Shown here piece after piece: positions 1 to 64,000 of a stretch of 64,000 bases of DNA. Numbering within the stretch: position 1 is the stretch's first letter; each line of letters opens with the position of its first letter. The stretch lies in contig JACOZN010000013.1 of the NCBI GenBank assembly GCA_016181305.1, positions 1-64,000 of the forward strand. The letters are read 5' to 3'. The translations under genes and the position numbers were made by a program. Source of the DNA: Candidatus Woesearchaeota archaeon (GTDB taxonomy: Archaea; Nanobdellota; Nanobdellia; Woesearchaeales; GW2011-AR4). The notes beneath the pieces are model-generated. The model worked only from the letters and a program-made list of their open reading frames with translations, was not told the DNA's origin and searched no databases.

Positions 1-99
1 CTTCGCTCCAGTCCCGAACTTGGTAACCCTTCTCTCAAAGAAGCCCTTAATGCCCTTTACGCTGATTTCATTAGAAATTGTTGTCTTTATCCTTCTCAT
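1..99 (-). CDS. DUF2080-like / AbrB-like small protein, partial (runs off the window)
   Basis: Minus-strand reading from 99: MRRIKTTISNEISVKGIKGFFERRVTKFGTGAK; resembles small transposon-associated DUF2080 proteins. Confidence 0.45.
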   Translation of the reverse strand, partial: MRRIKTTISNEISVKGIKGFFERRVTKFGTGAK

Positions 100-223
100 G
101 GCAAAAACTCATTATTATCTTAATATATATAATATATATATTAACTATTTATAAACTTTTCGGTTAAATTTGTGATTTTCCAGAATTTTCTCAAAAACAC
201 AACAACTAACAAAAATCAAAAAA

Positions 224-273
224 CGAGAGCGACTTTGGTCTGTAAGGGCTATAAAAGTAAACCGCTTTTGATG
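224..273. repeat. CGAGAGCG hairpin element, copy A
   Basis: CGAGAGCG-ACTTT..AAAGT-AAAC-CGCTTTTGATG; 184-224 G-free. Confidence 0.75.
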
Positions 274-300
274 ATTAATAGAATTATACTAGTTTATATC

Positions 301-2331
301 TTATGGACTGATTAATTCCTGCTCAAAAACAGCATTCTGCCCCAGTGCGCCTTTCAGGAACAAGCTTCCTGTGCTGTTAACATAGGCAACAACCTGCTCA
401 TCCTTGTCCTGTATGATGAAAGAATTTGGCGTTGGCGCTAATAGCTCCTGATTTTCAAGCAGAGAGCCCTTAATCATCATGTTGCCTTCGGGGTTTGTAA
501 TGGCTAAATTCAAGCCGTTTGTGGAGTTCTGCACTATGAAGTCATTTTCGTCTGCAAACGGCTCAATGTTCGGTATCAGGACTCCTTTTATTTTCACATT
601 GCCAAGGCTGTCAAATACAGCCAGCTTATTGTTTGATGTGTCTCTTATCTCAAAGAAATTGACATCTGTTGGCTTTATTTCCCCGCTTATATTAATCATG
701 AATATGTTTGATACTGCAAAGCTTTCAGAGTCATTTGCAATTATGTAAGTGAACCTTGCTCCATTCACATTCCTGTCAGGCACTATTGTTGCTGTTTCAT
801 TCTCGAACAATATCGTTATGTTGTCAGCCTTGAAATAGCTGTAGGCCAAAATATCCCCGTCAGGGTCTGAAAAGTATTTGGACAGATTGATTGTTGCATT
901 TCCGTTTACTAAAATGTTGACGCCGCTGAAATTCTGCAGCAATACGGGAGGCTGGTTAACCACATCTGATATAACAGAATACTTAATCCTGTCAATCCTC
1001 AAAATGGCATTGTCTTCTATTTCAAATACAAGGCTGTAGGAGCTTTTGTTCAGGCCGGTTAAAGCGCATGTTTCCAGGCAAATGCCTGAAAACAAAGTTT
1101 CCTCTTCAAAGAACTTGGCGCTTAAATTGCCCCATTCAGAGTAGTATATTTCAGATTTTGGGTTGTCAATGCTTGTGTTTACATCATAGTAAAGCACTTG
1201 CGCAGAAACAATGTTGTTGTGGGCAGCGCCATCCTTGCCGAACGTTGAGTAATAGACATCATTCCAGTTGCTGCTGGTTGGCAAAAGGCTCACAAATGCG
1301 CAGCAGTCATTGTTGCCATTGCACAAAGTTGTCAGTTTGTCGTCCTCAAAGCTGTAAATTTCCCACCTTGTGCATAATCTGCTTTTGTCGGCATCCCAGC
1401 TAAACAAAGAGTCTTCAGCCGTCAAGTCAACAACACCATTAACGCTTTCCTCGCCGTTGTCATTAGCATCATAAACAGTGCCTGATTTATAGGCAAGATT
1501 TATCGCTATGGTTTTTGCAGTTATATTGGTCTGATTTGTTATGTTCGTTATAGTCTCATTAATTGTCGGCGTGATATTCAATGTTTGGTTTATCGTCTCG
1601 TTTATCGGTATTGTTATGTTTATCGTCTCGTTTGTCTGGTTTATAGCTGGAGTTTCATTTAAAGGCAGCGTTATATTCGCTGCAACACCTGTTTGCTCGG
1701 CAATCACTATCAAATTAACAACCTGGCTTTTGCTGTCAACTCCGTCAGAAGCTGTGAATATTATTGTTGTGTTGAATTCTGTACCCAGTATTGGGGTTAA
1801 TGTTGCAATCTCGTCTACTATAGCAGCTGCAATTCCGTCAGCATCAGAGGCAGAATAAACCATGGCGTCATTATCGTCGTCTATAAACTGCTGCGACAAG
1901 TTTATCTGGGTTGTTCCATTTATTATAAACTCATTTGCTCCAACCCATTTCGGCTTTTTGTTTTTGTCCTTCTTTTCCCCGTCAACGACAAAGCCCGTTA
2001 TCAAGTTTGACCCGTTTGCTGCTGCCTTGGTCTCATTCAGCATTGCGCTGTCAAATATCAAATGCCTGATGCCGTTGCTTTCCAAGTACACTCTTGCTTT
2101 GCCGTAGTTTGTAATGCTGCCGTCTATACTGGCTGATTTCAAGTCCCCGATATTGCCCAATTGCCAGGTATAATTGCCGCTCGACGTGACAACCAAATTC
2201 AAGTCTTCTGTGTAGCTGAATTCTTTTGTTACAAAGCCGGTTATAGTCGGGCCAAGATAATACAGCCCAATACTTACTATAATCAATATAGCCAAAAGCA
2301 TCAATAACCACTTTTTATTGTAGTCTGTCAA
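301..2331 (-). CDS. Membrane-anchored surface protein with N-terminal TM, Asn-Thr-rich stalk and C-terminal repeats
   Basis: 676 aa ORF; N-terminal hydrophobic segment; three C-terminal F-I-x-D...IKG-type repeats. Confidence 0.75.
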   Translation of the reverse strand: MTDYNKKWLLMLLAILIIVSIGLYYLGPTITGFVTKEFSYTEDLNLVVTSSGNYTWQLGNIGDLKSASIDGSITNYGKARVYLESNGIRHLIFDSAMLNETKAAANGSNLITGFVVDGEKKDKNKKPKWVGANEFIINGTTQINLSQQFIDDDNDAMVYSASDADGIAAAIVDEIATLTPILGTEFNTTIIFTASDGVDSKSQVVNLIVIAEQTGVAANITLPLNETPAINQTNETINITIPINETINQTLNITPTINETITNITNQTNITAKTIAINLAYKSGTVYDANDNGEESVNGVVDLTAEDSLFSWDADKSRLCTRWEIYSFEDDKLTTLCNGNNDCCAFVSLLPTSSNWNDVYYSTFGKDGAAHNNIVSAQVLYYDVNTSIDNPKSEIYYSEWGNLSAKFFEEETLFSGICLETCALTGLNKSSYSLVFEIEDNAILRIDRIKYSVISDVVNQPPVLLQNFSGVNILVNGNATINLSKYFSDPDGDILAYSYFKADNITILFENETATIVPDRNVNGARFTYIIANDSESFAVSNIFMINISGEIKPTDVNFFEIRDTSNNKLAVFDSLGNVKIKGVLIPNIEPFADENDFIVQNSTNGLNLAITNPEGNMMIKGSLLENQELLAPTPNSFIIQDKDEQVVAYVNSTGSLFLKGALGQNAVFEQELISP

Positions 2332-2849
2332 TGTTTCATTCCTCTCTTCATTTTTACCCTGTCATACACCGTCCATATAGTCCTATCATCAAGGCGCAGC
2401 ATTAATGCAACTTCATGGTTTGAATAGCCTAAATCCTTGATAAACCCGACAAGGCTTTCCAGAGTTGAAAATTTCCTGCCTGCGAAAACAGAGACCGGAA
2501 TAAAAATTTCATTTGAAATCGAGCCAAAAGTAGACGGCATTTTCCTTGCAGCATTGTGGTATGTTGCCCAGATTGTCTTGCTGCTCCTGTTGAGCAGCCT
2601 TGCAATTTTTGCAAGCCTGAGCTTTTGAGCCTCTTTCAGATACTTGACAATGGCTTCAAGGGAGCTTAAGGCATCGTTGCCAAAAATCCCGATAGGAATT
2701 GCCACTTCTTTTTTTCCAAGGATTTCCTGCTCGGTAATCTCGTGCAGGCTTTTCAACTCATCAATAAAATAAGAAACCAGCTGAAGCTTGTGCTCTTTTG
2801 AAAGCCCGTTAAACCTGGAAATAATCTTAGCAGATTCACTCTCCATCAT
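2328..2849 (-). CDS. Tandem helix-turn-helix DNA-binding regulator
   Basis: 173 aa; two internal repeats IPIGIFG..SLEAIVKYLKE..IARLLNRSSKTIWATYHNA and IPVSVFAG..TLESLVGFIKD..VALMLRLDDRTIWTVYDRV. Confidence 0.65.
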   Translation of the reverse strand: MMESESAKIISRFNGLSKEHKLQLVSYFIDELKSLHEITEQEILGKKEVAIPIGIFGNDALSSLEAIVKYLKEAQKLRLAKIARLLNRSSKTIWATYHNAARKMPSTFGSISNEIFIPVSVFAGRKFSTLESLVGFIKDLGYSNHEVALMLRLDDRTIWTVYDRVKMKRGMKH

Positions 2850-2867
2850 TTTTAAGCTCCAATCTAT

Positions 2868-3079
2868 CTTATTATATAAGAATTTATATATAAATCTTTC
2901 TTTTAAGTTAATAAAAACTTGTTATGTAGGAATTTTATCCTATTTTATAGGTTTAAGCTTTCTTATAATTTTAGTATTTTTTCTTATTATATAAGATTAA
3001 TTTCTTATTATATAAGTAATATTCTTATTATATAAGTATATACTTCCTATTAAATAAGTAAAATATCCTATTATATAAG
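2868..3079. promoter_or_regulatory. Array of CTTATTATATAAG near-palindromes (putative operator array)
   Basis: Copies at 2868, 2983, 3004, 3024, 3046 (cctattaaataag) and 3067 (cctattatataag); last five spaced 20-22 bp. Confidence 0.7.
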
Positions 3080-3144
3080 ATAAAAAACTGATTGTTGAGC
3101 ATAAAAACATAGTTTATTAAACATTATAATTTCCAGATCTGAAA

Positions 3145-4059
3145 ATGAAGCACACAATTCAGGTAACCCTTGCCTTGGTTTTATTTTTCTTTCTGGCGCA
3201 GTTTACAGGGCTTCTCATAGTCAATGAATACATTGACCATAAAAAAACAACCGAGGCAAAAGCCATAGTAATGAAGCCGCTGCCATACGGCCTGGAAAGG
3301 CCTGAAGTCAAAAACCAGTCGACATCATTCTTGTACATAATAACAGCGATACTCATTGGAACAGGAATTATGCTGATTATTGCCAAGGCAAACATAACCA
3401 TAATATGGAAACTGATGTTTTTCGTTGCTGTTTCTGTCACATTATCGGTTGCGTTTGCGGCTTTCCTGAACGTCTATATTGCAGGCATTCTTGCAGTTGC
3501 AATATCAATTTTTAGGCTGTACAAGCCGAATATTGTAATCCACAATCTTTCTGAGATATTTATTTACGGCGGCATAGCTGCAATCATGGTAAACATCTTC
3601 AATTTGTTTGCGGCATTCATGCTCCTGATATTGATATCAATCTATGACTACATATCGGTTTTCAAGACAAAGCACATGATAAAGCTTGCAAAGTTCCAGA
3701 GCAAAGCAAGGGTTTTTGCCGGATTGTTTATTCCTTATGGCAAAGAAAAACCGGCTGGCAAAGAAATCTTGGGACGCGAGCCTGTTAAAGCGCAAAAATC
3801 TATGCCAAAAAGCTCTGTCGCTGTCCTCGGCGGAGGCGATATCGGCTTTACGCTGATTTTTGCAGGTGTTGTGATGAAGAGCCTGATGCTCAAAGAAACA
3901 ATACTGGCAGGATTCCTAAAGACATTGATAATACCAATTTTTGTAAGCATTGCTTTGCTGATTCTGCTTATTAAAGGGAAGGAAAACAAGTTTTATCCTG
4001 CAATGCCTGTGCTAAGCCTTGGATGCTTTTTGGGTTATCTGGCTGTTTTGGCTGTTTGA
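3145..4059 (+). CDS. Presenilin-like intramembrane aspartyl protease (A22/GxGD family)
   Basis: Multi-TM; YD motif (SIYDYISVFKTKHM), GxGD motif (GGGDIGFTLIF), PAL-like YPAMPVLSLG. Confidence 0.85.
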   Translation: MKHTIQVTLALVLFFFLAQFTGLLIVNEYIDHKKTTEAKAIVMKPLPYGLERPEVKNQSTSFLYIITAILIGTGIMLIIAKANITIIWKLMFFVAVSVTLSVAFAAFLNVYIAGILAVAISIFRLYKPNIVIHNLSEIFIYGGIAAIMVNIFNLFAAFMLLILISIYDYISVFKTKHMIKLAKFQSKARVFAGLFIPYGKEKPAGKEILGREPVKAQKSMPKSSVAVLGGGDIGFTLIFAGVVMKSLMLKETILAGFLKTLIIPIFVSIALLILLIKGKENKFYPAMPVLSLGCFLGYLAVLAV

Positions 4060-4095
4060 GATGGCAATATTTAAAACCTGCCGCATATTCTACAC

Positions 4096-4371
4096 CATGG
4101 GAGGACTCTGCCGGGAAGCTAGCACTCTCCTGTCAGCGCAAATGTGCTTCAGGCGCGGTGAAGCTTTGGGAGCAGCCAAAGTTGTTGCAACTTAGTCTTG
4201 CTGCTGGCGTCGAAGCTCTGCCTTGTAGGACTTGTGCTTTTGAAAATCCGTAAGGTTCGGAAGAAAGCAGCGGTAATCTTGGGCATTGGTGCTTATGAGC
4301 CACAGAGTGGAGCTTGGAGCAAGGCAGCTAACTGCAATGGCTTTTGCCCATTTCTGAGCATGTCCTCCTAT
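4096..4371 (+). ncRNA. ffs: Archaeal SRP (7S) RNA
   Basis: Helix 8 signature GTAAGGTTCGGAAGAAAGCAGCGGTAA at ~4250-4275; terminal pairing gggaggac/gtcctcct; TATA-like atatttaaaa upstream; T-rich end. Confidence 0.9.
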
Positions 4372-4407
4372 CTTATTTTAATTTAAAAGAGATGTGCTAA
4401 AATTGAT

Positions 4408-4686
4408 ATGATATTTATGAAAATGGTTTATGCAAGGCTATGGTTTAAAAAATACATAAAACACAACCATGCTAAATTTGATGACAAAACATTCAATCAC
4501 AAATTAAATTTGGCTATTGTAAATCTTTCGCATAGAGTCTATAAATCTCATGGACTTAGAGGTCATAATGGAAGGCAAAGGATAAGGAAATTACTCTGGA
4601 ATTATAGCAATATGGAATTAAAAAAATATCGTCCATCTATTATTAACAAAATAGTAAGTTATCTGAAGAGAGTTATTGGATTTTAG
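4408..4686 (+). CDS. Hypothetical protein
   Basis: 92 aa ORF, basic, no family recognised. Confidence 0.45.
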   Translation: MIFMKMVYARLWFKKYIKHNHAKFDDKTFNHKLNLAIVNLSHRVYKSHGLRGHNGRQRIRKLLWNYSNMELKKYRPSIINKIVSYLKRVIGF

Positions 4687-4691
4687 AAAGC

Positions 4692-5681
4692 GTGACTACA
4701 TTAACCTCAAATAAAATGCAGCTCATCTACAATAAAATCTTCCTTGAGCATAAGGCAGAAATCCATCCTGAATGTCCTGAAAGGCTGCTTGCTTTTGGTA
4801 ATTTAGAGGAATCAGAAATTGAGAATGGAGAAAAATACCTGCAATTAATATACGATAAAAATTATATCGAAAAAATAAAAAATGCTTCTAAACAAGGATT
4901 AAACCTTGACGCTGACACTTACACAAACAGCAAAAGCTACGAGGTTGCCTGCTATGCGGCAGGGGCTGCAATAAAAGCGGCAAAAGAGAGCAATTTTGCA
5001 TTGATAAGGCCGCCAGGGCACCATGCGACTGCAGGCAAGGCAATGGGATTCTGCCTTTTCAACAATATTGCGATTGCGTGCAAGTGGCTTAATGAAAGGG
5101 GCAAAAAGGTTTTGGTTGTGGATTTTGACGGGCATCACGGGAACGGTACGCAGGAAATTTTTTACAAAACTGATAAAGTGCTGTACTTATCAACTCACCA
5201 GTATCCAGCATACCCCGGAACCGGCTGGATTAATGAAATCGGAGAGGGAAAAGGAAGGTATTTCACAATAAACATTCCAATGCCGTCTTACACAAGCGAT
5301 GACATTCTTATCGATACTTTAACAAAAATAATACCAGTTATTAAAGAGCAATACAAGCCCGATGTAGCGGCTGTCTCTGCAGGATTTGACGGGCACAAGG
5401 ATGATCCGCTGCTACAACTTAATCTGACTGTTAATTCGTATTATGAGGCTGGTAAACTGCTATCAAGCAGCTTCAAAAATGTCTTTGCATGCCTCGAAGG
5501 CGGCTATAATATTGAGGCTCTGCCCCATTGCGTATCTGCTTTTTTACGGGGCATCAATAACCAGAAGATGAACCTTAAATTTAGGGAATCTGCGACTGCA
5601 TCAGCAGCCAATGTCCAGCGTGAATTTGATTCCAGAATTAAGAGCTTAAAACCGAGTCATGACGGATTTTGGGATTTCTGA
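4692..5681 (+). CDS. Histone deacetylase / AcuC family deacetylase
   Basis: RPPGHHAT...GFCLFNN...VVDFDGHHGNGTQEIF...SAGFDGHKDDP. Confidence 0.93.
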   Translation: MTTLTSNKMQLIYNKIFLEHKAEIHPECPERLLAFGNLEESEIENGEKYLQLIYDKNYIEKIKNASKQGLNLDADTYTNSKSYEVACYAAGAAIKAAKESNFALIRPPGHHATAGKAMGFCLFNNIAIACKWLNERGKKVLVVDFDGHHGNGTQEIFYKTDKVLYLSTHQYPAYPGTGWINEIGEGKGRYFTINIPMPSYTSDDILIDTLTKIIPVIKEQYKPDVAAVSAGFDGHKDDPLLQLNLTVNSYYEAGKLLSSSFKNVFACLEGGYNIEALPHCVSAFLRGINNQKMNLKFRESATASAANVQREFDSRIKSLKPSHDGFWDF

Positions 5682-6638
5682 CTATTTAAAATGGTCAAAC
5701 CCGCTTTTTAACCTGAATTCTTTATTGTTTTTAACCAATTTAATCCCGTACTTTTTATCAACGATCTTCCCGATAACCTTAACATCATATTTTTTAAGCT
5801 GCTTTAATTTTGATTTATCCGCAGTAAAAACCAGTTCAAAATCCTCCCCCCCGTAAAGGGCAAAATCAAGCGGATTTTTGTTCAGCTTTTTGGCGTCATT
5901 TATTGTGTTTTTTGACATTGGGATTTTGTCGGCATAAATGACTGCGCCGACTTTTGATTCATGGCAAATATGCCCTATTTCAGATGCAATGCCATCGCTT
6001 ATGTCAATCATCGAGTTGATTCCGATTTTGGCCAATTTCCTTGCCAAATCCAATCTTGCACACGGTTCAAGATGTTTTTTTATTGATTTTCCTTTTTTAT
6101 TATTTTTTAATAATTCCAATCCAACAGCGGATTTCCCGGCATCGCCGCTGCAAAAAACCAAGTCGCTGATTCTTGCGCCGCTCCTTAATGCCAAATACTT
6201 GTTTTCGACAAAGCCCGCCAAAAAAATGCCTACCACCACCTTACTCGATTGCGATAAATCCCCCCCGACAACGCTTATTTTGTATTTTCCAGATTTTTTG
6301 TTGATTCCCCTGTATAGCCTGTCAACAAAATCCACTTCAGTATTTTTGGGCAGGGCCAATGAAACAAGGGCGTACTTCGGCAAACCGCCCATGGAAGCGA
6401 TGTCGCTCACATTCTGCTCAATTGCCCTTGCCCCAATCTGCTCCGGGGTTGAATGTTTCAAGGAAAAGTGAACATCCTGCACAAGCATGTCAGTCTTCAA
6501 GAGCAGATATTTTTTGCCGTATTTTAAAACAGCAGAATCGTCTCCTATTCCCAGTATGACATCTTTAGAGAATAATCTTACATTTTTTTTAATCCTCTCA
6601 ATAAGCCCGAATTCACCCCCAATGCCTTTGATTTTCAT
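5682..6638 (-). CDS. thiL: Thiamine-monophosphate kinase
   Basis: GIGDDSAVLKYG..LLKTDMLVQDVHF; MIDISDGIASEIGHI; YGGEDFELVFT. Confidence 0.92.
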   Translation of the reverse strand: MKIKGIGGEFGLIERIKKNVRLFSKDVILGIGDDSAVLKYGKKYLLLKTDMLVQDVHFSLKHSTPEQIGARAIEQNVSDIASMGGLPKYALVSLALPKNTEVDFVDRLYRGINKKSGKYKISVVGGDLSQSSKVVVGIFLAGFVENKYLALRSGARISDLVFCSGDAGKSAVGLELLKNNKKGKSIKKHLEPCARLDLARKLAKIGINSMIDISDGIASEIGHICHESKVGAVIYADKIPMSKNTINDAKKLNKNPLDFALYGGEDFELVFTADKSKLKQLKKYDVKVIGKIVDKKYGIKLVKNNKEFRLKSGFDHFK

Positions 6639-6659
6639 ATTCTTTAAATTATATAAACT

Positions 6660-7562
6660 TCAAATAAAAGTCAGCCATTTAAAGTACTTCTTGTCTTTTC
6701 CTCTTACAATATCCATGTATTTGTTTTTTATCCTTAAAGTAACCTCGCCTGCCTTGCCGTCCCAGATTTTTTTATTGTTAACCTCAACAACAGGCGCTAC
6801 CTCTGTTGCAGTCCCGCAAAAGAACACTTCGTCGGCATTTTCCACTTCGTTTAGCCTGACTTTTCTTTCATAAGCCCCGATGCCCATATCTTTGCTTATC
6901 TCAAGTATGGAATTTCTTGTTATCCCGTGCAATGCGCTCCTGCTGTTTGGGGTTATCAAGCAGCCGTTTTTGACAATGAATATGTTTTCAGCAGGGCCTT
7001 CTGCCACATAGCCTTTTTCATCCAGCATCAGAGCCTCGTCATAGCCCTTTTTCCTCGCCTCGTACATAGCAAGAATTGAATTTGCATAGTTGCCTCCTAT
7101 TTTTGTACCAAAAACAGCTGATTTTTCGGAATGCCTTCTGAAATTTGAAGCTATAATCCTTAAGTCCTTTGAGTAATAATGCTCCCATGGAATTGCCACA
7201 AGCGCCACATCAGTCGGTACACCTTTCGGGAAAATGCCAATTGGGCCGTAGCCATAGTAAGCCAGTGGCCTAATGTAGCCATTGCCTATATTATTTCTCC
7301 TGACAAGCTCTTTTACTGCTTTTTTTATCTGCTTTTTTGTAAAACCCAGCTTCATGCTCAGAGCATCAGCAGAATTAAAAAACCTGTTAATGTGATCGTC
7401 AAGCCTGAACATAGCCGTGCCTTTTCCTGCTTTGTAAGAATGAATCCCCTCAAATATAGAGCTTCCATAGTGCAGCGCATGGGTTAGAATATGCACCTTT
7501 GCATCCTGCCATTTCACAAATTTCCCGCCCATCCAGGCGAATCTGGCTTTGCTCATTCCCAC
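6660..7562 (-). CDS. ilvE: Branched-chain amino acid aminotransferase
   Basis: HALHYGSSIFEGIHSY, KIGGNYANSILAMYEARKKGYDEALMLDEKGYVAEGPAENIF. Confidence 0.93.
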   Translation of the reverse strand: MGMSKARFAWMGGKFVKWQDAKVHILTHALHYGSSIFEGIHSYKAGKGTAMFRLDDHINRFFNSADALSMKLGFTKKQIKKAVKELVRRNNIGNGYIRPLAYYGYGPIGIFPKGVPTDVALVAIPWEHYYSKDLRIIASNFRRHSEKSAVFGTKIGGNYANSILAMYEARKKGYDEALMLDEKGYVAEGPAENIFIVKNGCLITPNSRSALHGITRNSILEISKDMGIGAYERKVRLNEVENADEVFFCGTATEVAPVVEVNNKKIWDGKAGEVTLRIKNKYMDIVRGKDKKYFKWLTFI

Positions 7563-8341
7563 ACCGCGCTAAGATGCCTGCTGGACAGCCTTACAGAAAC
7601 CCTGCTTCCGCTCTTAAGGAAGTGCTCTCTGCCTACAGAGTCCGCAACAAGTATGCCGTCAAGCATCTCTGAAACTGCATCAACTTTTTGGGCTTTGCCC
7701 AGCACCCCATATTTCAGCCTGTAATTCTTGAAAACCTTTCCTTCATAAGGCTCCCTCACAACAAACTGGTATTTTTTTGAGCTCAACGGCAGTGTTTTGC
7801 CGCAGCAGGACTTTGCCCATGCGTAGCTTCCTGTCGGGGTTGCCACCAGAATGCCGCTGCTTTTCTGCCTTTCTTTCCTTTTGCCTATTTTGATGACGTA
7901 TTTAGCGGCATGATAGGATTTCCTTGCCCCTATAAAAAATTCATTCAGCGCAAGGCTGTCAATTTTTTTGCCGTTTATGCAAGCCTCGAGCCTTGGCAAT
8001 TTCCTGACATTAGCTGTGCCATTCATGATTTTTTTCAGCTTTTCTGCAAAATTGCTTTTGTCGGCTTTCATGAAAAACCCCTCCTTGTTTTTTACGTCGG
8101 CGTTCACTCCGAGCAAAACCTGCCTGCCGATAAAATGAGCAGCCCTCAGGAAAGTCCCGTCGCCTCCGACAGCAATAACCAACTCAATACCTTCAAGCTT
8201 ATTTTTGCCTAACTTGTCCCTGTTTGCAAGCCTGTAGTTAATTTTATGCTTTTTTAATATATCTTTTACCTTGCCCAAAGTTGATTTCTGCTCTTTTGTT
8301 GATGGCGGCGTGTAGATTATAATGGTATTGCTTATTTTCAT
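7553..8341 (-). CDS. nadK: NAD kinase
   Basis: VIAVGGDGTFLRAAH; SSGILVATPTGSYAWAKSCCG; start likely at MKISNT. Confidence 0.9.
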   Translation of the reverse strand: MKISNTIIIYTPPSTKEQKSTLGKVKDILKKHKINYRLANRDKLGKNKLEGIELVIAVGGDGTFLRAAHFIGRQVLLGVNADVKNKEGFFMKADKSNFAEKLKKIMNGTANVRKLPRLEACINGKKIDSLALNEFFIGARKSYHAAKYVIKIGKRKERQKSSGILVATPTGSYAWAKSCCGKTLPLSSKKYQFVVREPYEGKVFKNYRLKYGVLGKAQKVDAVSEMLDGILVADSVGREHFLKSGSRVSVRLSSRHLSAVWE

Positions 8342-8438
8342 AGCGTTTATTAAATTAAATATCATTTATATGCTTTATTGTTTTTTAGTGAAAGACACAA
8401 TATTCAGGACAGTATAGATGTCAACTAGAATAATTGCC

Positions 8439-9560
8439 CTAGTCGTGCAGTTCAATCAGCCTGTCCAGAATTGCTTCTGCCATCTCGGATGTTGTGTTGT
8501 TGCCGTCCAAGTCCTGGGTTCTTGTCTTTCCTTCCCTCAGGACAGACTCAATGGCTTTCAGAATCAAATTGCCGGATTTCTGCTGCCCAATGCAGCCAAG
8601 CATTAACGCCCCTGCCCAAATCGTCGCAATAGGGTTTACAATACCCTGCCCCTTCAGCTTGGGCGCGCTGCCATGAATAGGCTCGAACATTGAGATGCCC
8701 CCCGGGCTTATGTTTCCCTGGCACGCAAACGACAGGCCGCCCTGGAGCATTGTGCCCAAATCTCCCAGAATATCGCCAAACAGGTTTGGAGCCACTATAA
8801 CTTCGTATTTTTCGGGCTGCCTTATGAAGTTCATGACAACAGCGTCTATAAGGCTGAACTCAAGCACTGCTGCACTGTAATCCTTTGCAACCCTGTCAAA
8901 AGTTTCGCGCCAGAGATTATAAGATTCAATAATGTTGGCCTTGTCCACAGCCACAATCCTGCTTTTGCCGTTTTTGCCTGCATATTCAAAAGCGTACCTT
9001 GCAATCCTCTCGCAGCCCTTCCTGCTCAGGATTCCGATTTGATAAGCAACTTCACCGCCCTTTGCCTCGGCATCTATGCCAAGCTTTATTTTGCATGCGC
9101 TTTTGTCAATCTCAATCTTATGCCTGTTTTTCCCGTTTTTCGCCCTGCCTGACACTCCAATGTAAAAATCCTCTGTAGTCTCCCTTATGATGATGAAATC
9201 AATGTCGCCATGCGATTTATTTGCTACAGGGCTTTCAACGCCCGGCAGCAATTTTACAGGCCTCAGGCTTGCAAACTGGCCAAAGTAGTTTCTTATTGAA
9301 TCTGAAATTCCATTAATCTCTTTGACAGAGGCGTCAAAAGTGCCGCAATAAACCGCATTGCATGAGCTTTTAATCTCCTTCATGGTTTTTTCCTGAAGCA
9401 GCTCATTTGTTTCAGCGTAGTGCTCCGCTCCATGTGGATACTTAACCCATTCCACCTCAAACTTGTCAAGCTCGGCAGCCTTGTCTATTATTCTTATTCC
9501 TTCATTTATCAATTCAGGGCCTACGCCGTCACCCGGAAAAACAGCAATCTTGTATTTCAT
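8439..9560 (-). CDS. Isocitrate/isopropylmalate dehydrogenase family
   Basis: IAVFPGDGVGPELINEG; NLFGDILGDLGTMLQGGLSFACQGNI; MFEPIHGSAPKLKGQGIVNPIATI. Confidence 0.88.
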   Translation of the reverse strand: MKYKIAVFPGDGVGPELINEGIRIIDKAAELDKFEVEWVKYPHGAEHYAETNELLQEKTMKEIKSSCNAVYCGTFDASVKEINGISDSIRNYFGQFASLRPVKLLPGVESPVANKSHGDIDFIIIRETTEDFYIGVSGRAKNGKNRHKIEIDKSACKIKLGIDAEAKGGEVAYQIGILSRKGCERIARYAFEYAGKNGKSRIVAVDKANIIESYNLWRETFDRVAKDYSAAVLEFSLIDAVVMNFIRQPEKYEVIVAPNLFGDILGDLGTMLQGGLSFACQGNISPGGISMFEPIHGSAPKLKGQGIVNPIATIWAGALMLGCIGQQKSGNLILKAIESVLREGKTRTQDLDGNNTTSEMAEAILDRLIELHD

Positions 9561-9649
9561 GTTAGAAATTCAAAAAATGTTCAGTTCTTATTTATATGGT
9601 TTTTGATTTTGATGGCAAAATTTATATACAATCCGATTTTTGCTGGATT

Positions 9650-10096
9650 ATGAAAAAAGAGGAGCTGATAAAGCTTGAAAAAGAGGAGCATAAGGAGTTC
9701 CACAGAAGAATTATATATATTGTTGCGGTAATAATGCTGTTCCTGTTCGGAGGCGCCACATTTTACAGCTATGCCGAAAAATGGCGCTACCTTGATGCGC
9801 TTTATTTCTCTGCATACACCATTACAACTGTTGGCTACGGGGATATAACCCCAAAAACAGACTTTGGCAAGATATTCACAATATTTTACATGTTTGCGGG
9901 CGTAGGGATGGCTTTGTACGGGCTGTCAGTTATAGCAGCGCACTTTGTCGAGGTAAGGGAGGAGTTCTGGCTGGAAAAAATCTCAAATATAAAAATAAGC
10001 CACCCAAGGACATTTTTTGAAAAAATCAAGAACCTATTAAATTTTGAATCCGGAAAACTGGTGGAAGAGTACAATAAATCTATGAGGAAAAAATAA
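9650..10096 (+). CDS. Two-TM potassium channel pore protein
   Basis: TITTVGYGDITPKTDFGKIFTI selectivity filter. Confidence 0.9.
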   Translation: MKKEELIKLEKEEHKEFHRRIIYIVAVIMLFLFGGATFYSYAEKWRYLDALYFSAYTITTVGYGDITPKTDFGKIFTIFYMFAGVGMALYGLSVIAAHFVEVREEFWLEKISNIKISHPRTFFEKIKNLLNFESGKLVEEYNKSMRKK

Positions 10097-12805
10097 TCAT
10101 TCAACCAAAATAGCCGCCTTTCCTGGCAATGACTGCCTTGCCTTTGCCTCTTTCGAGTTTTCTGCCACTATCACCTCAACTTTGCATTTGAACTCACTTT
10201 CATAGCCTGCAGATGCATCATTCAAGGCATGAAACTCAGCATCCTGGCTTAAAACGAGGTGAGGAATTTTTGTTTCATCGTTAAGAAGCCTTGGAGCCAA
10301 TTTGCTTATCTCCTGCCCGTAAACCTTTAAGTCGCCAGCTATCAATGCCTTTATTATTTCAGCAGTATTTCTTGTTTTTTTCATTTCAAGCTTCAGTTTT
10401 TCCGTGAAGTCACGCTTCCATTTTTCCGCAACAAACAGGGTGATTTTCCTAGGCTTGTCTATTTTTGCCAATTTTAAAATTTCAATCAAGTCCCTTCTTG
10501 TGTTTTCAACAAGCATTGCAACTGCTTCTGCCTTTTTGTCAATCTTGTTTTCATCATAGGCAGGCCATTGCTGCAATGATGCAAGCCCCTGCTCTTTTGC
10601 CATGTGCCATATTTCCTCGCTCAAATGGGGGGTAAAAGGCAGCATAAGCAAAGCAAGGCTTCTGATTGCCTCCCCAAAAACCTCTTTGCTCTTGTCCTTG
10701 TATTTTTGCAGAACATCAACATATTCCATTATTTTTCCAATCGCAAGGCTGAATTCAAAATTCTCAATATGTTCTGTCGCACCCTTTATCGTTAGGTGCA
10801 GCCTGCTTATTACATATTTGTCCTTGTCATTTAGTTTGTGCTCGTCAATAGGTTTATGGGAAATACTCTGGACGTTATCATTTATCAAATTATAAATTTT
10901 ATTTAAGAATCTAAACGAGCCATTGACGCCTTTGTCGCTCCATTCCAATTCTTTCTCAGGCAGCGCCGCAAACAAAATAAAAAGCCTTGCTGTGTCAGGG
11001 CCGTACTTCTCGTAGATTTCAGCAGGGTCTACAACATTTCCGAGCGACTTCGACATTTTTGCGCCGTCTTTTGTAACCATTCCCTGTGTTAGAAGCCTTG
11101 CAAACGGCTCGTCAATTGTTGCAAGTCCCAAATCCCTCAATGCTTTTGTGAAGAATCTTGCATAAAGCAAGTGCAAAATTGCATGCTCTATGCCCCCAAT
11201 GTACTGGTCAACTGGCATCCAGTATTCTGCCTTTTCCCTGTCAAAAGGCTCCTTTTCATATTTCGGGCTGCAATATCGCAAAAAGTACCACGAGCTGTCT
11301 ACAAATGTGTCCATTGTATCTGTATCCCTTTTTGCCTTGCCATGGCATTTCGGGCATTTTGCATTGACAAACTCGCTGCACGTCTCCAATGGATTGCCCT
11401 GCCCGGTGAATTTGCATTTTTCAGGCTTTGGAAGCTTTACAGGCAGTTCGTCATAAGGCACAGGCACAACGCCGCATTTACTGCAGTAGATTATCGGAAT
11501 AGGGGTTCCCCAATATCTCTGCCTTGAGATAAGCCAGTCGCGGAGCTTGTAATTAGTTTGTCTGACTGCAAAGCCTTTTTCTTCACAATATTCAACAATT
11601 TCTGGAATTACATCTCCTGAGCGTTTTCCAGAAAATTCTTCAGGCTCAGCAAGAATTCCATTTTCCATATCGGTATAACATTCCTCAAGTGCTTTCACTC
11701 TTTTCGCACGCTCTTTATCTTTTGGGAAAAGTACCGGTTTTAGACGGATATTGTATTTCTTCGCAAATCTGAAATCTCTTTCATCGTGTGCAGAACATTT
11801 TACAATCCCAGTACCGTAGTCTTTTAATGCAAAGCTTGCAACCCAAATCGGCAGTTCCCCATTTCCTACGGGGTCAATAATGCATCTCCCTGTAAAAATT
11901 CCTTCAACTTCTTTTTCTTCTTCCTTGTCTCTAGCAATTCTTTCCCTCATAATCTTTCCACAAAAATCCAAAATTTCCTTTTTATTTGAAACACCTTCAA
12001 GAAGTTTAGGCAGCAAAGGATGGTCAGGAGCTATTACAACAAAAGTGTCCGCTTTGAATGCAGCAAAATGAGCGTTAAAAGTCTGAATTTCCAGATTTGT
12101 TCCCTTAACCTGTGCCGTAAACAACAAGCCATAACTCTTCCCAATCCAGTTCTTCTGCATTGTCCTGACTCTTTCAGGCCAGTGCTCTAGCTTCTCTATG
12201 TCATTCAATAACTCTTCAGCATAATCCGTTATTTTGAAAAACCACTGCTCCAAAAAAGACTCTGTGACATCGCTTTGGCAGCGCCAGCATTTGCCTTCCA
12301 CAACCTGCTCGTTTGCAAGCACTGTATTGCAGCTTGGGCACCAGTTTGCAGCAGCCTTTTTCTTGTAAGCCAACCCTTTCTCGTAGAATTTCAGGAATAT
12401 CCACTGGTTCCATGTGTAGTAATTTTGCCACAGGCTTGCAACCTCCCTGTCCCAATCATAGCTGAATCCCATTTCCTTCTGCTGCCGCCTGATTGTATTC
12501 ATGTTGGTAATGGTCCATTTTTCAGGGTCAATGCCGTGCTTTATTGCAGCATTTTCCGCAGGCAGCCCAAACGCATCATAGCCCATCGGATAAAGAACAT
12601 TGAAGCCCTGCATTCGCTTGTACCTTGCCAATGCGTCTCCAATGGAGTAATTTCGCAAATGCCCCATATGCAGACGCTCGGAAGGATACGGGTACATCTC
12701 CAAGCAATAGAACTTCTTCTTTTTAGGGTCTTCCTTTACCTTAAAGATTTCTTTCTCTTCCCACTTTTTCTGCCATTTCCTGGCTATTTCCCTGAAATCT
12801 GCCAT
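10097..12805 (-). CDS. leuS: Leucyl-tRNA synthetase, bacterial-type
   Basis: [60 protein letters not shown]; bacterial-style HIGH region. Confidence 0.93.
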
Positions 12806-12853
12806 AAAGAATGAGTTTTGCAGGCAGATTTTTAAAGATTTTGCAAATAATTA

Positions 12854-13444
12854 TCAAAATCCCTTTCTCTTTCTCAAATACTCAACCAGCTTTTCATTAA
12901 TTATCAACTTTTTCCCATCAACAGCATACCTAAAAGGCAAACTTACGCTTTCATTCTCATTTATTTCTATCTCCAATTCATCTGCAAACTTGAAGTCACT
13001 TAATTTTTTGCCGTCCAAAATCTTCCTTGCAATATAAACTGCTGTGTCAGTCGGCATCTGCCTACTGCCAAGGCTTCTTGATTCAAATTTTATTTTACGT
13101 TTTTTTAGGCTCTTAATCAAAATATTTGTCCTGTTTTTTGCAGGGTTGTCGCCAAGAATGCCGCCGAAAACAAAATATTCGAAGTTATTTTTGTCATTTG
13201 CCGCTAATGCCTTTCCAGCATATTGTGATAAAACACAAATCCCATCAAATCCCAGTTCAGAAACACTTTTATCATGAACAGTTCCGTATTTTTTTAGTTT
13301 TTTTGCATATTTTTTGCTAATGTTAGTGAATATTATACCCCCTTTGCCAACAATTTCAGAAATATGCCCGTATTCTATCAAACACCATTGGTAAAGTTCA
13401 GGTTCAAGATGCTCAATGACAAATTTCATACCAAGAAAAAACAA
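12854..13444 (-). CDS. SPOUT methyltransferase, Sfm1-like (DUF431 type)
   Basis: FVIEHLEPELYQWCLIEYGHI; YFVFGGILGDNPAKNRTN; LGSRQMPTDTAVYIARKI, resembles yeast Sfm1. Confidence 0.8.
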   Translation of the reverse strand: MFFLGMKFVIEHLEPELYQWCLIEYGHISEIVGKGGIIFTNISKKYAKKLKKYGTVHDKSVSELGFDGICVLSQYAGKALAANDKNNFEYFVFGGILGDNPAKNRTNILIKSLKKRKIKFESRSLGSRQMPTDTAVYIARKILDGKKLSDFKFADELEIEINENESVSLPFRYAVDGKKLIINEKLVEYLRKRKGF

Positions 13445-13445
13445 T

Positions 13446-13643
13446 TCAAAACTTCTTGAACTGCGCTGCAGTGTCTATCAAATCAACATGCCCCAAAAAC
13501 ATCGCCCTGCAGCAATACCTTTGCAGCCCCAAATCGTCCATGACTTTCTTTCTTTCCTCGCCTTTATTGACTCTCTCCTGGAAAGCCTCCCACAAATGCG
13601 CTATCGGCTTGCCGCAGCTCCAGCATCTTATTGGAATTATCAT
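13446..13643 (-). CDS. rpoN: DNA-directed RNA polymerase subunit N (Rpo10)
   Basis: MIIPIRCWSCGKPIAHLWEAF...LGLQRYCCRAMFLGHVDLID. Confidence 0.95.
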   Translation of the reverse strand: MIIPIRCWSCGKPIAHLWEAFQERVNKGEERKKVMDDLGLQRYCCRAMFLGHVDLIDTAAQFKKF

Positions 13644-13653
13644 TTTTGCCTCC

Positions 13654-14079
13654 TCACCTGTACGACTTTTGCACTTTGCTTCTTGCCTGCCCATGCCTGT
13701 TTGGCTTTGCAGGCTCTTTTCTTCTGACGTCTGCAACCAGCAAATTCCTGTCATAATTCAAAAATGTCTCCTTAAGCTTGTCACTCTTTGTGAAATCAAC
13801 CAATGCCTTTGCTATTGCCAGCCTTGACGCTTCTGCCTGGCTTGTTATGCCGCCTCCGGCAACATCAATTTCTATGTCGACTTTGTTTGCAACATCGCCT
13901 GCCAATATCAGCGGCTCCCTTAACTTAAGCCTTGACATCCTGGGATGGACAAAATCTATTGGAATGCTGTTAACCCTCACTATGCCGCTGCCCTGCCTAA
14001 GCGTGGCTCTTGCAATTGCCCTCTTCCTTTTTCCTGATGCGTGCACGTTTTTCGTCATCTGCCACCTATTGCTTTGCAT
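13654..14079 (-). CDS. rps9: Ribosomal protein uS9
   Basis: SGKRKRAIARATLRQGSGIVRVN...RREPAKPNRHGQARSKVQKSYR-like C-terminus. Confidence 0.95.
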   Translation of the reverse strand: MQSNRWQMTKNVHASGKRKRAIARATLRQGSGIVRVNSIPIDFVHPRMSRLKLREPLILAGDVANKVDIEIDVAGGGITSQAEASRLAIAKALVDFTKSDKLKETFLNYDRNLLVADVRRKEPAKPNRHGQARSKVQKSYR

Positions 14080-14468
14080 ATTTCCTTTACCCTTACATAA
14101 TCCACTGACTGCAGCCTTTCCATGCCTGCGCCCTCAATTTTAAATGGCTTTTCATTCCTCAAGCTTTCAGGCGTGCCTATGTGGCATTTTATATTTTTAA
14201 AAACGTCCCTGCCCTTGCTTCTCTTGAACGGGAGCATGCCCCTTATGGTTCTTCTTACAAACATGTCGGGCCTTCTGTAGAGGTAAGGGCCCTTTCCCGG
14301 CGCTTTCCTGTCTATCCTTCTTATATACTGCTGAAGCACTGCCTGCTTTTTGCCGCTTACAACGCTTTCCTCGCAGTTAACTATCTCTATCCTGTTGCCA
14401 AGCAAAGCCTGCTTTGCCGCATAGCTGCCCAGCCTTCCCAAAATCATGTCTTTAGCGTCGATAATCAT
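14055..14468 (-). CDS. rpl13: Ribosomal protein uL13
   Basis: IIDAKDMILGRLGSYAAKQALLGNRIEIVNCE...FVRRTIRGMLPFKRSKGRD. Confidence 0.95.
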   Translation of the reverse strand: MIIDAKDMILGRLGSYAAKQALLGNRIEIVNCEESVVSGKKQAVLQQYIRRIDRKAPGKGPYLYRRPDMFVRRTIRGMLPFKRSKGRDVFKNIKCHIGTPESLRNEKPFKIEGAGMERLQSVDYVRVKEICKAIGGR

Positions 14469-14471
14469 TTG

Positions 14472-14834
14472 CTACCCTATTATTTTTATGCCCTTTCCGG
14501 TGGGGTTTTCCCTGCTTAGCTCGAGCAAAGGCACAATCTTTGCACCGGCTTTTTGAATCTTTTCCTTAGCGCCGCCTGAAAACTGGAACGCCGAGATTGT
14601 AAGCTTGTGCTCAAGGCTGCCTGCTCCAAGCACCTTGCCGGGAACAACAATCACTTCGTTCTCTTTTGTGGAGCGGTTCAGATTGGAGAGGTTCACAACT
14701 CTCCTCTGCCTTGTAGGCTTCTCCAAATCATTCGCAATTCTCTTCCAGATGCCTGCGCCCTGCCCGCTGCTTTTCTTCTTCAGCTCTAAGATAAGCTGCA
14801 GTAAAATCTGGTTTGTCGGTCCTGTTCTTTTCAT
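14472..14834 (-). CDS. rpl18e: Ribosomal protein eL18
   Basis: MKRTGPTNQILLQLILELKKKS...VVVPGKVLGAGSLEHKLTISAFQFS. Confidence 0.92.
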   Translation of the reverse strand: MKRTGPTNQILLQLILELKKKSSGQGAGIWKRIANDLEKPTRQRRVVNLSNLNRSTKENEVIVVPGKVLGAGSLEHKLTISAFQFSGGAKEKIQKAGAKIVPLLELSRENPTGKGIKIIG

Positions 14835-14859
14835 TTTGTTATTAATTTTTTTATTGCAA

Positions 14860-14972
14860 TGCGGGGGAAGGGATTCGAACCCTCGCACCCACTTAGGGAC
14901 TAGCACCTCAAGCTAGCGCATGAAGTCTGAAAGCAAAAATGCCTTCAATTGACCAGGCTCTGCCACCCCCGC
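14860..14972 (-). tRNA. tRNA-Leu(GAG) with putative ~27 nt D-loop intron
   Basis: Acceptor GCGGGGG/CCCCCGC; anticodon arm CTAGC-TTGAGGT-GCTAG; T-arm GAGGGTTCGAATCCCTT; extra TGAAGGCATTTTTGCTTTCAGACTTCA between D-loop and TGC. Confidence 0.85.
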
Positions 14973-15035
14973 GAGTTATACGAGCGGGTTCCCGAACTTT
15001 AGTGAGAATACCCGCATTCATGATTTTCAGCGGGA

Positions 15036-15833
15036 CTATTTGGCTTTCTTCAGCTCCTCCACAAACTCGTCAAGCTGCTCGTCAAGAATGTCAACTGCCT
15101 TGTTGACAATCTCCTTGCAGCTCAGCTGCCCGAATGATTCTATATAAAAAACAAAGTCCGTGTCGCTTGCAGCAACTTTGACGTTTTTATCTATCTCTGA
15201 AAAGTCCATTGACAAGTCGGATTCCAAAACCCTGTCTTTGTTGACTACAAGCTTCCTGTCTTTTATTTCAAATATATTGTTGTGGTCTACCTCTATTATG
15301 GCTTCCGGGTTTTTAACCTCGCCTGTTATTTCCACCACTGGCTTATACTTGTAATACGCATGGCACGGGCTCCATTTAATGTGGGATTTTCCTGTGCCCA
15401 AAACTGCAGTAGCTTCAAGTTCCAAAGTCTGGCCTTTCAGCAGCTTCACAATGGGCATGTCGCCATAAACGGGCTTTACAGCCGGGTCTTTGCTTTTCAG
15501 CTCGGATGCGTAGACTGTTCCGGAGCCTTTTGTGGCCCTTAGCACAAGCTTCAGCTGGCACCTGTTGCAGCCCTTCCCTTCGCATTTGCATTTTTCCGGA
15601 ATGTTGTATGACTTCAAGTCGGTTTTAAGCGGAATCAGCCCAAGCCTGTGGGCAATTATCTCGTCATAGAGTATTGAGTTGTTCTTTACGAATTCAACAT
15701 CTTCAATTGCCATTGCAGGGACTTCGTCTATCATAATCCTTCTCAAAGTGTTTGCGTAAACAGGATTTGAGTCTTTCAAAATAAAAGAAATTTTGCCCTG
15801 TTCTTTGCTGTTTTCCAAAACCCTGATTTCCAT
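15036..15833 (-). CDS. rpoD: DNA-directed RNA polymerase subunit D (Rpo3)
   Basis: ANTLRRIMIDEVPAMAIEDVEFVKNNSILYDEIIAHRLGLIPLKTD. Confidence 0.95.
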   Translation of the reverse strand: MEIRVLENSKEQGKISFILKDSNPVYANTLRRIMIDEVPAMAIEDVEFVKNNSILYDEIIAHRLGLIPLKTDLKSYNIPEKCKCEGKGCNRCQLKLVLRATKGSGTVYASELKSKDPAVKPVYGDMPIVKLLKGQTLELEATAVLGTGKSHIKWSPCHAYYKYKPVVEITGEVKNPEAIIEVDHNNIFEIKDRKLVVNKDRVLESDLSMDFSEIDKNVKVAASDTDFVFYIESFGQLSCKEIVNKAVDILDEQLDEFVEELKKAK

Positions 15834-16232
15834 TTAAACCCTCCTTCCCCTTTTGCCCCCTTTTTTCCTGCACCCGTCATGCGGCAGAGGGGTAACCTCT
15901 TCTATAATGCCGATTTTCAGCCCCATCCTTGACAACGCCCTTATTGCAGCCTGAGCTCCGGGTCCGGGGCTTGTAGGCCCGTTATGCCCTCCTGGAGCCT
16001 TTATTTTTACATGTATTCCTGTGACTCCATTGTCCATGGCAGTCTCGGCAGCTTTTTTTGCAGCTATCATCGCAGCCGTGGGCGAACCTTCCATTCTGTC
16101 TGCTTTCACGACCATCCCGCCTGAGCCGACTGCCAATGTTTCAGTTCCTGTTATATCTGTGATATGGATAATTGTATTGTTGTATGATGCGTAAATGTGC
16201 GCTATCCCCCACCTTTGCTGCCTTTGTTCCAT
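15834..16232 (-). CDS. rps11: Ribosomal protein uS11
   Basis: [21 protein letters not shown]...[16 protein letters not shown]...[18 protein letters not shown]. Confidence 0.96.
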
Positions 16233-16233
16233 A

Positions 16234-16761
16234 TTATTCCGCCTTTAGATTCCCGTGCTTTTGCTCCTTTGCCACAATCTGCAGGCTTATAGGGTGCACA
16301 AGCCTTATTTCCGGCTCTTCATTTATTGAGACCAAGTAGCTCGGGGTTGTTATTTTCCTGCTGCCGACTGCTATATGCTCATGCGTTATGAACTGCCTTG
16401 CCTGCAGCATTGTTGACGCCATCTGCTTCCTGCAAACCAGCGTCTGCAGCCTTCTCTCAAGCAAGTCCTTCAGCGTGAGGTTTAATACCTCCTCGATTTT
16501 CGAGTCTTTCTTTACCAATCCCATGGCATAAAGCCTCTGGAGCAGCTGGACTTTCTCCTTTTCGGACTGGGAGGTCCTTTCACCTATAATTGTTTTGGCC
16601 CTGTGGAGAAATTTCTTCAGCATCGAGTCCATCTTCCAGATTTCATATTTTCGCCTCAGGCCATACTGCTTTAATATTCCCCTTTCTGCCTCAATCCTTT
16701 CCTTCTGCCACGGGTGCCCTGGCTTTGAAAATTTCTTCCTTTGCCTTTTTGGATCTCCCAT
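16234..16761 (-). CDS. rps4: Ribosomal protein uS4
   Basis: [70 protein letters not shown]. Confidence 0.96.
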
Positions 16762-16778
16762 TTTAAACCATTATACCA

Positions 16779-17264
16779 TTAGACTTTGCCGGCTTTTGCG
16801 CCTTCTTTTCTCTTGACTCCGAGAACCTTGCCCTTGTTTTTCCTGAAGTTTGATTTTGTCCTCTGGCCGCGTACAGGCAAGCCAAGCGAGTGCCTTACTC
16901 CTTTGTAGGACTTTATCTTCTTCATCATTTTTATGTCATTATCCTGCGTAAATGTGAGGCTTGTACCTGTCAAGTGCCTGTCTGTGTTGTCTTCAGGGTC
17001 CCTTTTCCTGTTGAAAAGCCATGCCGGAATCCTGAACTTTGAAGGCTCCTTTATGATGTCGTCTATCATGGCAGCTTCCTGCTCTGTCAAATACCCTGTC
17101 TTTCTGGTTTTTTCAATTTTGGCTGTATTGCATATGGCATTGGAGAACATGAAGCTTATGCCCTTTATCTTTGTCAGGGAATGATAGACTGACTTGTTTC
17201 CGTCTAGGTCTGTGTTTGCAATCCTTACAAAATATTTCAGTTCCTGCTTTGGTTGTTCTGTCAT
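16779..17264 (-). CDS. rps13: Ribosomal protein uS13
   Basis: FVRIANTDLDGNKSVYHSLTKIKGI; KGVRHSLGLPVRGQRTKSNFRKNKG. Confidence 0.95.
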   Translation of the reverse strand: MTEQPKQELKYFVRIANTDLDGNKSVYHSLTKIKGISFMFSNAICNTAKIEKTRKTGYLTEQEAAMIDDIIKEPSKFRIPAWLFNRKRDPEDNTDRHLTGTSLTFTQDNDIKMMKKIKSYKGVRHSLGLPVRGQRTKSNFRKNKGKVLGVKRKEGAKAGKV

Positions 17265-17396
17265 GATGGAAATAGCCGAGAATAAAGCGTTATGTGTTTA
17301 AAAACCCTAGAAACGCTCTTGTCGAACTCGGGCTGATGAAGAACGGGATATTATGGCTATTTAAAAAGGTTACTGATTTTTTGCCTTTTGCCTAGG

Positions 17397-17461
17397 CCTG
17401 GATTTTGGAATCCGAAGATTCTTGTAAGCAACACATGCCGAAGCATGCATCACCTCCCAGG
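17397..17461 (-). ncRNA. Candidate structured RNA with two cUUCGg hairpins
   Basis: Minus strand: CCTGG..GATGCATGC-TTCG-GCATGTGTT..GAATC-TTCG-GATTC..CCAGG; TATA-like ATAAATTTATAAGAC ~30-50 nt upstream. Confidence 0.4.
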
Positions 17462-17555
17462 ATGCCCCAAAAAGCAATAAAATGTAATATTCAATGTCTT
17501 ATAAATTTATTCAATGCAAAACCTTTAAAACCCTGCTTTTAATCCTAGTTTAGAT

Positions 17556-17741
17556 GACTGCGGTAGTTTAATGGCAGAATAAGCGGCTGTGGAGCAACCT
17601 TTTCTTTTGCAAAGAAAAGCTTGACCAAAAGAAAGGCACTCACGAGGTGGTGGGGTAAACCCCACTGGGATTAAGCATTACTTCATGATGGGAAGGTTGT
17701 GTAGAGCCCGCTTGGCGCGAGTTCGATTCTCGCCCGCGGTC
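17556..17741 (+). tRNA. tRNA-His(GTG) with putative ~114 nt intron at 37/38
   Basis: G-1:C73, acceptor ACTGCGG/CCGCGGT, anticodon stem AGCGG/CCGCT with loop CTGTGG-, T-arm GCGAGTTCGATTCTCGC; inserted segment ~17593-17706. Confidence 0.88.
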
Positions 17742-17763
17742 CCTTTATCAAAAGGGAAAGCCA

Positions 17764-18150
17764 ATGCCAAAAACAGAAGACGAGTGGAAAAAGAAGCTGA
17801 CTCCAGAGCAATTTCATGTCCTGAGGGAGAAAGGCACAGAGCCGGCTTTCACAGGCAAATACTGCAAGAACAAGGGAAAGGGCACATATGTATGCGCCGG
17901 ATGCGGAGCTGAATTATTCTCGTCTGACACAAAGTTTGAGTCTGGCACGGGATGGCCAAGCTTTTACGCGCCAATGGCAAAAGACAGCATAGAAGAGAAG
18001 AAGGATTTTTCTCATGGAATGATGAGGGCAGAGGTGTTGTGCAAGAAATGCAAGGGGCATCTCGGGCACGTGTTTAATGACGGGCCAAAGCCAACAGGAT
18101 TGAGATACTGCATGAATTCTGCAGCATTGGGTTTCAGGAAGCCAAAATAA
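17764..18150 (+). CDS. msrB: Peptide-methionine (R)-S-oxide reductase
   Basis: [31 protein letters not shown]...[30 protein letters not shown]. Confidence 0.97.
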
Positions 18151-18153
18151 CTG

Positions 18154-18669
18154 CTATTCCTTTGCGTAATATTCTATCTTCAGCACAAACCTGTAAACTA
18201 TATACGGCAGGACAAAGGAAACGGAATAAACCAAGGCAATAACTATCGAGTTATGCAGATTTGCCAGGCTTAATTTTGACATCAAGTTGTTTGACATATT
18301 TGATATGACAAAGGCATTTGCCAATGCAATTAACGGTATCAGGACGGCCAGAAGCAAATGATGCTTTTTCTCAAGGTGCTCTATGCTTCTTATTACAAGC
18401 TCGAACAACAAGCCAAAAACAATGCCCAAAACCATAAGCACAAGATAAAGAAATGCGCCGTTTAAGGCCACCAGTACAGGAATCAACGCAATTGAGATTG
18501 CGAAGTTTGCGGTGATTATAACGGCAAGAAGCACCCAGTAAATACGCTCTTCCAGAAACTTTATATCGTGCGGCTTGTTTTGCTTGGCGTCCCGTATAAT
18601 CCCGACTGCCCTGACAATCTCTTTTTTTCGCCACCCCTTTTTTTCAAGCCTTTTTACAAGGTTTTCCAT
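18154..18669 (-). CDS. Hypothetical multi-TM protein
   Basis: 171 aa, about four hydrophobic segments. Confidence 0.6.
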   Translation of the reverse strand: MENLVKRLEKKGWRKKEIVRAVGIIRDAKQNKPHDIKFLEERIYWVLLAVIITANFAISIALIPVLVALNGAFLYLVLMVLGIVFGLLFELVIRSIEHLEKKHHLLLAVLIPLIALANAFVISNMSNNLMSKLSLANLHNSIVIALVYSVSFVLPYIVYRFVLKIEYYAKE

Positions 18670-18675
18670 GCTTTG

Positions 18676-19146
18676 CTAGTGCTCTTCCTTCTCCTCATTT
18701 ATTTCCTTTTTGACAAAAGCTATGAAGCTTCTTGTCTTCTCGTAGTATTCTTTCAAAATGTCTATGCTTACCTCGACAATCTCGCCTTTGTCGATTGTCG
18801 CAATCATTGTGACGTGCCTTCTGAACTCCTCCCTTTTTGTGTACTCTGCCTTGCTGAGCTTCCTGAGCCTCATATAAAAATTAATGTAGTCAATCAGCTC
18901 CGCATTGTCAGGAAAAGTTTTTCTGAGCAAGTCGCATCTCAGCCCCTGGTTTGCCGGAATGTTCGCCACAAGCTTTTTTTCCTTTGCGTACTTCAGCAGC
19001 GCCTCAATCCCAAAGCCGATGCAGTTTATCAGCCTGTCAATGACATGCTTTATGACATCTACTGTCCTGGTGTATTTCAGGCTTACCCAGAATAAATGGT
19101 CAACCCTTTTCAACTCCTGAACTGCCTCGTCAAATGACTCCTTCAT
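18676..19146 (-). CDS. Hypothetical helical protein
   Basis: 156 aa ORF in operon-like arrangement. Confidence 0.6.
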   Translation of the reverse strand: MKESFDEAVQELKRVDHLFWVSLKYTRTVDVIKHVIDRLINCIGFGIEALLKYAKEKKLVANIPANQGLRCDLLRKTFPDNAELIDYINFYMRLRKLSKAEYTKREEFRRHVTMIATIDKGEIVEVSIDILKEYYEKTRSFIAFVKKEINEEKEEH

Positions 19147-19160
19147 AGAACATCCAAAAA

Positions 19161-19502
19161 TTATTTGTTTTGTATTTTTAATATCGCCTTTGCCAGATTG
19201 CCGTTATTGCTCTGCAAGGCCTCCAATGCCTCATTTTTTGTGCAGTTGGTTTGCTCCATAACTGTTGCCAAGTCGTCTTCGTCTATCTCCGGTGTTTCAT
19301 TCTTTTCAATTTCCGTTATATCGCCAACGACCTGAAATGTTTCCTGCCCCATCATGTTGACTTTGCTTACACGGGGGTTTTTAATGACAAAGTCCTTTTC
19401 GGCTGTTTTAATGATGACGAGCTCTGCATCGATTTCTTCCTGCCTGATGCCTAGCCTTTTCATCGCCTTCTGCATCTCCCTCGGGTTCATTCCAGGAAAC
19501 AT
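19161..19502 (-). CDS. nac: Nascent polypeptide-associated complex protein (alpha NAC, UBA at C-terminus)
   Basis: FPGMNPREMQKAMKRLGI; VSKVNMMGQETFQVVGD; C-terminal UBA-like CTKNEALEALQSNNGNLAKAI. Confidence 0.92.
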   Translation of the reverse strand: MFPGMNPREMQKAMKRLGIRQEEIDAELVIIKTAEKDFVIKNPRVSKVNMMGQETFQVVGDITEIEKNETPEIDEDDLATVMEQTNCTKNEALEALQSNNGNLAKAILKIQNK

Positions 19503-19506
19503 TATC

Positions 19507-19683
19507 TCACCTTATTCCAAGCAGCCTGTTGCCGTAAGAGTAGAGAAGCAGCATTATGACAATGACGACAACACACAGCACTATTATGTGCCCGGGCTTG
19601 AACTTAATCTTGCTCTTGTACTCGTCAAAATATCGCACTAAGCCGCCCATTCCCGAGGGCATTGAAATCCTGTCTTGGGCCAT
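19507..19683 (-). CDS. secG: Preprotein translocase subunit Sec61-beta/SecG (58 aa, absent from the ORF track)
   Basis: MAQDRISMPSGMGGLVRYFDEYKSKIKFKPGHIIVLCVVVIVIMLLLYSYGNRLLGIR*. Confidence 0.9.
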   Translation of the reverse strand: MAQDRISMPSGMGGLVRYFDEYKSKIKFKPGHIIVLCVVVIVIMLLLYSYGNRLLGIR

Positions 19684-19718
19684 TTTTAATCACTACAAAT
19701 TCCAGTTTATAAATTAAA

Positions 19719-20059
19719 GCTGCAGGGCTTGAATAAGCCGCCTTTTGTCAGGCCCCGAGTGTGACATGAAAATCACGACAGCCTGCCTTAGCATTAAACT
19801 AAGCGTCTTTTAAGACTTGCACCAGCCAGGGCTCACCGTTTCACCCATGCTGCAAAAACGTCAGTTGGTTAGCTCGATTCCCTCGCAGGAACCTTCACAA
19901 ATTTCATCCTTAATTGCAGCGGTCTCGTTTCTGAGTGGTTGCCCCCTATTGCTAGGGCTCGCTTCCGCGAGTGGCTCTGATCAGTCAGCAAGCCTTTGAG
20001 GCTTGAGTGGGCGGACTTTCCTCAGTTGCAAAAACCGAAGCTAAGTACAAACCCTGCTT
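19719..20059 (-). ncRNA. rnpB: RNase P RNA
   Basis: Minus strand CTGAGGAAAGTCCGCCCAC signature near the 5' end; terminal pairing GCAGGG/CCCTGC; structured intergenic region. Confidence 0.9.
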
Positions 20060-20088
20060 ATTATAGAATGAAAAGTGTATATATAAAA

Positions 20089-20367
20089 TTATCTGTTTTT
20101 TCTTTTCAGTATGGTTTCCTTTAAGCCCTTAATCTCGTCAAGCTGCTCAAGCAGAATGCCCTCCTTTATGTCCTCCCCTATTGCAAGCAGAATTATAAAT
20201 ATCACCATCAAAAGCCACAAAAAGACCGTCTGGAGGAAGCCCCAGCTTATTTTGTAGCCCTCTGCAATAAAAACCTTGTTTATGAAAAAATACCCGATGA
20301 TAAGGACAAGGAAGCCAACCACCAATAGCAGCTTCTCAAAAACACTCGTGCGCCTCTTTTTTTCCAT
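20089..20367 (-). CDS. Hypothetical two-TM protein
   Basis: 92 aa with two hydrophobic segments. Confidence 0.55.
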   Translation of the reverse strand: MEKKRRTSVFEKLLLVVGFLVLIIGYFFINKVFIAEGYKISWGFLQTVFLWLLMVIFIILLAIGEDIKEGILLEQLDEIKGLKETILKRKNR

Positions 20368-20391
20368 TGCGAGACAATTTGAATGTTATGT

Positions 20392-21516
20392 TTATATATT
20401 TTTCTTTTTGAACACCATGATTTTCAGCACCTGCTCGCCGCTCCAGACATCCTTTTCCCTGTGAACGGCAAAATCGCGCTTTTCCGCATGCTTTTTCACG
20501 AAATCAGGAATTCTGGACACTATTGCAACAGTCCCATTATTTTTCAGTATGTAATCGCACTGGTAAAAAAATTCGCCATACACCTTCTCCAGATTCGCAT
20601 TTTTCGATGTCGGGGGGTTGGTTATGATTCTGTCAACGCTTTCTTTACTGAACTTTATGTCAAGCCATTCGAGCTCAACCCTGCTGAAATTAATGTGCTT
20701 GTCCACGCCTGCAATTTTGGCATTTTTCCTTGAGTAATCAACATACTTGAACAGGTGGTCATATGAGTATATCTCCGCCTTTGACTTTTTTATGCTTTTG
20801 TCAACGCCTTCAAAGAATTCCTCAAAATCAACCCCAATCCTCAATCTCAAAAAGGCAAACTTGCCCTTCTTATAATAGTTGACGGGAAAGCCGGCTGCGT
20901 AAAAGGCAGCTTCTATCGCAACAACCCCGTCCCTTGAAAAAGGGTCGAGCGCCACATCATCCTTTCCAAAGCCGCTTTCCTTCACCAAGGCGTATGCAAT
21001 TGTGCCCCTCAAGGAATTGGAGTGGAGGAAAATCTTGTAAGCCCTTTTGTTAAGCTCGAACCCGGAAAAGTCAACCCCGAAATAGCATTTGTTATCAAAG
21101 ATATAAACCAAAAAAATGATGACATGGCTTTTCATGTCAAATTTTTTATTTTTGAATTTGCCCTGTATAAGCCCCGCAGCCTTCCCCTCCACGTTCACGC
21201 TGTTAAAATCATGCTTTCCCTCCCTTATGCACTCAACCCTGAATTTCTTGCTTTCACCAATCCACTTGTCAAATTTCAATTTATCTATAAATTTTCTAAA
21301 ATCTTCAAAAAAATCTTCAAACTCAAAGCTTCCTAGAAGATAAGCAATCCTGTCGGCAGACTGGCACTTGTAGCACAGCAGGCATAAGTCCTTAAAATCC
21401 CTGAAATCAAAGATAACACACCCGGTTTCCTGCTTGCAATTGGCATTTATAAGCCCTTTAATCTCTATAGCTGCCGTGCCTTCAATGCCTCTTGATGTTA
21501 TGGCAAGCCCTTTCAT
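20392..21516 (-). CDS. THUMP-like RNA N2-guanine methyltransferase family
   Basis: ALDPFSRDGVVAIEAAFYA; IITNPPTSKN; Trm14/RlmL-like organisation. Confidence 0.75.
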   Translation of the reverse strand: MKGLAITSRGIEGTAAIEIKGLINANCKQETGCVIFDFRDFKDLCLLCYKCQSADRIAYLLGSFEFEDFFEDFRKFIDKLKFDKWIGESKKFRVECIREGKHDFNSVNVEGKAAGLIQGKFKNKKFDMKSHVIIFLVYIFDNKCYFGVDFSGFELNKRAYKIFLHSNSLRGTIAYALVKESGFGKDDVALDPFSRDGVVAIEAAFYAAGFPVNYYKKGKFAFLRLRIGVDFEEFFEGVDKSIKKSKAEIYSYDHLFKYVDYSRKNAKIAGVDKHINFSRVELEWLDIKFSKESVDRIITNPPTSKNANLEKVYGEFFYQCDYILKNNGTVAIVSRIPDFVKKHAEKRDFAVHREKDVWSGEQVLKIMVFKKKNI

Positions 21517-21553
21517 AGAATAAAAGCAATCAGCCTTGTTTAAAAATATTTGG

Positions 21554-21736
21554 CTATTTTTTAATCAATGATTTTTTATTTAGCCTTGCCTGCAATCCGT
21601 GGCTTGACTTTAAGTGCTTGAAGAACTCGATCTGCCTGAGCCTTTTCACTGCTTCCTTTTTTGTTTTGTAAGTGCCGAACTTCCTGCCTGTTGTCTCTGA
21701 CAGGACAACGTATTTGCCTTTAATCTTTTTTATCAT
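21554..21736 (-). CDS. Small basic hypothetical protein
   Basis: 60 aa, adjoins the next gene. Confidence 0.45.
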   Translation of the reverse strand: MIKKIKGKYVVLSETTGRKFGTYKTKKEAVKRLRQIEFFKHLKSSHGLQARLNKKSLIKK

Positions 21737-23832
21737 TAACCCTTTTTCACATCCAGTATTATATAATCTTCTGAATCACAAGAAGTTGTTATACTGAAAT
21801 AACTGATCCCGCATCTGCTTCCATCGGCATTGCACCGTTCACTGCAGGATTTGCCGGCATAAGCAAGCCACGTATCAGTTGTTTTGCACGATGTCGGCTC
21901 TCCCTGAGTTTCAGCGTATCCGTCTGCACATGTCCATTCAGCGTTCCTGAAAGTCTGCTCCTGCGGGCTCTTTATGCAGGCTCCATTTCTGCACCCGCTG
22001 TAGCATCCGTAAGCGTAGGTGAAAATACTCCCATCCTCATCGCACAATGCCTCATTGAGATTAAATTTGTCAAGGCAGTAGTCCGTTACCGTTATTTTGT
22101 AATATAAGCCCAAACTCGATTCAGCGACTCCTTTTGCAAAAATATTCTTCCCGCCATCAGAATCCGTGCATACAGGCGGTTGCACGATGCTGAATGGAGC
22201 GTCGCTTGCGTCATAAGCACCATTCCCTTCCTGCCCTAAAAGATAAATTACAATATAAACATCATCGGCAGCCAGTTGGGGAACCCAGTCATAACTTCCG
22301 GTATTGGCAACATTTGCGGCAATCATATTTTCATATGCAGGAGTTACATCGTACCCCCCGCCCCTTAAGGCAATATTAACCATGCTGTTAGCTGGGAAAT
22401 TTGAAGTCTGCCATTTTACTGTTATTGTTTCACCCACTCTAAATGCCCCCCACCCATTCGGCGAAATAACTTGGATATACGGTTTTGGCTTATCAGCGCA
22501 TTTCTGTATTGGAGGCGGCGGCGGTTGTTTTCCACCTCCACCAGGCTTGCTTATAGTGTCAGCAAGCTGGCAGTAGTCATACTTTAAGCATTCTTCCACA
22601 CTTAATTCAGAGCAGCTTTTCAGGCAAGCTCCGTCTTTGCAGCCGTTGGGACAATCATATTTCTCTTTACCTGAAGTTCCGTCTTTATTGCAGGAATGCT
22701 CTGCTAAGACACATCCACCTTTGCCTTCGCACGGGCCATAACCCTGATCATAATTGTAGCAGAAATCAGTTGCTTCTTGTCCATTTGCAGATACTGTTCC
22801 TTTAACAAAATAATCCTTTCCGCCGTCAGAATCCGTGCATACATTAACTATTGAAGCGTCCAAATTCGCCAGCTTAAAGCCTGCAGGATCCCCATAATTC
22901 AGCCCGTTAAATGCTATCTTAAGCCCCAAGCCTTCAACGCTTGAGCCTTGGGAAATTGTATATTCCGATGATTGGGAAGTGCAGTAGTCCCCTCCCAGTG
23001 GGCGGCAGTAATTAGGGCTTGAAACCGTAATCTTTACAGAAGGCACAGGCGGTGGGGGCGGTTGCTTCCCACCTCCTCCAGCAGCTTGCGCATCATTTAT
23101 ACTTTCAAGCTTGATTTTCACATCTTGGTAGTTTGTTGTTCTGGCTGATTGCCCTTCTGAAAGTGAAAATGGTGAAGGCACGCTGATTTCTATTTCTTTT
23201 TGGCAGTCCTGCGGGCAGGTTCCTTTTGTGCATGGCGCTAGGCAAGGTGGATTTGCATTTGTGCAAGGCGGGCAATGGGAATCCTCTCCTTCCTCGCATA
23301 TGCTGTTGCCGCAAGTTGACTCCAAACATTTTCCGCCAATGCATGAATATTGCGGGCATGGCGCCCGAATGCACCTTATCTGCGGGCAATCAGAATCTGT
23401 TGAGCATTTTTTTACACATTTGCCGCCTGCATCCGGGAAGTCTCCTGCAAGCTGGCATGCCAATCTATCGCAGCATCCGATACCAGCAATGCCGCCGCAG
23501 AATTGATTCTCCTCCGCACATTTTGTTGGAGGTATTGGCGGAGGCACAGCCTTTTCCCCGCACTTGTCGGTGCAGGTATTGGGAATAATTCTGCTTGACT
23601 CGCCATCGTCGTCAATCTCGCAATAATGGGTGCACTCCTGTTGGTCCTCCCCTCCGCAGGCTCTTGTATATTTAGTATCGCCGTCATCATCATATTGTCT
23701 GGCATTGCATGCAGTAACAGCCTGAGAAGGCACTCCAAGCTGCCCGAGCTGGGCAATTGCCATGCCTGCCAAAAACACTAAAACCACTAAGACAAAGAAA
23801 AACCTGCTCTTAAAATCACCTTTTTTGAGCAT
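21736..23832 (-). CDS. Cys-rich secreted/membrane surface protein with two GGGGKQPPPPP linkers
   Basis: 698 aa, N-terminal TM, many Cys, repeated PGGGGKQPPPPP / AGGGGKQPPPPP. Confidence 0.75.
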   Translation of the reverse strand: MLKKGDFKSRFFFVLVVLVFLAGMAIAQLGQLGVPSQAVTACNARQYDDDGDTKYTRACGGEDQQECTHYCEIDDDGESSRIIPNTCTDKCGEKAVPPPIPPTKCAEENQFCGGIAGIGCCDRLACQLAGDFPDAGGKCVKKCSTDSDCPQIRCIRAPCPQYSCIGGKCLESTCGNSICEEGEDSHCPPCTNANPPCLAPCTKGTCPQDCQKEIEISVPSPFSLSEGQSARTTNYQDVKIKLESINDAQAAGGGGKQPPPPPVPSVKITVSSPNYCRPLGGDYCTSQSSEYTISQGSSVEGLGLKIAFNGLNYGDPAGFKLANLDASIVNVCTDSDGGKDYFVKGTVSANGQEATDFCYNYDQGYGPCEGKGGCVLAEHSCNKDGTSGKEKYDCPNGCKDGACLKSCSELSVEECLKYDYCQLADTISKPGGGGKQPPPPPIQKCADKPKPYIQVISPNGWGAFRVGETITVKWQTSNFPANSMVNIALRGGGYDVTPAYENMIAANVANTGSYDWVPQLAADDVYIVIYLLGQEGNGAYDASDAPFSIVQPPVCTDSDGGKNIFAKGVAESSLGLYYKITVTDYCLDKFNLNEALCDEDGSIFTYAYGCYSGCRNGACIKSPQEQTFRNAEWTCADGYAETQGEPTSCKTTDTWLAYAGKSCSERCNADGSRCGISYFSITTSCDSEDYIILDVKKG

Positions 23833-23982
23833 AATAATCCATTTTTTTTCCCATATATAAATATTTTACTAAAGAGAATTTTGATTATCTATATATTTGT
23901 CAAATCCTAAAAATGCATAATGCATTTTTTGGAACTTCAAAATTAAAATTTTGAAGTATTCTCTAAGAGAACTTTGAATGTC

Positions 23983-24915
23983 CTAAAAAATTGCAATGCA
24001 ATTTTTGGGAATGTCGAAAATGCTTTGCATTTTCGAACACCTCGCAATTCCAAGGACGTCTATATCAAAAAAAGCAACTTTGCTTTGGCAGTCAATTTTC
24101 TTTGATAGAATCACATTTTTTTTGCCCCCATCCTCGCTAATCTGGACAAAAGGAATCTCTGGAGGGCATTCGCTGCCGATAACAGCGGGGTTGTACCTGA
24201 TCCTTAACTCGGCTTGCGGGCTAAATCTGGTCCCTACAGGGCCAAACTTGTAAATATCGCTTGCGCCCTGCTGGGCTTGCGCAATTGTAGGCTCCACAAC
24301 CTCTATTGTGATCTCATCCGAGTTAACTTGGGTCCCTTTATGCACTTCTATAGTAACTATTTCGTCAGCAGACTGGAGGATTGTCTTCTCTTCCCTGACG
24401 ATTTTCGCCTTGGTTATAAAATCTGCAACAATTTTGGCTTTTCCGCCGCCTAAACCCTCAAGTCCAATCTCAACCTTGTTGTTTTTGCTGTGAAAGCAGT
24501 TCATATAGGGGTAGTGATTTATGTTAAAGTTCCCGATTTCTGAAGAATGGATATCGGCATAGCCTATAAAGAACAGGTTTTTGCTTGTATTGCTGGTTAG
24601 GCTGTCCATGACAAGAGGATAATACGCTATTAATTTGCTTGAAAGCACCTGGTCTTTTTTGCCGGTATCAACAAAGCACACCTCATTAAGATTCCGAGGG
24701 ACAAGATAAGAAATCTTCTTGAAGGTCCCATACTCCCTGCCAACGGACTTTGCGTCTGCCTCAAGCTTGTTCTGAAACTGCAAAAGCTCTCCCTTGTCGA
24801 TTACTTTCCTGCTGCTGCCCAAGTACCTGTAGCCCATGACAAGGATTACCCCTACAACCACAACAGTCAATGCGTAAACAAAAGCCTCTGAACCGAGCTG
24901 GCCTCTTTTTGCCAT
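23983..24915 (-). CDS. Pilin-like N-terminus membrane protein
   Basis: MAKRGQLGSEAFVYALTVVVVGVILVMGYRYLG. Confidence 0.6.
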   Translation of the reverse strand: MAKRGQLGSEAFVYALTVVVVGVILVMGYRYLGSSRKVIDKGELLQFQNKLEADAKSVGREYGTFKKISYLVPRNLNEVCFVDTGKKDQVLSSKLIAYYPLVMDSLTSNTSKNLFFIGYADIHSSEIGNFNINHYPYMNCFHSKNNKVEIGLEGLGGGKAKIVADFITKAKIVREEKTILQSADEIVTIEVHKGTQVNSDEITIEVVEPTIAQAQQGASDIYKFGPVGTRFSPQAELRIRYNPAVIGSECPPEIPFVQISEDGGKKNVILSKKIDCQSKVAFFDIDVLGIARCSKMQSIFDIPKNCIAIF

Positions 24916-24998
24916 GAGCGGAATTTGTCTGCTTAATTTAAATAACTTTCCACTATGGCACAGAAATATTTATATCAACATGCGGGTACTCAGCCCTG

Positions 24999-25379
24999 AT
25001 GAAGAGGATAATACTTGACACAAATTTTTTGCTTATACCCATTCAGTTCAGGGTAGACATATTTTCAGAGCTTGGCAGGATATGCAATTTCAACTACAAC
25101 CTATGCATTTTTGAGCAGACAATAAGCGAACTCAAAAATATCATTGAAAAGCAGTCAGGAAAAAGCAAAAAAGCCGCCCAATTTGCCCTGAAGCTTATAA
25201 GGCTTAAGAATATTGGAATAATCAAGTCAGGGCAAAAGGATACTGATTCATTGATTTTGGAAAATCTGGACAAAAACACAATAGTGGCGACACAGGACAT
25301 TGAGCTTAAAAGGCAGCTGCTTAAGAAAGGCACTTCTGTGGTTATACTAAGGAAGAAAAAATACCTCGAGCTTTACTGA
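24999..25379 (+). CDS. PIN-domain (Fcf1/VapC9-like) nuclease
   Basis: MKRIILDTNFLLIPIQFRVDIF...TDSLILENLDKNTIVATQDIELKRQL. Confidence 0.88.
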   Translation: MKRIILDTNFLLIPIQFRVDIFSELGRICNFNYNLCIFEQTISELKNIIEKQSGKSKKAAQFALKLIRLKNIGIIKSGQKDTDSLILENLDKNTIVATQDIELKRQLLKKGTSVVILRKKKYLELY

Positions 25380-25454
25380 AAGAAAGCTTTATAAATGAGG
25401 CTCTTATCCTGGAAAGCATTGACTAGTTGAAGTCATTTAATAATTGAGGGCAAA

Positions 25455-26063
25455 ATGTTCTATAAAACTGAACTGAAAGACTATATCAGGGTGCCTCCTA
25501 ACTTATTCAGCATGCCGCTGGAGGAGGCCGTAATCAAGAGGATAAAGACAAAATACAGCGGCTTTATCTCAAAAGACCTTGGCATCGTCATAGATGTTGC
25601 AGGAGTCAAGGAAATAGGCGAGGGCGTGATAATAGCAGGAGACGGCGCTTCCTACTACAACGTCATGTTCGAGCTTTTGACTTTCAAGCCTGAGATGCAG
25701 GAAGTCGTGCTTGGCAAGATAAAGGACATTGCCGAATTTGGAGCTTTCATCAACATAGGGCCAATAGACGGCATGATTCACATAAGCCAGACTATGGATG
25801 ATTTTGTGAGCTTCAGCAAGGATAAGTCACTCACAGGAAAGGAGACAAAAAGGGTTTTGAAGGTTAATGACTTGTGCCGGGCAAGGATAATAGCGGTCTC
25901 GTTCAAGGATATGCTTAACCCCAAGCTTGGGCTTACAATGAGGCAGCAGGGCCTGGGGAGAATTGACTGGGTAAAGGAAGACATAGAGGAAAAAGCCCCG
26001 AAGAAAGATGAAAAGGAGGGCAAAGATAAGGAGCCAAGGGAAAAGAGGGAGCATAAAAAATAA
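25455..26063 (+). CDS. rpoE: DNA-directed RNA polymerase subunit E' (Rpo7)
   Basis: MFYKTELKDYIRVPPNLFSMPLEEAV...GKIKDIAEFGAFINIGPIDGMIHISQ. Confidence 0.95.
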   Translation: MFYKTELKDYIRVPPNLFSMPLEEAVIKRIKTKYSGFISKDLGIVIDVAGVKEIGEGVIIAGDGASYYNVMFELLTFKPEMQEVVLGKIKDIAEFGAFINIGPIDGMIHISQTMDDFVSFSKDKSLTGKETKRVLKVNDLCRARIIAVSFKDMLNPKLGLTMRQQGLGRIDWVKEDIEEKAPKKDEKEGKDKEPREKREHKK

Positions 26064-26084
26064 TCAAAACAAGGTGTTTTAACC

Positions 26085-26270
26085 ATGAAAAAAAAATCAT
26101 GCAAAAGATGCAAAATGCTTGTTGAAGGCAGCGAGTGCCCTGTCTGCAAGACAAACCAGTTTTCAACGAACTGGCAGGGGCGCCTGTACATAATTGACCC
26201 CAACAAGTCAATAATAGCAGAGAAGATAGGGCTTAAGGCCAAAGGCGAATACGCAATCAAGGTGAGGTAA
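26085..26270 (+). CDS. spt4: Transcription elongation factor Spt4 (RpoE'')
   Basis: SCKRCKMLVEGSECPVCKTNQFSTNWQGRLYIIDPNKSIIAEKIG. Confidence 0.94.
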   Translation: MKKKSCKRCKMLVEGSECPVCKTNQFSTNWQGRLYIIDPNKSIIAEKIGLKAKGEYAIKVR

Positions 26271-26275
26271 TCCCC

Positions 26276-26572
26276 ATGCAGCTGAATGTAACAAGCAAAA
26301 AGGAAGAGCCGTTGCTTTCAAGGACAATGGTAAAGGCAACCCTGGATTTCGAAAAGGCAACGCCGTCCTATAATGAAGTTACCTCCCTGCTCGCAACGCA
26401 GATGAAAACCGACGAAAAATTGATTGCGATAAGGCATGTTTACAATTCATTCGGCGCAAGAAAAGCGGATGTTACAGCATACATCTACAATGACGAAGCC
26501 AAGAAGCAGCTGATCGAGCCGAAGCTGAAAGAGAAAAAGGACAAGAAGGCGAAAGAGGCAAAGAAAGCGTAA
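26276..26572 (+). CDS. rps24e: Ribosomal protein eS24
   Basis: LNVTSKKEEPLLSRTMVKATLDFEKATPSYNEVTSLLA. Confidence 0.93.
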   Translation: MQLNVTSKKEEPLLSRTMVKATLDFEKATPSYNEVTSLLATQMKTDEKLIAIRHVYNSFGARKADVTAYIYNDEAKKQLIEPKLKEKKDKKAKEAKKA

Positions 26573-26610
26573 ATCAATAAAATATACAAAATCAAGCAAT
26601 CCAGTTAAAA

Positions 26611-26790
26611 ATGGCCAAAGAAGCAAAGAAAAAATCCAAAGGCAAGTGGAATTTATACCAAGTGTCAGGCAGCAAAATTGAAAGGAAAAACAAATCATGC
26701 CCGAAGTGCGGCTCCGGGACATTCATGGCAAAGCATGCAAGCAGAATGTACTGCGGGCAATGCCATTATACGGAATTCTCCGGGAAATGA
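26611..26790 (+). CDS. rps27ae: Ribosomal protein eS31 (S27ae), 59 aa, absent from the ORF track
   Basis: MAKEAKKKSKGKWNLYQVSGSKIERKNKSCPKCGSGTFMAKHASRMYCGQCHYTEFSGK*. Confidence 0.93.
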   Translation: MAKEAKKKSKGKWNLYQVSGSKIERKNKSCPKCGSGTFMAKHASRMYCGQCHYTEFSGK

Positions 26791-26832
26791 CGTTTACAAA
26801 AATATAAATAGATATTCTAAACTTATTACTTT

Positions 26833-27282
26833 ATGTCTAAAAAATCTCTAAAAGAAAGTAATAAAGACTATTTTATAATATGCCCCAGATGCGGAAGCAC
26901 TAATGTATATCACGACTTAAGTAAAGATATGATGGCATGGGGTGCTCCCACTAGATGGTTATGCAAAAATTGTGATTACTCTGCAATTGTATTCCCTAAA
27001 TTACACAAATCCAAAATAGAAGAATTCAAAAAGAAATTACAACAAAGAACTAAAGAACAAGCAGAAATTATAAATAGATCAACAATCACAAAAGGATTTG
27101 TAAATAAAAAATTTAATACTATATTGTTAGTTATTTATGTGATTAGCATACTAATTGGTTTGATAATGTTAATTGATTATATTATAAAAAATCAGAACTA
27201 TGCATTATTTGTTTTTATTTTGTTGCTAATTTTCACAATTTCTATAGGAGTTTTTTTGAATAAATTAATTAAAGATTTTTAA
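26833..27282 (+). CDS. Zinc-ribbon plus two-TM protein
   Basis: CPRCGSTNVYHD...CKNC then two hydrophobic helices. Confidence 0.65.
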   Translation: MSKKSLKESNKDYFIICPRCGSTNVYHDLSKDMMAWGAPTRWLCKNCDYSAIVFPKLHKSKIEEFKKKLQQRTKEQAEIINRSTITKGFVNKKFNTILLVIYVISILIGLIMLIDYIIKNQNYALFVFILLLIFTISIGVFLNKLIKDF

Positions 27283-27290
27283 AATAAAAA

Positions 27291-28181
27291 CTAATCTTTC
27301 CCAAACTTCTGGAACACAAGCAAATCCTCTGTAGTCAATTTTTCCTTTCTCTTTATTTTTTCATTGACAGCGTCTTCCTTTGACTTCAGGAATGACTCAA
27401 CTTCCTGCCTCTTTTTTTCCCTTCTGTCAGAGCTTATCCTGTCCAATGAGGCTTTAACGTCATTCATAGCCTTCAGCTTTTCCTTCAGTTGGGAATTTAC
27501 ATCGCTGAACTTTGACTTTAGCTCGGAAAATTTCCTGAAAACAGCTTCTTCCTCAATTTTCATCTTGTCAATCTCGGCAGAAAGCTTCAGAATGCCCTCA
27601 TGCAATATTTGGCTTTGGTGCGCTTTTTCCTGCACTAGCTTGTGGATATCATTTGCCTCTTTTTTCATCCTTTTGATTTCATCGGAGGAATTCTTGAGAT
27701 TTTTATCGGCATCGTCAATGGCCTTAGAATCCTCATATAATTTTTTCAATTGCTTTATCTTTTTCATCAGCTCTTTTTCTTTTTCAAAAGAGCTTGTTTC
27801 GGTTTCAATCCTGAACTCCAGCTTTTCAATGTTCTGCTTTATCCTGGATGGGGGTTCTTTGATATCGAGAGATTTTGCAATGCCCAGCTTTTCTTTTTTC
27901 AGCCTGTCAAACTCCTTTAATTCGCCGTTTATATCCTTGTTTATGGCATCCCTTTTCGGCTTCAGCTCCCTGACCTCTTTTGTCAAAAAGTCCCTCTTGG
28001 CTTTGCTGTACTTTATTGCTTGTATTGAATCCCGTATCTTCTTTGAGAATTCTTCCTTTTTCTTAAACCAGGATTCTTTTTCTTTATCGAGTTCGTTAAG
28101 GGCATTCCTTAATTTAGATGCCTCTATCCTGTGCCTGTTAAGTTCCTCAACTAGCTCTTTCGGGCTTTGCTGCAATGTCAT
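27291..28181 (-). CDS. Archaeal coiled-coil protein (COG1340-like)
   Basis: 296 aa heptad-rich, ELVEELNRHRIEASKLRNALNELDKEKESWFKKKEEF. Confidence 0.75.
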   Translation of the reverse strand: MTLQQSPKELVEELNRHRIEASKLRNALNELDKEKESWFKKKEEFSKKIRDSIQAIKYSKAKRDFLTKEVRELKPKRDAINKDINGELKEFDRLKKEKLGIAKSLDIKEPPSRIKQNIEKLEFRIETETSSFEKEKELMKKIKQLKKLYEDSKAIDDADKNLKNSSDEIKRMKKEANDIHKLVQEKAHQSQILHEGILKLSAEIDKMKIEEEAVFRKFSELKSKFSDVNSQLKEKLKAMNDVKASLDRISSDRREKKRQEVESFLKSKEDAVNEKIKRKEKLTTEDLLVFQKFGKD

Positions 28182-28210
28182 GAATTTGATATGTAAATTC
28201 CAGCATTTAC

Positions 28211-28528
28211 TCAGCCGAATAAAGCTCCCAAGCCGGCTGCTGCAGCTTCCTCTGATTTCTTCTCTTCAGCTGCCTTCTTTGCATGGTCTGCCTTTGCGTC
28301 ATGCTTTGCCTCATGAGTTCCAGCTGCTGCCGGAGCTGCAACTGCAACAGGCATTGCCGCCTTTTCGATTGCCTCTTCTATGTTGACTCCTTCCAAGGCT
28401 GCAACCAATGCTTTGGCTCTTGCATCGTCCACTTTCACATGGGCTGCCTCGAGCACCTTCTTTACATTTGCTTCGTCTACTTTTTGCCCTGCCTTGTGAA
28501 GCAACATAGCTGCGTACACGTATTCCAT
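28211..28528 (-). CDS. rpl12: Ribosomal protein P1 (L12)
   Basis: [30 protein letters not shown]; Ala-rich hinge; GLGALFG end. Confidence 0.95.
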
Positions 28529-28577
28529 TTTAGTTACCTCCTAATAATCTGATTTTTTAGTTTTTAATCAAATCCAA

Positions 28578-28627
28578 CATCAAAAGCGGATTACTTTTAT
28601 CGCCTATGCAGCGCAAAGTCGCTCTCG
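28578..28627. repeat. CGAGAGCG hairpin element, copy D (element sense on minus strand)
   Basis: Minus: CGAGAGCGACTTTGCGCTGCATAGGCGATAAAAGTAATCCGCTTTTGATG; flank 28628-28673 C-free on +. Confidence 0.75.
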
Positions 28628-28683
28628 TGTTTGATTTAATTTGTTTTATTGGAATTTTTTTTATTGTTATGGACTATTCTAAA

Positions 28684-29796
28684 TTAACTTTTATCCTTTT
28701 TATCCTGCCCTTCTATTGCCTTTTTATGTATATCGTGATAAATATTTTCCACTTGCTTGACTTCCTGCTGCTTTTCCCTCATTTTAATGTTTGCTTCAAG
28801 CTCTTCTCTTGTCGGAGCTTTTATTTCTGCTGATTCGTGTTTTTCTGCCATTTCTTTTTTTTCTGCTGGCTGCTCATGCTTTTCTTCTTTGCGCTCTGCT
28901 TGAATTTCGTGCTTAGTTTCAACAACTTCTATGTTTGCAGTTGTTTTCAGGCTGAGCATCTGCTGCTGGGCTTTGCCGAGCAGGAAATCAATGATTCCTT
29001 TATCAAAAATATTCTGCGCAATGCCAATCGCTTTTGCATCGTTGTAGGCTTTCCCAATCAGCAGGTTTATGTTGCTTTTTGTTGGATAGCTTATGCTGAA
29101 AGCAAGGTTGAATGCCCATCTTGAGGCATTGCTTAGCCTGTTTTTGTACTCGGACTCGTCAACCGACAAAACATCTCTTGTGTAGATTAATCCATTTTCA
29201 TAGACAGCAACCAAGTCCAAGCCAACTTCCATTGGCTGTATTCCCAGCCTTGTCAAAATCTCTGCAACCTTTGGCTTTATCTTTTCCCCTGATTTTACAA
29301 CAACAACGTCTTCTTTTATGGCAACCTTGCCGCCTTCGACTCCTGACTTTATGCCAGCCATTGCAAGCTCTCCAATTATCGGGCCAGGCGCAAATGAGGT
29401 TGCTCCTTTGTTGACAATGATGTCCCTTGGAGCTGTTTGATTGGCTTTTGCAGGAGCTGGACTCTTGCTTTTCTGCAGGGTTTTGCTCAGCTTGAACGGA
29501 TTTTCCTTTGTGAAGATTAAAGCAGGCATTCCGCCAAGATGCGCTTCAATGCTTTCAATGCCTTTCTTTTTTTGCTTTGTTGCTGCAATGGCAAGCTTCA
29601 TCAGCCTTCTTTTTGTCATTGTCATGACGAATTTTCCCCTTAATTGCGCACGCATGGTTTGCAGCTGCGGAGCAGGCAAATTTTCCATGTTTACAACTGC
29701 TATGATGGGGTACTCACTGATGAGATTTATGAGATTGCCTACAATTTCCTTTTTGTAGTCAGCTACATGAGCCTGCACTTTTGATATTTGTTCCAT
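28684..29796 (-). CDS. rpl10: Ribosomal protein uL10 (P0)
   Basis: ISVKAH-type N-terminus; MENLPAPQLQTMRAQLRGKFVMTMTKRRLMKLA. Confidence 0.93.
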   Translation of the reverse strand: MEQISKVQAHVADYKKEIVGNLINLISEYPIIAVVNMENLPAPQLQTMRAQLRGKFVMTMTKRRLMKLAIAATKQKKKGIESIEAHLGGMPALIFTKENPFKLSKTLQKSKSPAPAKANQTAPRDIIVNKGATSFAPGPIIGELAMAGIKSGVEGGKVAIKEDVVVVKSGEKIKPKVAEILTRLGIQPMEVGLDLVAVYENGLIYTRDVLSVDESEYKNRLSNASRWAFNLAFSISYPTKSNINLLIGKAYNDAKAIGIAQNIFDKGIIDFLLGKAQQQMLSLKTTANIEVVETKHEIQAERKEEKHEQPAEKKEMAEKHESAEIKAPTREELEANIKMREKQQEVKQVENIYHDIHKKAIEGQDKKDKS

Positions 29797-29797
29797 T

Positions 29798-30478
29798 TTA
29801 TTTTGTTTCTTTTACTACCTCTATCTTTTCTCCTACCTTGACTGGCTTTCCCATTGTGAGCTTGATGTAGGTGTCCTTTATGTTGTGCTTTTCATTCGGC
29901 AGGGCTTGCAATAATGAGCTGTAGACAGTCAATGCGTTTTCAGCGATGTCATTCGGCTTCATGTCCTCTGTGCCGATTGCGCATTGGATTAAAGGGGCGC
30001 TTTTTGTTGTGGCCCTTACTGTGCGCTGGAGCTTTTCATACAACGGCTTTAGGTTTGCATTGGGAGGGACAACTGCCCCTGATTTTGGGTTCGGCATCTT
30101 GCCTCGTGGTCCAAAAACCCTTCCAAATGCAGTTGCAACCTTTGGCATTATGTTTGCCTGGGCAATGAAGAAATCAAAGCTGTTTGCAAGCTTCTTCACT
30201 TCCTTTTTGTCCTTGTATTTGTCAAAGCTGTCAGAGAGAATTGCAGAGTCGCAGACATTTTTTGCCTGGGTTTCCAGTTCAGCAGCAACCAATGCGCATA
30301 CCTTTACTTTCTTGCCTCTTGGATGGGGCAGTGTAATGAAAGTGTCTACCTGGTGCTCCTGCTTCTTGACATCCAATCCCTTTAAGTTTATGATTAAGTC
30401 AAAGCTCTGCCTGAAGTTTCTCCTTGTAGAAATATCCTTTGCCTTGGCTATCGCAGCCTGTACCTGCTCTTTGTCCAT
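29798..30478 (-). CDS. rpl1: Ribosomal protein uL1
   Basis: RNFRQSFDLIINLKGLDVKK; FGRVFGPRGKMPNPKSGAVVPPNANL. Confidence 0.95.
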   Translation of the reverse strand: MDKEQVQAAIAKAKDISTRRNFRQSFDLIINLKGLDVKKQEHQVDTFITLPHPRGKKVKVCALVAAELETQAKNVCDSAILSDSFDKYKDKKEVKKLANSFDFFIAQANIMPKVATAFGRVFGPRGKMPNPKSGAVVPPNANLKPLYEKLQRTVRATTKSAPLIQCAIGTEDMKPNDIAENALTVYSSLLQALPNEKHNIKDTYIKLTMGKPVKVGEKIEVVKETK

Positions 30479-30639
30479 TTATGTCCCTCCTACGCTAGGT
30501 AGTCTTAATCGGGTTATATGGAAGTGGAATGTTAAGGGGTTTTTAAATGTTATTATGCAAATTTGGTTTTTAGAAGGATTTATTATGCAAAGCCCATTTT
30601 TCCGAAACATTTATATTTTACCACTCCATCAAATATACT

Positions 30640-30831
30640 ATGCCTAAAAAATCTAAATTGAAAGTAATGAAGTTCAAAGTATTAGTTGAAAAAGACGAGG
30701 ATGGTTATTATGTAGCTGATGTGCCAGAACTGCAAGGCTGCCACACACAAGCAAAGAATAAAAAGGAGCTTATGAAAAGGGTGAAGGAAGTGATAGCTTT
30801 ATGTTTGGAAGATAATTCTTCAGATTTTTAA
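30640..30831 (+). CDS. HicB-like protein, solo
   Basis: FKVLVEKDEDGYYVADVPELQGCHTQAKNKKELMKRVKEVIALCLED. Confidence 0.85.
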   Translation: MPKKSKLKVMKFKVLVEKDEDGYYVADVPELQGCHTQAKNKKELMKRVKEVIALCLEDNSSDF

Positions 30832-30935
30832 ATTTGGCTATTATACAAATTCTAATCACACATTGTGTGTTTATGTCTTGAATTTTCATTTTCCACAACC
30901 TTTATAAACATAAATTAACCTTCATCTGCTTAGGG

Positions 30936-32900
30936 GTGCTTATGAAAAAAGAAAAATCATTAAACAAACTGCTGTCTTCGAAAAAAGCGCAGACTCTTCT
31001 TGGGCAGCAGTTGAAAGAGGAAATCGCCCAAAGGCAGGAAAAAAAGGCAAGCATTCTAAGTAAAGTAAACTCCCCAAGAGACCTGAAAAGGCTGAGCAGG
31101 CAGCAGCTTAAAATCCTTGCCCAGGAAATAAGGAACAAGATAATAGAGGTTGTGTCAAAAAACGGCGGGCATCTTGGAGGGCCTTTAGGGGCAGTTGAAC
31201 TCACTTTAGCAGTCCATTACGTCTTTAATGCGCCTTACGACAAGATTGTAATAGACACAGGGCATCAGTCATATCCCCACAAGCTTGTGACAGGAAGAAG
31301 GCAAAATTTCCACACTTTGAGGCAGTACAAGGGAGTTTGCGGGTTCTGCAACATTTTTGAATCAGAGTATGATGTTTTTGGCGCAGGGCATGCCTCAACA
31401 GCAATATCAGCAGCTTTGGGAATTGCAAAGGCAAGGGACTATCAAAGCCAAAAGCACAAGATTGTTGCAATTGTCGGAGACGGGGCTTTGACAGCAGGCT
31501 TGGCTTTTGAAGGCTTGAACAATGCCGGCTACTCAAAAACAAGCATTTTGGTTATACTAAATGACAACAGGATGTCAATAAGCCCAAATGTTGGTGCTAT
31601 TTCAAGCTACTTGAACAAGATTGTCCTGAAGCCGGGATATTTTGAACTCAGGAAAAGAACAAGGGAATTGCTTGAGAAAATACCGGGCATTGGCAGGGAA
31701 GAAATTGACAAGGTTTTCAAGATGCAGGAAAGGCTGAGGACAATCACAAACGAGGGTATATTCTTTGAAAGCATGGGCTTCCAGTATTATGGGCCAATTG
31801 ACGGGCACAACATTGACGAGCTTATACTGGCGCTGCAGAATGTTAAGGACTTGAAAGGCCCTGTTTTGCTCCATGTAAAGACAGAAAAGGGCAAGGGATA
31901 TGCTTTTGCAGAGAAAGACACTGATAAGTTCCACGGAATGTCGCCATTCGACCCTGTAAACGGAAGCAAGTATGTCACAACAACAAAGATGACTTATACA
32001 GATGCATTTGCAAATGCGCTGATAAGGATTGCCGAGCAGGACAAAAGGGTTGTTGCGATAACTGCGGCAATGAAGTCAGGAACAGGCCTAAACAAGTTCG
32101 AGAAGCATTTCCCTGAAAGAACAATTGATGTCGGCATTGCAGAGCAGCATGCGGTTACTTTTGCTGCAGGGCTGGCAATTGCAGGAATGAAGCCTGTGTG
32201 CGCGATTTACTCGACATTTTTGCAAAGGGCTTATGACCAAATCATCCATGATGTATGCCTGCAAAATCTTGGAGTCATATTTGCATTGGACAGGGCAGGG
32301 CTAGTGGGAGATGACGGGCCAACCCATAACGGCCCTTTTGACATTGCTTATTTCAGGGCAATCCCGAACATCACAATAATGGTGCCAAAGGATGAGAATG
32401 AATTGCAGCACATGCTTTACACTGCAACATTATTGAAGGGGCCGTGCGCCTTAAGGTATCCAAGAGGAAACGGGATTGGAGTTGGCCTGGATTCGGAGTT
32501 CAGAAAGCTCGAAACGGGAAAAGGGGAATTGATCAAGGAAGGCAAGGACCTGCTGATTATTGGCATAGGGCCTATTCTGTACGATGCGATGCAGGCAGTT
32601 GAAGAGCTTAAGTGCAGCGCAGCAATAATCAACGCGAGGTTTGCAAAGCCACTTGACGAGGAATTAATTCTAAGACATGCGAGAAAAATAATAAATATAA
32701 TAACACTGGAAGAAGGGGCTTTAAATGGCGGCTTTGGAAGCGCTGTTTTGGGGCTGTTAAACAAAAATAAAATAAAATCCAATGTAAAAATCATCGGAAT
32801 TCCTGACAATTTCATAGAGCACGGCAAGCCCGACATACAGAAAAAATTGGCTGGCATCGACAGGGAAAGCATCAAAAAGGCAATACAGGAGGCAATTTAA
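30936..32900 (+). CDS. dxs: 1-deoxy-D-xylulose-5-phosphate synthase
   Basis: GHLGGPLGAVELTLAVHYVF; IDTGHQSYPHKLVTGR; GDGALTAGLAFEGLNNAG; FAGLAIAGMKPVCAIYSTFLQRAYDQIIHDVCLQ. Confidence 0.96.
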   Translation: MLMKKEKSLNKLLSSKKAQTLLGQQLKEEIAQRQEKKASILSKVNSPRDLKRLSRQQLKILAQEIRNKIIEVVSKNGGHLGGPLGAVELTLAVHYVFNAPYDKIVIDTGHQSYPHKLVTGRRQNFHTLRQYKGVCGFCNIFESEYDVFGAGHASTAISAALGIAKARDYQSQKHKIVAIVGDGALTAGLAFEGLNNAGYSKTSILVILNDNRMSISPNVGAISSYLNKIVLKPGYFELRKRTRELLEKIPGIGREEIDKVFKMQERLRTITNEGIFFESMGFQYYGPIDGHNIDELILALQNVKDLKGPVLLHVKTEKGKGYAFAEKDTDKFHGMSPFDPVNGSKYVTTTKMTYTDAFANALIRIAEQDKRVVAITAAMKSGTGLNKFEKHFPERTIDVGIAEQHAVTFAAGLAIAGMKPVCAIYSTFLQRAYDQIIHDVCLQNLGVIFALDRAGLVGDDGPTHNGPFDIAYFRAIPNITIMVPKDENELQHMLYTATLLKGPCALRYPRGNGIGVGLDSEFRKLETGKGELIKEGKDLLIIGIGPILYDAMQAVEELKCSAAIINARFAKPLDEELILRHARKIINIITLEEGALNGGFGSAVLGLLNKNKIKSNVKIIGIPDNFIEHGKPDIQKKLAGIDRESIKKAIQEAI

Positions 32901-32901
32901 A

Positions 32902-33174
32902 ATGCCGCATGAACTTCATCCAAAAATGAAAAAATCTGAATGCCCGCATAATTCCGAAATTAAGATTACCAAATCAAGCAAGAAGGAATGCGAGGTTTGC
33001 GGCGACAAGGAGCATCTTAGGATTTGCACGTCATGCGGCAAAGTTCATTGCTGTGAATCGCATCAAGCGCACGACACAGAGCATTCCAGGAAAACAGGGC
33101 ATCCTATAATCAAGACAATACACTGTGATTATGATTTCATTTGGTGCTATAAGTGCAATGCTTATTTGGTTTGA
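32902..33174 (+). CDS. UBP-type zinc finger protein
   Basis: CEVCGDKEHLRICTSCGKVHCCESHQAHDTEHSRKTGHPIIKTIHCDYDFIWCYKCNAYLV. Confidence 0.85.
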   Translation: MPHELHPKMKKSECPHNSEIKITKSSKKECEVCGDKEHLRICTSCGKVHCCESHQAHDTEHSRKTGHPIIKTIHCDYDFIWCYKCNAYLV

Positions 33175-33249
33175 ATTTGATATAACTACAATAAAACATT
33201 GATTATAAAAATAATTCAAAACATTAAACTAAAAATAAATAAAAAATAA

Positions 33250-33296
33250 CGAGAGCGTCCTCTAAAAGTAATTGTAAAGGAGGAAACCCGCTGATG
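33250..33296. repeat. CGAGAGCG hairpin element, copy B
   Basis: CGAGAGCG-TCCTC..GAGGA-AACC-CGCTGATG; 33202-33250 G-free. Confidence 0.75.
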
Positions 33297-33319
33297 TTTA
33301 CTCAACTAAAAAAAATAAA

Positions 33320-34228
33320 ATGCTACAAAGAAGAAACTCAAGAAAAGTAAAAGTCGGAAAATTGCACATTGGGGGAGATGCGCCGATAACAGTCCAGTCA
33401 ATGACAACCACTGATACAACTGACGTAAAGGCAACTATCAAGCAGATTCAAGGATTGGAAGATGTTGGCTGCGATATTGTGAGGGTTTCTGCGCCTACAA
33501 TGGAGGCTGCAAAGGCGTTGAAAGAAATTAAGGAGAATATAAGCATTCCTCTTGTTGTTGACATTCATTTTGATTACCGCATAGCGTTAGAGGCGGTAAA
33601 ATATGTTGACAAGTTAAGGATTAATCCTGGCAACATTGGAAACACTGACAAGGTTCAGCAGGTTGTAAATGCGTGCAAAAATTATGGAGTTTCAATGAGA
33701 ATTGGAGTGAATCTTGGCTCTCTTGAGAGGGATTTGTTTGAAAAGTACGGGTACGCGCCTGAGGCAATGGTTGAAAGCGCAATGAGGCATGTCAAAATTC
33801 TTGAGGACTTGGATTTTTACAACACAATCGTTTCATTGAAAGCATCTGATGTCACTAGAATGGTGAAAGCGTATAGATTGTTTGCAGAAAAAACTGATTA
33901 TCCGCTGCATCTTGGGGTTACAGAAGCAGGAAGCAAGATTCCAGGGACTGTGAAGTCAGCAATATGCGCAAGGACAGAGGTTGATGTGATTAAACTGGTT
34001 GAGCAATTGGAAAATGCAACTGAAAGGGTAAAAAAGCCGATAAAGGTTGCAATCATGGGATGCGCTGTCAACGGGCCGGGCGAATCACGAAAAGCTGACA
34101 TCGGGATTGTAGGCGCTCCTGGAAATCATTTGTTGTACAAGGAAGGCAAGATTGTAAAAAGAGTCAATGACAATGAGATTTATGAAGTTCTTCTGAAGGA
34201 GATAAATGAGATGGAGAATGGTAAATAA
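33320..34228 (+). CDS. ispG: 4-hydroxy-3-methylbut-2-enyl-diphosphate synthase, internally shortened
   Basis: GGDAPITVQSMTTTDTTDVKATIKQI; LRINPGNIG; LGVTEAGSKIPGTVKSAI/CARTEVDV; IMGCAVNGPGESRKADIG. Confidence 0.92.
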   Translation: MLQRRNSRKVKVGKLHIGGDAPITVQSMTTTDTTDVKATIKQIQGLEDVGCDIVRVSAPTMEAAKALKEIKENISIPLVVDIHFDYRIALEAVKYVDKLRINPGNIGNTDKVQQVVNACKNYGVSMRIGVNLGSLERDLFEKYGYAPEAMVESAMRHVKILEDLDFYNTIVSLKASDVTRMVKAYRLFAEKTDYPLHLGVTEAGSKIPGTVKSAICARTEVDVIKLVEQLENATERVKKPIKVAIMGCAVNGPGESRKADIGIVGAPGNHLLYKEGKIVKRVNDNEIYEVLLKEINEMENGK

Positions 34229-34925
34229 AATTTTTTTGATATTTTTCTTTTCTATATTGTTAATTTTTCCAATTTTTGTGAATGGTGAAGAAGAATGTGT
34301 ACTTGATAAATATATAGAAGTATCTGGAGATTTTGTTAAAGTAAACTGCGCAACTAAAGATATAACATCAAAAGAAAAAACAAATATACTTATTATAACG
34401 AAGGACAATGGTATTTCTATCAGCCCATTACTTATAGATGGAAAATATTTGCCTATGGATTTCAAAGAAATATCTAAAGACCCCATTATCTATAAATTAA
34501 ATCAATCACAAGATATGGGTCACTATGCTTTTCAATTAACAGTTCAGGGAGAAGGTTTTTGGTTATTTAATATATTTTATATTAATTCTAGAGAGTGGAA
34601 TTTAAAATATGAAAATAAAACATCACCAACTATTGAAAAATGTGGAGATAAAATATGTAATTTGGATGAAAATTGCCAGAATTGTACCATAGATTGTGGA
34701 AAATGCCCATTTCATACACCTCCCAAAATAACTCAACCTCAAAAAGATGAACAAGAATCTACTTCAAAACTTAAAGCATGGATTAAGACAAAACTTATAG
34801 ACTTGGGTATAGAATTAGAAACTAAAAATGTTACGTTAATCTTTCTTGTAGTTCTTGTAATATGTATTGGATTTTATTATTTTTTAATAAGAGGGAAAGT
34901 CACAAATAAAAAATCTAAACCCTAG
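34206..34925 (+). CDS. Secreted protein with C-terminal TM anchor
   Basis: Signal peptide, CGDKICNLDENCQNCTIDCGKC motif, C-terminal TM. Confidence 0.65.
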   Translation: MRWRMVNKIFLIFFFSILLIFPIFVNGEEECVLDKYIEVSGDFVKVNCATKDITSKEKTNILIITKDNGISISPLLIDGKYLPMDFKEISKDPIIYKLNQSQDMGHYAFQLTVQGEGFWLFNIFYINSREWNLKYENKTSPTIEKCGDKICNLDENCQNCTIDCGKCPFHTPPKITQPQKDEQESTSKLKAWIKTKLIDLGIELETKNVTLIFLVVLVICIGFYYFLIRGKVTNKKSKP

Positions 34926-34976
34926 TCTTAACAACCACCTTTCTCCTCTTATTCAACGGCTCTATAACCAAAGTGT

Positions 34977-35065
34977 CAAAAATCGCAATAATCCATTTTA
35001 AATAGTTGCGATTTTTGAGCATGCTCGGAAATTTTTGCAAATTTAATCAATAGTAAAAATTTCCG
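34977..35065. repeat. Two tandem long inverted repeats (hairpins)
   Basis: caaaaatcgcaa/ttgcgatttttg and cggaaattttt/aaaaatttccg. Confidence 0.7.
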
Positions 35066-35198
35066 ACATGTCAAACAAGTCAATCATTTTCCTGATAAAT
35101 AGGTAATGGAATATAATCTTTATACCACCACTGGACACTGGACATGTGCGCATGAAATATATAAAGGGCAAGTTCTTACATTTTTATCAAAATAAAAA

Positions 35199-35252
35199 AG
35201 AATGGCCGAGTAGGCCAAAAAGCGCTGGAATAAGTTTAGCGTTCCGAACTTA
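35199..35252 (+). pseudogene. Degenerate tRNA-Leu-like fragment
   Basis: gaatggccgagtaggccaaaaagcgctggaataagtttagcgttccgaac matches parts of tRNA-Leu at 35292. Confidence 0.5.
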
Positions 35253-35291
35253 ATCAAAGCGGATTAGAAACTATATAAAACTTTCGGTAAA

Positions 35292-35433
35292 GCCGGGGTG
35301 GCAGAGTCTGGCCCATTGCGCTGGACTTAAGATCCAGTTAGCGTTCCGAACGCTTCACGGGTTCGAATGCTATAACGGAAATCCCGTAGTTGCTTGCGAG
35401 AACGCTCGCAAGCTCGCGTTCAACTCCCCAGCG
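35292..35433 (+). tRNA. tRNA-Leu(TAA) with putative insertions in the T-loop and before the 3' acceptor strand
   Basis: Anticodon arm CTGGA-CTTAAGA-TCCAG; long variable arm AGCGTTCCGAACGCT; ACGGG-TTCGAAT..CCCGT; acceptor GCCGGGG/CCCCAGC (one C-A mismatch). Confidence 0.75.
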
Positions 35434-35441
35434 CCGTGAAA

Positions 35442-36098
35442 ATGCTGATAAGACAGATTTCAATAGAGCAAAGGCCAAGAGAAAGAGCCAAAGAAAAAGG
35501 CATTGAATCGCTCAGCGACTCAGAGCTAGTTGCAATTCTGCTTGAAAATGGAACAAACGGGGAGAGTGTAATTGACCTCAGCAACAGGCTGATTTCATTT
35601 TTTGGGCTTGAAAAGCTCAACTCTTTGTCTTTGCAGGAACTTATGAAAATAAAAGGCATCAAGCTTGCCAAAGCCTGCAAGCTATCTGCCGCTTTTGAAT
35701 TGAGCAAAAGGGTTAATTCAGGGAAATTAATGGGCAAGGTTGTTAAGAACCCTTCTGACATAGCCTCTTATTACAGGCATAAGCTTAAGGAATTGAAGAA
35801 GGAGTATTTCATTGCCGTGTTTCTGGACTCGAAGAACAGGATAATAAAGGACGAGGTTGTCTCTATCGGCACTTTGAACAGCTCAATTGTGCATCCACGC
35901 GAAGTATTCAAAGGAGCAATCAAAAATTCCGCCAATTCAATTATACTGGTGCACAACCACCCAAGCGGCGATGTTGAGCCTTCGGAGGAAGATTGCAGGG
36001 TTAATAAGGTTCTTGTTGAGGCTGGCGACATGGTGGGGATAAAAGTGCTTGATCACCTGATTGTCAGCGGTAAGAAATGGAAAAGCATGGCTGAGTAA
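35442..36098 (+). CDS. radC: RadC family JAB-domain protein
   Basis: RERAKEKGIESLSDSELVAILLENG...LVHNHPSGDVEPSEEDCRVNKVL. Confidence 0.93.
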   Translation: MLIRQISIEQRPRERAKEKGIESLSDSELVAILLENGTNGESVIDLSNRLISFFGLEKLNSLSLQELMKIKGIKLAKACKLSAAFELSKRVNSGKLMGKVVKNPSDIASYYRHKLKELKKEYFIAVFLDSKNRIIKDEVVSIGTLNSSIVHPREVFKGAIKNSANSIILVHNHPSGDVEPSEEDCRVNKVLVEAGDMVGIKVLDHLIVSGKKWKSMAE

Positions 36099-36100
36099 TC

Positions 36101-36370
36101 CTATTTTTGACTAGCCTTATCTTTGTATTTCCTTGCCAATTCATGCCCTTTTTGGGTAAGCTCAGCTTCAAAATAATATTTCCCGTTTTTCGCATGGTGC
36201 TCCTTTTTTTCCACCTTGACAAAGCCGTAGTCTTCCAATTCTTTGATGTTGTTTTTGACGGAATCATAATTTGTGCTTAACTTAGTCTGTATCTTCGTGT
36301 AAGAAGCCCTTTTTTCCCTCAGCACCAGAATTATGTCTTTTTTAATTTCATATGATGTTTTCTTAGCCAT
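36101..36370 (-). CDS. Winged-helix transcriptional regulator
   Basis: 89 aa: ILVLREKRASYTKIQTKLSTNYDSVKNNIKELEDYGFVKVEKK. Confidence 0.75.
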   Translation of the reverse strand: MAKKTSYEIKKDIILVLREKRASYTKIQTKLSTNYDSVKNNIKELEDYGFVKVEKKEHHAKNGKYYFEAELTQKGHELARKYKDKASQK

Positions 36371-36371
36371 C

Positions 36372-36423
36372 CTACATCATTGTAGTAAGTTTTAAATATA
36401 ACCCTTCCTCACAACTTTGTAGG
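36372..36423. promoter_or_regulatory. Paired operator-like palindromes between divergent genes
   Basis: CTACATCATTGTAG and CACAACTTTGTAG flank tttaaatata. Confidence 0.5.
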
Positions 36424-36430
36424 GTGTAAA

Positions 36431-37108
36431 ATGAAACACGCCAAAAAGCCAAAATTACCTAAAAAACAAATTGAACCAAGAAATAGGATAACTAAATTGC
36501 TATCATTAGAATTTGTGAAATCATTCTACTATAAATGGAAACATATTTTACTGAGATTTTTTAATATCACTCTTAATAATAAAGCACAACATAACTACTG
36601 GAAACATATGAACACAACACAATACATGAAAAAAGAGAATTACTGCAAAGACTATCATACCCACTATAAGTTATGGGATGATTTAATGGAAAATGTCAGT
36701 CTAAAAGGCTTATTTGGATATGACTATGGGTGCGGGGGAGGCATTTTCAGCAAAAGGTTATCAGACAAAGGCGCAAAAGTCATTGGTGTTGATTATGCTG
36801 CAAATAAAAACTATGAATATCCCTTTATAAGTGAGGATATCACTAAGTTTATAGTAAAAAAGAAGGCGGACTTTGTAAACTGCTGCAGGGTTCTTTCCCA
36901 TATAGAGCATCGCAATCAAGACAAAACATTAGAAAATATAAAACAAAATCTAAAAAAGAGAGGATTATTCATACTGCTGGAATCTGAAAGGGGCATATCA
37001 AAATATGGGCATTATAGGGACTGGAAGAACTGTCTGATATTTCATGGTTTTAAGATAAAAGGATTTTTGTCAGATGGGGTAATGCACTGTATCTTAGCTG
37101 AAAAATAA
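36431..37108 (+). CDS. Class I SAM-dependent methyltransferase
   Basis: LFGYDYGCGGGIFSKRLSDKGAKVIGVDYA. Confidence 0.8.
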   Translation: MKHAKKPKLPKKQIEPRNRITKLLSLEFVKSFYYKWKHILLRFFNITLNNKAQHNYWKHMNTTQYMKKENYCKDYHTHYKLWDDLMENVSLKGLFGYDYGCGGGIFSKRLSDKGAKVIGVDYAANKNYEYPFISEDITKFIVKKKADFVNCCRVLSHIEHRNQDKTLENIKQNLKKRGLFILLESERGISKYGHYRDWKNCLIFHGFKIKGFLSDGVMHCILAEK

Positions 37109-37234
37109 TTTATGATATAAATCTACTACTTTTTATCACAATCCTCTTTTTCTTATTCAGCGGTTTTATAAATATATGGAAAGATTTATAATCAAACTTA
37201 TTACTACAAGCTTATAAGGGGTGGAGTTAACTAA

Positions 37235-38395
37235 ATGAAATATCTTAGCATTTTAGGCAGCACAGGCAGCATCGGCACACAAACTCTGGAAATAATAAGG
37301 CAGTTTCCAAATGAGTTCAAGATAGTTGGCCTGACAGCAAACAAGAATTCTGAATTGCTGCTGAAGCAAATAAAGGAGTTCAAGCCAAAGGCAGCTGCAA
37401 TAATGGACAAAAGCAAAGTAGATGATTTGCTGAATTTCTCGCCCTGCCAGGTTTATTCAGGAATTGAAGGATTAAATAGAATTGCAGCATTAAGCGAGGC
37501 TGACACTATAGTAAATGCTCTGGTTGGAAGCATAGGAATCGAGCCAACTCATAATGCAATAAAAGCAAAGAAAAACATTGCATTGGCAAACAAGGAAACT
37601 TTGGTTGCAGCAGGCTCTGTAATCATGGAAGAAGCCAAGAAAAACAATATTGAATTTATGCCGATTGACTCTGAGCACAGCGCTATATTTCAGTGTCTGA
37701 ACGGAGAAAATGTAAAAGAAGTAAATAATATAACAATAACATGTTCTGGAGGCCCATTTAAAAATTACACAAAAGAGCAGATGGAAAATGTTAACGTGCA
37801 GGACGCATTAAGCCACCCAACATGGAGCATGGGCAATAAAATAACAATTGACTCTGCAACCTTGATGAACAAGGGCTTTGAAGTGATAGAAGCTCATTGG
37901 CTTTATGACATTGAATATGAGAAAATAAAAGTTGTGATTCATCCACAGAGCATTGTGCATTCCCTTATTGAGTTTGCTGATAAATCAGTCATTGCGCAGC
38001 TTGGCATTCCTGATATGAAAATTCCAATACAATATGCTTTAAGCTACCCAAAAAGATTCCACAGTAGCAATCCGCAGCTTGATTTGGTGAAAATAAAAAC
38101 TCTGGAATTCAAAGAGCCTGATTTTGATATGTTTCCGTGCCTGAAATACGCCTATGAAGCTGGAATAAAAGGGGGAACTTTGCCTGCTGTGATGAATGCC
38201 GCAAATGAAGCTGCCGTTCATGCTTTCTTAGCCAACAAAATAAGGTTCTTGGACATTCCAAGGCTGATTAGAAAAATGATGGATGAGTCTAGTCCAATGC
38301 AAAACCCGACACTAAATGATATTCTTGAAGTTGACAGAAAAACAAAAGAGGAAACTAACAAGCTAATCGAAGAAGAAATGGTTGTTGAGCATTAA
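37235..38395 (+). CDS. dxr: 1-deoxy-D-xylulose-5-phosphate reductoisomerase
   Basis: LGSTGSIGTQTLEIIRQFP; IDSEHSAIFQCL; KITIDSATLMNKGFEVIEAHWLYDI; IHPQSIVHSLIEF. Confidence 0.96.
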   Translation: MKYLSILGSTGSIGTQTLEIIRQFPNEFKIVGLTANKNSELLLKQIKEFKPKAAAIMDKSKVDDLLNFSPCQVYSGIEGLNRIAALSEADTIVNALVGSIGIEPTHNAIKAKKNIALANKETLVAAGSVIMEEAKKNNIEFMPIDSEHSAIFQCLNGENVKEVNNITITCSGGPFKNYTKEQMENVNVQDALSHPTWSMGNKITIDSATLMNKGFEVIEAHWLYDIEYEKIKVVIHPQSIVHSLIEFADKSVIAQLGIPDMKIPIQYALSYPKRFHSSNPQLDLVKIKTLEFKEPDFDMFPCLKYAYEAGIKGGTLPAVMNAANEAAVHAFLANKIRFLDIPRLIRKMMDESSPMQNPTLNDILEVDRKTKEETNKLIEEEMVVEH

Positions 38396-38403
38396 TATTA
38401 AGA

Positions 38404-39261
38404 ATGATAAATTCAAATGAGCATCATAAAAGAGTTATTTCTTATTTTAAAGAGTCAAAGCTCGGCTATGACATAGTTCTTGGCGGCTCGAAGCATTTTG
38501 GCTGTTATCCTGATGGCATAAACAATATCAGCGAGAAAAAGGCACAGGAGTTGATGCAGGATTTGCTTGCAAAAGCCCTAAGAATAACAAAGAACCAAAC
38601 AATATTGGATGCAGGATGCGGCCAGGGCGTAGTAAGCACCTATTTGGCAAAAAAATATGGCTGCAGCATAATTGGAATAACCATAGTCCCATTTGAAATA
38701 GGCAAAGCTGAGAGATTGGCTGAAAAATTAGGTGTAAGCTCAAATGTTGAATACCACTTAATGGATTACTCGAATACAGATTTTGAAAATAATAAATTTG
38801 ACTCCGTATATGCAATAGAGTCCTTTGTGCATTCCCCAGATGCTAATTCAACTCTTAAGGAATTCTTCAGAATTTTAAAGCCCGGCGGAAGATTGGCCAT
38901 TTTTGATTATACTATATCGCACGATAATGAGTTTACAGCTTATGAGAAAAATATATTTAGAATTATAGCGGAGCGCACGGCGATGGGCTCAATAAAAAAC
39001 ATGAGGCATGGCTCATTTGCGGATTTATTAAAAAAAGCAGGCTTTGAATCTATAATCCAAAAAGATATATCCAGAAATGTGCTTCCTTCAATTAAAAGAT
39101 TGACTAAGCTAGCTAAATTTCCATATGTTTTTGTAAATTCCCTTAAGCTGCATAAAAACTTTATAAATGTGACAGCTGCCATTGAAGTTTATAAGCTTGC
39201 AGAAAAGGGCTTATTTAAGTACAATATTTTCACAGCCCAAAAATCAGGTAAAAATATCTAA
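38404..39261 (+). CDS. SAM-dependent methyltransferase (sterol/tocopherol/terpenoid MT-like)
   Basis: ILDAGCGQGVVSTYLAKKYGCSIIGITIVPFEIGKAE; FFRILKPGGRLAIFDYT. Confidence 0.82.
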   Translation: MINSNEHHKRVISYFKESKLGYDIVLGGSKHFGCYPDGINNISEKKAQELMQDLLAKALRITKNQTILDAGCGQGVVSTYLAKKYGCSIIGITIVPFEIGKAERLAEKLGVSSNVEYHLMDYSNTDFENNKFDSVYAIESFVHSPDANSTLKEFFRILKPGGRLAIFDYTISHDNEFTAYEKNIFRIIAERTAMGSIKNMRHGSFADLLKKAGFESIIQKDISRNVLPSIKRLTKLAKFPYVFVNSLKLHKNFINVTAAIEVYKLAEKGLFKYNIFTAQKSGKNI

Positions 39262-39263
39262 AA

Positions 39264-40412
39264 ATGAACTTTGCAATCATTGTTGCTGCGGGCAAGAGCA
39301 AAAGGATGGGGAAAAGCATTAACAAATTATTTCTTCCATTGTTAAATAAGCCTATGATTTATTACACTATTAAAAATTTTCAGGAATGCAATTTAGTTGT
39401 GGCACAAAAAAATTACATTAAAAAAATCAATGAAATAAAGCAGGAATGTCATTTTAACAAGATTAAAAAAATTGCTGAAGGCGGCAGAGAGAGGCAGGAT
39501 TCTGTTTATAACGGATTGATTTCTATCAAAAATGCTAAAAATGATGACGTTATTGTCGTGCACAATGGAAGCAACCCTTTAGTTAAGGAAAACGAAATTA
39601 TAGGATGCATAAATGCTGCAAAAAAATATGGCGCAGCAGTTTCAGGATTCCAATTGAAGGACACAATCAAAAAAATAAGAAATGATTTTATTGAGAAAAC
39701 AATTGACAGAAAAAATGTGTACCAAGTGCAAACTCCCCAGACAATCCGGTACGGGCTGTTTATTGAAGCTTTCAAAAATGCAAAAAAGAAAAATCTTAAA
39801 GTTACCGATGATGTTTCTTTGGTTGAGGCTCTTGGCAAAAAAGTCAAAATCGTACCATGCTCTTACGAAAATATAAAAATTACAACTTATGAAGACTTGA
39901 AAATTGCAGAGGCAATTCTGGCGAAAAGGAACAATGCTGGGTTTAGGATAGGCTTCGGGCAGGACAGCCATAAATTCTCAAAAAATAAAAATAAAAAGCT
40001 TGTTTTAGGCGGCTGTATTTTGCTAGATGAAACGGGGTTGGAGGCAAACTCAGATGGAGATGTTGTTTTGCACGCATTGTTCAATGCAGTAAGCACTGCA
40101 ATTGGAGAGAGAAGCCTTGGCTATTACTCTGATGAAATGTGCAGAAAAGGCATTACTGACAGCAAAGAGTACCTGAAAGTGATTTTGGATAAATTAAAGC
40201 AAAAAAATATGGAATTGAATAATGTCAGCATCATGATAGAGGCAGGCAAGCCAAAATTAGAAAAATATACGGATAAAATTAAAAACTCATTGTCTAAAAT
40301 ATTAAAGCTTGAAAAAGAAAGGATTGGAATTGCCTACACTTCAGGGGAAAAGCTAACTGCTTTCGGGAGAGGCGAGGGGATTCAGGGGTTTGCTGTGGTG
40401 AGTTTGGGTTAA
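39264..40412 (+). CDS. ispDF: Bifunctional IspD-IspF fusion
   Basis: IspD: IIVAAGKSKRMGKSINKLFLPLLNKPM; IspF: RIGFGQDSHKF..LGGCILLDETGLEANSDGDVVLHALFNAV..YTSGEKLTAFGRGEGIQGFAVV. Confidence 0.93.
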   Translation: MNFAIIVAAGKSKRMGKSINKLFLPLLNKPMIYYTIKNFQECNLVVAQKNYIKKINEIKQECHFNKIKKIAEGGRERQDSVYNGLISIKNAKNDDVIVVHNGSNPLVKENEIIGCINAAKKYGAAVSGFQLKDTIKKIRNDFIEKTIDRKNVYQVQTPQTIRYGLFIEAFKNAKKKNLKVTDDVSLVEALGKKVKIVPCSYENIKITTYEDLKIAEAILAKRNNAGFRIGFGQDSHKFSKNKNKKLVLGGCILLDETGLEANSDGDVVLHALFNAVSTAIGERSLGYYSDEMCRKGITDSKEYLKVILDKLKQKNMELNNVSIMIEAGKPKLEKYTDKIKNSLSKILKLEKERIGIAYTSGEKLTAFGRGEGIQGFAVVSLG

Positions 40413-40753
40413 AATGTTTGTTTTGTTATTATTGTTCCTTGCGAATCATACATTTCAGTATCTGGATTAAAGTACAAACCAGAAAGACTCAGCATATCAG
40501 CTATATTGGCTACTGCAGCCCCTAACAAACTTTTACCATCATCATATTTTTGAGGGTCAGGTCCCCTAACCCCAGTTTTTGTTATTTCATATCGTGCTAA
40601 TACTTGCTGTGATTCTGGATTAATAACATGAACTATCGGGAATTTCTTATCTGGCACTGTTTTCGATTCGAGACCACTACTTTGTACCCAACTTTGAATT
40701 TGCTCTGCTAAATTATTAAGATTTTTACTAATATCTGTTTTTCTCTCCTTCAT
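40409..40753 (-). CDS. Hypothetical protein
   Basis: 114 aa, overlaps the ispDF 3' end by 4 nt. Confidence 0.5.
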   Translation of the reverse strand: MKERKTDISKNLNNLAEQIQSWVQSSGLESKTVPDKKFPIVHVINPESQQVLARYEITKTGVRGPDPQKYDDGKSLLGAAVANIADMLSLSGLYFNPDTEMYDSQGTIITKQTF

Positions 40754-40868
40754 TTTATCTCCTCCCCATAAAATCTTATATATAACTAAAGGTCAACCCT
40801 TTAAAAACCTTTCTCTTTTGCTCTTAAAATCAGCAAATATTAAATACCATTGCTTCTACCTTTTCCTT

Positions 40869-41717
40869 ATGGGAATCCCATCGTATGCCAAAATCAACCT
40901 TTACCTTAAGATAGGCAGGAAAATAAGCTCGGGCTACCACCAAATCCAGTCAGTAATGCAGAAGATAGAGCTTGCAGACAATATCACAATTGAGCCCTTG
41001 ACAGAGGACAAAATAATAGTCGAGTGCACAAACAAGGAGCTTGAAAATGAGAACAACCTTGCATACAAGGCGGCTTTGCTGCTGAAAAAGAAGTTCAAGG
41101 TAAGGCAGGGCGCAAGGATTTTCATAGAGAAGAACGTGCCTATAGAAGCAGGATTGGGGGGCGGAAGCTCTGATGCAGCCACCACCTTGATGAATCTGAG
41201 CAAGCTGTGGAGCCTAAGGCTTAAAGAAAAGCAATTGATTGATTTGGCTGCCCAGCTTGGCTCTGATGTGCCTTTCTTTATAGGGGAAAATGCGGCACTG
41301 GTGGAAGGAATAGGAGACAGGATAAAAAGGATAAAGAAGTCATTCAGCATCAACATAGTGCTTATCAACCCCGGATTCAGGGTTTCGACAAAATGGGCTT
41401 ACAAGGCGTTTGACAAGAACAAGCCCAAGATAAGGACAAAAGCTGACATTAAATCCCTTGTGAAGGCAATAGAAAAAAAGGACATCAAAGAAATAGCAAA
41501 CAACCTGCATAATGACTTCGAGCCGATTGTGGCAAAAAGGTACAAGATTGTTGCAGACATTAAGAACAGCCTGCTGAAGAATGACGCGCTGAATGCGATT
41601 GTCTCAGGCTCAGGACCGACTGTTTTCGGGGTTTTCAACAGCATTTACGAGGCAAGGGAGGCATTTTTCAAGATACAATATGACTATCCGTTCGTTTTTT
41701 TGACAAAAACTATATAA
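40869..41717 (+). CDS. ispE: 4-diphosphocytidyl-2-C-methyl-D-erythritol kinase
   Basis: SYAKINLYLKIGRKISSGYHQIQSVMQKIELAD; VPIEAGLGGGSSDAATTLMNL; IVSGSGPTVFG. Confidence 0.95.
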   Translation: MGIPSYAKINLYLKIGRKISSGYHQIQSVMQKIELADNITIEPLTEDKIIVECTNKELENENNLAYKAALLLKKKFKVRQGARIFIEKNVPIEAGLGGGSSDAATTLMNLSKLWSLRLKEKQLIDLAAQLGSDVPFFIGENAALVEGIGDRIKRIKKSFSINIVLINPGFRVSTKWAYKAFDKNKPKIRTKADIKSLVKAIEKKDIKEIANNLHNDFEPIVAKRYKIVADIKNSLLKNDALNAIVSGSGPTVFGVFNSIYEAREAFFKIQYDYPFVFLTKTI

Positions 41718-41756
41718 TCTGATACATATTAATTTGGCTTGGGGACTTGTTTTAAA

Positions 41757-42680
41757 ATGGAAATAAAGGTTGCAAAGCACGCGGGATTCTGCTTTGGCGT
41801 AAAGAAAGCCATAGAGATCGCAGAGGAAGTTGCGCAAAAAAACAAAGAAAAAACTTATGTCTACGGGCAGCTTGTGCATAACGAGCAGGTAATAAAAGAC
41901 TTAGAGGGAAAAGGAATAGTTTTTGTTGAAAATATCAATGAAATCCCGGAAAATTCGGTCACTGTGCTCAGGGCGCACGGCGAGCCAGGCACAACGTACA
42001 GCATTCTTGGGCAAAAATCAATCGTGAGGGGAAAAAACCTGAATGACGCAACCTGCCCCCTTGTTACCCTGGTGCATAACGTTGCAATCAAGCTGAAGAA
42101 CAGCGGATACGAGGTAATCCTCTTTGGCAAAAGAAACCATCCGGAGGCTATAGGCACGAGCTACCACCTTAAAGGAAAAGACACTTTTATTGTCGAGAAG
42201 CCGGAGCAGGCTGGCATGGCCGCTGATTACATATCCAAAAACAATTTTGAAAAAGTCGCAATAATCTCTCAGACGACAATGTCCGTTTACGGATATAAAA
42301 TGCTGATTGACAATATAAACTCAAAACTGGGCAATGATAAGTTCGAGGAAATACCCTTGAGCCTGAAGGATTTGACAAAAAAATACGGCTATGTTGACAC
42401 AATCTGCAACCCTACAAAGCAGAGGCAAAGCGATACAGACGAGATTGCGAAAGATTCAGAGATTGTAATTGTCATAGGCGGCAAAAACTCGAGCAACTCA
42501 AAAGAGCTTTATGCAAAGTGCAGGGAACTGGGAGTTGAGAGCTATTTCATACAATCAGGGCAGCAATTGCAGAAAGAGTGGTTTAAAGGAAAGGAAAAGA
42601 TTGGAGTTACAGCAGGAGCTTCAACTCCGGATTATCTGATAAATGAGGTTGTGGAGAAGATAAGAGAAATAACAAGTTAA
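41757..42680 (+). CDS. ispH: 4-hydroxy-3-methylbut-2-enyl diphosphate reductase
   Basis: AKHAGFCFGVKKAIEIAEEV; YVYGQLVHNEQVIKDLEGKGI; DATCPLVTLVHNVA; TAGASTPDYLINEVVEKI. Confidence 0.96.
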   Translation: MEIKVAKHAGFCFGVKKAIEIAEEVAQKNKEKTYVYGQLVHNEQVIKDLEGKGIVFVENINEIPENSVTVLRAHGEPGTTYSILGQKSIVRGKNLNDATCPLVTLVHNVAIKLKNSGYEVILFGKRNHPEAIGTSYHLKGKDTFIVEKPEQAGMAADYISKNNFEKVAIISQTTMSVYGYKMLIDNINSKLGNDKFEEIPLSLKDLTKKYGYVDTICNPTKQRQSDTDEIAKDSEIVIVIGGKNSSNSKELYAKCRELGVESYFIQSGQQLQKEWFKGKEKIGVTAGASTPDYLINEVVEKIREITS

Positions 42681-42681
42681 A

Positions 42682-43140
42682 TCACTCAGTAGCAAAAAAC
42701 CCAGTCCTTTCAGGGTCAAACTTCCATGCTTCGGAAACTCTCCCTGTCCTTTTGTAGTATTTTACAATCCTTCCTATTTTTGACTCTGTCAGGAGCAGGC
42801 CCCGCTTTGCTGTTTCGTCGTTCTTGTTTGAGTCAAGGTGCTTTTTTATCGCAGCGTACCTCTTGAACAATGAAGTCAGGTCTTCGGGCACTTCTGGAAG
42901 GGCTTTTTTTTCGCCAAGAATTTCGCCTACTGACTTGCCGCATAATGCCGATATGCTCGGGATTCCATAGACATCCCTGAACAGAATCCCAATCTGGGAT
43001 GCAGTCTTGCCTTCCTTGGCAAGCTTTGCTATCAAAAGCTCAACTTCCTTTGCCTTGTACCTTATCCATGAAGGAGCTGTCTTCTTTGCAGGCTTTTTCG
43101 AGCCGTGCTTTCCCCTCTTCCTTGAGTGCATTCTTGCCAT
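42682..43140 (-). CDS. rps15: Ribosomal protein uS15
   Basis: MARMHSRKRGKHGSKKPAKKTAPSWIRYKAKEVELLI. Confidence 0.95.
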   Translation of the reverse strand: MARMHSRKRGKHGSKKPAKKTAPSWIRYKAKEVELLIAKLAKEGKTASQIGILFRDVYGIPSISALCGKSVGEILGEKKALPEVPEDLTSLFKRYAAIKKHLDSNKNDETAKRGLLLTESKIGRIVKYYKRTGRVSEAWKFDPERTGFFATE

Positions 43141-43264
43141 TTTAAGCCAATTTAATTATTTTAAAATCTGGAGAAAACATATTTTCATCCAGTATAGCTG
43201 AGCTTTCACCAAGCTATCTTTATGAATTGGGATAGTTAAATGCTTTATAAATTTATTGTAAAAA

Positions 43265-43409
43265 TAGCCCCGGGCAGATTCGAACTGCCGTCCATGCCTT
43301 TCGTTAGCAACGAAAGACCAGAAAATCTCTGATTTTCGCTGCCTCCAAAGGGCACGATGCTTGACCGCTACATTCCGCAGAATAAATTGCTTTATTCTTC
43401 CACGGGGCT
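43265..43409 (-). tRNA. tRNA-Gln(TTG) with two putative introns (D-arm and 37/38)
   Basis: Removing AAGAATAAAGCAATTTATTCTGCGGAA and AGGCAGCGAAAATC...AACGAA gives AGCCCCGTGGTGTAGCGGTCAAGCATCGTGCCCTTTGGAGGCATGGACGGCAGTTCGAATCTGCCCGGGGCTA. Confidence 0.87.
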
Positions 43410-43473
43410 ATAAAAACGAATCTGCCGAGACTAGGCAAGAGAATTTCCTACTTTGTTTATAAAATTATCCACA

Positions 43474-44091
43474 TCAAGAATACAATTTCAACGCTTCCTC
43501 TTCCATGAAATGCAGCTTGCCGGGCACTATGAGGCAATGGACTGGCTTGCCGAAATTTTGTTTTAACAAATCCTTTGCCATACTGGCTTTTATAATCTGG
43601 CTTTCGCTTCCGAGCCTTGCACAGCCAACGCAAAGAGTTTTTTCCGAGAATATTCTTTCATTTCTCTTTAATTCCACTTTCAGCAAATACCTTATTGCAT
43701 CATTAACGGACATGAATTTTTCTTCATCCGGGTTTAAATCCAGCAAAAACAAAGTATGCAGTCCAAGGCTTGAATTGCCTTTCAGCACATCATACGGAGA
43801 TTCAATGTCCTCATTCTCCAAAGGAATTGAGGTAATTTTGCCGAATTTATACACTTGAAGCCCTGTTATTCCAACAGCGCTTGCAATAGAAGCATTATGC
43901 AAAATATGGCATTTTATGCCCTCTTTTTTCGCCCTTAAGAACAAGTCGATGTGGGTTGTTGCTGCAAACGGGTCTCCAATCACAAGAAAAGCGACATTTT
44001 TTGATTTTGCATTTTCAATGATTTCATTGTTGTCAGCTTCCACTAAGCTTCTTCTTGCAAGAATTATTTTTTTGCTGTAAAGCTTTTCCAA
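43474..44091 (-). CDS. dph5: Diphthine synthase family protein, apparently N-terminally truncated
   Basis: KIILARRSLVEADNNEI; VAFLVIGDPFAATTHIDLFLRAKKEGI; HNASIASAVGITGLQVYKFGK; no upstream GxGL strand; TTG start. Confidence 0.82.
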   Translation of the reverse strand: MEKLYSKKIILARRSLVEADNNEIIENAKSKNVAFLVIGDPFAATTHIDLFLRAKKEGIKCHILHNASIASAVGITGLQVYKFGKITSIPLENEDIESPYDVLKGNSSLGLHTLFLLDLNPDEEKFMSVNDAIRYLLKVELKRNERIFSEKTLCVGCARLGSESQIIKASMAKDLLKQNFGKPVHCLIVPGKLHFMEEEALKLYS

Positions 44092-44129
44092 ACATAAGAA
44101 TAAAGGAGTTAAGTAGTGTTTATAAATTA

Positions 44130-45281
44130 TTAAGCTTCTGTCTGTTGTTTTTGAAGAGCATTTTGTCTGTAAAATTCCCTAATTCTGCCAAAAGCATCGT
44201 TAAATTTTTGAACTTCTCCGGTATTTTGATGCAGTGATGGACTGTTGAACACAGCACTATATACTCCCATCATTAGCGACCTGTATTCCTTGTGAGCTTT
44301 TTCCCAAGGAGTTTTCCTGTTAATTCCAAAAAGAGCAAAATCCTCTTCAGTAGCTGGCTGCACTTTAGCTGAAGTCCCTTCTTTAGGCTCTTTGCTTAAA
44401 TCCGGCACTTCTGTGAAATGTTCCAATCTAAAAATGTCGTAATGACCCAAGCCAAAAATAATTTTATTAAGTGGTGATGATAGGCTATCATACTTCATAC
44501 TTCTTGGAACTTCTCCTGTTGAGGCTGTGTCCATGCCACATTTATGTGATGCATACTCATCCAAAATTTCATGGGGTATTCCTTTTATTTCATAACCTCC
44601 ACCTGTTTCATCATGAAGTCCCATATAATCTAAAACCATCTGTTTAGAACCTAAAATTTGTGCAGCTAGAGCCATATCAACGTAAACATCTCTTAGTAGA
44701 AGTAGCTTATTAAACGCTTCATCTTTTGCTTTTTCTCCTTCTTCAAGAGAATTAATATAGTTTTTGAAAGTCATATGGCCAATATGATTAGCCACACCCG
44801 TTCCTATAACAATAACCTGCTTGGCAAGTTCTTCAAGAGATAACTGCAATTTAGAATATTTTTTATCGTAGTAAGAAAAATTATGCGACTTATATCCTAA
44901 ATAATTCATTGCACCTCTAAATTCGCCAAGCAATTTTGATAATTCAGGAACGTCATTAGAAATAATCATTACATAATCAATTAATCTATCAGGATGCTTA
45001 AGTTCAAGCAAAGCTTTTGGGTCTCTGCTCAGTTTCTCAAATCCTTTCAATCCATATATCAGCCCTTCCTCTTTTTCATGCAGAGCATCAAAAATAGCCA
45101 GCATAATTTTGGGATTGTCTCCATCATAAGGTCCTTCCTGCTTCATATAAGCAATAAGTTGATCTTTTAGCGCGTGAGTGCTTGCCAAGATTTCGAAAAG
45201 TGCTTCGCGACCTTGAAACCTTTTGATTTCTCCCCACGTTGTTTCAGGTCCGAACAAATCATCAATTGAATCAGTTTTCAT
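44130..45281 (-). CDS. Hypothetical helical protein
   Basis: 383 aa ORF, no family recognised. Confidence 0.65.
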   Translation of the reverse strand: MKTDSIDDLFGPETTWGEIKRFQGREALFEILASTHALKDQLIAYMKQEGPYDGDNPKIMLAIFDALHEKEEGLIYGLKGFEKLSRDPKALLELKHPDRLIDYVMIISNDVPELSKLLGEFRGAMNYLGYKSHNFSYYDKKYSKLQLSLEELAKQVIVIGTGVANHIGHMTFKNYINSLEEGEKAKDEAFNKLLLLRDVYVDMALAAQILGSKQMVLDYMGLHDETGGGYEIKGIPHEILDEYASHKCGMDTASTGEVPRSMKYDSLSSPLNKIIFGLGHYDIFRLEHFTEVPDLSKEPKEGTSAKVQPATEEDFALFGINRKTPWEKAHKEYRSLMMGVYSAVFNSPSLHQNTGEVQKFNDAFGRIREFYRQNALQKQQTEA

Positions 45282-45420
45282 ATTGATTAGGAATGTAAAT
45301 CATTTTATAAATTTATACGAACAAATACCTTTGATTTATATAAACCAACCTATATTTTTAAACCCAGAAATCTTTATAAATCACTTTATATATAAATATA
45401 AAATTAAGAAAAGATTAATT

Positions 45421-45544
45421 ATGAGTTTTTTTGGCGAAAAACTCATCTAAAGCAGCTTTTTTGGCGAAAAGCGGCTTGAAATAGTCTTGTTTTGGAAATT
45501 CTAGTTTTGGCTTGAAATAGTCTTGTTTTGGAAATTCTAGTTTT
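45421..45544. repeat. Palindromes ATGAGTTTTTTTGGCGAAAAACTCAT / GCTTTTTTGGCGAAAAGC and a 36-nt direct repeat (2 copies)
   Basis: ggcttgaaatagtcttgttttggaaattctagtttt at 45473-45508 and 45509-45544. Confidence 0.8.
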
Positions 45545-45709
45545 TTAGTACGATAAAAACTATAAAACGATATCAAATCAACCTGTTGGCACAGGCTAAT
45601 TCTAAAAGGATAACTACAGAAGAGCAATATAAACATTTCGGTAATCGAAAATTTATATTGTAAACTATAGATGAAAACCACTGGGCTAGGGGAAAGGGGG
45701 TAGATAAAA

Positions 45710-46762
45710 ATGGAATTTTCGTTAGATGGGGCTCAAGACATGAGCGGTTTGGTAGGACAGGCGAACATAAAGGTTATAGGCGTTGGAGGAGCCGGCAATA
45801 ACATGGTTGGCTGGCTCTACAAAAAGGGCATCAAAGGCGCTGAGATAATAGCATGCAACACAGACAAGCAGCATCTTGGCATCATCGATGCTGACCGTAA
45901 GTTCCTGATTGGAAAAGGCGTTACAAGAGGGCTTGGATGCGGAGGCTTTCCCGAGAAAGGGGCTGAGGCTGCAAAAGAATCTATGAATGAGCTGAAAGAA
46001 AGCCTGAAAGGGGCTGACATGGTTTTTGTATGTGCCGGCATGGGCGGCGGCACGGGAACAGGAGCTGCCCCTGTTGTAGGGCACCTTGCAAAAGACACAG
46101 GCTCTATTGTAATCGGCACTGTCACAATGCCTTTCAAGATTGAAAGGGCAAGGGTTGACAAGGCTGAGTTTGGATTGCAGCAGCTTAGGCAAATTTCTGA
46201 TACAGTAATCGTGATTGACAACAATAGGCTGGTGCAGATTGCAGGCAATTTGCCTATACAGCAGGCATTTGCAGTTGCAAACGAGCTTGTTGCAACTATG
46301 ATAAAAGGCATTGTAGAGACGATTGCAGTTCCTTCCCTTGTCAATCTGGACTATGCTGATGTAAAAGCCATAATGCAGAACGGCGGAGTTGCTGTAATCG
46401 GAGTCGGCTCTTCTGACACTAACAGCAGGGTTGATGAAGCTGTCAAAGGAGCTTTGGCAAACCCATTATTAGAAGTTGATTACAGGGGCGCAACAGGCGC
46501 TTTAATCCATGTAGTGGGCGGGCCTGACATGACATTGGATGACATCAACAGGATAGGTGAGCTTGTGACAGAAAGCCTTGACCAGGATGCAAATGTCATC
46601 TGGGGCGCCCGAGTTGTCGAGGACATGAAAGGCAGGATAACTGTCATGACTATCATCACAGGGGTTAAAAGCCCCTGGGTGCTTGGCAAGGTTGACCACT
46701 CAATACCATCCGCAGAAGCAGTTGCGGTTTCGCAGGAGCTAGGGATAGAACTGGTTCATTAG
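45710..46762 (+). CDS. ftsZ: Cell division protein FtsZ
   Basis: IKVIGVGGAGNNMVGWL; GMGGGTGTGAAPVVG; RVDKAEFGLQQLRQ. Confidence 0.96.
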   Translation: MEFSLDGAQDMSGLVGQANIKVIGVGGAGNNMVGWLYKKGIKGAEIIACNTDKQHLGIIDADRKFLIGKGVTRGLGCGGFPEKGAEAAKESMNELKESLKGADMVFVCAGMGGGTGTGAAPVVGHLAKDTGSIVIGTVTMPFKIERARVDKAEFGLQQLRQISDTVIVIDNNRLVQIAGNLPIQQAFAVANELVATMIKGIVETIAVPSLVNLDYADVKAIMQNGGVAVIGVGSSDTNSRVDEAVKGALANPLLEVDYRGATGALIHVVGGPDMTLDDINRIGELVTESLDQDANVIWGARVVEDMKGRITVMTIITGVKSPWVLGKVDHSIPSAEAVAVSQELGIELVH

Positions 46763-46878
46763 CAGGGATTCACAATCACCCCTTTAGTCTTTGTGGTGAG
46801 ATTGTTTCTTTGCCTTCATTAGAAAACCACCCCCAACGTTTTTCATTATGAAGGCAAGCGGTGGCTCATTCAATAAAA

Positions 46879-46930
46879 CATTAAAAGCGGTTCACTTTCA
46901 TCACGCTGTTAAATCCAAAAGTCGCTCTCG
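46879..46930. repeat. CGAGAGCG hairpin element, copy C (element sense on minus strand)
   Basis: Minus: CGAGAGCGACTTTTGGATTTAACAGCGTGATGAAAGTGAACCGCTTTTAATG; flank 46931-46977 C-free on +. Confidence 0.75.
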
Positions 46931-46991
46931 TTTTTTAATTTTATTTATTATTGTATTGTTTTATTGAATTAAAAAATCAAAGAATTAAAAT

Positions 46992-47642
46992 TCACTTTTT
47001 CCTAATCTTTTCCTTTAATTTATTAACATGCTTCTTAATGTGCTTATGTGTCCTTTGCACAGCGCTTTTTATCACAGGGCTCCACATTCCAAGGGCTGTC
47101 TTTGGCCCTTCAATCCTGCCCCACCATTTCTCGAAGTACATGGTATGCTCTATTCTGTATTTTGGAGGCGCTGTCGGAGTTTCATCGGCATAGCCTATTG
47201 TTATGATTCCCTGCACATTGACATGCTCAGGCAGATTGCAAAGCCTTCTTATTTCCTCTTCATCAAAAGCCCCAACCCAGCAGCTTCCCAGTCCAAGCGA
47301 GTGTGCTGTAAGCAGCATGTTTTCAATCGCAGCAGCAGCGCCCTGTATCGTGTAAAGCCTTACACCCCTTGTGCCGTAATACCTTTCAGCCTTTTCCGGC
47401 TCGCCCACAACAACAATATGTATCGGAGCGTCTGCCATCCAATGCTGCTGCACGCTAGCCTCTGCGATATCCCTTCTTTTATCCTCGTTCTTGACAACAA
47501 TAAACTTAAGATTGAAAATGTTGCCTGCGCAAGGGGCATATTTGCCTGCCTGAAGAATCTCGACAATATCGTCCCATGGAACATCCTTTTCCTTGTACTT
47601 TCTTATCGAGCGCCTGGTCCTGATGCAGTCAAAAACATCCAT
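46992..47642 (-). CDS. Nitroreductase family protein
   Basis: MDVFDCIRTRRSIRKYKEKDVPWDDIVEILQAGKYAPCAGN; IENMLLTAHSLGLGSCWVGAFDEEEI. Confidence 0.92.
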   Translation of the reverse strand: MDVFDCIRTRRSIRKYKEKDVPWDDIVEILQAGKYAPCAGNIFNLKFIVVKNEDKRRDIAEASVQQHWMADAPIHIVVVGEPEKAERYYGTRGVRLYTIQGAAAAIENMLLTAHSLGLGSCWVGAFDEEEIRRLCNLPEHVNVQGIITIGYADETPTAPPKYRIEHTMYFEKWWGRIEGPKTALGMWSPVIKSAVQRTHKHIKKHVNKLKEKIRKK

Positions 47643-47726
47643 AATTGAATTTTTGGATAAGGGTATTTAAATAGTTAACTGAAACATGAGCTGTAAAATG
47701 AGTGGAAGTTATTTTGATATACTACA

Positions 47727-50384
47727 TCAAGTATTTACAATATCTAGAACCTTTTGAGATACATTCTGTTGCAACACAATCATTGAATGTTCATATTGAG
47801 GGCCCTTAAATACTATAAAATCTTTAGCATTCTTTAGTTTTGCATCTTCAACATAAATAACCCCATCACATCTTTGTCCAAGTCCTAAATCACAAGCCTT
47901 ACTATCCCCCATAATAGAATATGTATTGACAAGTGAATCTTCAGGATAATTTAGTAGATTCAGAAAAGGGGAACCAGGTTTCATTTCTTTTGATTCAGAT
48001 TCACCTGCATTACTTAAAAAGTTAATCCAATTGTTTGTTCCATAATGCGGACTACTTATAGTAATCAATCTGTAAATTTTAGACTGACCATCCTTCTTCA
48101 ATATGTAATATCGACTAATTATTCCCCCCATTGAATGAGAAACAATTATCGCTTTATCTTTATTAGTTGCTGTTAAAACCGCATCAATTTCTTTACTTAG
48201 AGTTGGTGCATAATCCCCTATACTATTCTTATACTGAACTGCTCCTCCATTCATTATACCTTCATAATATGTAACCATCACTGCAATAGGCTTACAGTAA
48301 GGCCAACTACCTTTAGTCAATTCTGTTGCCTTTTCTGGATATAAAATATCTTTAAGAACATAACCTCTCTGAGCAAAATACGAAGACATACTGGCGAAAG
48401 TGTCAAGAGAGCTTTTGACTGTTTTTTGCCCAGTTTCTGCAGCGTGCCCATGAACAAAAATAACTGGATAAAGGTCTTTTCTTGATTTATACTCATCACT
48501 ATCACAGCATTTATTTGTTCGTTGGCCGTTTTCATCAATACAATTTTTTTCTACATTCTTTAAATCAGTTTTTATATCAGATTGCTTTTCAGAAGTTTGA
48601 ATATTCAAAGTATTCGCTTGTAATTGAGTAAGTTGATTCTGAGAAATTTTACATGAATCCGTAAAAAATTTAACAGTTTCATCTTCTATATTAACATTTT
48701 TAGCTGGTGTTATATTATTTTGTAATTCTGATATGAGTTTTGGTATTGTTTCATTTATTTCCAAATTCAATTTGTAATCTAATTCTTGCTTGCTTCCTAA
48801 AATTCTATAATATAATTTTTTAAAAAAAGCAAAAAAATTATTTTCTTGAGATTTTATTTTATCGGCTTCAGTTCTGACCTTTTTGGATTCCTCTTCTAAA
48901 TTTTTCAATTTAGCTTCCTTCTTTTGAAAATCTAAAGCATTATATTCCTTTACCAATTCTATGTATTTAGAAATATCGATTGTTTTTCCTAATAAGTTTA
49001 TATCATTAAGTGAATCTTGTATATCTTTTTCTACTTTTATTGCTTCAGAATTTGTATTTTGTTTTAAGTCATTGATTTTTTTAGTTTTATCAATTTCTTT
49101 TTGTATGGGAATGTTTTTATCATTAATTTCTTGATTTTTCTTATTCAGTTCGTCTAATTCAATTTTTTGTCTATTAATCTCTTTATCATTGAAGATTTTT
49201 ACTTCTTTCGATAAGGAATCATATGAAAAACAGAAACCGGTAAAATCTTTGGCAGTTGCTAAATTTATCTCGTCAATTTTCCCCTTAGTGTCACACAGCT
49301 TAAAATCACTGCAAATTTTATTAACCTGTTTTGATATTAGGTTTACTGCTTTATTGGCATAGTCATTCAGGTTACTTTGCATTTGATTTATTATCTTATC
49401 TTTAGAATCCGAATACGTTTTAACTAAATTATCGGCGTCATCCAAATCTGTGAACTTATAGCTATTAATTTTTAAGCTAACTTCTTTTCCAACTTCGTCG
49501 AGTTTACTTATTAATTCATTGTTAAACATATATCTTAATTTTGCTGACTTATCTTTAGCATCTGAAACTAAATTTTGTAGATTTAAACCAATCTGTTTGT
49601 ATCTTTGAATATTATTATTTGTCATAGTATTCATATCGGTAATCTTCATATCTGAGTTTGATAATGAAATCAAATCGGAATTTTTATCAACTTGAGAACC
49701 AAGATTGTATTGTTCTTGCTCAAGCGAGTCATGTACATTTTGAAATTTACTCTTTAATGCGTTGACATTCTGTTGGATATTTGAATTATCCTGATTGATA
49801 CCTTTTGGTAGAATAGGAGTAGGAGTTTTTGATATCAAATCATTGATTTGTTGAGCTTTTTTATCTATATCAGTTATTTTATTTGCTAAACTATTCCTAT
49901 AATCCTCTAAAATATCAAAATTTTTTTGGTCTTGGTCACTTAAAACATAATTAATATTAACGGAGTGGGGGAAGGGCTTTGAATCATAATAGCATGTCGT
50001 AAGGAATGGAAATTCAGTTGTTGGACAAGTGTAAGGTGCTGCGGTTGTTTTACAATCTGTAGTAAAAGTTATGCTAGCTGGTTTTCCAAAAAAACTTTTT
50101 ATCGTGTTAGGTACGTTATGTCTAAAGTAGAGAGTTTGCTGGCTTCCCGCTGGTAATAAGTTTGTTGATGAGGAACCTAAAGAAGAGCTGATTGTACAAG
50201 TTATACTTATAGAATCTGGATTAACTACAGTAACTGGAATGTCAATATAACTACCCTTATATGCTGTAAAGCTTTGCTGTGGAGAAGAAGGTAAAAAATT
50301 TAGAGTGATATACTTAATTGAATAAGCAAAAGGAGTAATTAACAATGCAACTAATATGATAACGAACATATTTTTTACTGGCAT
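47727..50384 (-). CDS. Secreted coiled-coil protein with C-terminal alpha/beta-hydrolase (PGAP1/lipase-like)
   Basis: Signal peptide; ~500 aa coiled coil; YPVIFVHGHAAETG...IIVSHSMGGIISRYYI...ITISSPHYGTNN. Confidence 0.82.
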   Translation of the reverse strand: MPVKNMFVIILVALLITPFAYSIKYITLNFLPSSPQQSFTAYKGSYIDIPVTVVNPDSISITCTISSSLGSSSTNLLPAGSQQTLYFRHNVPNTIKSFFGKPASITFTTDCKTTAAPYTCPTTEFPFLTTCYYDSKPFPHSVNINYVLSDQDQKNFDILEDYRNSLANKITDIDKKAQQINDLISKTPTPILPKGINQDNSNIQQNVNALKSKFQNVHDSLEQEQYNLGSQVDKNSDLISLSNSDMKITDMNTMTNNNIQRYKQIGLNLQNLVSDAKDKSAKLRYMFNNELISKLDEVGKEVSLKINSYKFTDLDDADNLVKTYSDSKDKIINQMQSNLNDYANKAVNLISKQVNKICSDFKLCDTKGKIDEINLATAKDFTGFCFSYDSLSKEVKIFNDKEINRQKIELDELNKKNQEINDKNIPIQKEIDKTKKINDLKQNTNSEAIKVEKDIQDSLNDINLLGKTIDISKYIELVKEYNALDFQKKEAKLKNLEEESKKVRTEADKIKSQENNFFAFFKKLYYRILGSKQELDYKLNLEINETIPKLISELQNNITPAKNVNIEDETVKFFTDSCKISQNQLTQLQANTLNIQTSEKQSDIKTDLKNVEKNCIDENGQRTNKCCDSDEYKSRKDLYPVIFVHGHAAETGQKTVKSSLDTFASMSSYFAQRGYVLKDILYPEKATELTKGSWPYCKPIAVMVTYYEGIMNGGAVQYKNSIGDYAPTLSKEIDAVLTATNKDKAIIVSHSMGGIISRYYILKKDGQSKIYRLITISSPHYGTNNWINFLSNAGESESKEMKPGSPFLNLLNYPEDSLVNTYSIMGDSKACDLGLGQRCDGVIYVEDAKLKNAKDFIVFKGPQYEHSMIVLQQNVSQKVLDIVNT

Positions 50385-50492
50385 ATCCTAAAGAAAACCA
50401 TAACCATTTAAATATTTTTATAATATCCATCTTAATTAATTAGTCAAATATTTCAAAAAACTTAATAAACAATAAGGAATATCAAATACCCT

Positions 50493-51539
50493 ATGGAATA
50501 CTCAAAGCTTGTCGATATTTACGAGCAGCTGAACACGACTACAAAAAGGCTGGAAAAAACACATATTATTTCAGAGTTCCTGAAAGAAGTGAGTGCTGAT
50601 GACATGGAGCATGTGATGCTGCTTCTTGAAGGCAGGATTTTCCCGAATTATGATGCAAGGGAGATAGGAGTTGCATCCCGCTTAATGCTGAAATCCCTAA
50701 GCGTTGCAACAGGAATAAGCATTGAAAAGATAGAAAACGAGTGGAAAAAGCAGGGCGATCTTGGATTAGTGGCTGAAGTGCTTGTCAAGACAAAGAAGCA
50801 GGCAACTTTGCACTCCGCAAAACTGACTGTGAAGAAGGTTTTTGACAATATCAGAAAGCTTGCGGGGCTTGAAGGCGAGGGAACTGTCGATAGGAAAACA
50901 CAGCTTATTGCAGAGCTGCTTACATCAGCAAAGCCCGTGGAATCAAAGTACATTGTAAAGACCATTCTTGGAGAAATGAGGATTGGGGTCGGCGAAGGCG
51001 CCATGCGGGATGCAATTGTATGGGCGTTCTTCGGCGGCAAAATAGGCATCAAATATACAAAGGAAATGAATGACATCGATGTTGAGGACAGGGAAGTGTA
51101 CAACAAGTACGCGGATGCTGTGCAGCATGCATATGACATGACAAACGAGTTTGCGGTTGTTGCAAAGGCTGCAAAATCAAAAGGATTGGATGGCTTGGAA
51201 AATATCGGCATGAAAGTGGGCATTCCGATACAGGTGATGCTTGCTTTGAAAGTTGATACAATCGAGGAAGCATTTGAGACTGTAGGAAAGCCAGCTGCAA
51301 TAGAGTTCAAGTATGACGGCTTCAGGATACAGGCGCATAAGGACGATAAGGGAAACATCAAATTATTCACAAGAAGGCTTGAGGATGTCACAAGGCAGTT
51401 TCCTGATGTCGTCGAGTTTGTAAAGAAAAATGTGAAAGGAAAAAGCTTTATCATTGATTCAGAGGCAGTCGGCTATAATAAAAAAAATGGAAAATACCTG
51501 CCGTTCCAGAGCATCTCGCAAAGAATAAAGAGAAAATAA
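50493..51539 (+). CDS. lig: ATP-dependent DNA ligase, N-terminal part
   Basis: FKYDGFRIQAHKDDKGNIKLFTRRLEDVTRQFPDVVEFV ligase active site (KYDGFR); ends ISQRIKRK*. Confidence 0.93.
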   Translation: MEYSKLVDIYEQLNTTTKRLEKTHIISEFLKEVSADDMEHVMLLLEGRIFPNYDAREIGVASRLMLKSLSVATGISIEKIENEWKKQGDLGLVAEVLVKTKKQATLHSAKLTVKKVFDNIRKLAGLEGEGTVDRKTQLIAELLTSAKPVESKYIVKTILGEMRIGVGEGAMRDAIVWAFFGGKIGIKYTKEMNDIDVEDREVYNKYADAVQHAYDMTNEFAVVAKAAKSKGLDGLENIGMKVGIPIQVMLALKVDTIEEAFETVGKPAAIEFKYDGFRIQAHKDDKGNIKLFTRRLEDVTRQFPDVVEFVKKNVKGKSFIIDSEAVGYNKKNGKYLPFQSISQRIKRK

Positions 51540-51573
51540 TGTTTTTGATGTAATTTATTTTGAAGGCAGGAGC

Positions 51574-52212
51574 GTGATTAGCGAGGAGTTTGAGAAAAGG
51601 AGGAAGCTATTGGAGAGGACAATAAGGCAGGAGCCGAAAAAAATAGTGCTTTCAAAAATAAAAATTGTTTCTGAAAAGAAAGACGTGGAGAAATTTTTCA
51701 AGGATGCCGTCAATGCCGGCAACGAAGGCCTGATGTTCAAGTCGCTTAAGTCGCCTTACAAGCCAGGCGCAAGAGTCGGCTACATGATAAAGTTCAAGCA
51801 TATCATGGAAACTCTGGACCTGGTAATTGTAGGGGCGGAGTGGGGGGAAGGTAAAAGGTCAAAATGGCTCAGCAGCTACACAATCGCATGCATCGATGAC
51901 AATGGCAATTTTCTTGAGGTTGGAAAGGCAAGCACCGGATTGAAGGAAAAAGAGGAAGAAGGCCTGAGTTTCATGGAAATGACAAGATTGCTTAAGCCTT
52001 TGATAATTTCAGAGAAAGGAAAAGAAGTGAAAGTCAAGCCGAAAATTGTCATTGAAGTCGGCTATGAGGAAATACAAAAATCGCCGACATATGAAAGCGG
52101 GTTTGCTTTGAGGTTTCCAAGAGTAATCTCCCAAAGATTGGATAAAGGACCTCATGAGGCTTCTACACTGGATTATGTAAAGAAATTGTATGCGTCGCAG
52201 AAAAAGAGCTGA
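51574..52212 (+). CDS. lig: ATP-dependent DNA ligase, C-terminal part (different frame)
   Basis: In-frame upstream reading NNVFDVIYFEGRSVISEEFEKRRKLLERTI; EGLMFKSLKSPYKPGARVGYMIKFK; LDLVIVGAEWGEGKRSKWLSSY. Confidence 0.92.
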   Translation: MISEEFEKRRKLLERTIRQEPKKIVLSKIKIVSEKKDVEKFFKDAVNAGNEGLMFKSLKSPYKPGARVGYMIKFKHIMETLDLVIVGAEWGEGKRSKWLSSYTIACIDDNGNFLEVGKASTGLKEKEEEGLSFMEMTRLLKPLIISEKGKEVKVKPKIVIEVGYEEIQKSPTYESGFALRFPRVISQRLDKGPHEASTLDYVKKLYASQKKS

Positions 52213-52282
52213 TTTTTCTATTATTACTATCTAGTACTCAAAACCGAAAGCTTTAAAAAGGCATTTTTACATTGTTTCTTAT

Positions 52283-53284
52283 ATGGAAAGCGGCGAAACT
52301 GCCGAAGCTGTTGAAGGCAAAACAGTGGAAGATAGTGATTCTGGGAGGCATGATTCTAGGCATTACGAGAAAGCTGAGCAAGAAGATTATCAATCAGAGC
52401 CTGTGCAGTCAAGATATTCAAAAAATGCCAGGGACTCTGAAGACGGCAGGGGAAGTGAAAAAAAATCACGTTCAAAAAAAGGCTTGGAGAAAATAGTCAA
52501 CAGCCTGAAAAAAGAGGCAGGAAACTCAGGAATTGATGAAACAGAATACGCATCTGCCCATTTTCATGAAAATATAAGCGAATTTTTAGAGGAAAGCGAT
52601 GATTCTGAAGAGGAGGAATTCAGCTATAAAGATGCGGTAGCTTTCATATACAACAAGGCAACAGGAGAATTTCTGCTTGAGGAGAAGCCAGGCACTTACT
52701 ATTGGAAATCAGAGAGGTGGAAGAAGGCTCTTATAGGCGGAAAGGGCAACAAAAAAGATTACAGCACTTATGCAACGCTCAAGAGAGAGCTGGGAGAGGA
52801 AATTCAGAAAGGCGCTGCAAAGGATACAATCATAAGGACTTTAGAGTCAAGCGGGACTTTAGTTGAGAGAATAACAGACCTTTGGAAAGGAAGGGAGATT
52901 ATAGATGACATATATAAAATACACATTGAGCCTGTCCAAGAATGGCATATAGCGAGGGAAGCAAAATCAACGCATGATGCAGGGCCTTTCCATGTGCTGA
53001 CATATGACCAAATCTTGAGCATGCCGAACAGCGCATTTGCATTCAACCACGGGCAGTTGCTCAAGAAATTCATTTTGGAGGAGTTTGTCCGCAATAAGCC
53101 CTCAAGCGCTTTGGCGCCTTACGCAAGCTATGCTCTGCCGCTTTTCAGCACCAGCCCAAGCCATTTAAAGGCTATTCAGGATTATTCTAATCCCTCATTG
53201 GCTTTAAGAAGCAATCCATTAATCCCAAATCAGCAGAATTCATTCCAAAAATCGAACTATTCACAACCTTTATATACACAATAA
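52283..53284 (+). CDS. Nudix-like hydrolase domain protein with acidic N-terminus
   Basis: GGKGNKKDYSTYATLKRELGEEIQKG approximates a Nudix box. Confidence 0.6.
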   Translation: MESGETAEAVEGKTVEDSDSGRHDSRHYEKAEQEDYQSEPVQSRYSKNARDSEDGRGSEKKSRSKKGLEKIVNSLKKEAGNSGIDETEYASAHFHENISEFLEESDDSEEEEFSYKDAVAFIYNKATGEFLLEEKPGTYYWKSERWKKALIGGKGNKKDYSTYATLKRELGEEIQKGAAKDTIIRTLESSGTLVERITDLWKGREIIDDIYKIHIEPVQEWHIAREAKSTHDAGPFHVLTYDQILSMPNSAFAFNHGQLLKKFILEEFVRNKPSSALAPYASYALPLFSTSPSHLKAIQDYSNPSLALRSNPLIPNQQNSFQKSNYSQPLYTQ

Positions 53285-53300
53285 AAACACGAACAATAAA

Positions 53301-56412
<3,112 letters not shown>

Positions 56413-56413
56413 A

Positions 56414-56809
56414 ATGGCAACACTAAAAACTTTGAAAAGAGGAACTGCTGGTGAACCTATAAAGAGCGAAGAACTTAGTGATAAGCCTAGATCATATGGT
56501 GCAAAGAAAATAAATTTAAACGCAGAAAACATCAAAACGAAAGAAGAATTATTAAGAGAATTGGCAAAAATTACGGAAGGATATGTGGGTGCTGACATAG
56601 AATTAGTTTGCAGGGAAGCGGCAATTCTTGCTTTAAGAGAAAATATACGGGCTAGGGAAATCCTGCCCAAACACTTTGAGCAAGCACTTGAAAAAGTGAG
56701 ACCCAGTGTCACTAAGGAAGTTCAGCAAACTTATGAAGAGTTACGCGAAACCCTTAGTGCAGCAAGAGCGAAACAAATGCTTGATGAAAAGCCAAGCTAT
56801 ATGGGTTAA
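56414..56809 (+). CDS. Cdc48 D2 C-terminal (lid) fragment as separate ORF
   Basis: ELLRELAKITEGYVGADIELVCREAAILALRENI...HFEQALEKVRPSVTKEVQQTYEEL; ATG 1 nt after upstream TAA. Confidence 0.9.
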   Translation: MATLKTLKRGTAGEPIKSEELSDKPRSYGAKKINLNAENIKTKEELLRELAKITEGYVGADIELVCREAAILALRENIRAREILPKHFEQALEKVRPSVTKEVQQTYEELRETLSAARAKQMLDEKPSYMG

Positions 56810-56866
56810 AATTTTGCAACTTTTCAAATAAAAACCTTTAAATAAGCTTATCCTAACTTTTTATTC

Positions 56867-58159
56867 ATGATACCTGAGTTTGGAGACACGATTAAGGTAC
56901 ACACTAAAGAACAAGTCTATGAAGGAATACTTCTGCCGCGCCCGGAGATTTTTGACGAGAATTACACAGTCATAAAGCTGGACAACGGCTACAACATAGG
57001 GGTTGAAAACAAAAGAATTGAGAAAATCGAGGTTGTGTCAAAATACCAGAAGAAAAAAGAGGAAAGGCACAAGATAGAGCATAAAAAGGGACTGCCTAAT
57101 GTGCCGGTTTTGTCCTTTGGAGGCACTATTTCTTCGAGAGTCGACTACAAGACAGGCGGAGTTTATGCCGACTACACCGCAGAGGATTTTGTTGAGATGC
57201 TGCCTGAGCTGACAAATGTTGCAAACTTAAAAGCAGAGAAAGTAATGAGCATAATGAGCGAAGATATGGCTCCTGAGGACTGGCAGGCAATGGCAAGAAG
57301 AATTGCAAAAGAGCTTAATGAAGACAATGCAGGGGTTGTTGTGACGCAAGGCACAGACACTTTGCATTTTTCAACGGCAGCGATGTCTTTTTTTCTGAAG
57401 AATCTGAACAAGCCTGTTGTTTTTACCGCAGCGCAGAGAAGCATTGACAGGGGAAGTTCCGACGCTCTCTCCAATTTATTGTGTGCTGTGCACGCCGCAT
57501 CAAAATTTGACGGGGCTGCCGTTGTAACCTGCATGCACGGCACAAGCGACGATAACTACTGCATTTTAAACAGGGGCACAAAGGTGAGGAAGATGCACAC
57601 AAGCAGAAGGGATGCTTTCCGCCCGATAAATGAGCTGCCCCTTGCAAAGGTTTTTGAAGACGGAAAAATCGAGGTTTTGAATAAAAATTACAATAAGAGA
57701 AATAATGAAAAAGTGCATGTTGATGACAAGTTCGAGCATAAAACCGGATTGGTTTATGTTTATCCTGGGATGGATCCAGAGATTCTTGACTATTATCCAG
57801 AGAAAAAATACAGGGGAATTGTGATTGCTGCAACAGCGCTCGGGCATGTTGCTACAATAAATCCAAAATATTCCTTAATTAAAAAATTAAAGGAATTAAT
57901 TGACAATAATGTTGCTGTGGTGATTTCAACGCAAACAATTTATGGAAGAGTCCATCCTTATGTCTATACAAATCTGAGAAAACTATCGGTAGAATTAAAC
58001 TGCATCTTTGCGGAGGACATGCTTCCAGAAACAGCTTATGTAAAGCTAGGCTGGGTGCTTGGGCATACGCACAAAATTGACGAAGTCAGGGAGATGATGC
58101 TCACTAATAGTGCTGGGGAGATGAGCGAGAGAAGTAGTGAAAAGGCATTTTTGTACTGA
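56867..58159 (+). CDS. gatD: Glutamyl-tRNA(Gln) amidotransferase subunit D
   Basis: FGDTIKVHTKEQVYEGILLPRPE; VPVLSFGGTISSRVDYKTGGVYADYTAEDF; VVVTQGTDTLHFSTAAMSFFL. Confidence 0.95.
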   Translation: MIPEFGDTIKVHTKEQVYEGILLPRPEIFDENYTVIKLDNGYNIGVENKRIEKIEVVSKYQKKKEERHKIEHKKGLPNVPVLSFGGTISSRVDYKTGGVYADYTAEDFVEMLPELTNVANLKAEKVMSIMSEDMAPEDWQAMARRIAKELNEDNAGVVVTQGTDTLHFSTAAMSFFLKNLNKPVVFTAAQRSIDRGSSDALSNLLCAVHAASKFDGAAVVTCMHGTSDDNYCILNRGTKVRKMHTSRRDAFRPINELPLAKVFEDGKIEVLNKNYNKRNNEKVHVDDKFEHKTGLVYVYPGMDPEILDYYPEKKYRGIVIAATALGHVATINPKYSLIKKLKELIDNNVAVVISTQTIYGRVHPYVYTNLRKLSVELNCIFAEDMLPETAYVKLGWVLGHTHKIDEVREMMLTNSAGEMSERSSEKAFLY

Positions 58160-58398
58160 TGACCCCTATTCAAGATTTATTAAACAAAATCAAGTGGGAC
58201 AAAAGGGAAAATACAAGCGATTACACGCTTTTTTATTTCGATAGAATTTTAAACAAGATGATTTCTGTTCCCTATAATAATATTAAAAGGCTGGAAGGCA
58301 GCTTTATGGTTTTAAATAATGAGGATGAAACAAACATTCCGCTGCACAGGATTAAAAAGGTAGCTAAAAAAGATGCGATAATATGGGAAAGGAAATGA
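58159..58398 (+). CDS. DUF504 family protein
   Basis: IQDLLNKIKWDKRENTSDYTLFYFDRILNKMISVPYNNI...IPLHRIKKV. Confidence 0.85.
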   Translation: MTPIQDLLNKIKWDKRENTSDYTLFYFDRILNKMISVPYNNIKRLEGSFMVLNNEDETNIPLHRIKKVAKKDAIIWERK

Positions 58399-59801
58399 AC
58401 TATCAGGAATTGGGATTCAGATGCGGGCTTGAAATCCACCAGCAATTGGAAGGAAAAAAGCTGTTCTGCAACTGCCCTACTCTGAACTCTGACAAAGAGC
58501 CTGATGTAAGGGTTGAGAGAAGATTAAGGGCTGTTGCAGGCGAGACAGGCGACATTGACATTGCAGCAGAGTTTGAGATGTCAAAGAAAAAGAAATTTCT
58601 TTACGAGAGCAATTCTGAAGACACCTGCCTTGTTGAATATGATGAGGAGCCGCCGCATGAATTGAACAAGAAGGCTTTGGAAACTGCATTGAAAATTGCC
58701 TTGCTTCTCAACGCAAAAATTGTTGACGAAATCCAAGTAATGCGCAAAACCGTTGTTGACGGCAGCAACGTATCCGGATTCCAGAGGACTGCATTGGTTG
58801 CAATGGACGGCTTTGTGGAAAGCTCTCTTGGCATGGTTAAGATTCCAACAATCTGCCTGGAAGAGGAAGCTGCCCAGAAATTAGGGGAAGGCAATGATTT
58901 TGTAAAATACAAGCTTGACAGGCTTGGAATTCCACTGATAGAAATTGCAACAGACTCGGGCATAAAAAGCCCTGAGCATGCAAAGGAGGTTGCAAGCCAT
59001 ATCGGAATGGTGTTGAGAAGCGTTGAAAATGTCAAAAGGGGCATTGGCACGATAAGGCAGGATGTTAACATTTCAATTGAAGGCGGGGCAAGAACTGAAA
59101 TAAAGGGATTTCAGGACCTGAGGAGCATTCCAAAAGTGATTGAGTATGAAGTTAAAAGACAAATTAATGGGATAAACCAAGGAAAAACATTAAACAAGGA
59201 AGTTAGAAAAGCAGAGCCAGACTTCACAACGTCGTTTTTGAGGCCATTGCCTGGCGCTGCAAGATTGTACCCCGAGACAGATGTTTTGCCGGTTAAATCA
59301 GAGAAGAATCACATAGATGAATTGAGGAAAAAGCTTCCAAGATTGCTGACGGAAAAAGTCGATGAATTCGCAAAAAAATACAACATAACAAAAGAAATGG
59401 CAAAGGAATTGGTTGACAATGCTGATTTTGAATACCTAAAGCAAAAATTCAAGCATAAAGACACATGGGTTATAGTCCGAACTTTGATAAACACGCCAAA
59501 GGAAATAAAATCAAAACTAAGCGCCGAGGATTTTGAAGAGATAATCTCCTATTATTACGACGGAAAAATAGCGAAGGAAGCAATAACAGACTTGCTGGAA
59601 AAAAAGGCTTTAGGAGAAAAAGTAAAAATATCAGAGTTTGAAGCAGTTTCAGAAGAGCAGCTTGAAAAGGAAATAAAGCAGATAATAAAGGAAAAGCCCG
59701 GCTTGAGCCAAAGCGCCTACATGGGGCTGGCAATGTCAAAGTACAGGGGGAGGGTTGACGGCAGGAAAGTGATGGAAGTGGTGAAGAAATTTGTTAAGTA
59801 A
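58383..59801 (+). CDS. gatE: Glutamyl-tRNA(Gln) amidotransferase subunit E, lacking the GAD insert
   Basis: FRCGLEIHQQLEGKKLFCNCPT; DVNISIEGGARTEIKGFQDLRSIPKVIEYEVKRQ directly followed by FLRPLPGAARLYPETDVLPV. Confidence 0.93.
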   Translation: MGKEMNYQELGFRCGLEIHQQLEGKKLFCNCPTLNSDKEPDVRVERRLRAVAGETGDIDIAAEFEMSKKKKFLYESNSEDTCLVEYDEEPPHELNKKALETALKIALLLNAKIVDEIQVMRKTVVDGSNVSGFQRTALVAMDGFVESSLGMVKIPTICLEEEAAQKLGEGNDFVKYKLDRLGIPLIEIATDSGIKSPEHAKEVASHIGMVLRSVENVKRGIGTIRQDVNISIEGGARTEIKGFQDLRSIPKVIEYEVKRQINGINQGKTLNKEVRKAEPDFTTSFLRPLPGAARLYPETDVLPVKSEKNHIDELRKKLPRLLTEKVDEFAKKYNITKEMAKELVDNADFEYLKQKFKHKDTWVIVRTLINTPKEIKSKLSAEDFEEIISYYYDGKIAKEAITDLLEKKALGEKVKISEFEAVSEEQLEKEIKQIIKEKPGLSQSAYMGLAMSKYRGRVDGRKVMEVVKKFVK

Positions 59802-59843
59802 CATTTATATTAAAATGCCTTTTTCTTTGCTTTGGTGATTTTA

Positions 59844-60086
59844 ATGGCATTTGGGAAATTTGACAAGAGCTTGGACAAGGAAATATTCTCGGAAACAATC
59901 CAGTTTGAGACATCAAGTATAACTGTTGGGATTTTTTCATATAATGACGGCGAGAAAAAGATGCAGGTTTCAAGGGAAAATATGTCTCAAGACGGAGAAT
60001 GGAGCTTCGCAAAGCTAGGCAGGATGTTCAAGTATGAGGCCGAGAAAGTGATTCCAGTAATGGAAAAGGCTTTGGAGCATATGTGA
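59844..60086 (+). CDS. Hypothetical protein
   Basis: 80 aa from ATG at 59844. Confidence 0.55.
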   Translation: MAFGKFDKSLDKEIFSETIQFETSSITVGIFSYNDGEKKMQVSRENMSQDGEWSFAKLGRMFKYEAEKVIPVMEKALEHM

Positions 60087-60197
60087 CTCCTTATTTCTTT
60101 CCTGCTCTCTCGCTTCGGATAACTTTTTTCATGCTATGCTAGATAGCACTACTCCAAGGGTTCCTCATAAGTACGAGGCAGCCGCTATAAGCGAAAA

Positions 60198-60306
60198 CGC
60201 GCCGGGGAAGATTCGAACTCCCGGCCTAAAGGTTAGGAACCTTTCGCTCTATTTGCACGAAGCAAAGCGAGTGCTCGCTAGCCTCTCCAAGCTGAGCTAC
60301 CGGCGC
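60198..60306 (-). tRNA. tRNA-Arg(CCT) with putative ~33-35 nt D-loop intron
   Basis: Acceptor GCGCCGG/CCGGCGC; D-stem GCTC/GAGC; anticodon arm AAAGG-TTCCTAA-CCTTT; T-arm GGGAGTTCGAATCTTCC; extra GGCTAGCGAGCACTCGCTTTGCTTCGTGCAAATA. Confidence 0.87.
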
Positions 60307-60425
60307 ATAAGGTTTTAGAATTTAACTTGGTTTAAAAAGCTTGTTTTATTGCAAACCGGGAACAGCAATGTTAAAATCGGCAATCCATAAACTTTATAAA
60401 TACCTACTAAATAGCTAGTATATAC

Positions 60426-61298
60426 ATGGAAATACGCAACATACAGAAGACAGGCGACATGCATTACCTTTACCTGCCAACATCATGGTGCAGGGAGCAC
60501 AAGATCGGCTCAAAATCAAAGGTTAGCATTGAGCAGAGCAGCGACGGCTCATTGACTATTTCTCCGCAAATTACTGAAAGGAAGCCAAAGCACCTGAAGC
60601 TGAATATCTCTGAAGATGATCAGGAAATAATACACAAGCTTGTTGTTGCATGCTACATCAACCCATTAAGCTCTTTCGAGATTAACTTCGAGAAAGAGAT
60701 GGACTTTACAAAGCTGCTGAACCAGAAAAGGCTGATAAGCCTTGAGTCAGTGGAGATTGACAAAAAGCAGATAACATGCAACGGTGCGATTTCCATAAGC
60801 GACCCGGAGTCATTGCTCAAGACAATGGCAAAAAAAATAAAGAACATGGTTATAGTGATGCAGAAGAGCTACGACAAGGAGCTGATTGAAAGGTATGAAG
60901 ACGAGATTGACAGGAGCAAGATGCTCATAGACAAGTCAATAATAAGCTCGCTCACTTTTGAAAGGACAACAAAAGCAAACACAATCGACCTTTATTACAT
61001 TTCGCTTATATCAAAAGACCTGGAAAGGATGGTTGACCATCTTATCTGCATAAGCAGCAAGGAAACGGAATTTTTGACATTAGTTCAGGAGACTATAGAC
61101 CAGCTTCAAAGCATAATTGAAAACACAAATAACCTGAACTATAAGGCTGCATTGCAGTTTGTAAAAAAAGTAACTAAAATCAGGGGCTTCGAAGTCAAAG
61201 ACATAAAAAGCTATGACAAGGAGAGGATAAGGCTTTCATTGACAACGATTGCCGAGGTTGTCACAGACTGGGCAATAACAAAAGAGACGGAGAAATAG
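60426..61298 (+). CDS. AbrB-PhoU-like phosphate uptake regulator
   Basis: IRNIQKTGDMHYLYLPTSWCREHKIGSKSKVSI AbrB-like N-terminus, PhoU-like helical C-terminus. Confidence 0.82.
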   Translation: MEIRNIQKTGDMHYLYLPTSWCREHKIGSKSKVSIEQSSDGSLTISPQITERKPKHLKLNISEDDQEIIHKLVVACYINPLSSFEINFEKEMDFTKLLNQKRLISLESVEIDKKQITCNGAISISDPESLLKTMAKKIKNMVIVMQKSYDKELIERYEDEIDRSKMLIDKSIISSLTFERTTKANTIDLYYISLISKDLERMVDHLICISSKETEFLTLVQETIDQLQSIIENTNNLNYKAALQFVKKVTKIRGFEVKDIKSYDKERIRLSLTTIAEVVTDWAITKETEK

Positions 61299-61418
61299 CT
61301 ACTTGTGCCTGGGCTTCATCAGGGCGTACTGAATCGCCATTGAAAGCCTGCCGGTTATCACTCCAATGACAAAAACAGACGAATATTTTGCATAAAGCGC
61401 AAATTGGCCAAAGTCCAT
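61299..61418 (-). CDS. Small single-TM protein (39 aa)
   Basis: MDFGQFALYAKYSSVFVIGVITGRLSMAIQYALMKPRHK*. Confidence 0.4.
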   Translation of the reverse strand: MDFGQFALYAKYSSVFVIGVITGRLSMAIQYALMKPRHK

Positions 61419-61501
61419 AACAAAGCGCATAAAGGGCAGTAGAAAAGCGTAACCCAAATAAAAAATATAAAGTATTTATAATAGTTATTTTATATAGGTT
61501 A

Positions 61502-61557
61502 TATAGAGAACTTTGAATAATTCATTATTTTCGCCATTTCATTCAAAGTTCTCTATA
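61502..61557. repeat. 17-bp perfect inverted repeat
   Basis: tatagagaactttgaat ... attcaaagttctctata, 22-nt spacer. Confidence 0.9.
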
Positions 61558-61628
61558 CAAATGTTTTCCATATAACATTTAGGCATTGTTATTAAGGCTA
61601 TTCAGAATACTTCAGGACTGGTGTACAG

Positions 61629-61976
61629 ATGGAAGCTTTAAGCGATTCAAAAGAAGCTGAGATCCTGGGAGAAATCAGAGAAGCTGAAAAAAAGGCAGAC
61701 GAGCTTATAGAAAGGGCTGGCAGGGAAAAGGAATCCCTGCTGCGCGAGGCAGCTGCAAATGCCTCAAAGCTTTTGTCATCCAAAAAAGAAGAGATAAGAA
61801 AGGCGCAGGAAAAGAAAGTAATGGATTTCAGGGAGAAGGCAGGGCTGATTGGCGAGGAGAAGTCCGCCGAAGGCAAAATGGCTGCAAAGCAGCTAAAATC
61901 AAAGTCAGAAAAAAACACCGGAAAGGCTGTTGACTTCATACTGAAGAAATTCGAGGATATGGTCCAAAATGCTTAA
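61629..61976 (+). CDS. ahaH: A-type ATPase subunit H-like (AhaH)
   Basis: Charged coiled coil directly upstream of subunit I. Confidence 0.75.
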   Translation: MEALSDSKEAEILGEIREAEKKADELIERAGREKESLLREAAANASKLLSSKKEEIRKAQEKKVMDFREKAGLIGEEKSAEGKMAAKQLKSKSEKNTGKAVDFILKKFEDMVQNA

Positions 61977-63807
61977 GCCGCATGAGATGAGCAGCGTCAT
62001 AATAACAGGCCCGAACAGCGAGCTTGAGGCTGTCATCAAGGAGATGCATGATATGGGGGTGCTCCACATAGTTGAGCATTCAAAAAATGAACTGGCGGAT
62101 ACAGGCAAGCCACTGGATAGCGCCGGCAGGCTTTCCGAAACCCTTGTCAAAATAAGGGCATTGACTGCAGCGCTGAGCATCAGGCAAGAGGAAAACAGAT
62201 TCGAGCTTAAGAAAGGCCTGCCTGAAATCGAATCCAATGTCAGAAAAATCGGAAATGAGCTTGGCGCGCTCAATGACGAGCTAAAAAAGACAGAAGAGCT
62301 GGTATCGAAAAACGATGCTGTAAGGCAGGAGCTCGAAATCCTGAAGGGCTTGAACATTCCGCTTGAAAACTTCACGTCTTACAAGTCGTTGGCTTGCTTT
62401 ATGGGCTGTATAAATGAAAAGAATTTCCGGCATATGAATGGGGAGCTTTCAAAAACGACGAAAAATTTCCTGATTTTCAAAAGCGGCGAGAAGCGAAAAT
62501 TCATTGCGTTGTTCATAGACTCAAAGAACAGGGAAGATGCAGGCAGCATATTGAATAAAAACGGCTTTTCGCAGCTGAACTTCTCCAATATAGGCGGCTT
62601 TAAGGGGACTGCAATGAGCAATCTTAAGAGGACAGGGGAGGAAAATGCAAGGCTCCAAAGGAAAAGAGCAGAGATTAAAAACAGCGTTGAAAAGCTGGCA
62701 AATGGGCATAAGGCCTTTTTGGCAGCTGCCGACAAATTTTTAAGCATCCAGCTTGAAAAGGCAGAAGCGCCTTTGCAGTTTGCATCAACGCCAAGCAGCT
62801 TCCTCATTAAGGGATGGATTCCAAGCGGGCAGTTAAACAGCTCCATAGAAAGGCTGAATAAGGCGGCTAAAAACATGATATTCGTGCATTTTGAGCCTGC
62901 AAAGGCGCATGACAAAGTGCCTGTCAAGCTGAAAAACCCGAAGTATGCAAAATCTTTTGAGTTCTTCATCGACCTTTACAGCATGCCCACCTACAGGGAG
63001 ATTGACCCGACTTTTTTCATATTCCTGACTTTTCCGATATTTTTCGGGATAATGCTCGGTGATGTTGGCTATGGGATAACAAGCTTATTGATTTTCTGGC
63101 TTTTAAAAAAGAAGATGCCGAAGGCAGGCGGTTTTTTCAACATACTGATGCTTGCGTCTTTTGTGTCAATGCTGTTCGGGTTTTTGTATGGGGAATTTTT
63201 TGGCTATGAGTTTATTCATCCAGTAATAAGCAGGGAGCATGAGATGTTCACCTTGATGTACATGGCCATTGCAATCGGCATAGTGCATGTAAATCTAGGA
63301 TTGGCAATAGGATTTATAAACGAGCTGAAATCGCATGGATTGATGAAGGCTGTATATGAGAAATTAAGCTGGATTATACTTGAAATAGGAGCTGCATTGC
63401 TTGCATTATCATATTTTGGAAAAATATCAATATCCCCATTAATCGGAGCTGTATTTTTAGGATTGTCAATATTAATGCTTTTTAAGGGCGAAGGGGTAAA
63501 AGGGCTTATGGAGCTGCCGAGCATTTTCACGAATATTTTGTCCTATGCAAGGCTTATGGCAATAGGGCTTTCTTCGGTTGTGCTTGCAGTCATAATAAAC
63601 GACTCTGCAAAGGAATTTTTTCATCAAGGGGGATTTTTTGTATTAATAGGGGTGCTGATTTTGGTTGTTGGGCACATAATAAACATAATGCTTGGATTAC
63701 TTGGGAGCTTTTTGCACTCATTGAGGCTCCATTACGTTGAGTTTTTTTCAAAATTTTTTCACGGTGGCGCTAAGAAGTACCAGCCGTTCGGGATGAAAGA
63801 AGATTAA
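61969..63807 (+). CDS. atpI: A-type ATP synthase subunit I
   Basis: MLKPHEMSSVIITGPNSELEAVIKEMHDMGVLHIVEH; PTYREIDPTFFIFLTFPIFFGIMLGDVGYG; NILSYARLMAIGLSSVVLA. Confidence 0.95.
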   Translation: MLKPHEMSSVIITGPNSELEAVIKEMHDMGVLHIVEHSKNELADTGKPLDSAGRLSETLVKIRALTAALSIRQEENRFELKKGLPEIESNVRKIGNELGALNDELKKTEELVSKNDAVRQELEILKGLNIPLENFTSYKSLACFMGCINEKNFRHMNGELSKTTKNFLIFKSGEKRKFIALFIDSKNREDAGSILNKNGFSQLNFSNIGGFKGTAMSNLKRTGEENARLQRKRAEIKNSVEKLANGHKAFLAAADKFLSIQLEKAEAPLQFASTPSSFLIKGWIPSGQLNSSIERLNKAAKNMIFVHFEPAKAHDKVPVKLKNPKYAKSFEFFIDLYSMPTYREIDPTFFIFLTFPIFFGIMLGDVGYGITSLLIFWLLKKKMPKAGGFFNILMLASFVSMLFGFLYGEFFGYEFIHPVISREHEMFTLMYMAIAIGIVHVNLGLAIGFINELKSHGLMKAVYEKLSWIILEIGAALLALSYFGKISISPLIGAVFLGLSILMLFKGEGVKGLMELPSIFTNILSYARLMAIGLSSVVLAVIINDSAKEFFHQGGFFVLIGVLILVVGHIINIMLGLLGSFLHSLRLHYVEFFSKFFHGGAKKYQPFGMKED

Positions 63808-63855
63808 TAATAAAATATACACCTACAATAAAAAATTAAAAACTCGGAGGTAAAA

Positions 63856-64000
63856 ATGGTAGACATATCGACTGGATTGGTGGCGATGGCGTCAGGGCTG
63901 GCAATCGGCTTGAGCGCAATTGCGGCAGCTATTGCTGAAAAGGAAATCGGAGTTGCAGCTGTGGGCGCTATGGCGGAAAAGGAGGAGCTGTTTGGAAAGG
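63856..64000 (+). CDS. atpK: A-type ATP synthase subunit K, partial
   Basis: MVDISTGLVAMASGLAIGLSAIAAAIAEKEIGVAAVGAMAEKEELFGK; runs off the window. Confidence 0.9.
   Translation, partial: MVDISTGLVAMASGLAIGLSAIAAAIAEKEIGVAAVGAMAEKEELFGK

Follow-up and report, generated by a model that had tools for sequence, protein, structure and literature searches.

Gene order and operator sites in the window

The window, a stretch of 64,000 nucleotides, is the start of a 132.6-kb contig in a metagenome-assembled genome (MAG) of a Candidatus Woesearchaeota archaeon (1.07 Mb, 78% complete). Near its left end, a gene for a 173-aa protein with two helix-turn-helix (HTH) units is followed on the same strand by a surface-protein gene. 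Short repeated sites, here called operators, fill the region between the HTH gene and a divergent presenilin-family gene. The features are as follows.

301 to 2331, minus strand: surface-protein gene, 676 aa, whose start overlaps the stop of the HTH gene; N-terminal transmembrane segment (TM; residues 9-27), ITGFV motif and Big_9 domain
2328 to 2849, minus strand: tandem-HTH regulator, 173 aa, no named family
2868 to 2880, minus strand: gene-proximal operator, CTTATATAATAAG on the HTH coding strand, exact motif, in the order TATA box, operator, start codon
2883 to 2894, minus strand: putative TATA box TTTATATATAAA of the HTH gene, with a conserved gaaaga before it
2918 to 2930, minus strand: weaker array site, CCTACATAACAAG (= CTTGTTATGTAGG), added by the profile from relatives
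2939 to 2951, minus strand: array site, CCTATAAAATAGG (= CCTATTTTATAGG), found by the profile from relatives
2961 to 2973, minus strand: degenerate slot of the 21-bp lattice, CTAAAATTATAAG, under the profile score threshold
2983 to 2995, minus strand: array site, exact motif
3004 to 3016, minus strand: array site, exact motif
3024 to 3036, minus strand: array site, exact motif
3046 to 3058, minus strand: array site, CTTATTTAATAGG, two mismatches
3067 to 3079, minus strand: array site, CTTATATAATAGG, one mismatch
3145 to 4059, plus strand: presenilin/SPP-family intramembrane protease, the divergent neighbour, conserved in group A (see below) and not at paralogous arrays

Exact copies of CTTATTATATAAG start at 2868, 2983, 3004, and 3024 in the window, and the array sites from 2983 to 3067 are spaced by 21, 20, 22, and 21 bp from start to start. 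Using a profile built from relatives, eight scoring sites and one degenerate slot were placed between 2868 and 3079. They form a near-continuous 21-bp lattice from 2918 to 3079, with the proximal site at 2868 standing apart. An earlier note on this DNA had described five copies at 20-22 bp, an isolated copy upstream of the HTH gene, and a variant at about 2938. The coordinates bear out this description, the variant is real (CCTATTTTATAGG at 2939-2951), and the array is larger still. The note had also taken the arms CTTAT and ATAAG to be symmetric, and this point is corrected here. Every copy in the window has the same orientation, the two halves differ, and the consensus on the HTH coding strand is CTTA[T/C]ATAATA[A/G]G. 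The window operator has a direction and lacks the symmetry of a simple palindrome.

In the region 2850-3144, six sites have no more than two mismatches; 3000 dinucleotide shuffles gave 0.26 on average and never more than 3. The genome-wide search that the earlier note had suggested returned four exact 13-mers in the 1.07-Mb, 78% complete genome, every one at the array, which is the opposite of a scatter across AT-rich loci.

The two HTH-like repeats reported in the adjacent 173-aa protein were also confirmed, at about residues 50-103 and 116-168, with the recognition helices NRSSKTIWATYHNA and RLDDRTIWTVYDRV. In the AlphaFold model, which is weak (mean pLDDT of 63), an N-terminal helical part is predicted to precede two units, each composed of a strand, a short helix, and a tri-helical HTH. 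Pfam Sigma70_r4_2 was matched by 18 of 22 members (best E = 5.9e-10), with the window protein alone scoring under the curated cut-off, and a local structural match to RcsB covered 47 columns at an rmsd of 1.0 Å. Judged by these matches, each HTH unit resembles the sigma region 4/LuxR HTH fold. No full-length structural match was found for the tandem arrangement, and searches of NCBIfam, PHROGs, and, by sequence, the PDB with the single 173-aa protein gave nothing useful. Relatives were not found in viral contigs, and no description of the family was found in a literature search. The family occurs in about two thirds of the sampled genomes of the order; it is unnamed and spread widely through Woesearchaeota and one or more sister orders.

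Conservation, phasing, and promoter position of the arrays

Most genomes of the genus have an orthologue of the 173-aa protein (67-84% identity), and paralogues at about 35-50% occur across the family and order. A protein tree split the tandem-HTH members into groups A to D. The comparisons below draw on MAGs that are incomplete, with start codons that are often uncertain and clusters that are not fully independent.

Upstream of 21 group A members, 134 sites were counted (6.4 per region, compared with 0.44 in shuffles), of which 126 lie on one strand and 8 on the other. Adjacent sites are spaced by 20, 21, or 22 bp in 16, 40, and 14 cases, respectively, that is, in 70 of about 105. The distances between pairs of sites fall into steps of 10.4-10.5 bp, odd turn numbers included. 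At a period of 10.5 bp, R was 0.756 (383 pairs), while the jitter null did not exceed 0.173, and 90% of the distances deviate by no more than 0.2 turn from a whole number of turns. Each of the 18 group A loci having at least three sites is phased. In the genus genomes searched, every exact CTTAYATAATARG lies at the HTH locus except one stray copy (G003:C31).

Paralogous HTH genes have arrays with related motifs upstream; the group B paralogues carry TACTTAYATAATAT in 61 sites with a 60:1 strand bias and spacings of chiefly 21 and 53 bp. Several relatives have more than one array per genome, each at the promoter of an HTH-surface gene. Blind EM motif discovery in the upstream regions of groups C and D returned low-complexity motifs only, and the group C motif was then read off short intergenic stretches. 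A recognisable array was absent from several group D and order-level loci within the stretch searched, partly because start codons are uncertain. In several genomes, a group D locus (for example L052 9917, L055 9273, and L047 6071) adds another HTH-surface pair, which lies downstream of the surface gene of group A; a TATA box followed by AGTATA-type repeats, without a clear array, was seen at group D loci. Three group C promoters (L094, L051, and L064) have group B-type sites farther upstream, and on one contig (G011:C28) group B sites reach up to 3 kb upstream. From the shared sites at group B and C loci, including L050 and L094, it is possible that neighbouring paralogues cross-regulate.

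In the window, the order is TATA box (2883-2894), operator (2868-2880), GGAG (2857-2860), and ATG (2849). Most group A loci have a conserved gaaagatTTATATAtaa 3-6 bp upstream of the gene-proximal operator, and group C loci keep the same order, with a TATA box and then TACATATATAATAAGTA directly ahead of the start codon. In most loci, operator sites overlap the core promoter, as predicted from sequence. Since the proximal site lies between the TATA box and the start codon, it occupies the position of a repressor, and the sign of regulation is probably negative.

A leader of 100-200 nt separates the promoter from the HTH ORF at six group A loci (L053, L054, L100, L105, L012, and L016). These leaders share an inverted repeat, GTTGGGGG...CCCCCAAC, that is conserved; the leader is missing from the window and from its closest relative. 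An Rfam search of the hairpin leaders gave no family, and they may be regulatory RNAs or small mobile inserts.

Surface-protein partners and the half-site code

The genes downstream of HTH genes overlap them or start no more than 20 bp away in 65 of 67 cases, with -4 as the commonest gap, and 55 of the 67 encode an N-terminal TM. The downstream proteins reach at least 2500 aa, several being cut by region ends. Where domains were found, they were Big_9, Cadherin_5, Laminin_G_3, and glycine-rich. Almost every HTH gene is translationally coupled to a gene for a membrane-anchored surface protein.

In seven genomes of another order (families f106, f116, and f93), the tandem HTH is the C-terminus of a protein of 1400-3500 aa. 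The fused HTH is preceded by a hydrophobic stretch and a basic cluster, and the stretch passes the hydropathy cut-off for a TM in two of the seven. Four fusions were read from the start, where they have a TM and a TGF motif in addition to a cytoplasmic stretch of about 85 residues. One of these four can be aligned with the window surface protein across the TM and the motif (E = 3e-12). In the window, the HTH and surface proteins are separate chains, and about 8 residues of the surface protein are predicted to be cytoplasmic. Given the coupling, the fusions, and the homology, the regulator and the surface protein very probably function together. Candidate fusions of an HTH to a giant protein in four further genomes (G276, G136:C32, G165, and G143) were dropped; masked runs had been read as open frames. 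Some relatives are longer members of 320-345 aa or fusions of two tandem pairs with four HTH units (L074, 11661-12671; L093, 4127-5092; L275; L262). These proteins should read longer or double operators.

Where the neighbour of a genus-level group A HTH gene was seen, it is nearly always a divergent presenilin gene. The same layout occurs in a genome of another family (G139), and G040 has a linked copy. Presenilin is near-universal (126 of 145) and mostly unlinked outside group A, so its co-occurrence is uninformative. In the seven fusion genomes (87-95% complete), SPP was undetected in three and unlinked in the other four. The earlier note had suggested autoregulation of a divergent pair; arrays also follow HTH genes that have no adjacent presenilin, and control of such a pair as the core function is weakened. 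On this evidence, presenilin is a conserved neighbour in the window lineage rather than a core part, and Notch-like release by presenilin is an attractive but speculative idea.

About 200 relatives were compared overall. For the recognition code, 158 proteins (122 clusters at 60% identity) were compared with their own upstream 300 bp. Word-count votes were used for the half-sites because per-locus EM over all loci was noisy. When HTH1 has R before TIW, TARGT is favoured over TARGA by 32 to 3; when it has K, the ratio is 1 to 10 (p = 7e-7). The crossed control, HTH2 against the same proximal half, was null (p = 0.27). With R in HTH2, TACYTA is favoured over TTCYTA by 45 to 9, and with K the ratio is 1 to 9 (p = 1.5e-5); HTH1 against this distal half was null (p = 1). 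This double dissociation of the covariation assigns HTH1 to the gene-proximal half and HTH2 to the distal half. In addition, the choice of T or N after R tracks that of CTTA or CATA (p about 0.03, with HTH1 as with HTH2).

The half-site words were picked post hoc from the training data, except in the hold-out and the blind prediction. Because they had been chosen after seeing the data, the rules were written down, and unseen regions were then fetched (40 regions, with a homologue in 39). The HTH1 rule gave 7:1 versus 1:6 over all hold-out cases (p = 0.010) and 5:0 versus 1:5 in those without close training relatives (p = 0.015). The T/N rule pointed in the same direction (p = 0.083), and the HTH2 R/K rule had too few cases (one K cluster). 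Mirror cases agree with the code. In L136, HTH1 has RNIW and the proximal half reads ..AATGTA. The full palindrome TACTTACAnTGTAAGTA occurs at several members whose two HTHs both carry DRTIW or ERTIW (L080, L083, L129, L130, and L132). When HTH1 lacks TIW (..[AG]VTYRNA), TARTAT tends to occur on the proximal half, and the broader category is weakly significant (p = 0.011). These data may point to a modular code, a more speculative reading, in which ..RTIW would read TACTTA, ..RNIW TACAYA, and ..KTIW TCYTA. If the code is true, the substitution K91R in HTH1 would move the preference from ATAATAAGA to ATAATAAGTA.

The fusion genomes were used for a blind prediction. Six of the seven have RTxW in HTH1 and an HTH2 of the RN type. 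The site TACAYANNNNNTARGTA was predicted at the start of each giant ORF, and the coordinates were recorded beforehand. Exact matches numbered seven in the seven genomes, all at predicted starts (7/7) and in the predicted orientation, and the exact site was present at four of the six fused genes. The site in G451 lies a few bases past its rounded range, G379 has a one-mismatch site about 200 bp outside the range given for it, and G431 has no predicted site. The search also covered G371, which has a K-type HTH2, and gave no match there. The sites nearest to the fused genes end at or close to the ATG with a TATA box upstream, and their spacings are 51, 52, and 64 bp. Operators of fused relatives from another order could thus be predicted in advance, which shows the predictive power of the code.

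Proposed regulation and comparison with known systems

The array, its phasing, polarity, and conservation, its promoter position, the half-site covariation, the gene coupling, and the fusion are established at the level of sequence. With high probability, these features are explained by an autoregulatory operator array of the adjacent tandem-HTH gene, tied to the surface protein. The earlier note had proposed a phased array with cooperative autoregulation; conserved across the genus and present at paralogues, the array is upheld, with cooperative autoregulation as its likely mode. From these features, we predict that the protein binds the sites physically and cooperatively, that it represses, and that the surface protein, through its state, exerts control. 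For direct binding by the encoded protein, the prediction draws on the covariation and the blind prediction. One protein molecule would span one operator of ~17 bp directionally, with a spacer of about 5 bp. The N-terminal HTH1 would read the gene-proximal half (canonically ..TAAGTA) and the C-terminal HTH2 the distal half (canonically TACTTA..). We infer one molecule per site; alternatively, the protein may bind as a dimer in which each chain uses one HTH. The array places its copies along a single face of the DNA, two helical turns apart, which would allow cooperative loading of the proteins. Occupancy of the proximal operator would block RNA polymerase or initiation factors, and the regulator would thereby hold down the production of both itself and the translationally coupled surface protein.

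Some features of the array have other conceivable origins. The motif contains TTATATAA, which is near an archaeal TATA box, and lies in an A- and T-rich region, so that low complexity or reused TATA boxes might mimic an array by chance. However, none of the 3000 shuffles reached the observed count, orientation and phase are kept across 21 loci, and many variants (CTTACATAATAGG) are not TATA-like; chance AT-richness is rejected by the shuffles, the conserved orientation, and the phasing, and its probability is negligible. The earlier note had also mentioned an iteron-like replication or partition site. The HTH protein would then bind the iterons of an origin or a centromere used in partition, and directional short repeats at a 21-bp spacing beside a DNA-binding gene do resemble iterons and ParR-type sites. 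This reading is disfavoured by the several arrays per genome in relatives, each tied to an HTH-surface promoter, and by the position of the sites at TATA boxes. Among the genes identified, no replication or partition gene lies beside the arrays, and no clear skew reversal was seen at the array, although a short contig end makes this a weak test. We consider iterons very improbable.

Two proposals that concern the mode of regulation are more plausible, each of them still rather unlikely. The distal array may act as an enhancer that recruits TFB/TBP or RNA polymerase to the HTH-surface or presenilin promoter, with the proximal site giving negative feedback once the protein is abundant. The majority of sites are indeed on the upstream side of the TATA box, the side on which archaeal activators bind, and group A arrays occupy the gap between two divergent genes. 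However, a proximal site between the TATA box and the start (most of group A, and group C) or at the ATG (the fusions) normally represses, and paralogous loci need no divergent gene. The other proposal, a tentative one, extends the autoregulatory array and is compatible with it: external binding or cleavage of the surface protein would set array occupancy, as in a Notch-like or ToxR-like module, with the divergent presenilin/SPP protease as a possible cleaving enzyme for the surface partner in the window lineage. The seven fusions with their hydrophobic stretch and basic cluster speak for this coupling, as do the N-terminal TM and TGF motif in four of them, the homology of one to the window surface protein, and the divergent presenilin at nearly all group A loci seen and in G139. 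Against it stand the near-universal presence of presenilin, its unlinked or undetected state in the fusion genomes, the TM ahead of the HTH that passes the cut-off in only two of seven, and the separate window proteins with their short predicted cytoplasmic part. Together with the autoregulatory array, these elements might describe a large surface-receptor transcription family in Woesearchaeota and a sister order, a speculative reading that would combine fused or coupled tandem HTHs, phased arrays at their own promoters, the modular half-site code, insulated paralogues, and feedback from the surface state.

The closest functional parallels are Cbp1/Cbp2 and Ss-LrpB, and membership in either fails on the features tested. 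Cbp1 and Cbp2 are CRISPR-repeat binding proteins of Sulfolobales and Desulfurococcales (PMC10883916). Like the tandem-HTH proteins, they are small archaeal proteins with duplicated HTH units in one chain along a directional site, and many regularly spaced copies are bound with an effect on transcription, the binding being predicted in our case (PMC10883916). Unlike them, Cbp1 carries three HTHs and covers long CRISPR arrays, whereas the operators described here are set at a 21-bp pitch upstream of their own gene and are linked to a surface protein. Profile A2 found no Cbp match in the PDB at E ≤ 1, and Foldseek gave a weak match only (2lvs, E = 0.12). A CRISPR-like unit length is absent, the sites being 13-17 bp at a fixed pitch of ~21 bp upstream of HTH genes. 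Ss-LrpB of Sulfolobus has three sites in its own promoter and a pair with a 20-bp centre-to-centre distance elsewhere (PMC4046817). It is likewise an archaeal regulator with several regularly spaced sites in its own control region, where it binds cooperatively (PMC4046817). In contrast, it acts as Lrp-family dimers on 15-bp palindromes, whereas the present system has two different HTHs, up to 10 directional sites, and surface coupling; an Lrp HTH plus RAM domain was not among the Pfam matches listed.

Sigma-70 region 4 and the LuxR-GerE HTH share the fold of each repeat, but the present proteins have two units per chain, each after a beta strand and an 'IPxSIF' motif, and, unlike sigma-70, they have no sigma core and an archaeal promoter context. 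The fused relatives resemble ToxR/CadC and Notch-type receptors in joining a predicted extracellular part, a putative membrane segment, and a predicted intracellular DNA-binding domain; by sequence, seven relatives combine a DNA-binding domain, a TM, and an extracellular domain in one chain, the TM being weak in five. The HTH of CadC and ToxR is N-terminal, whereas the fused relatives have a C-terminal tandem HTH, a giant extracellular part, and predicted autoregulatory operators. No evidence was found for proteolytic release of the fused HTH.

The DPANN archaea of this group are mostly uncultured and are thought to depend on other cells. To our knowledge, almost nothing is known about surface control in them. 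The analysis yields a target family, predicted operators for many of its members, and a code linking residues to bases that is open to in vitro tests without the organism. If the surface coupling is true, it would be a new archaeal wiring of cell-surface proteins to transcription.

Archaeal SRP and RNase P RNAs were present, and the archaeal SRP RNA (4099-4369, plus strand) lies directly 3' of the presenilin gene. Two tRNA matches, at 14860-14972 (minus strand, 113 nt) and 17557-17741 (plus strand, 185 nt), were both missed by ARAGORN; from their lengths, they probably contain introns.
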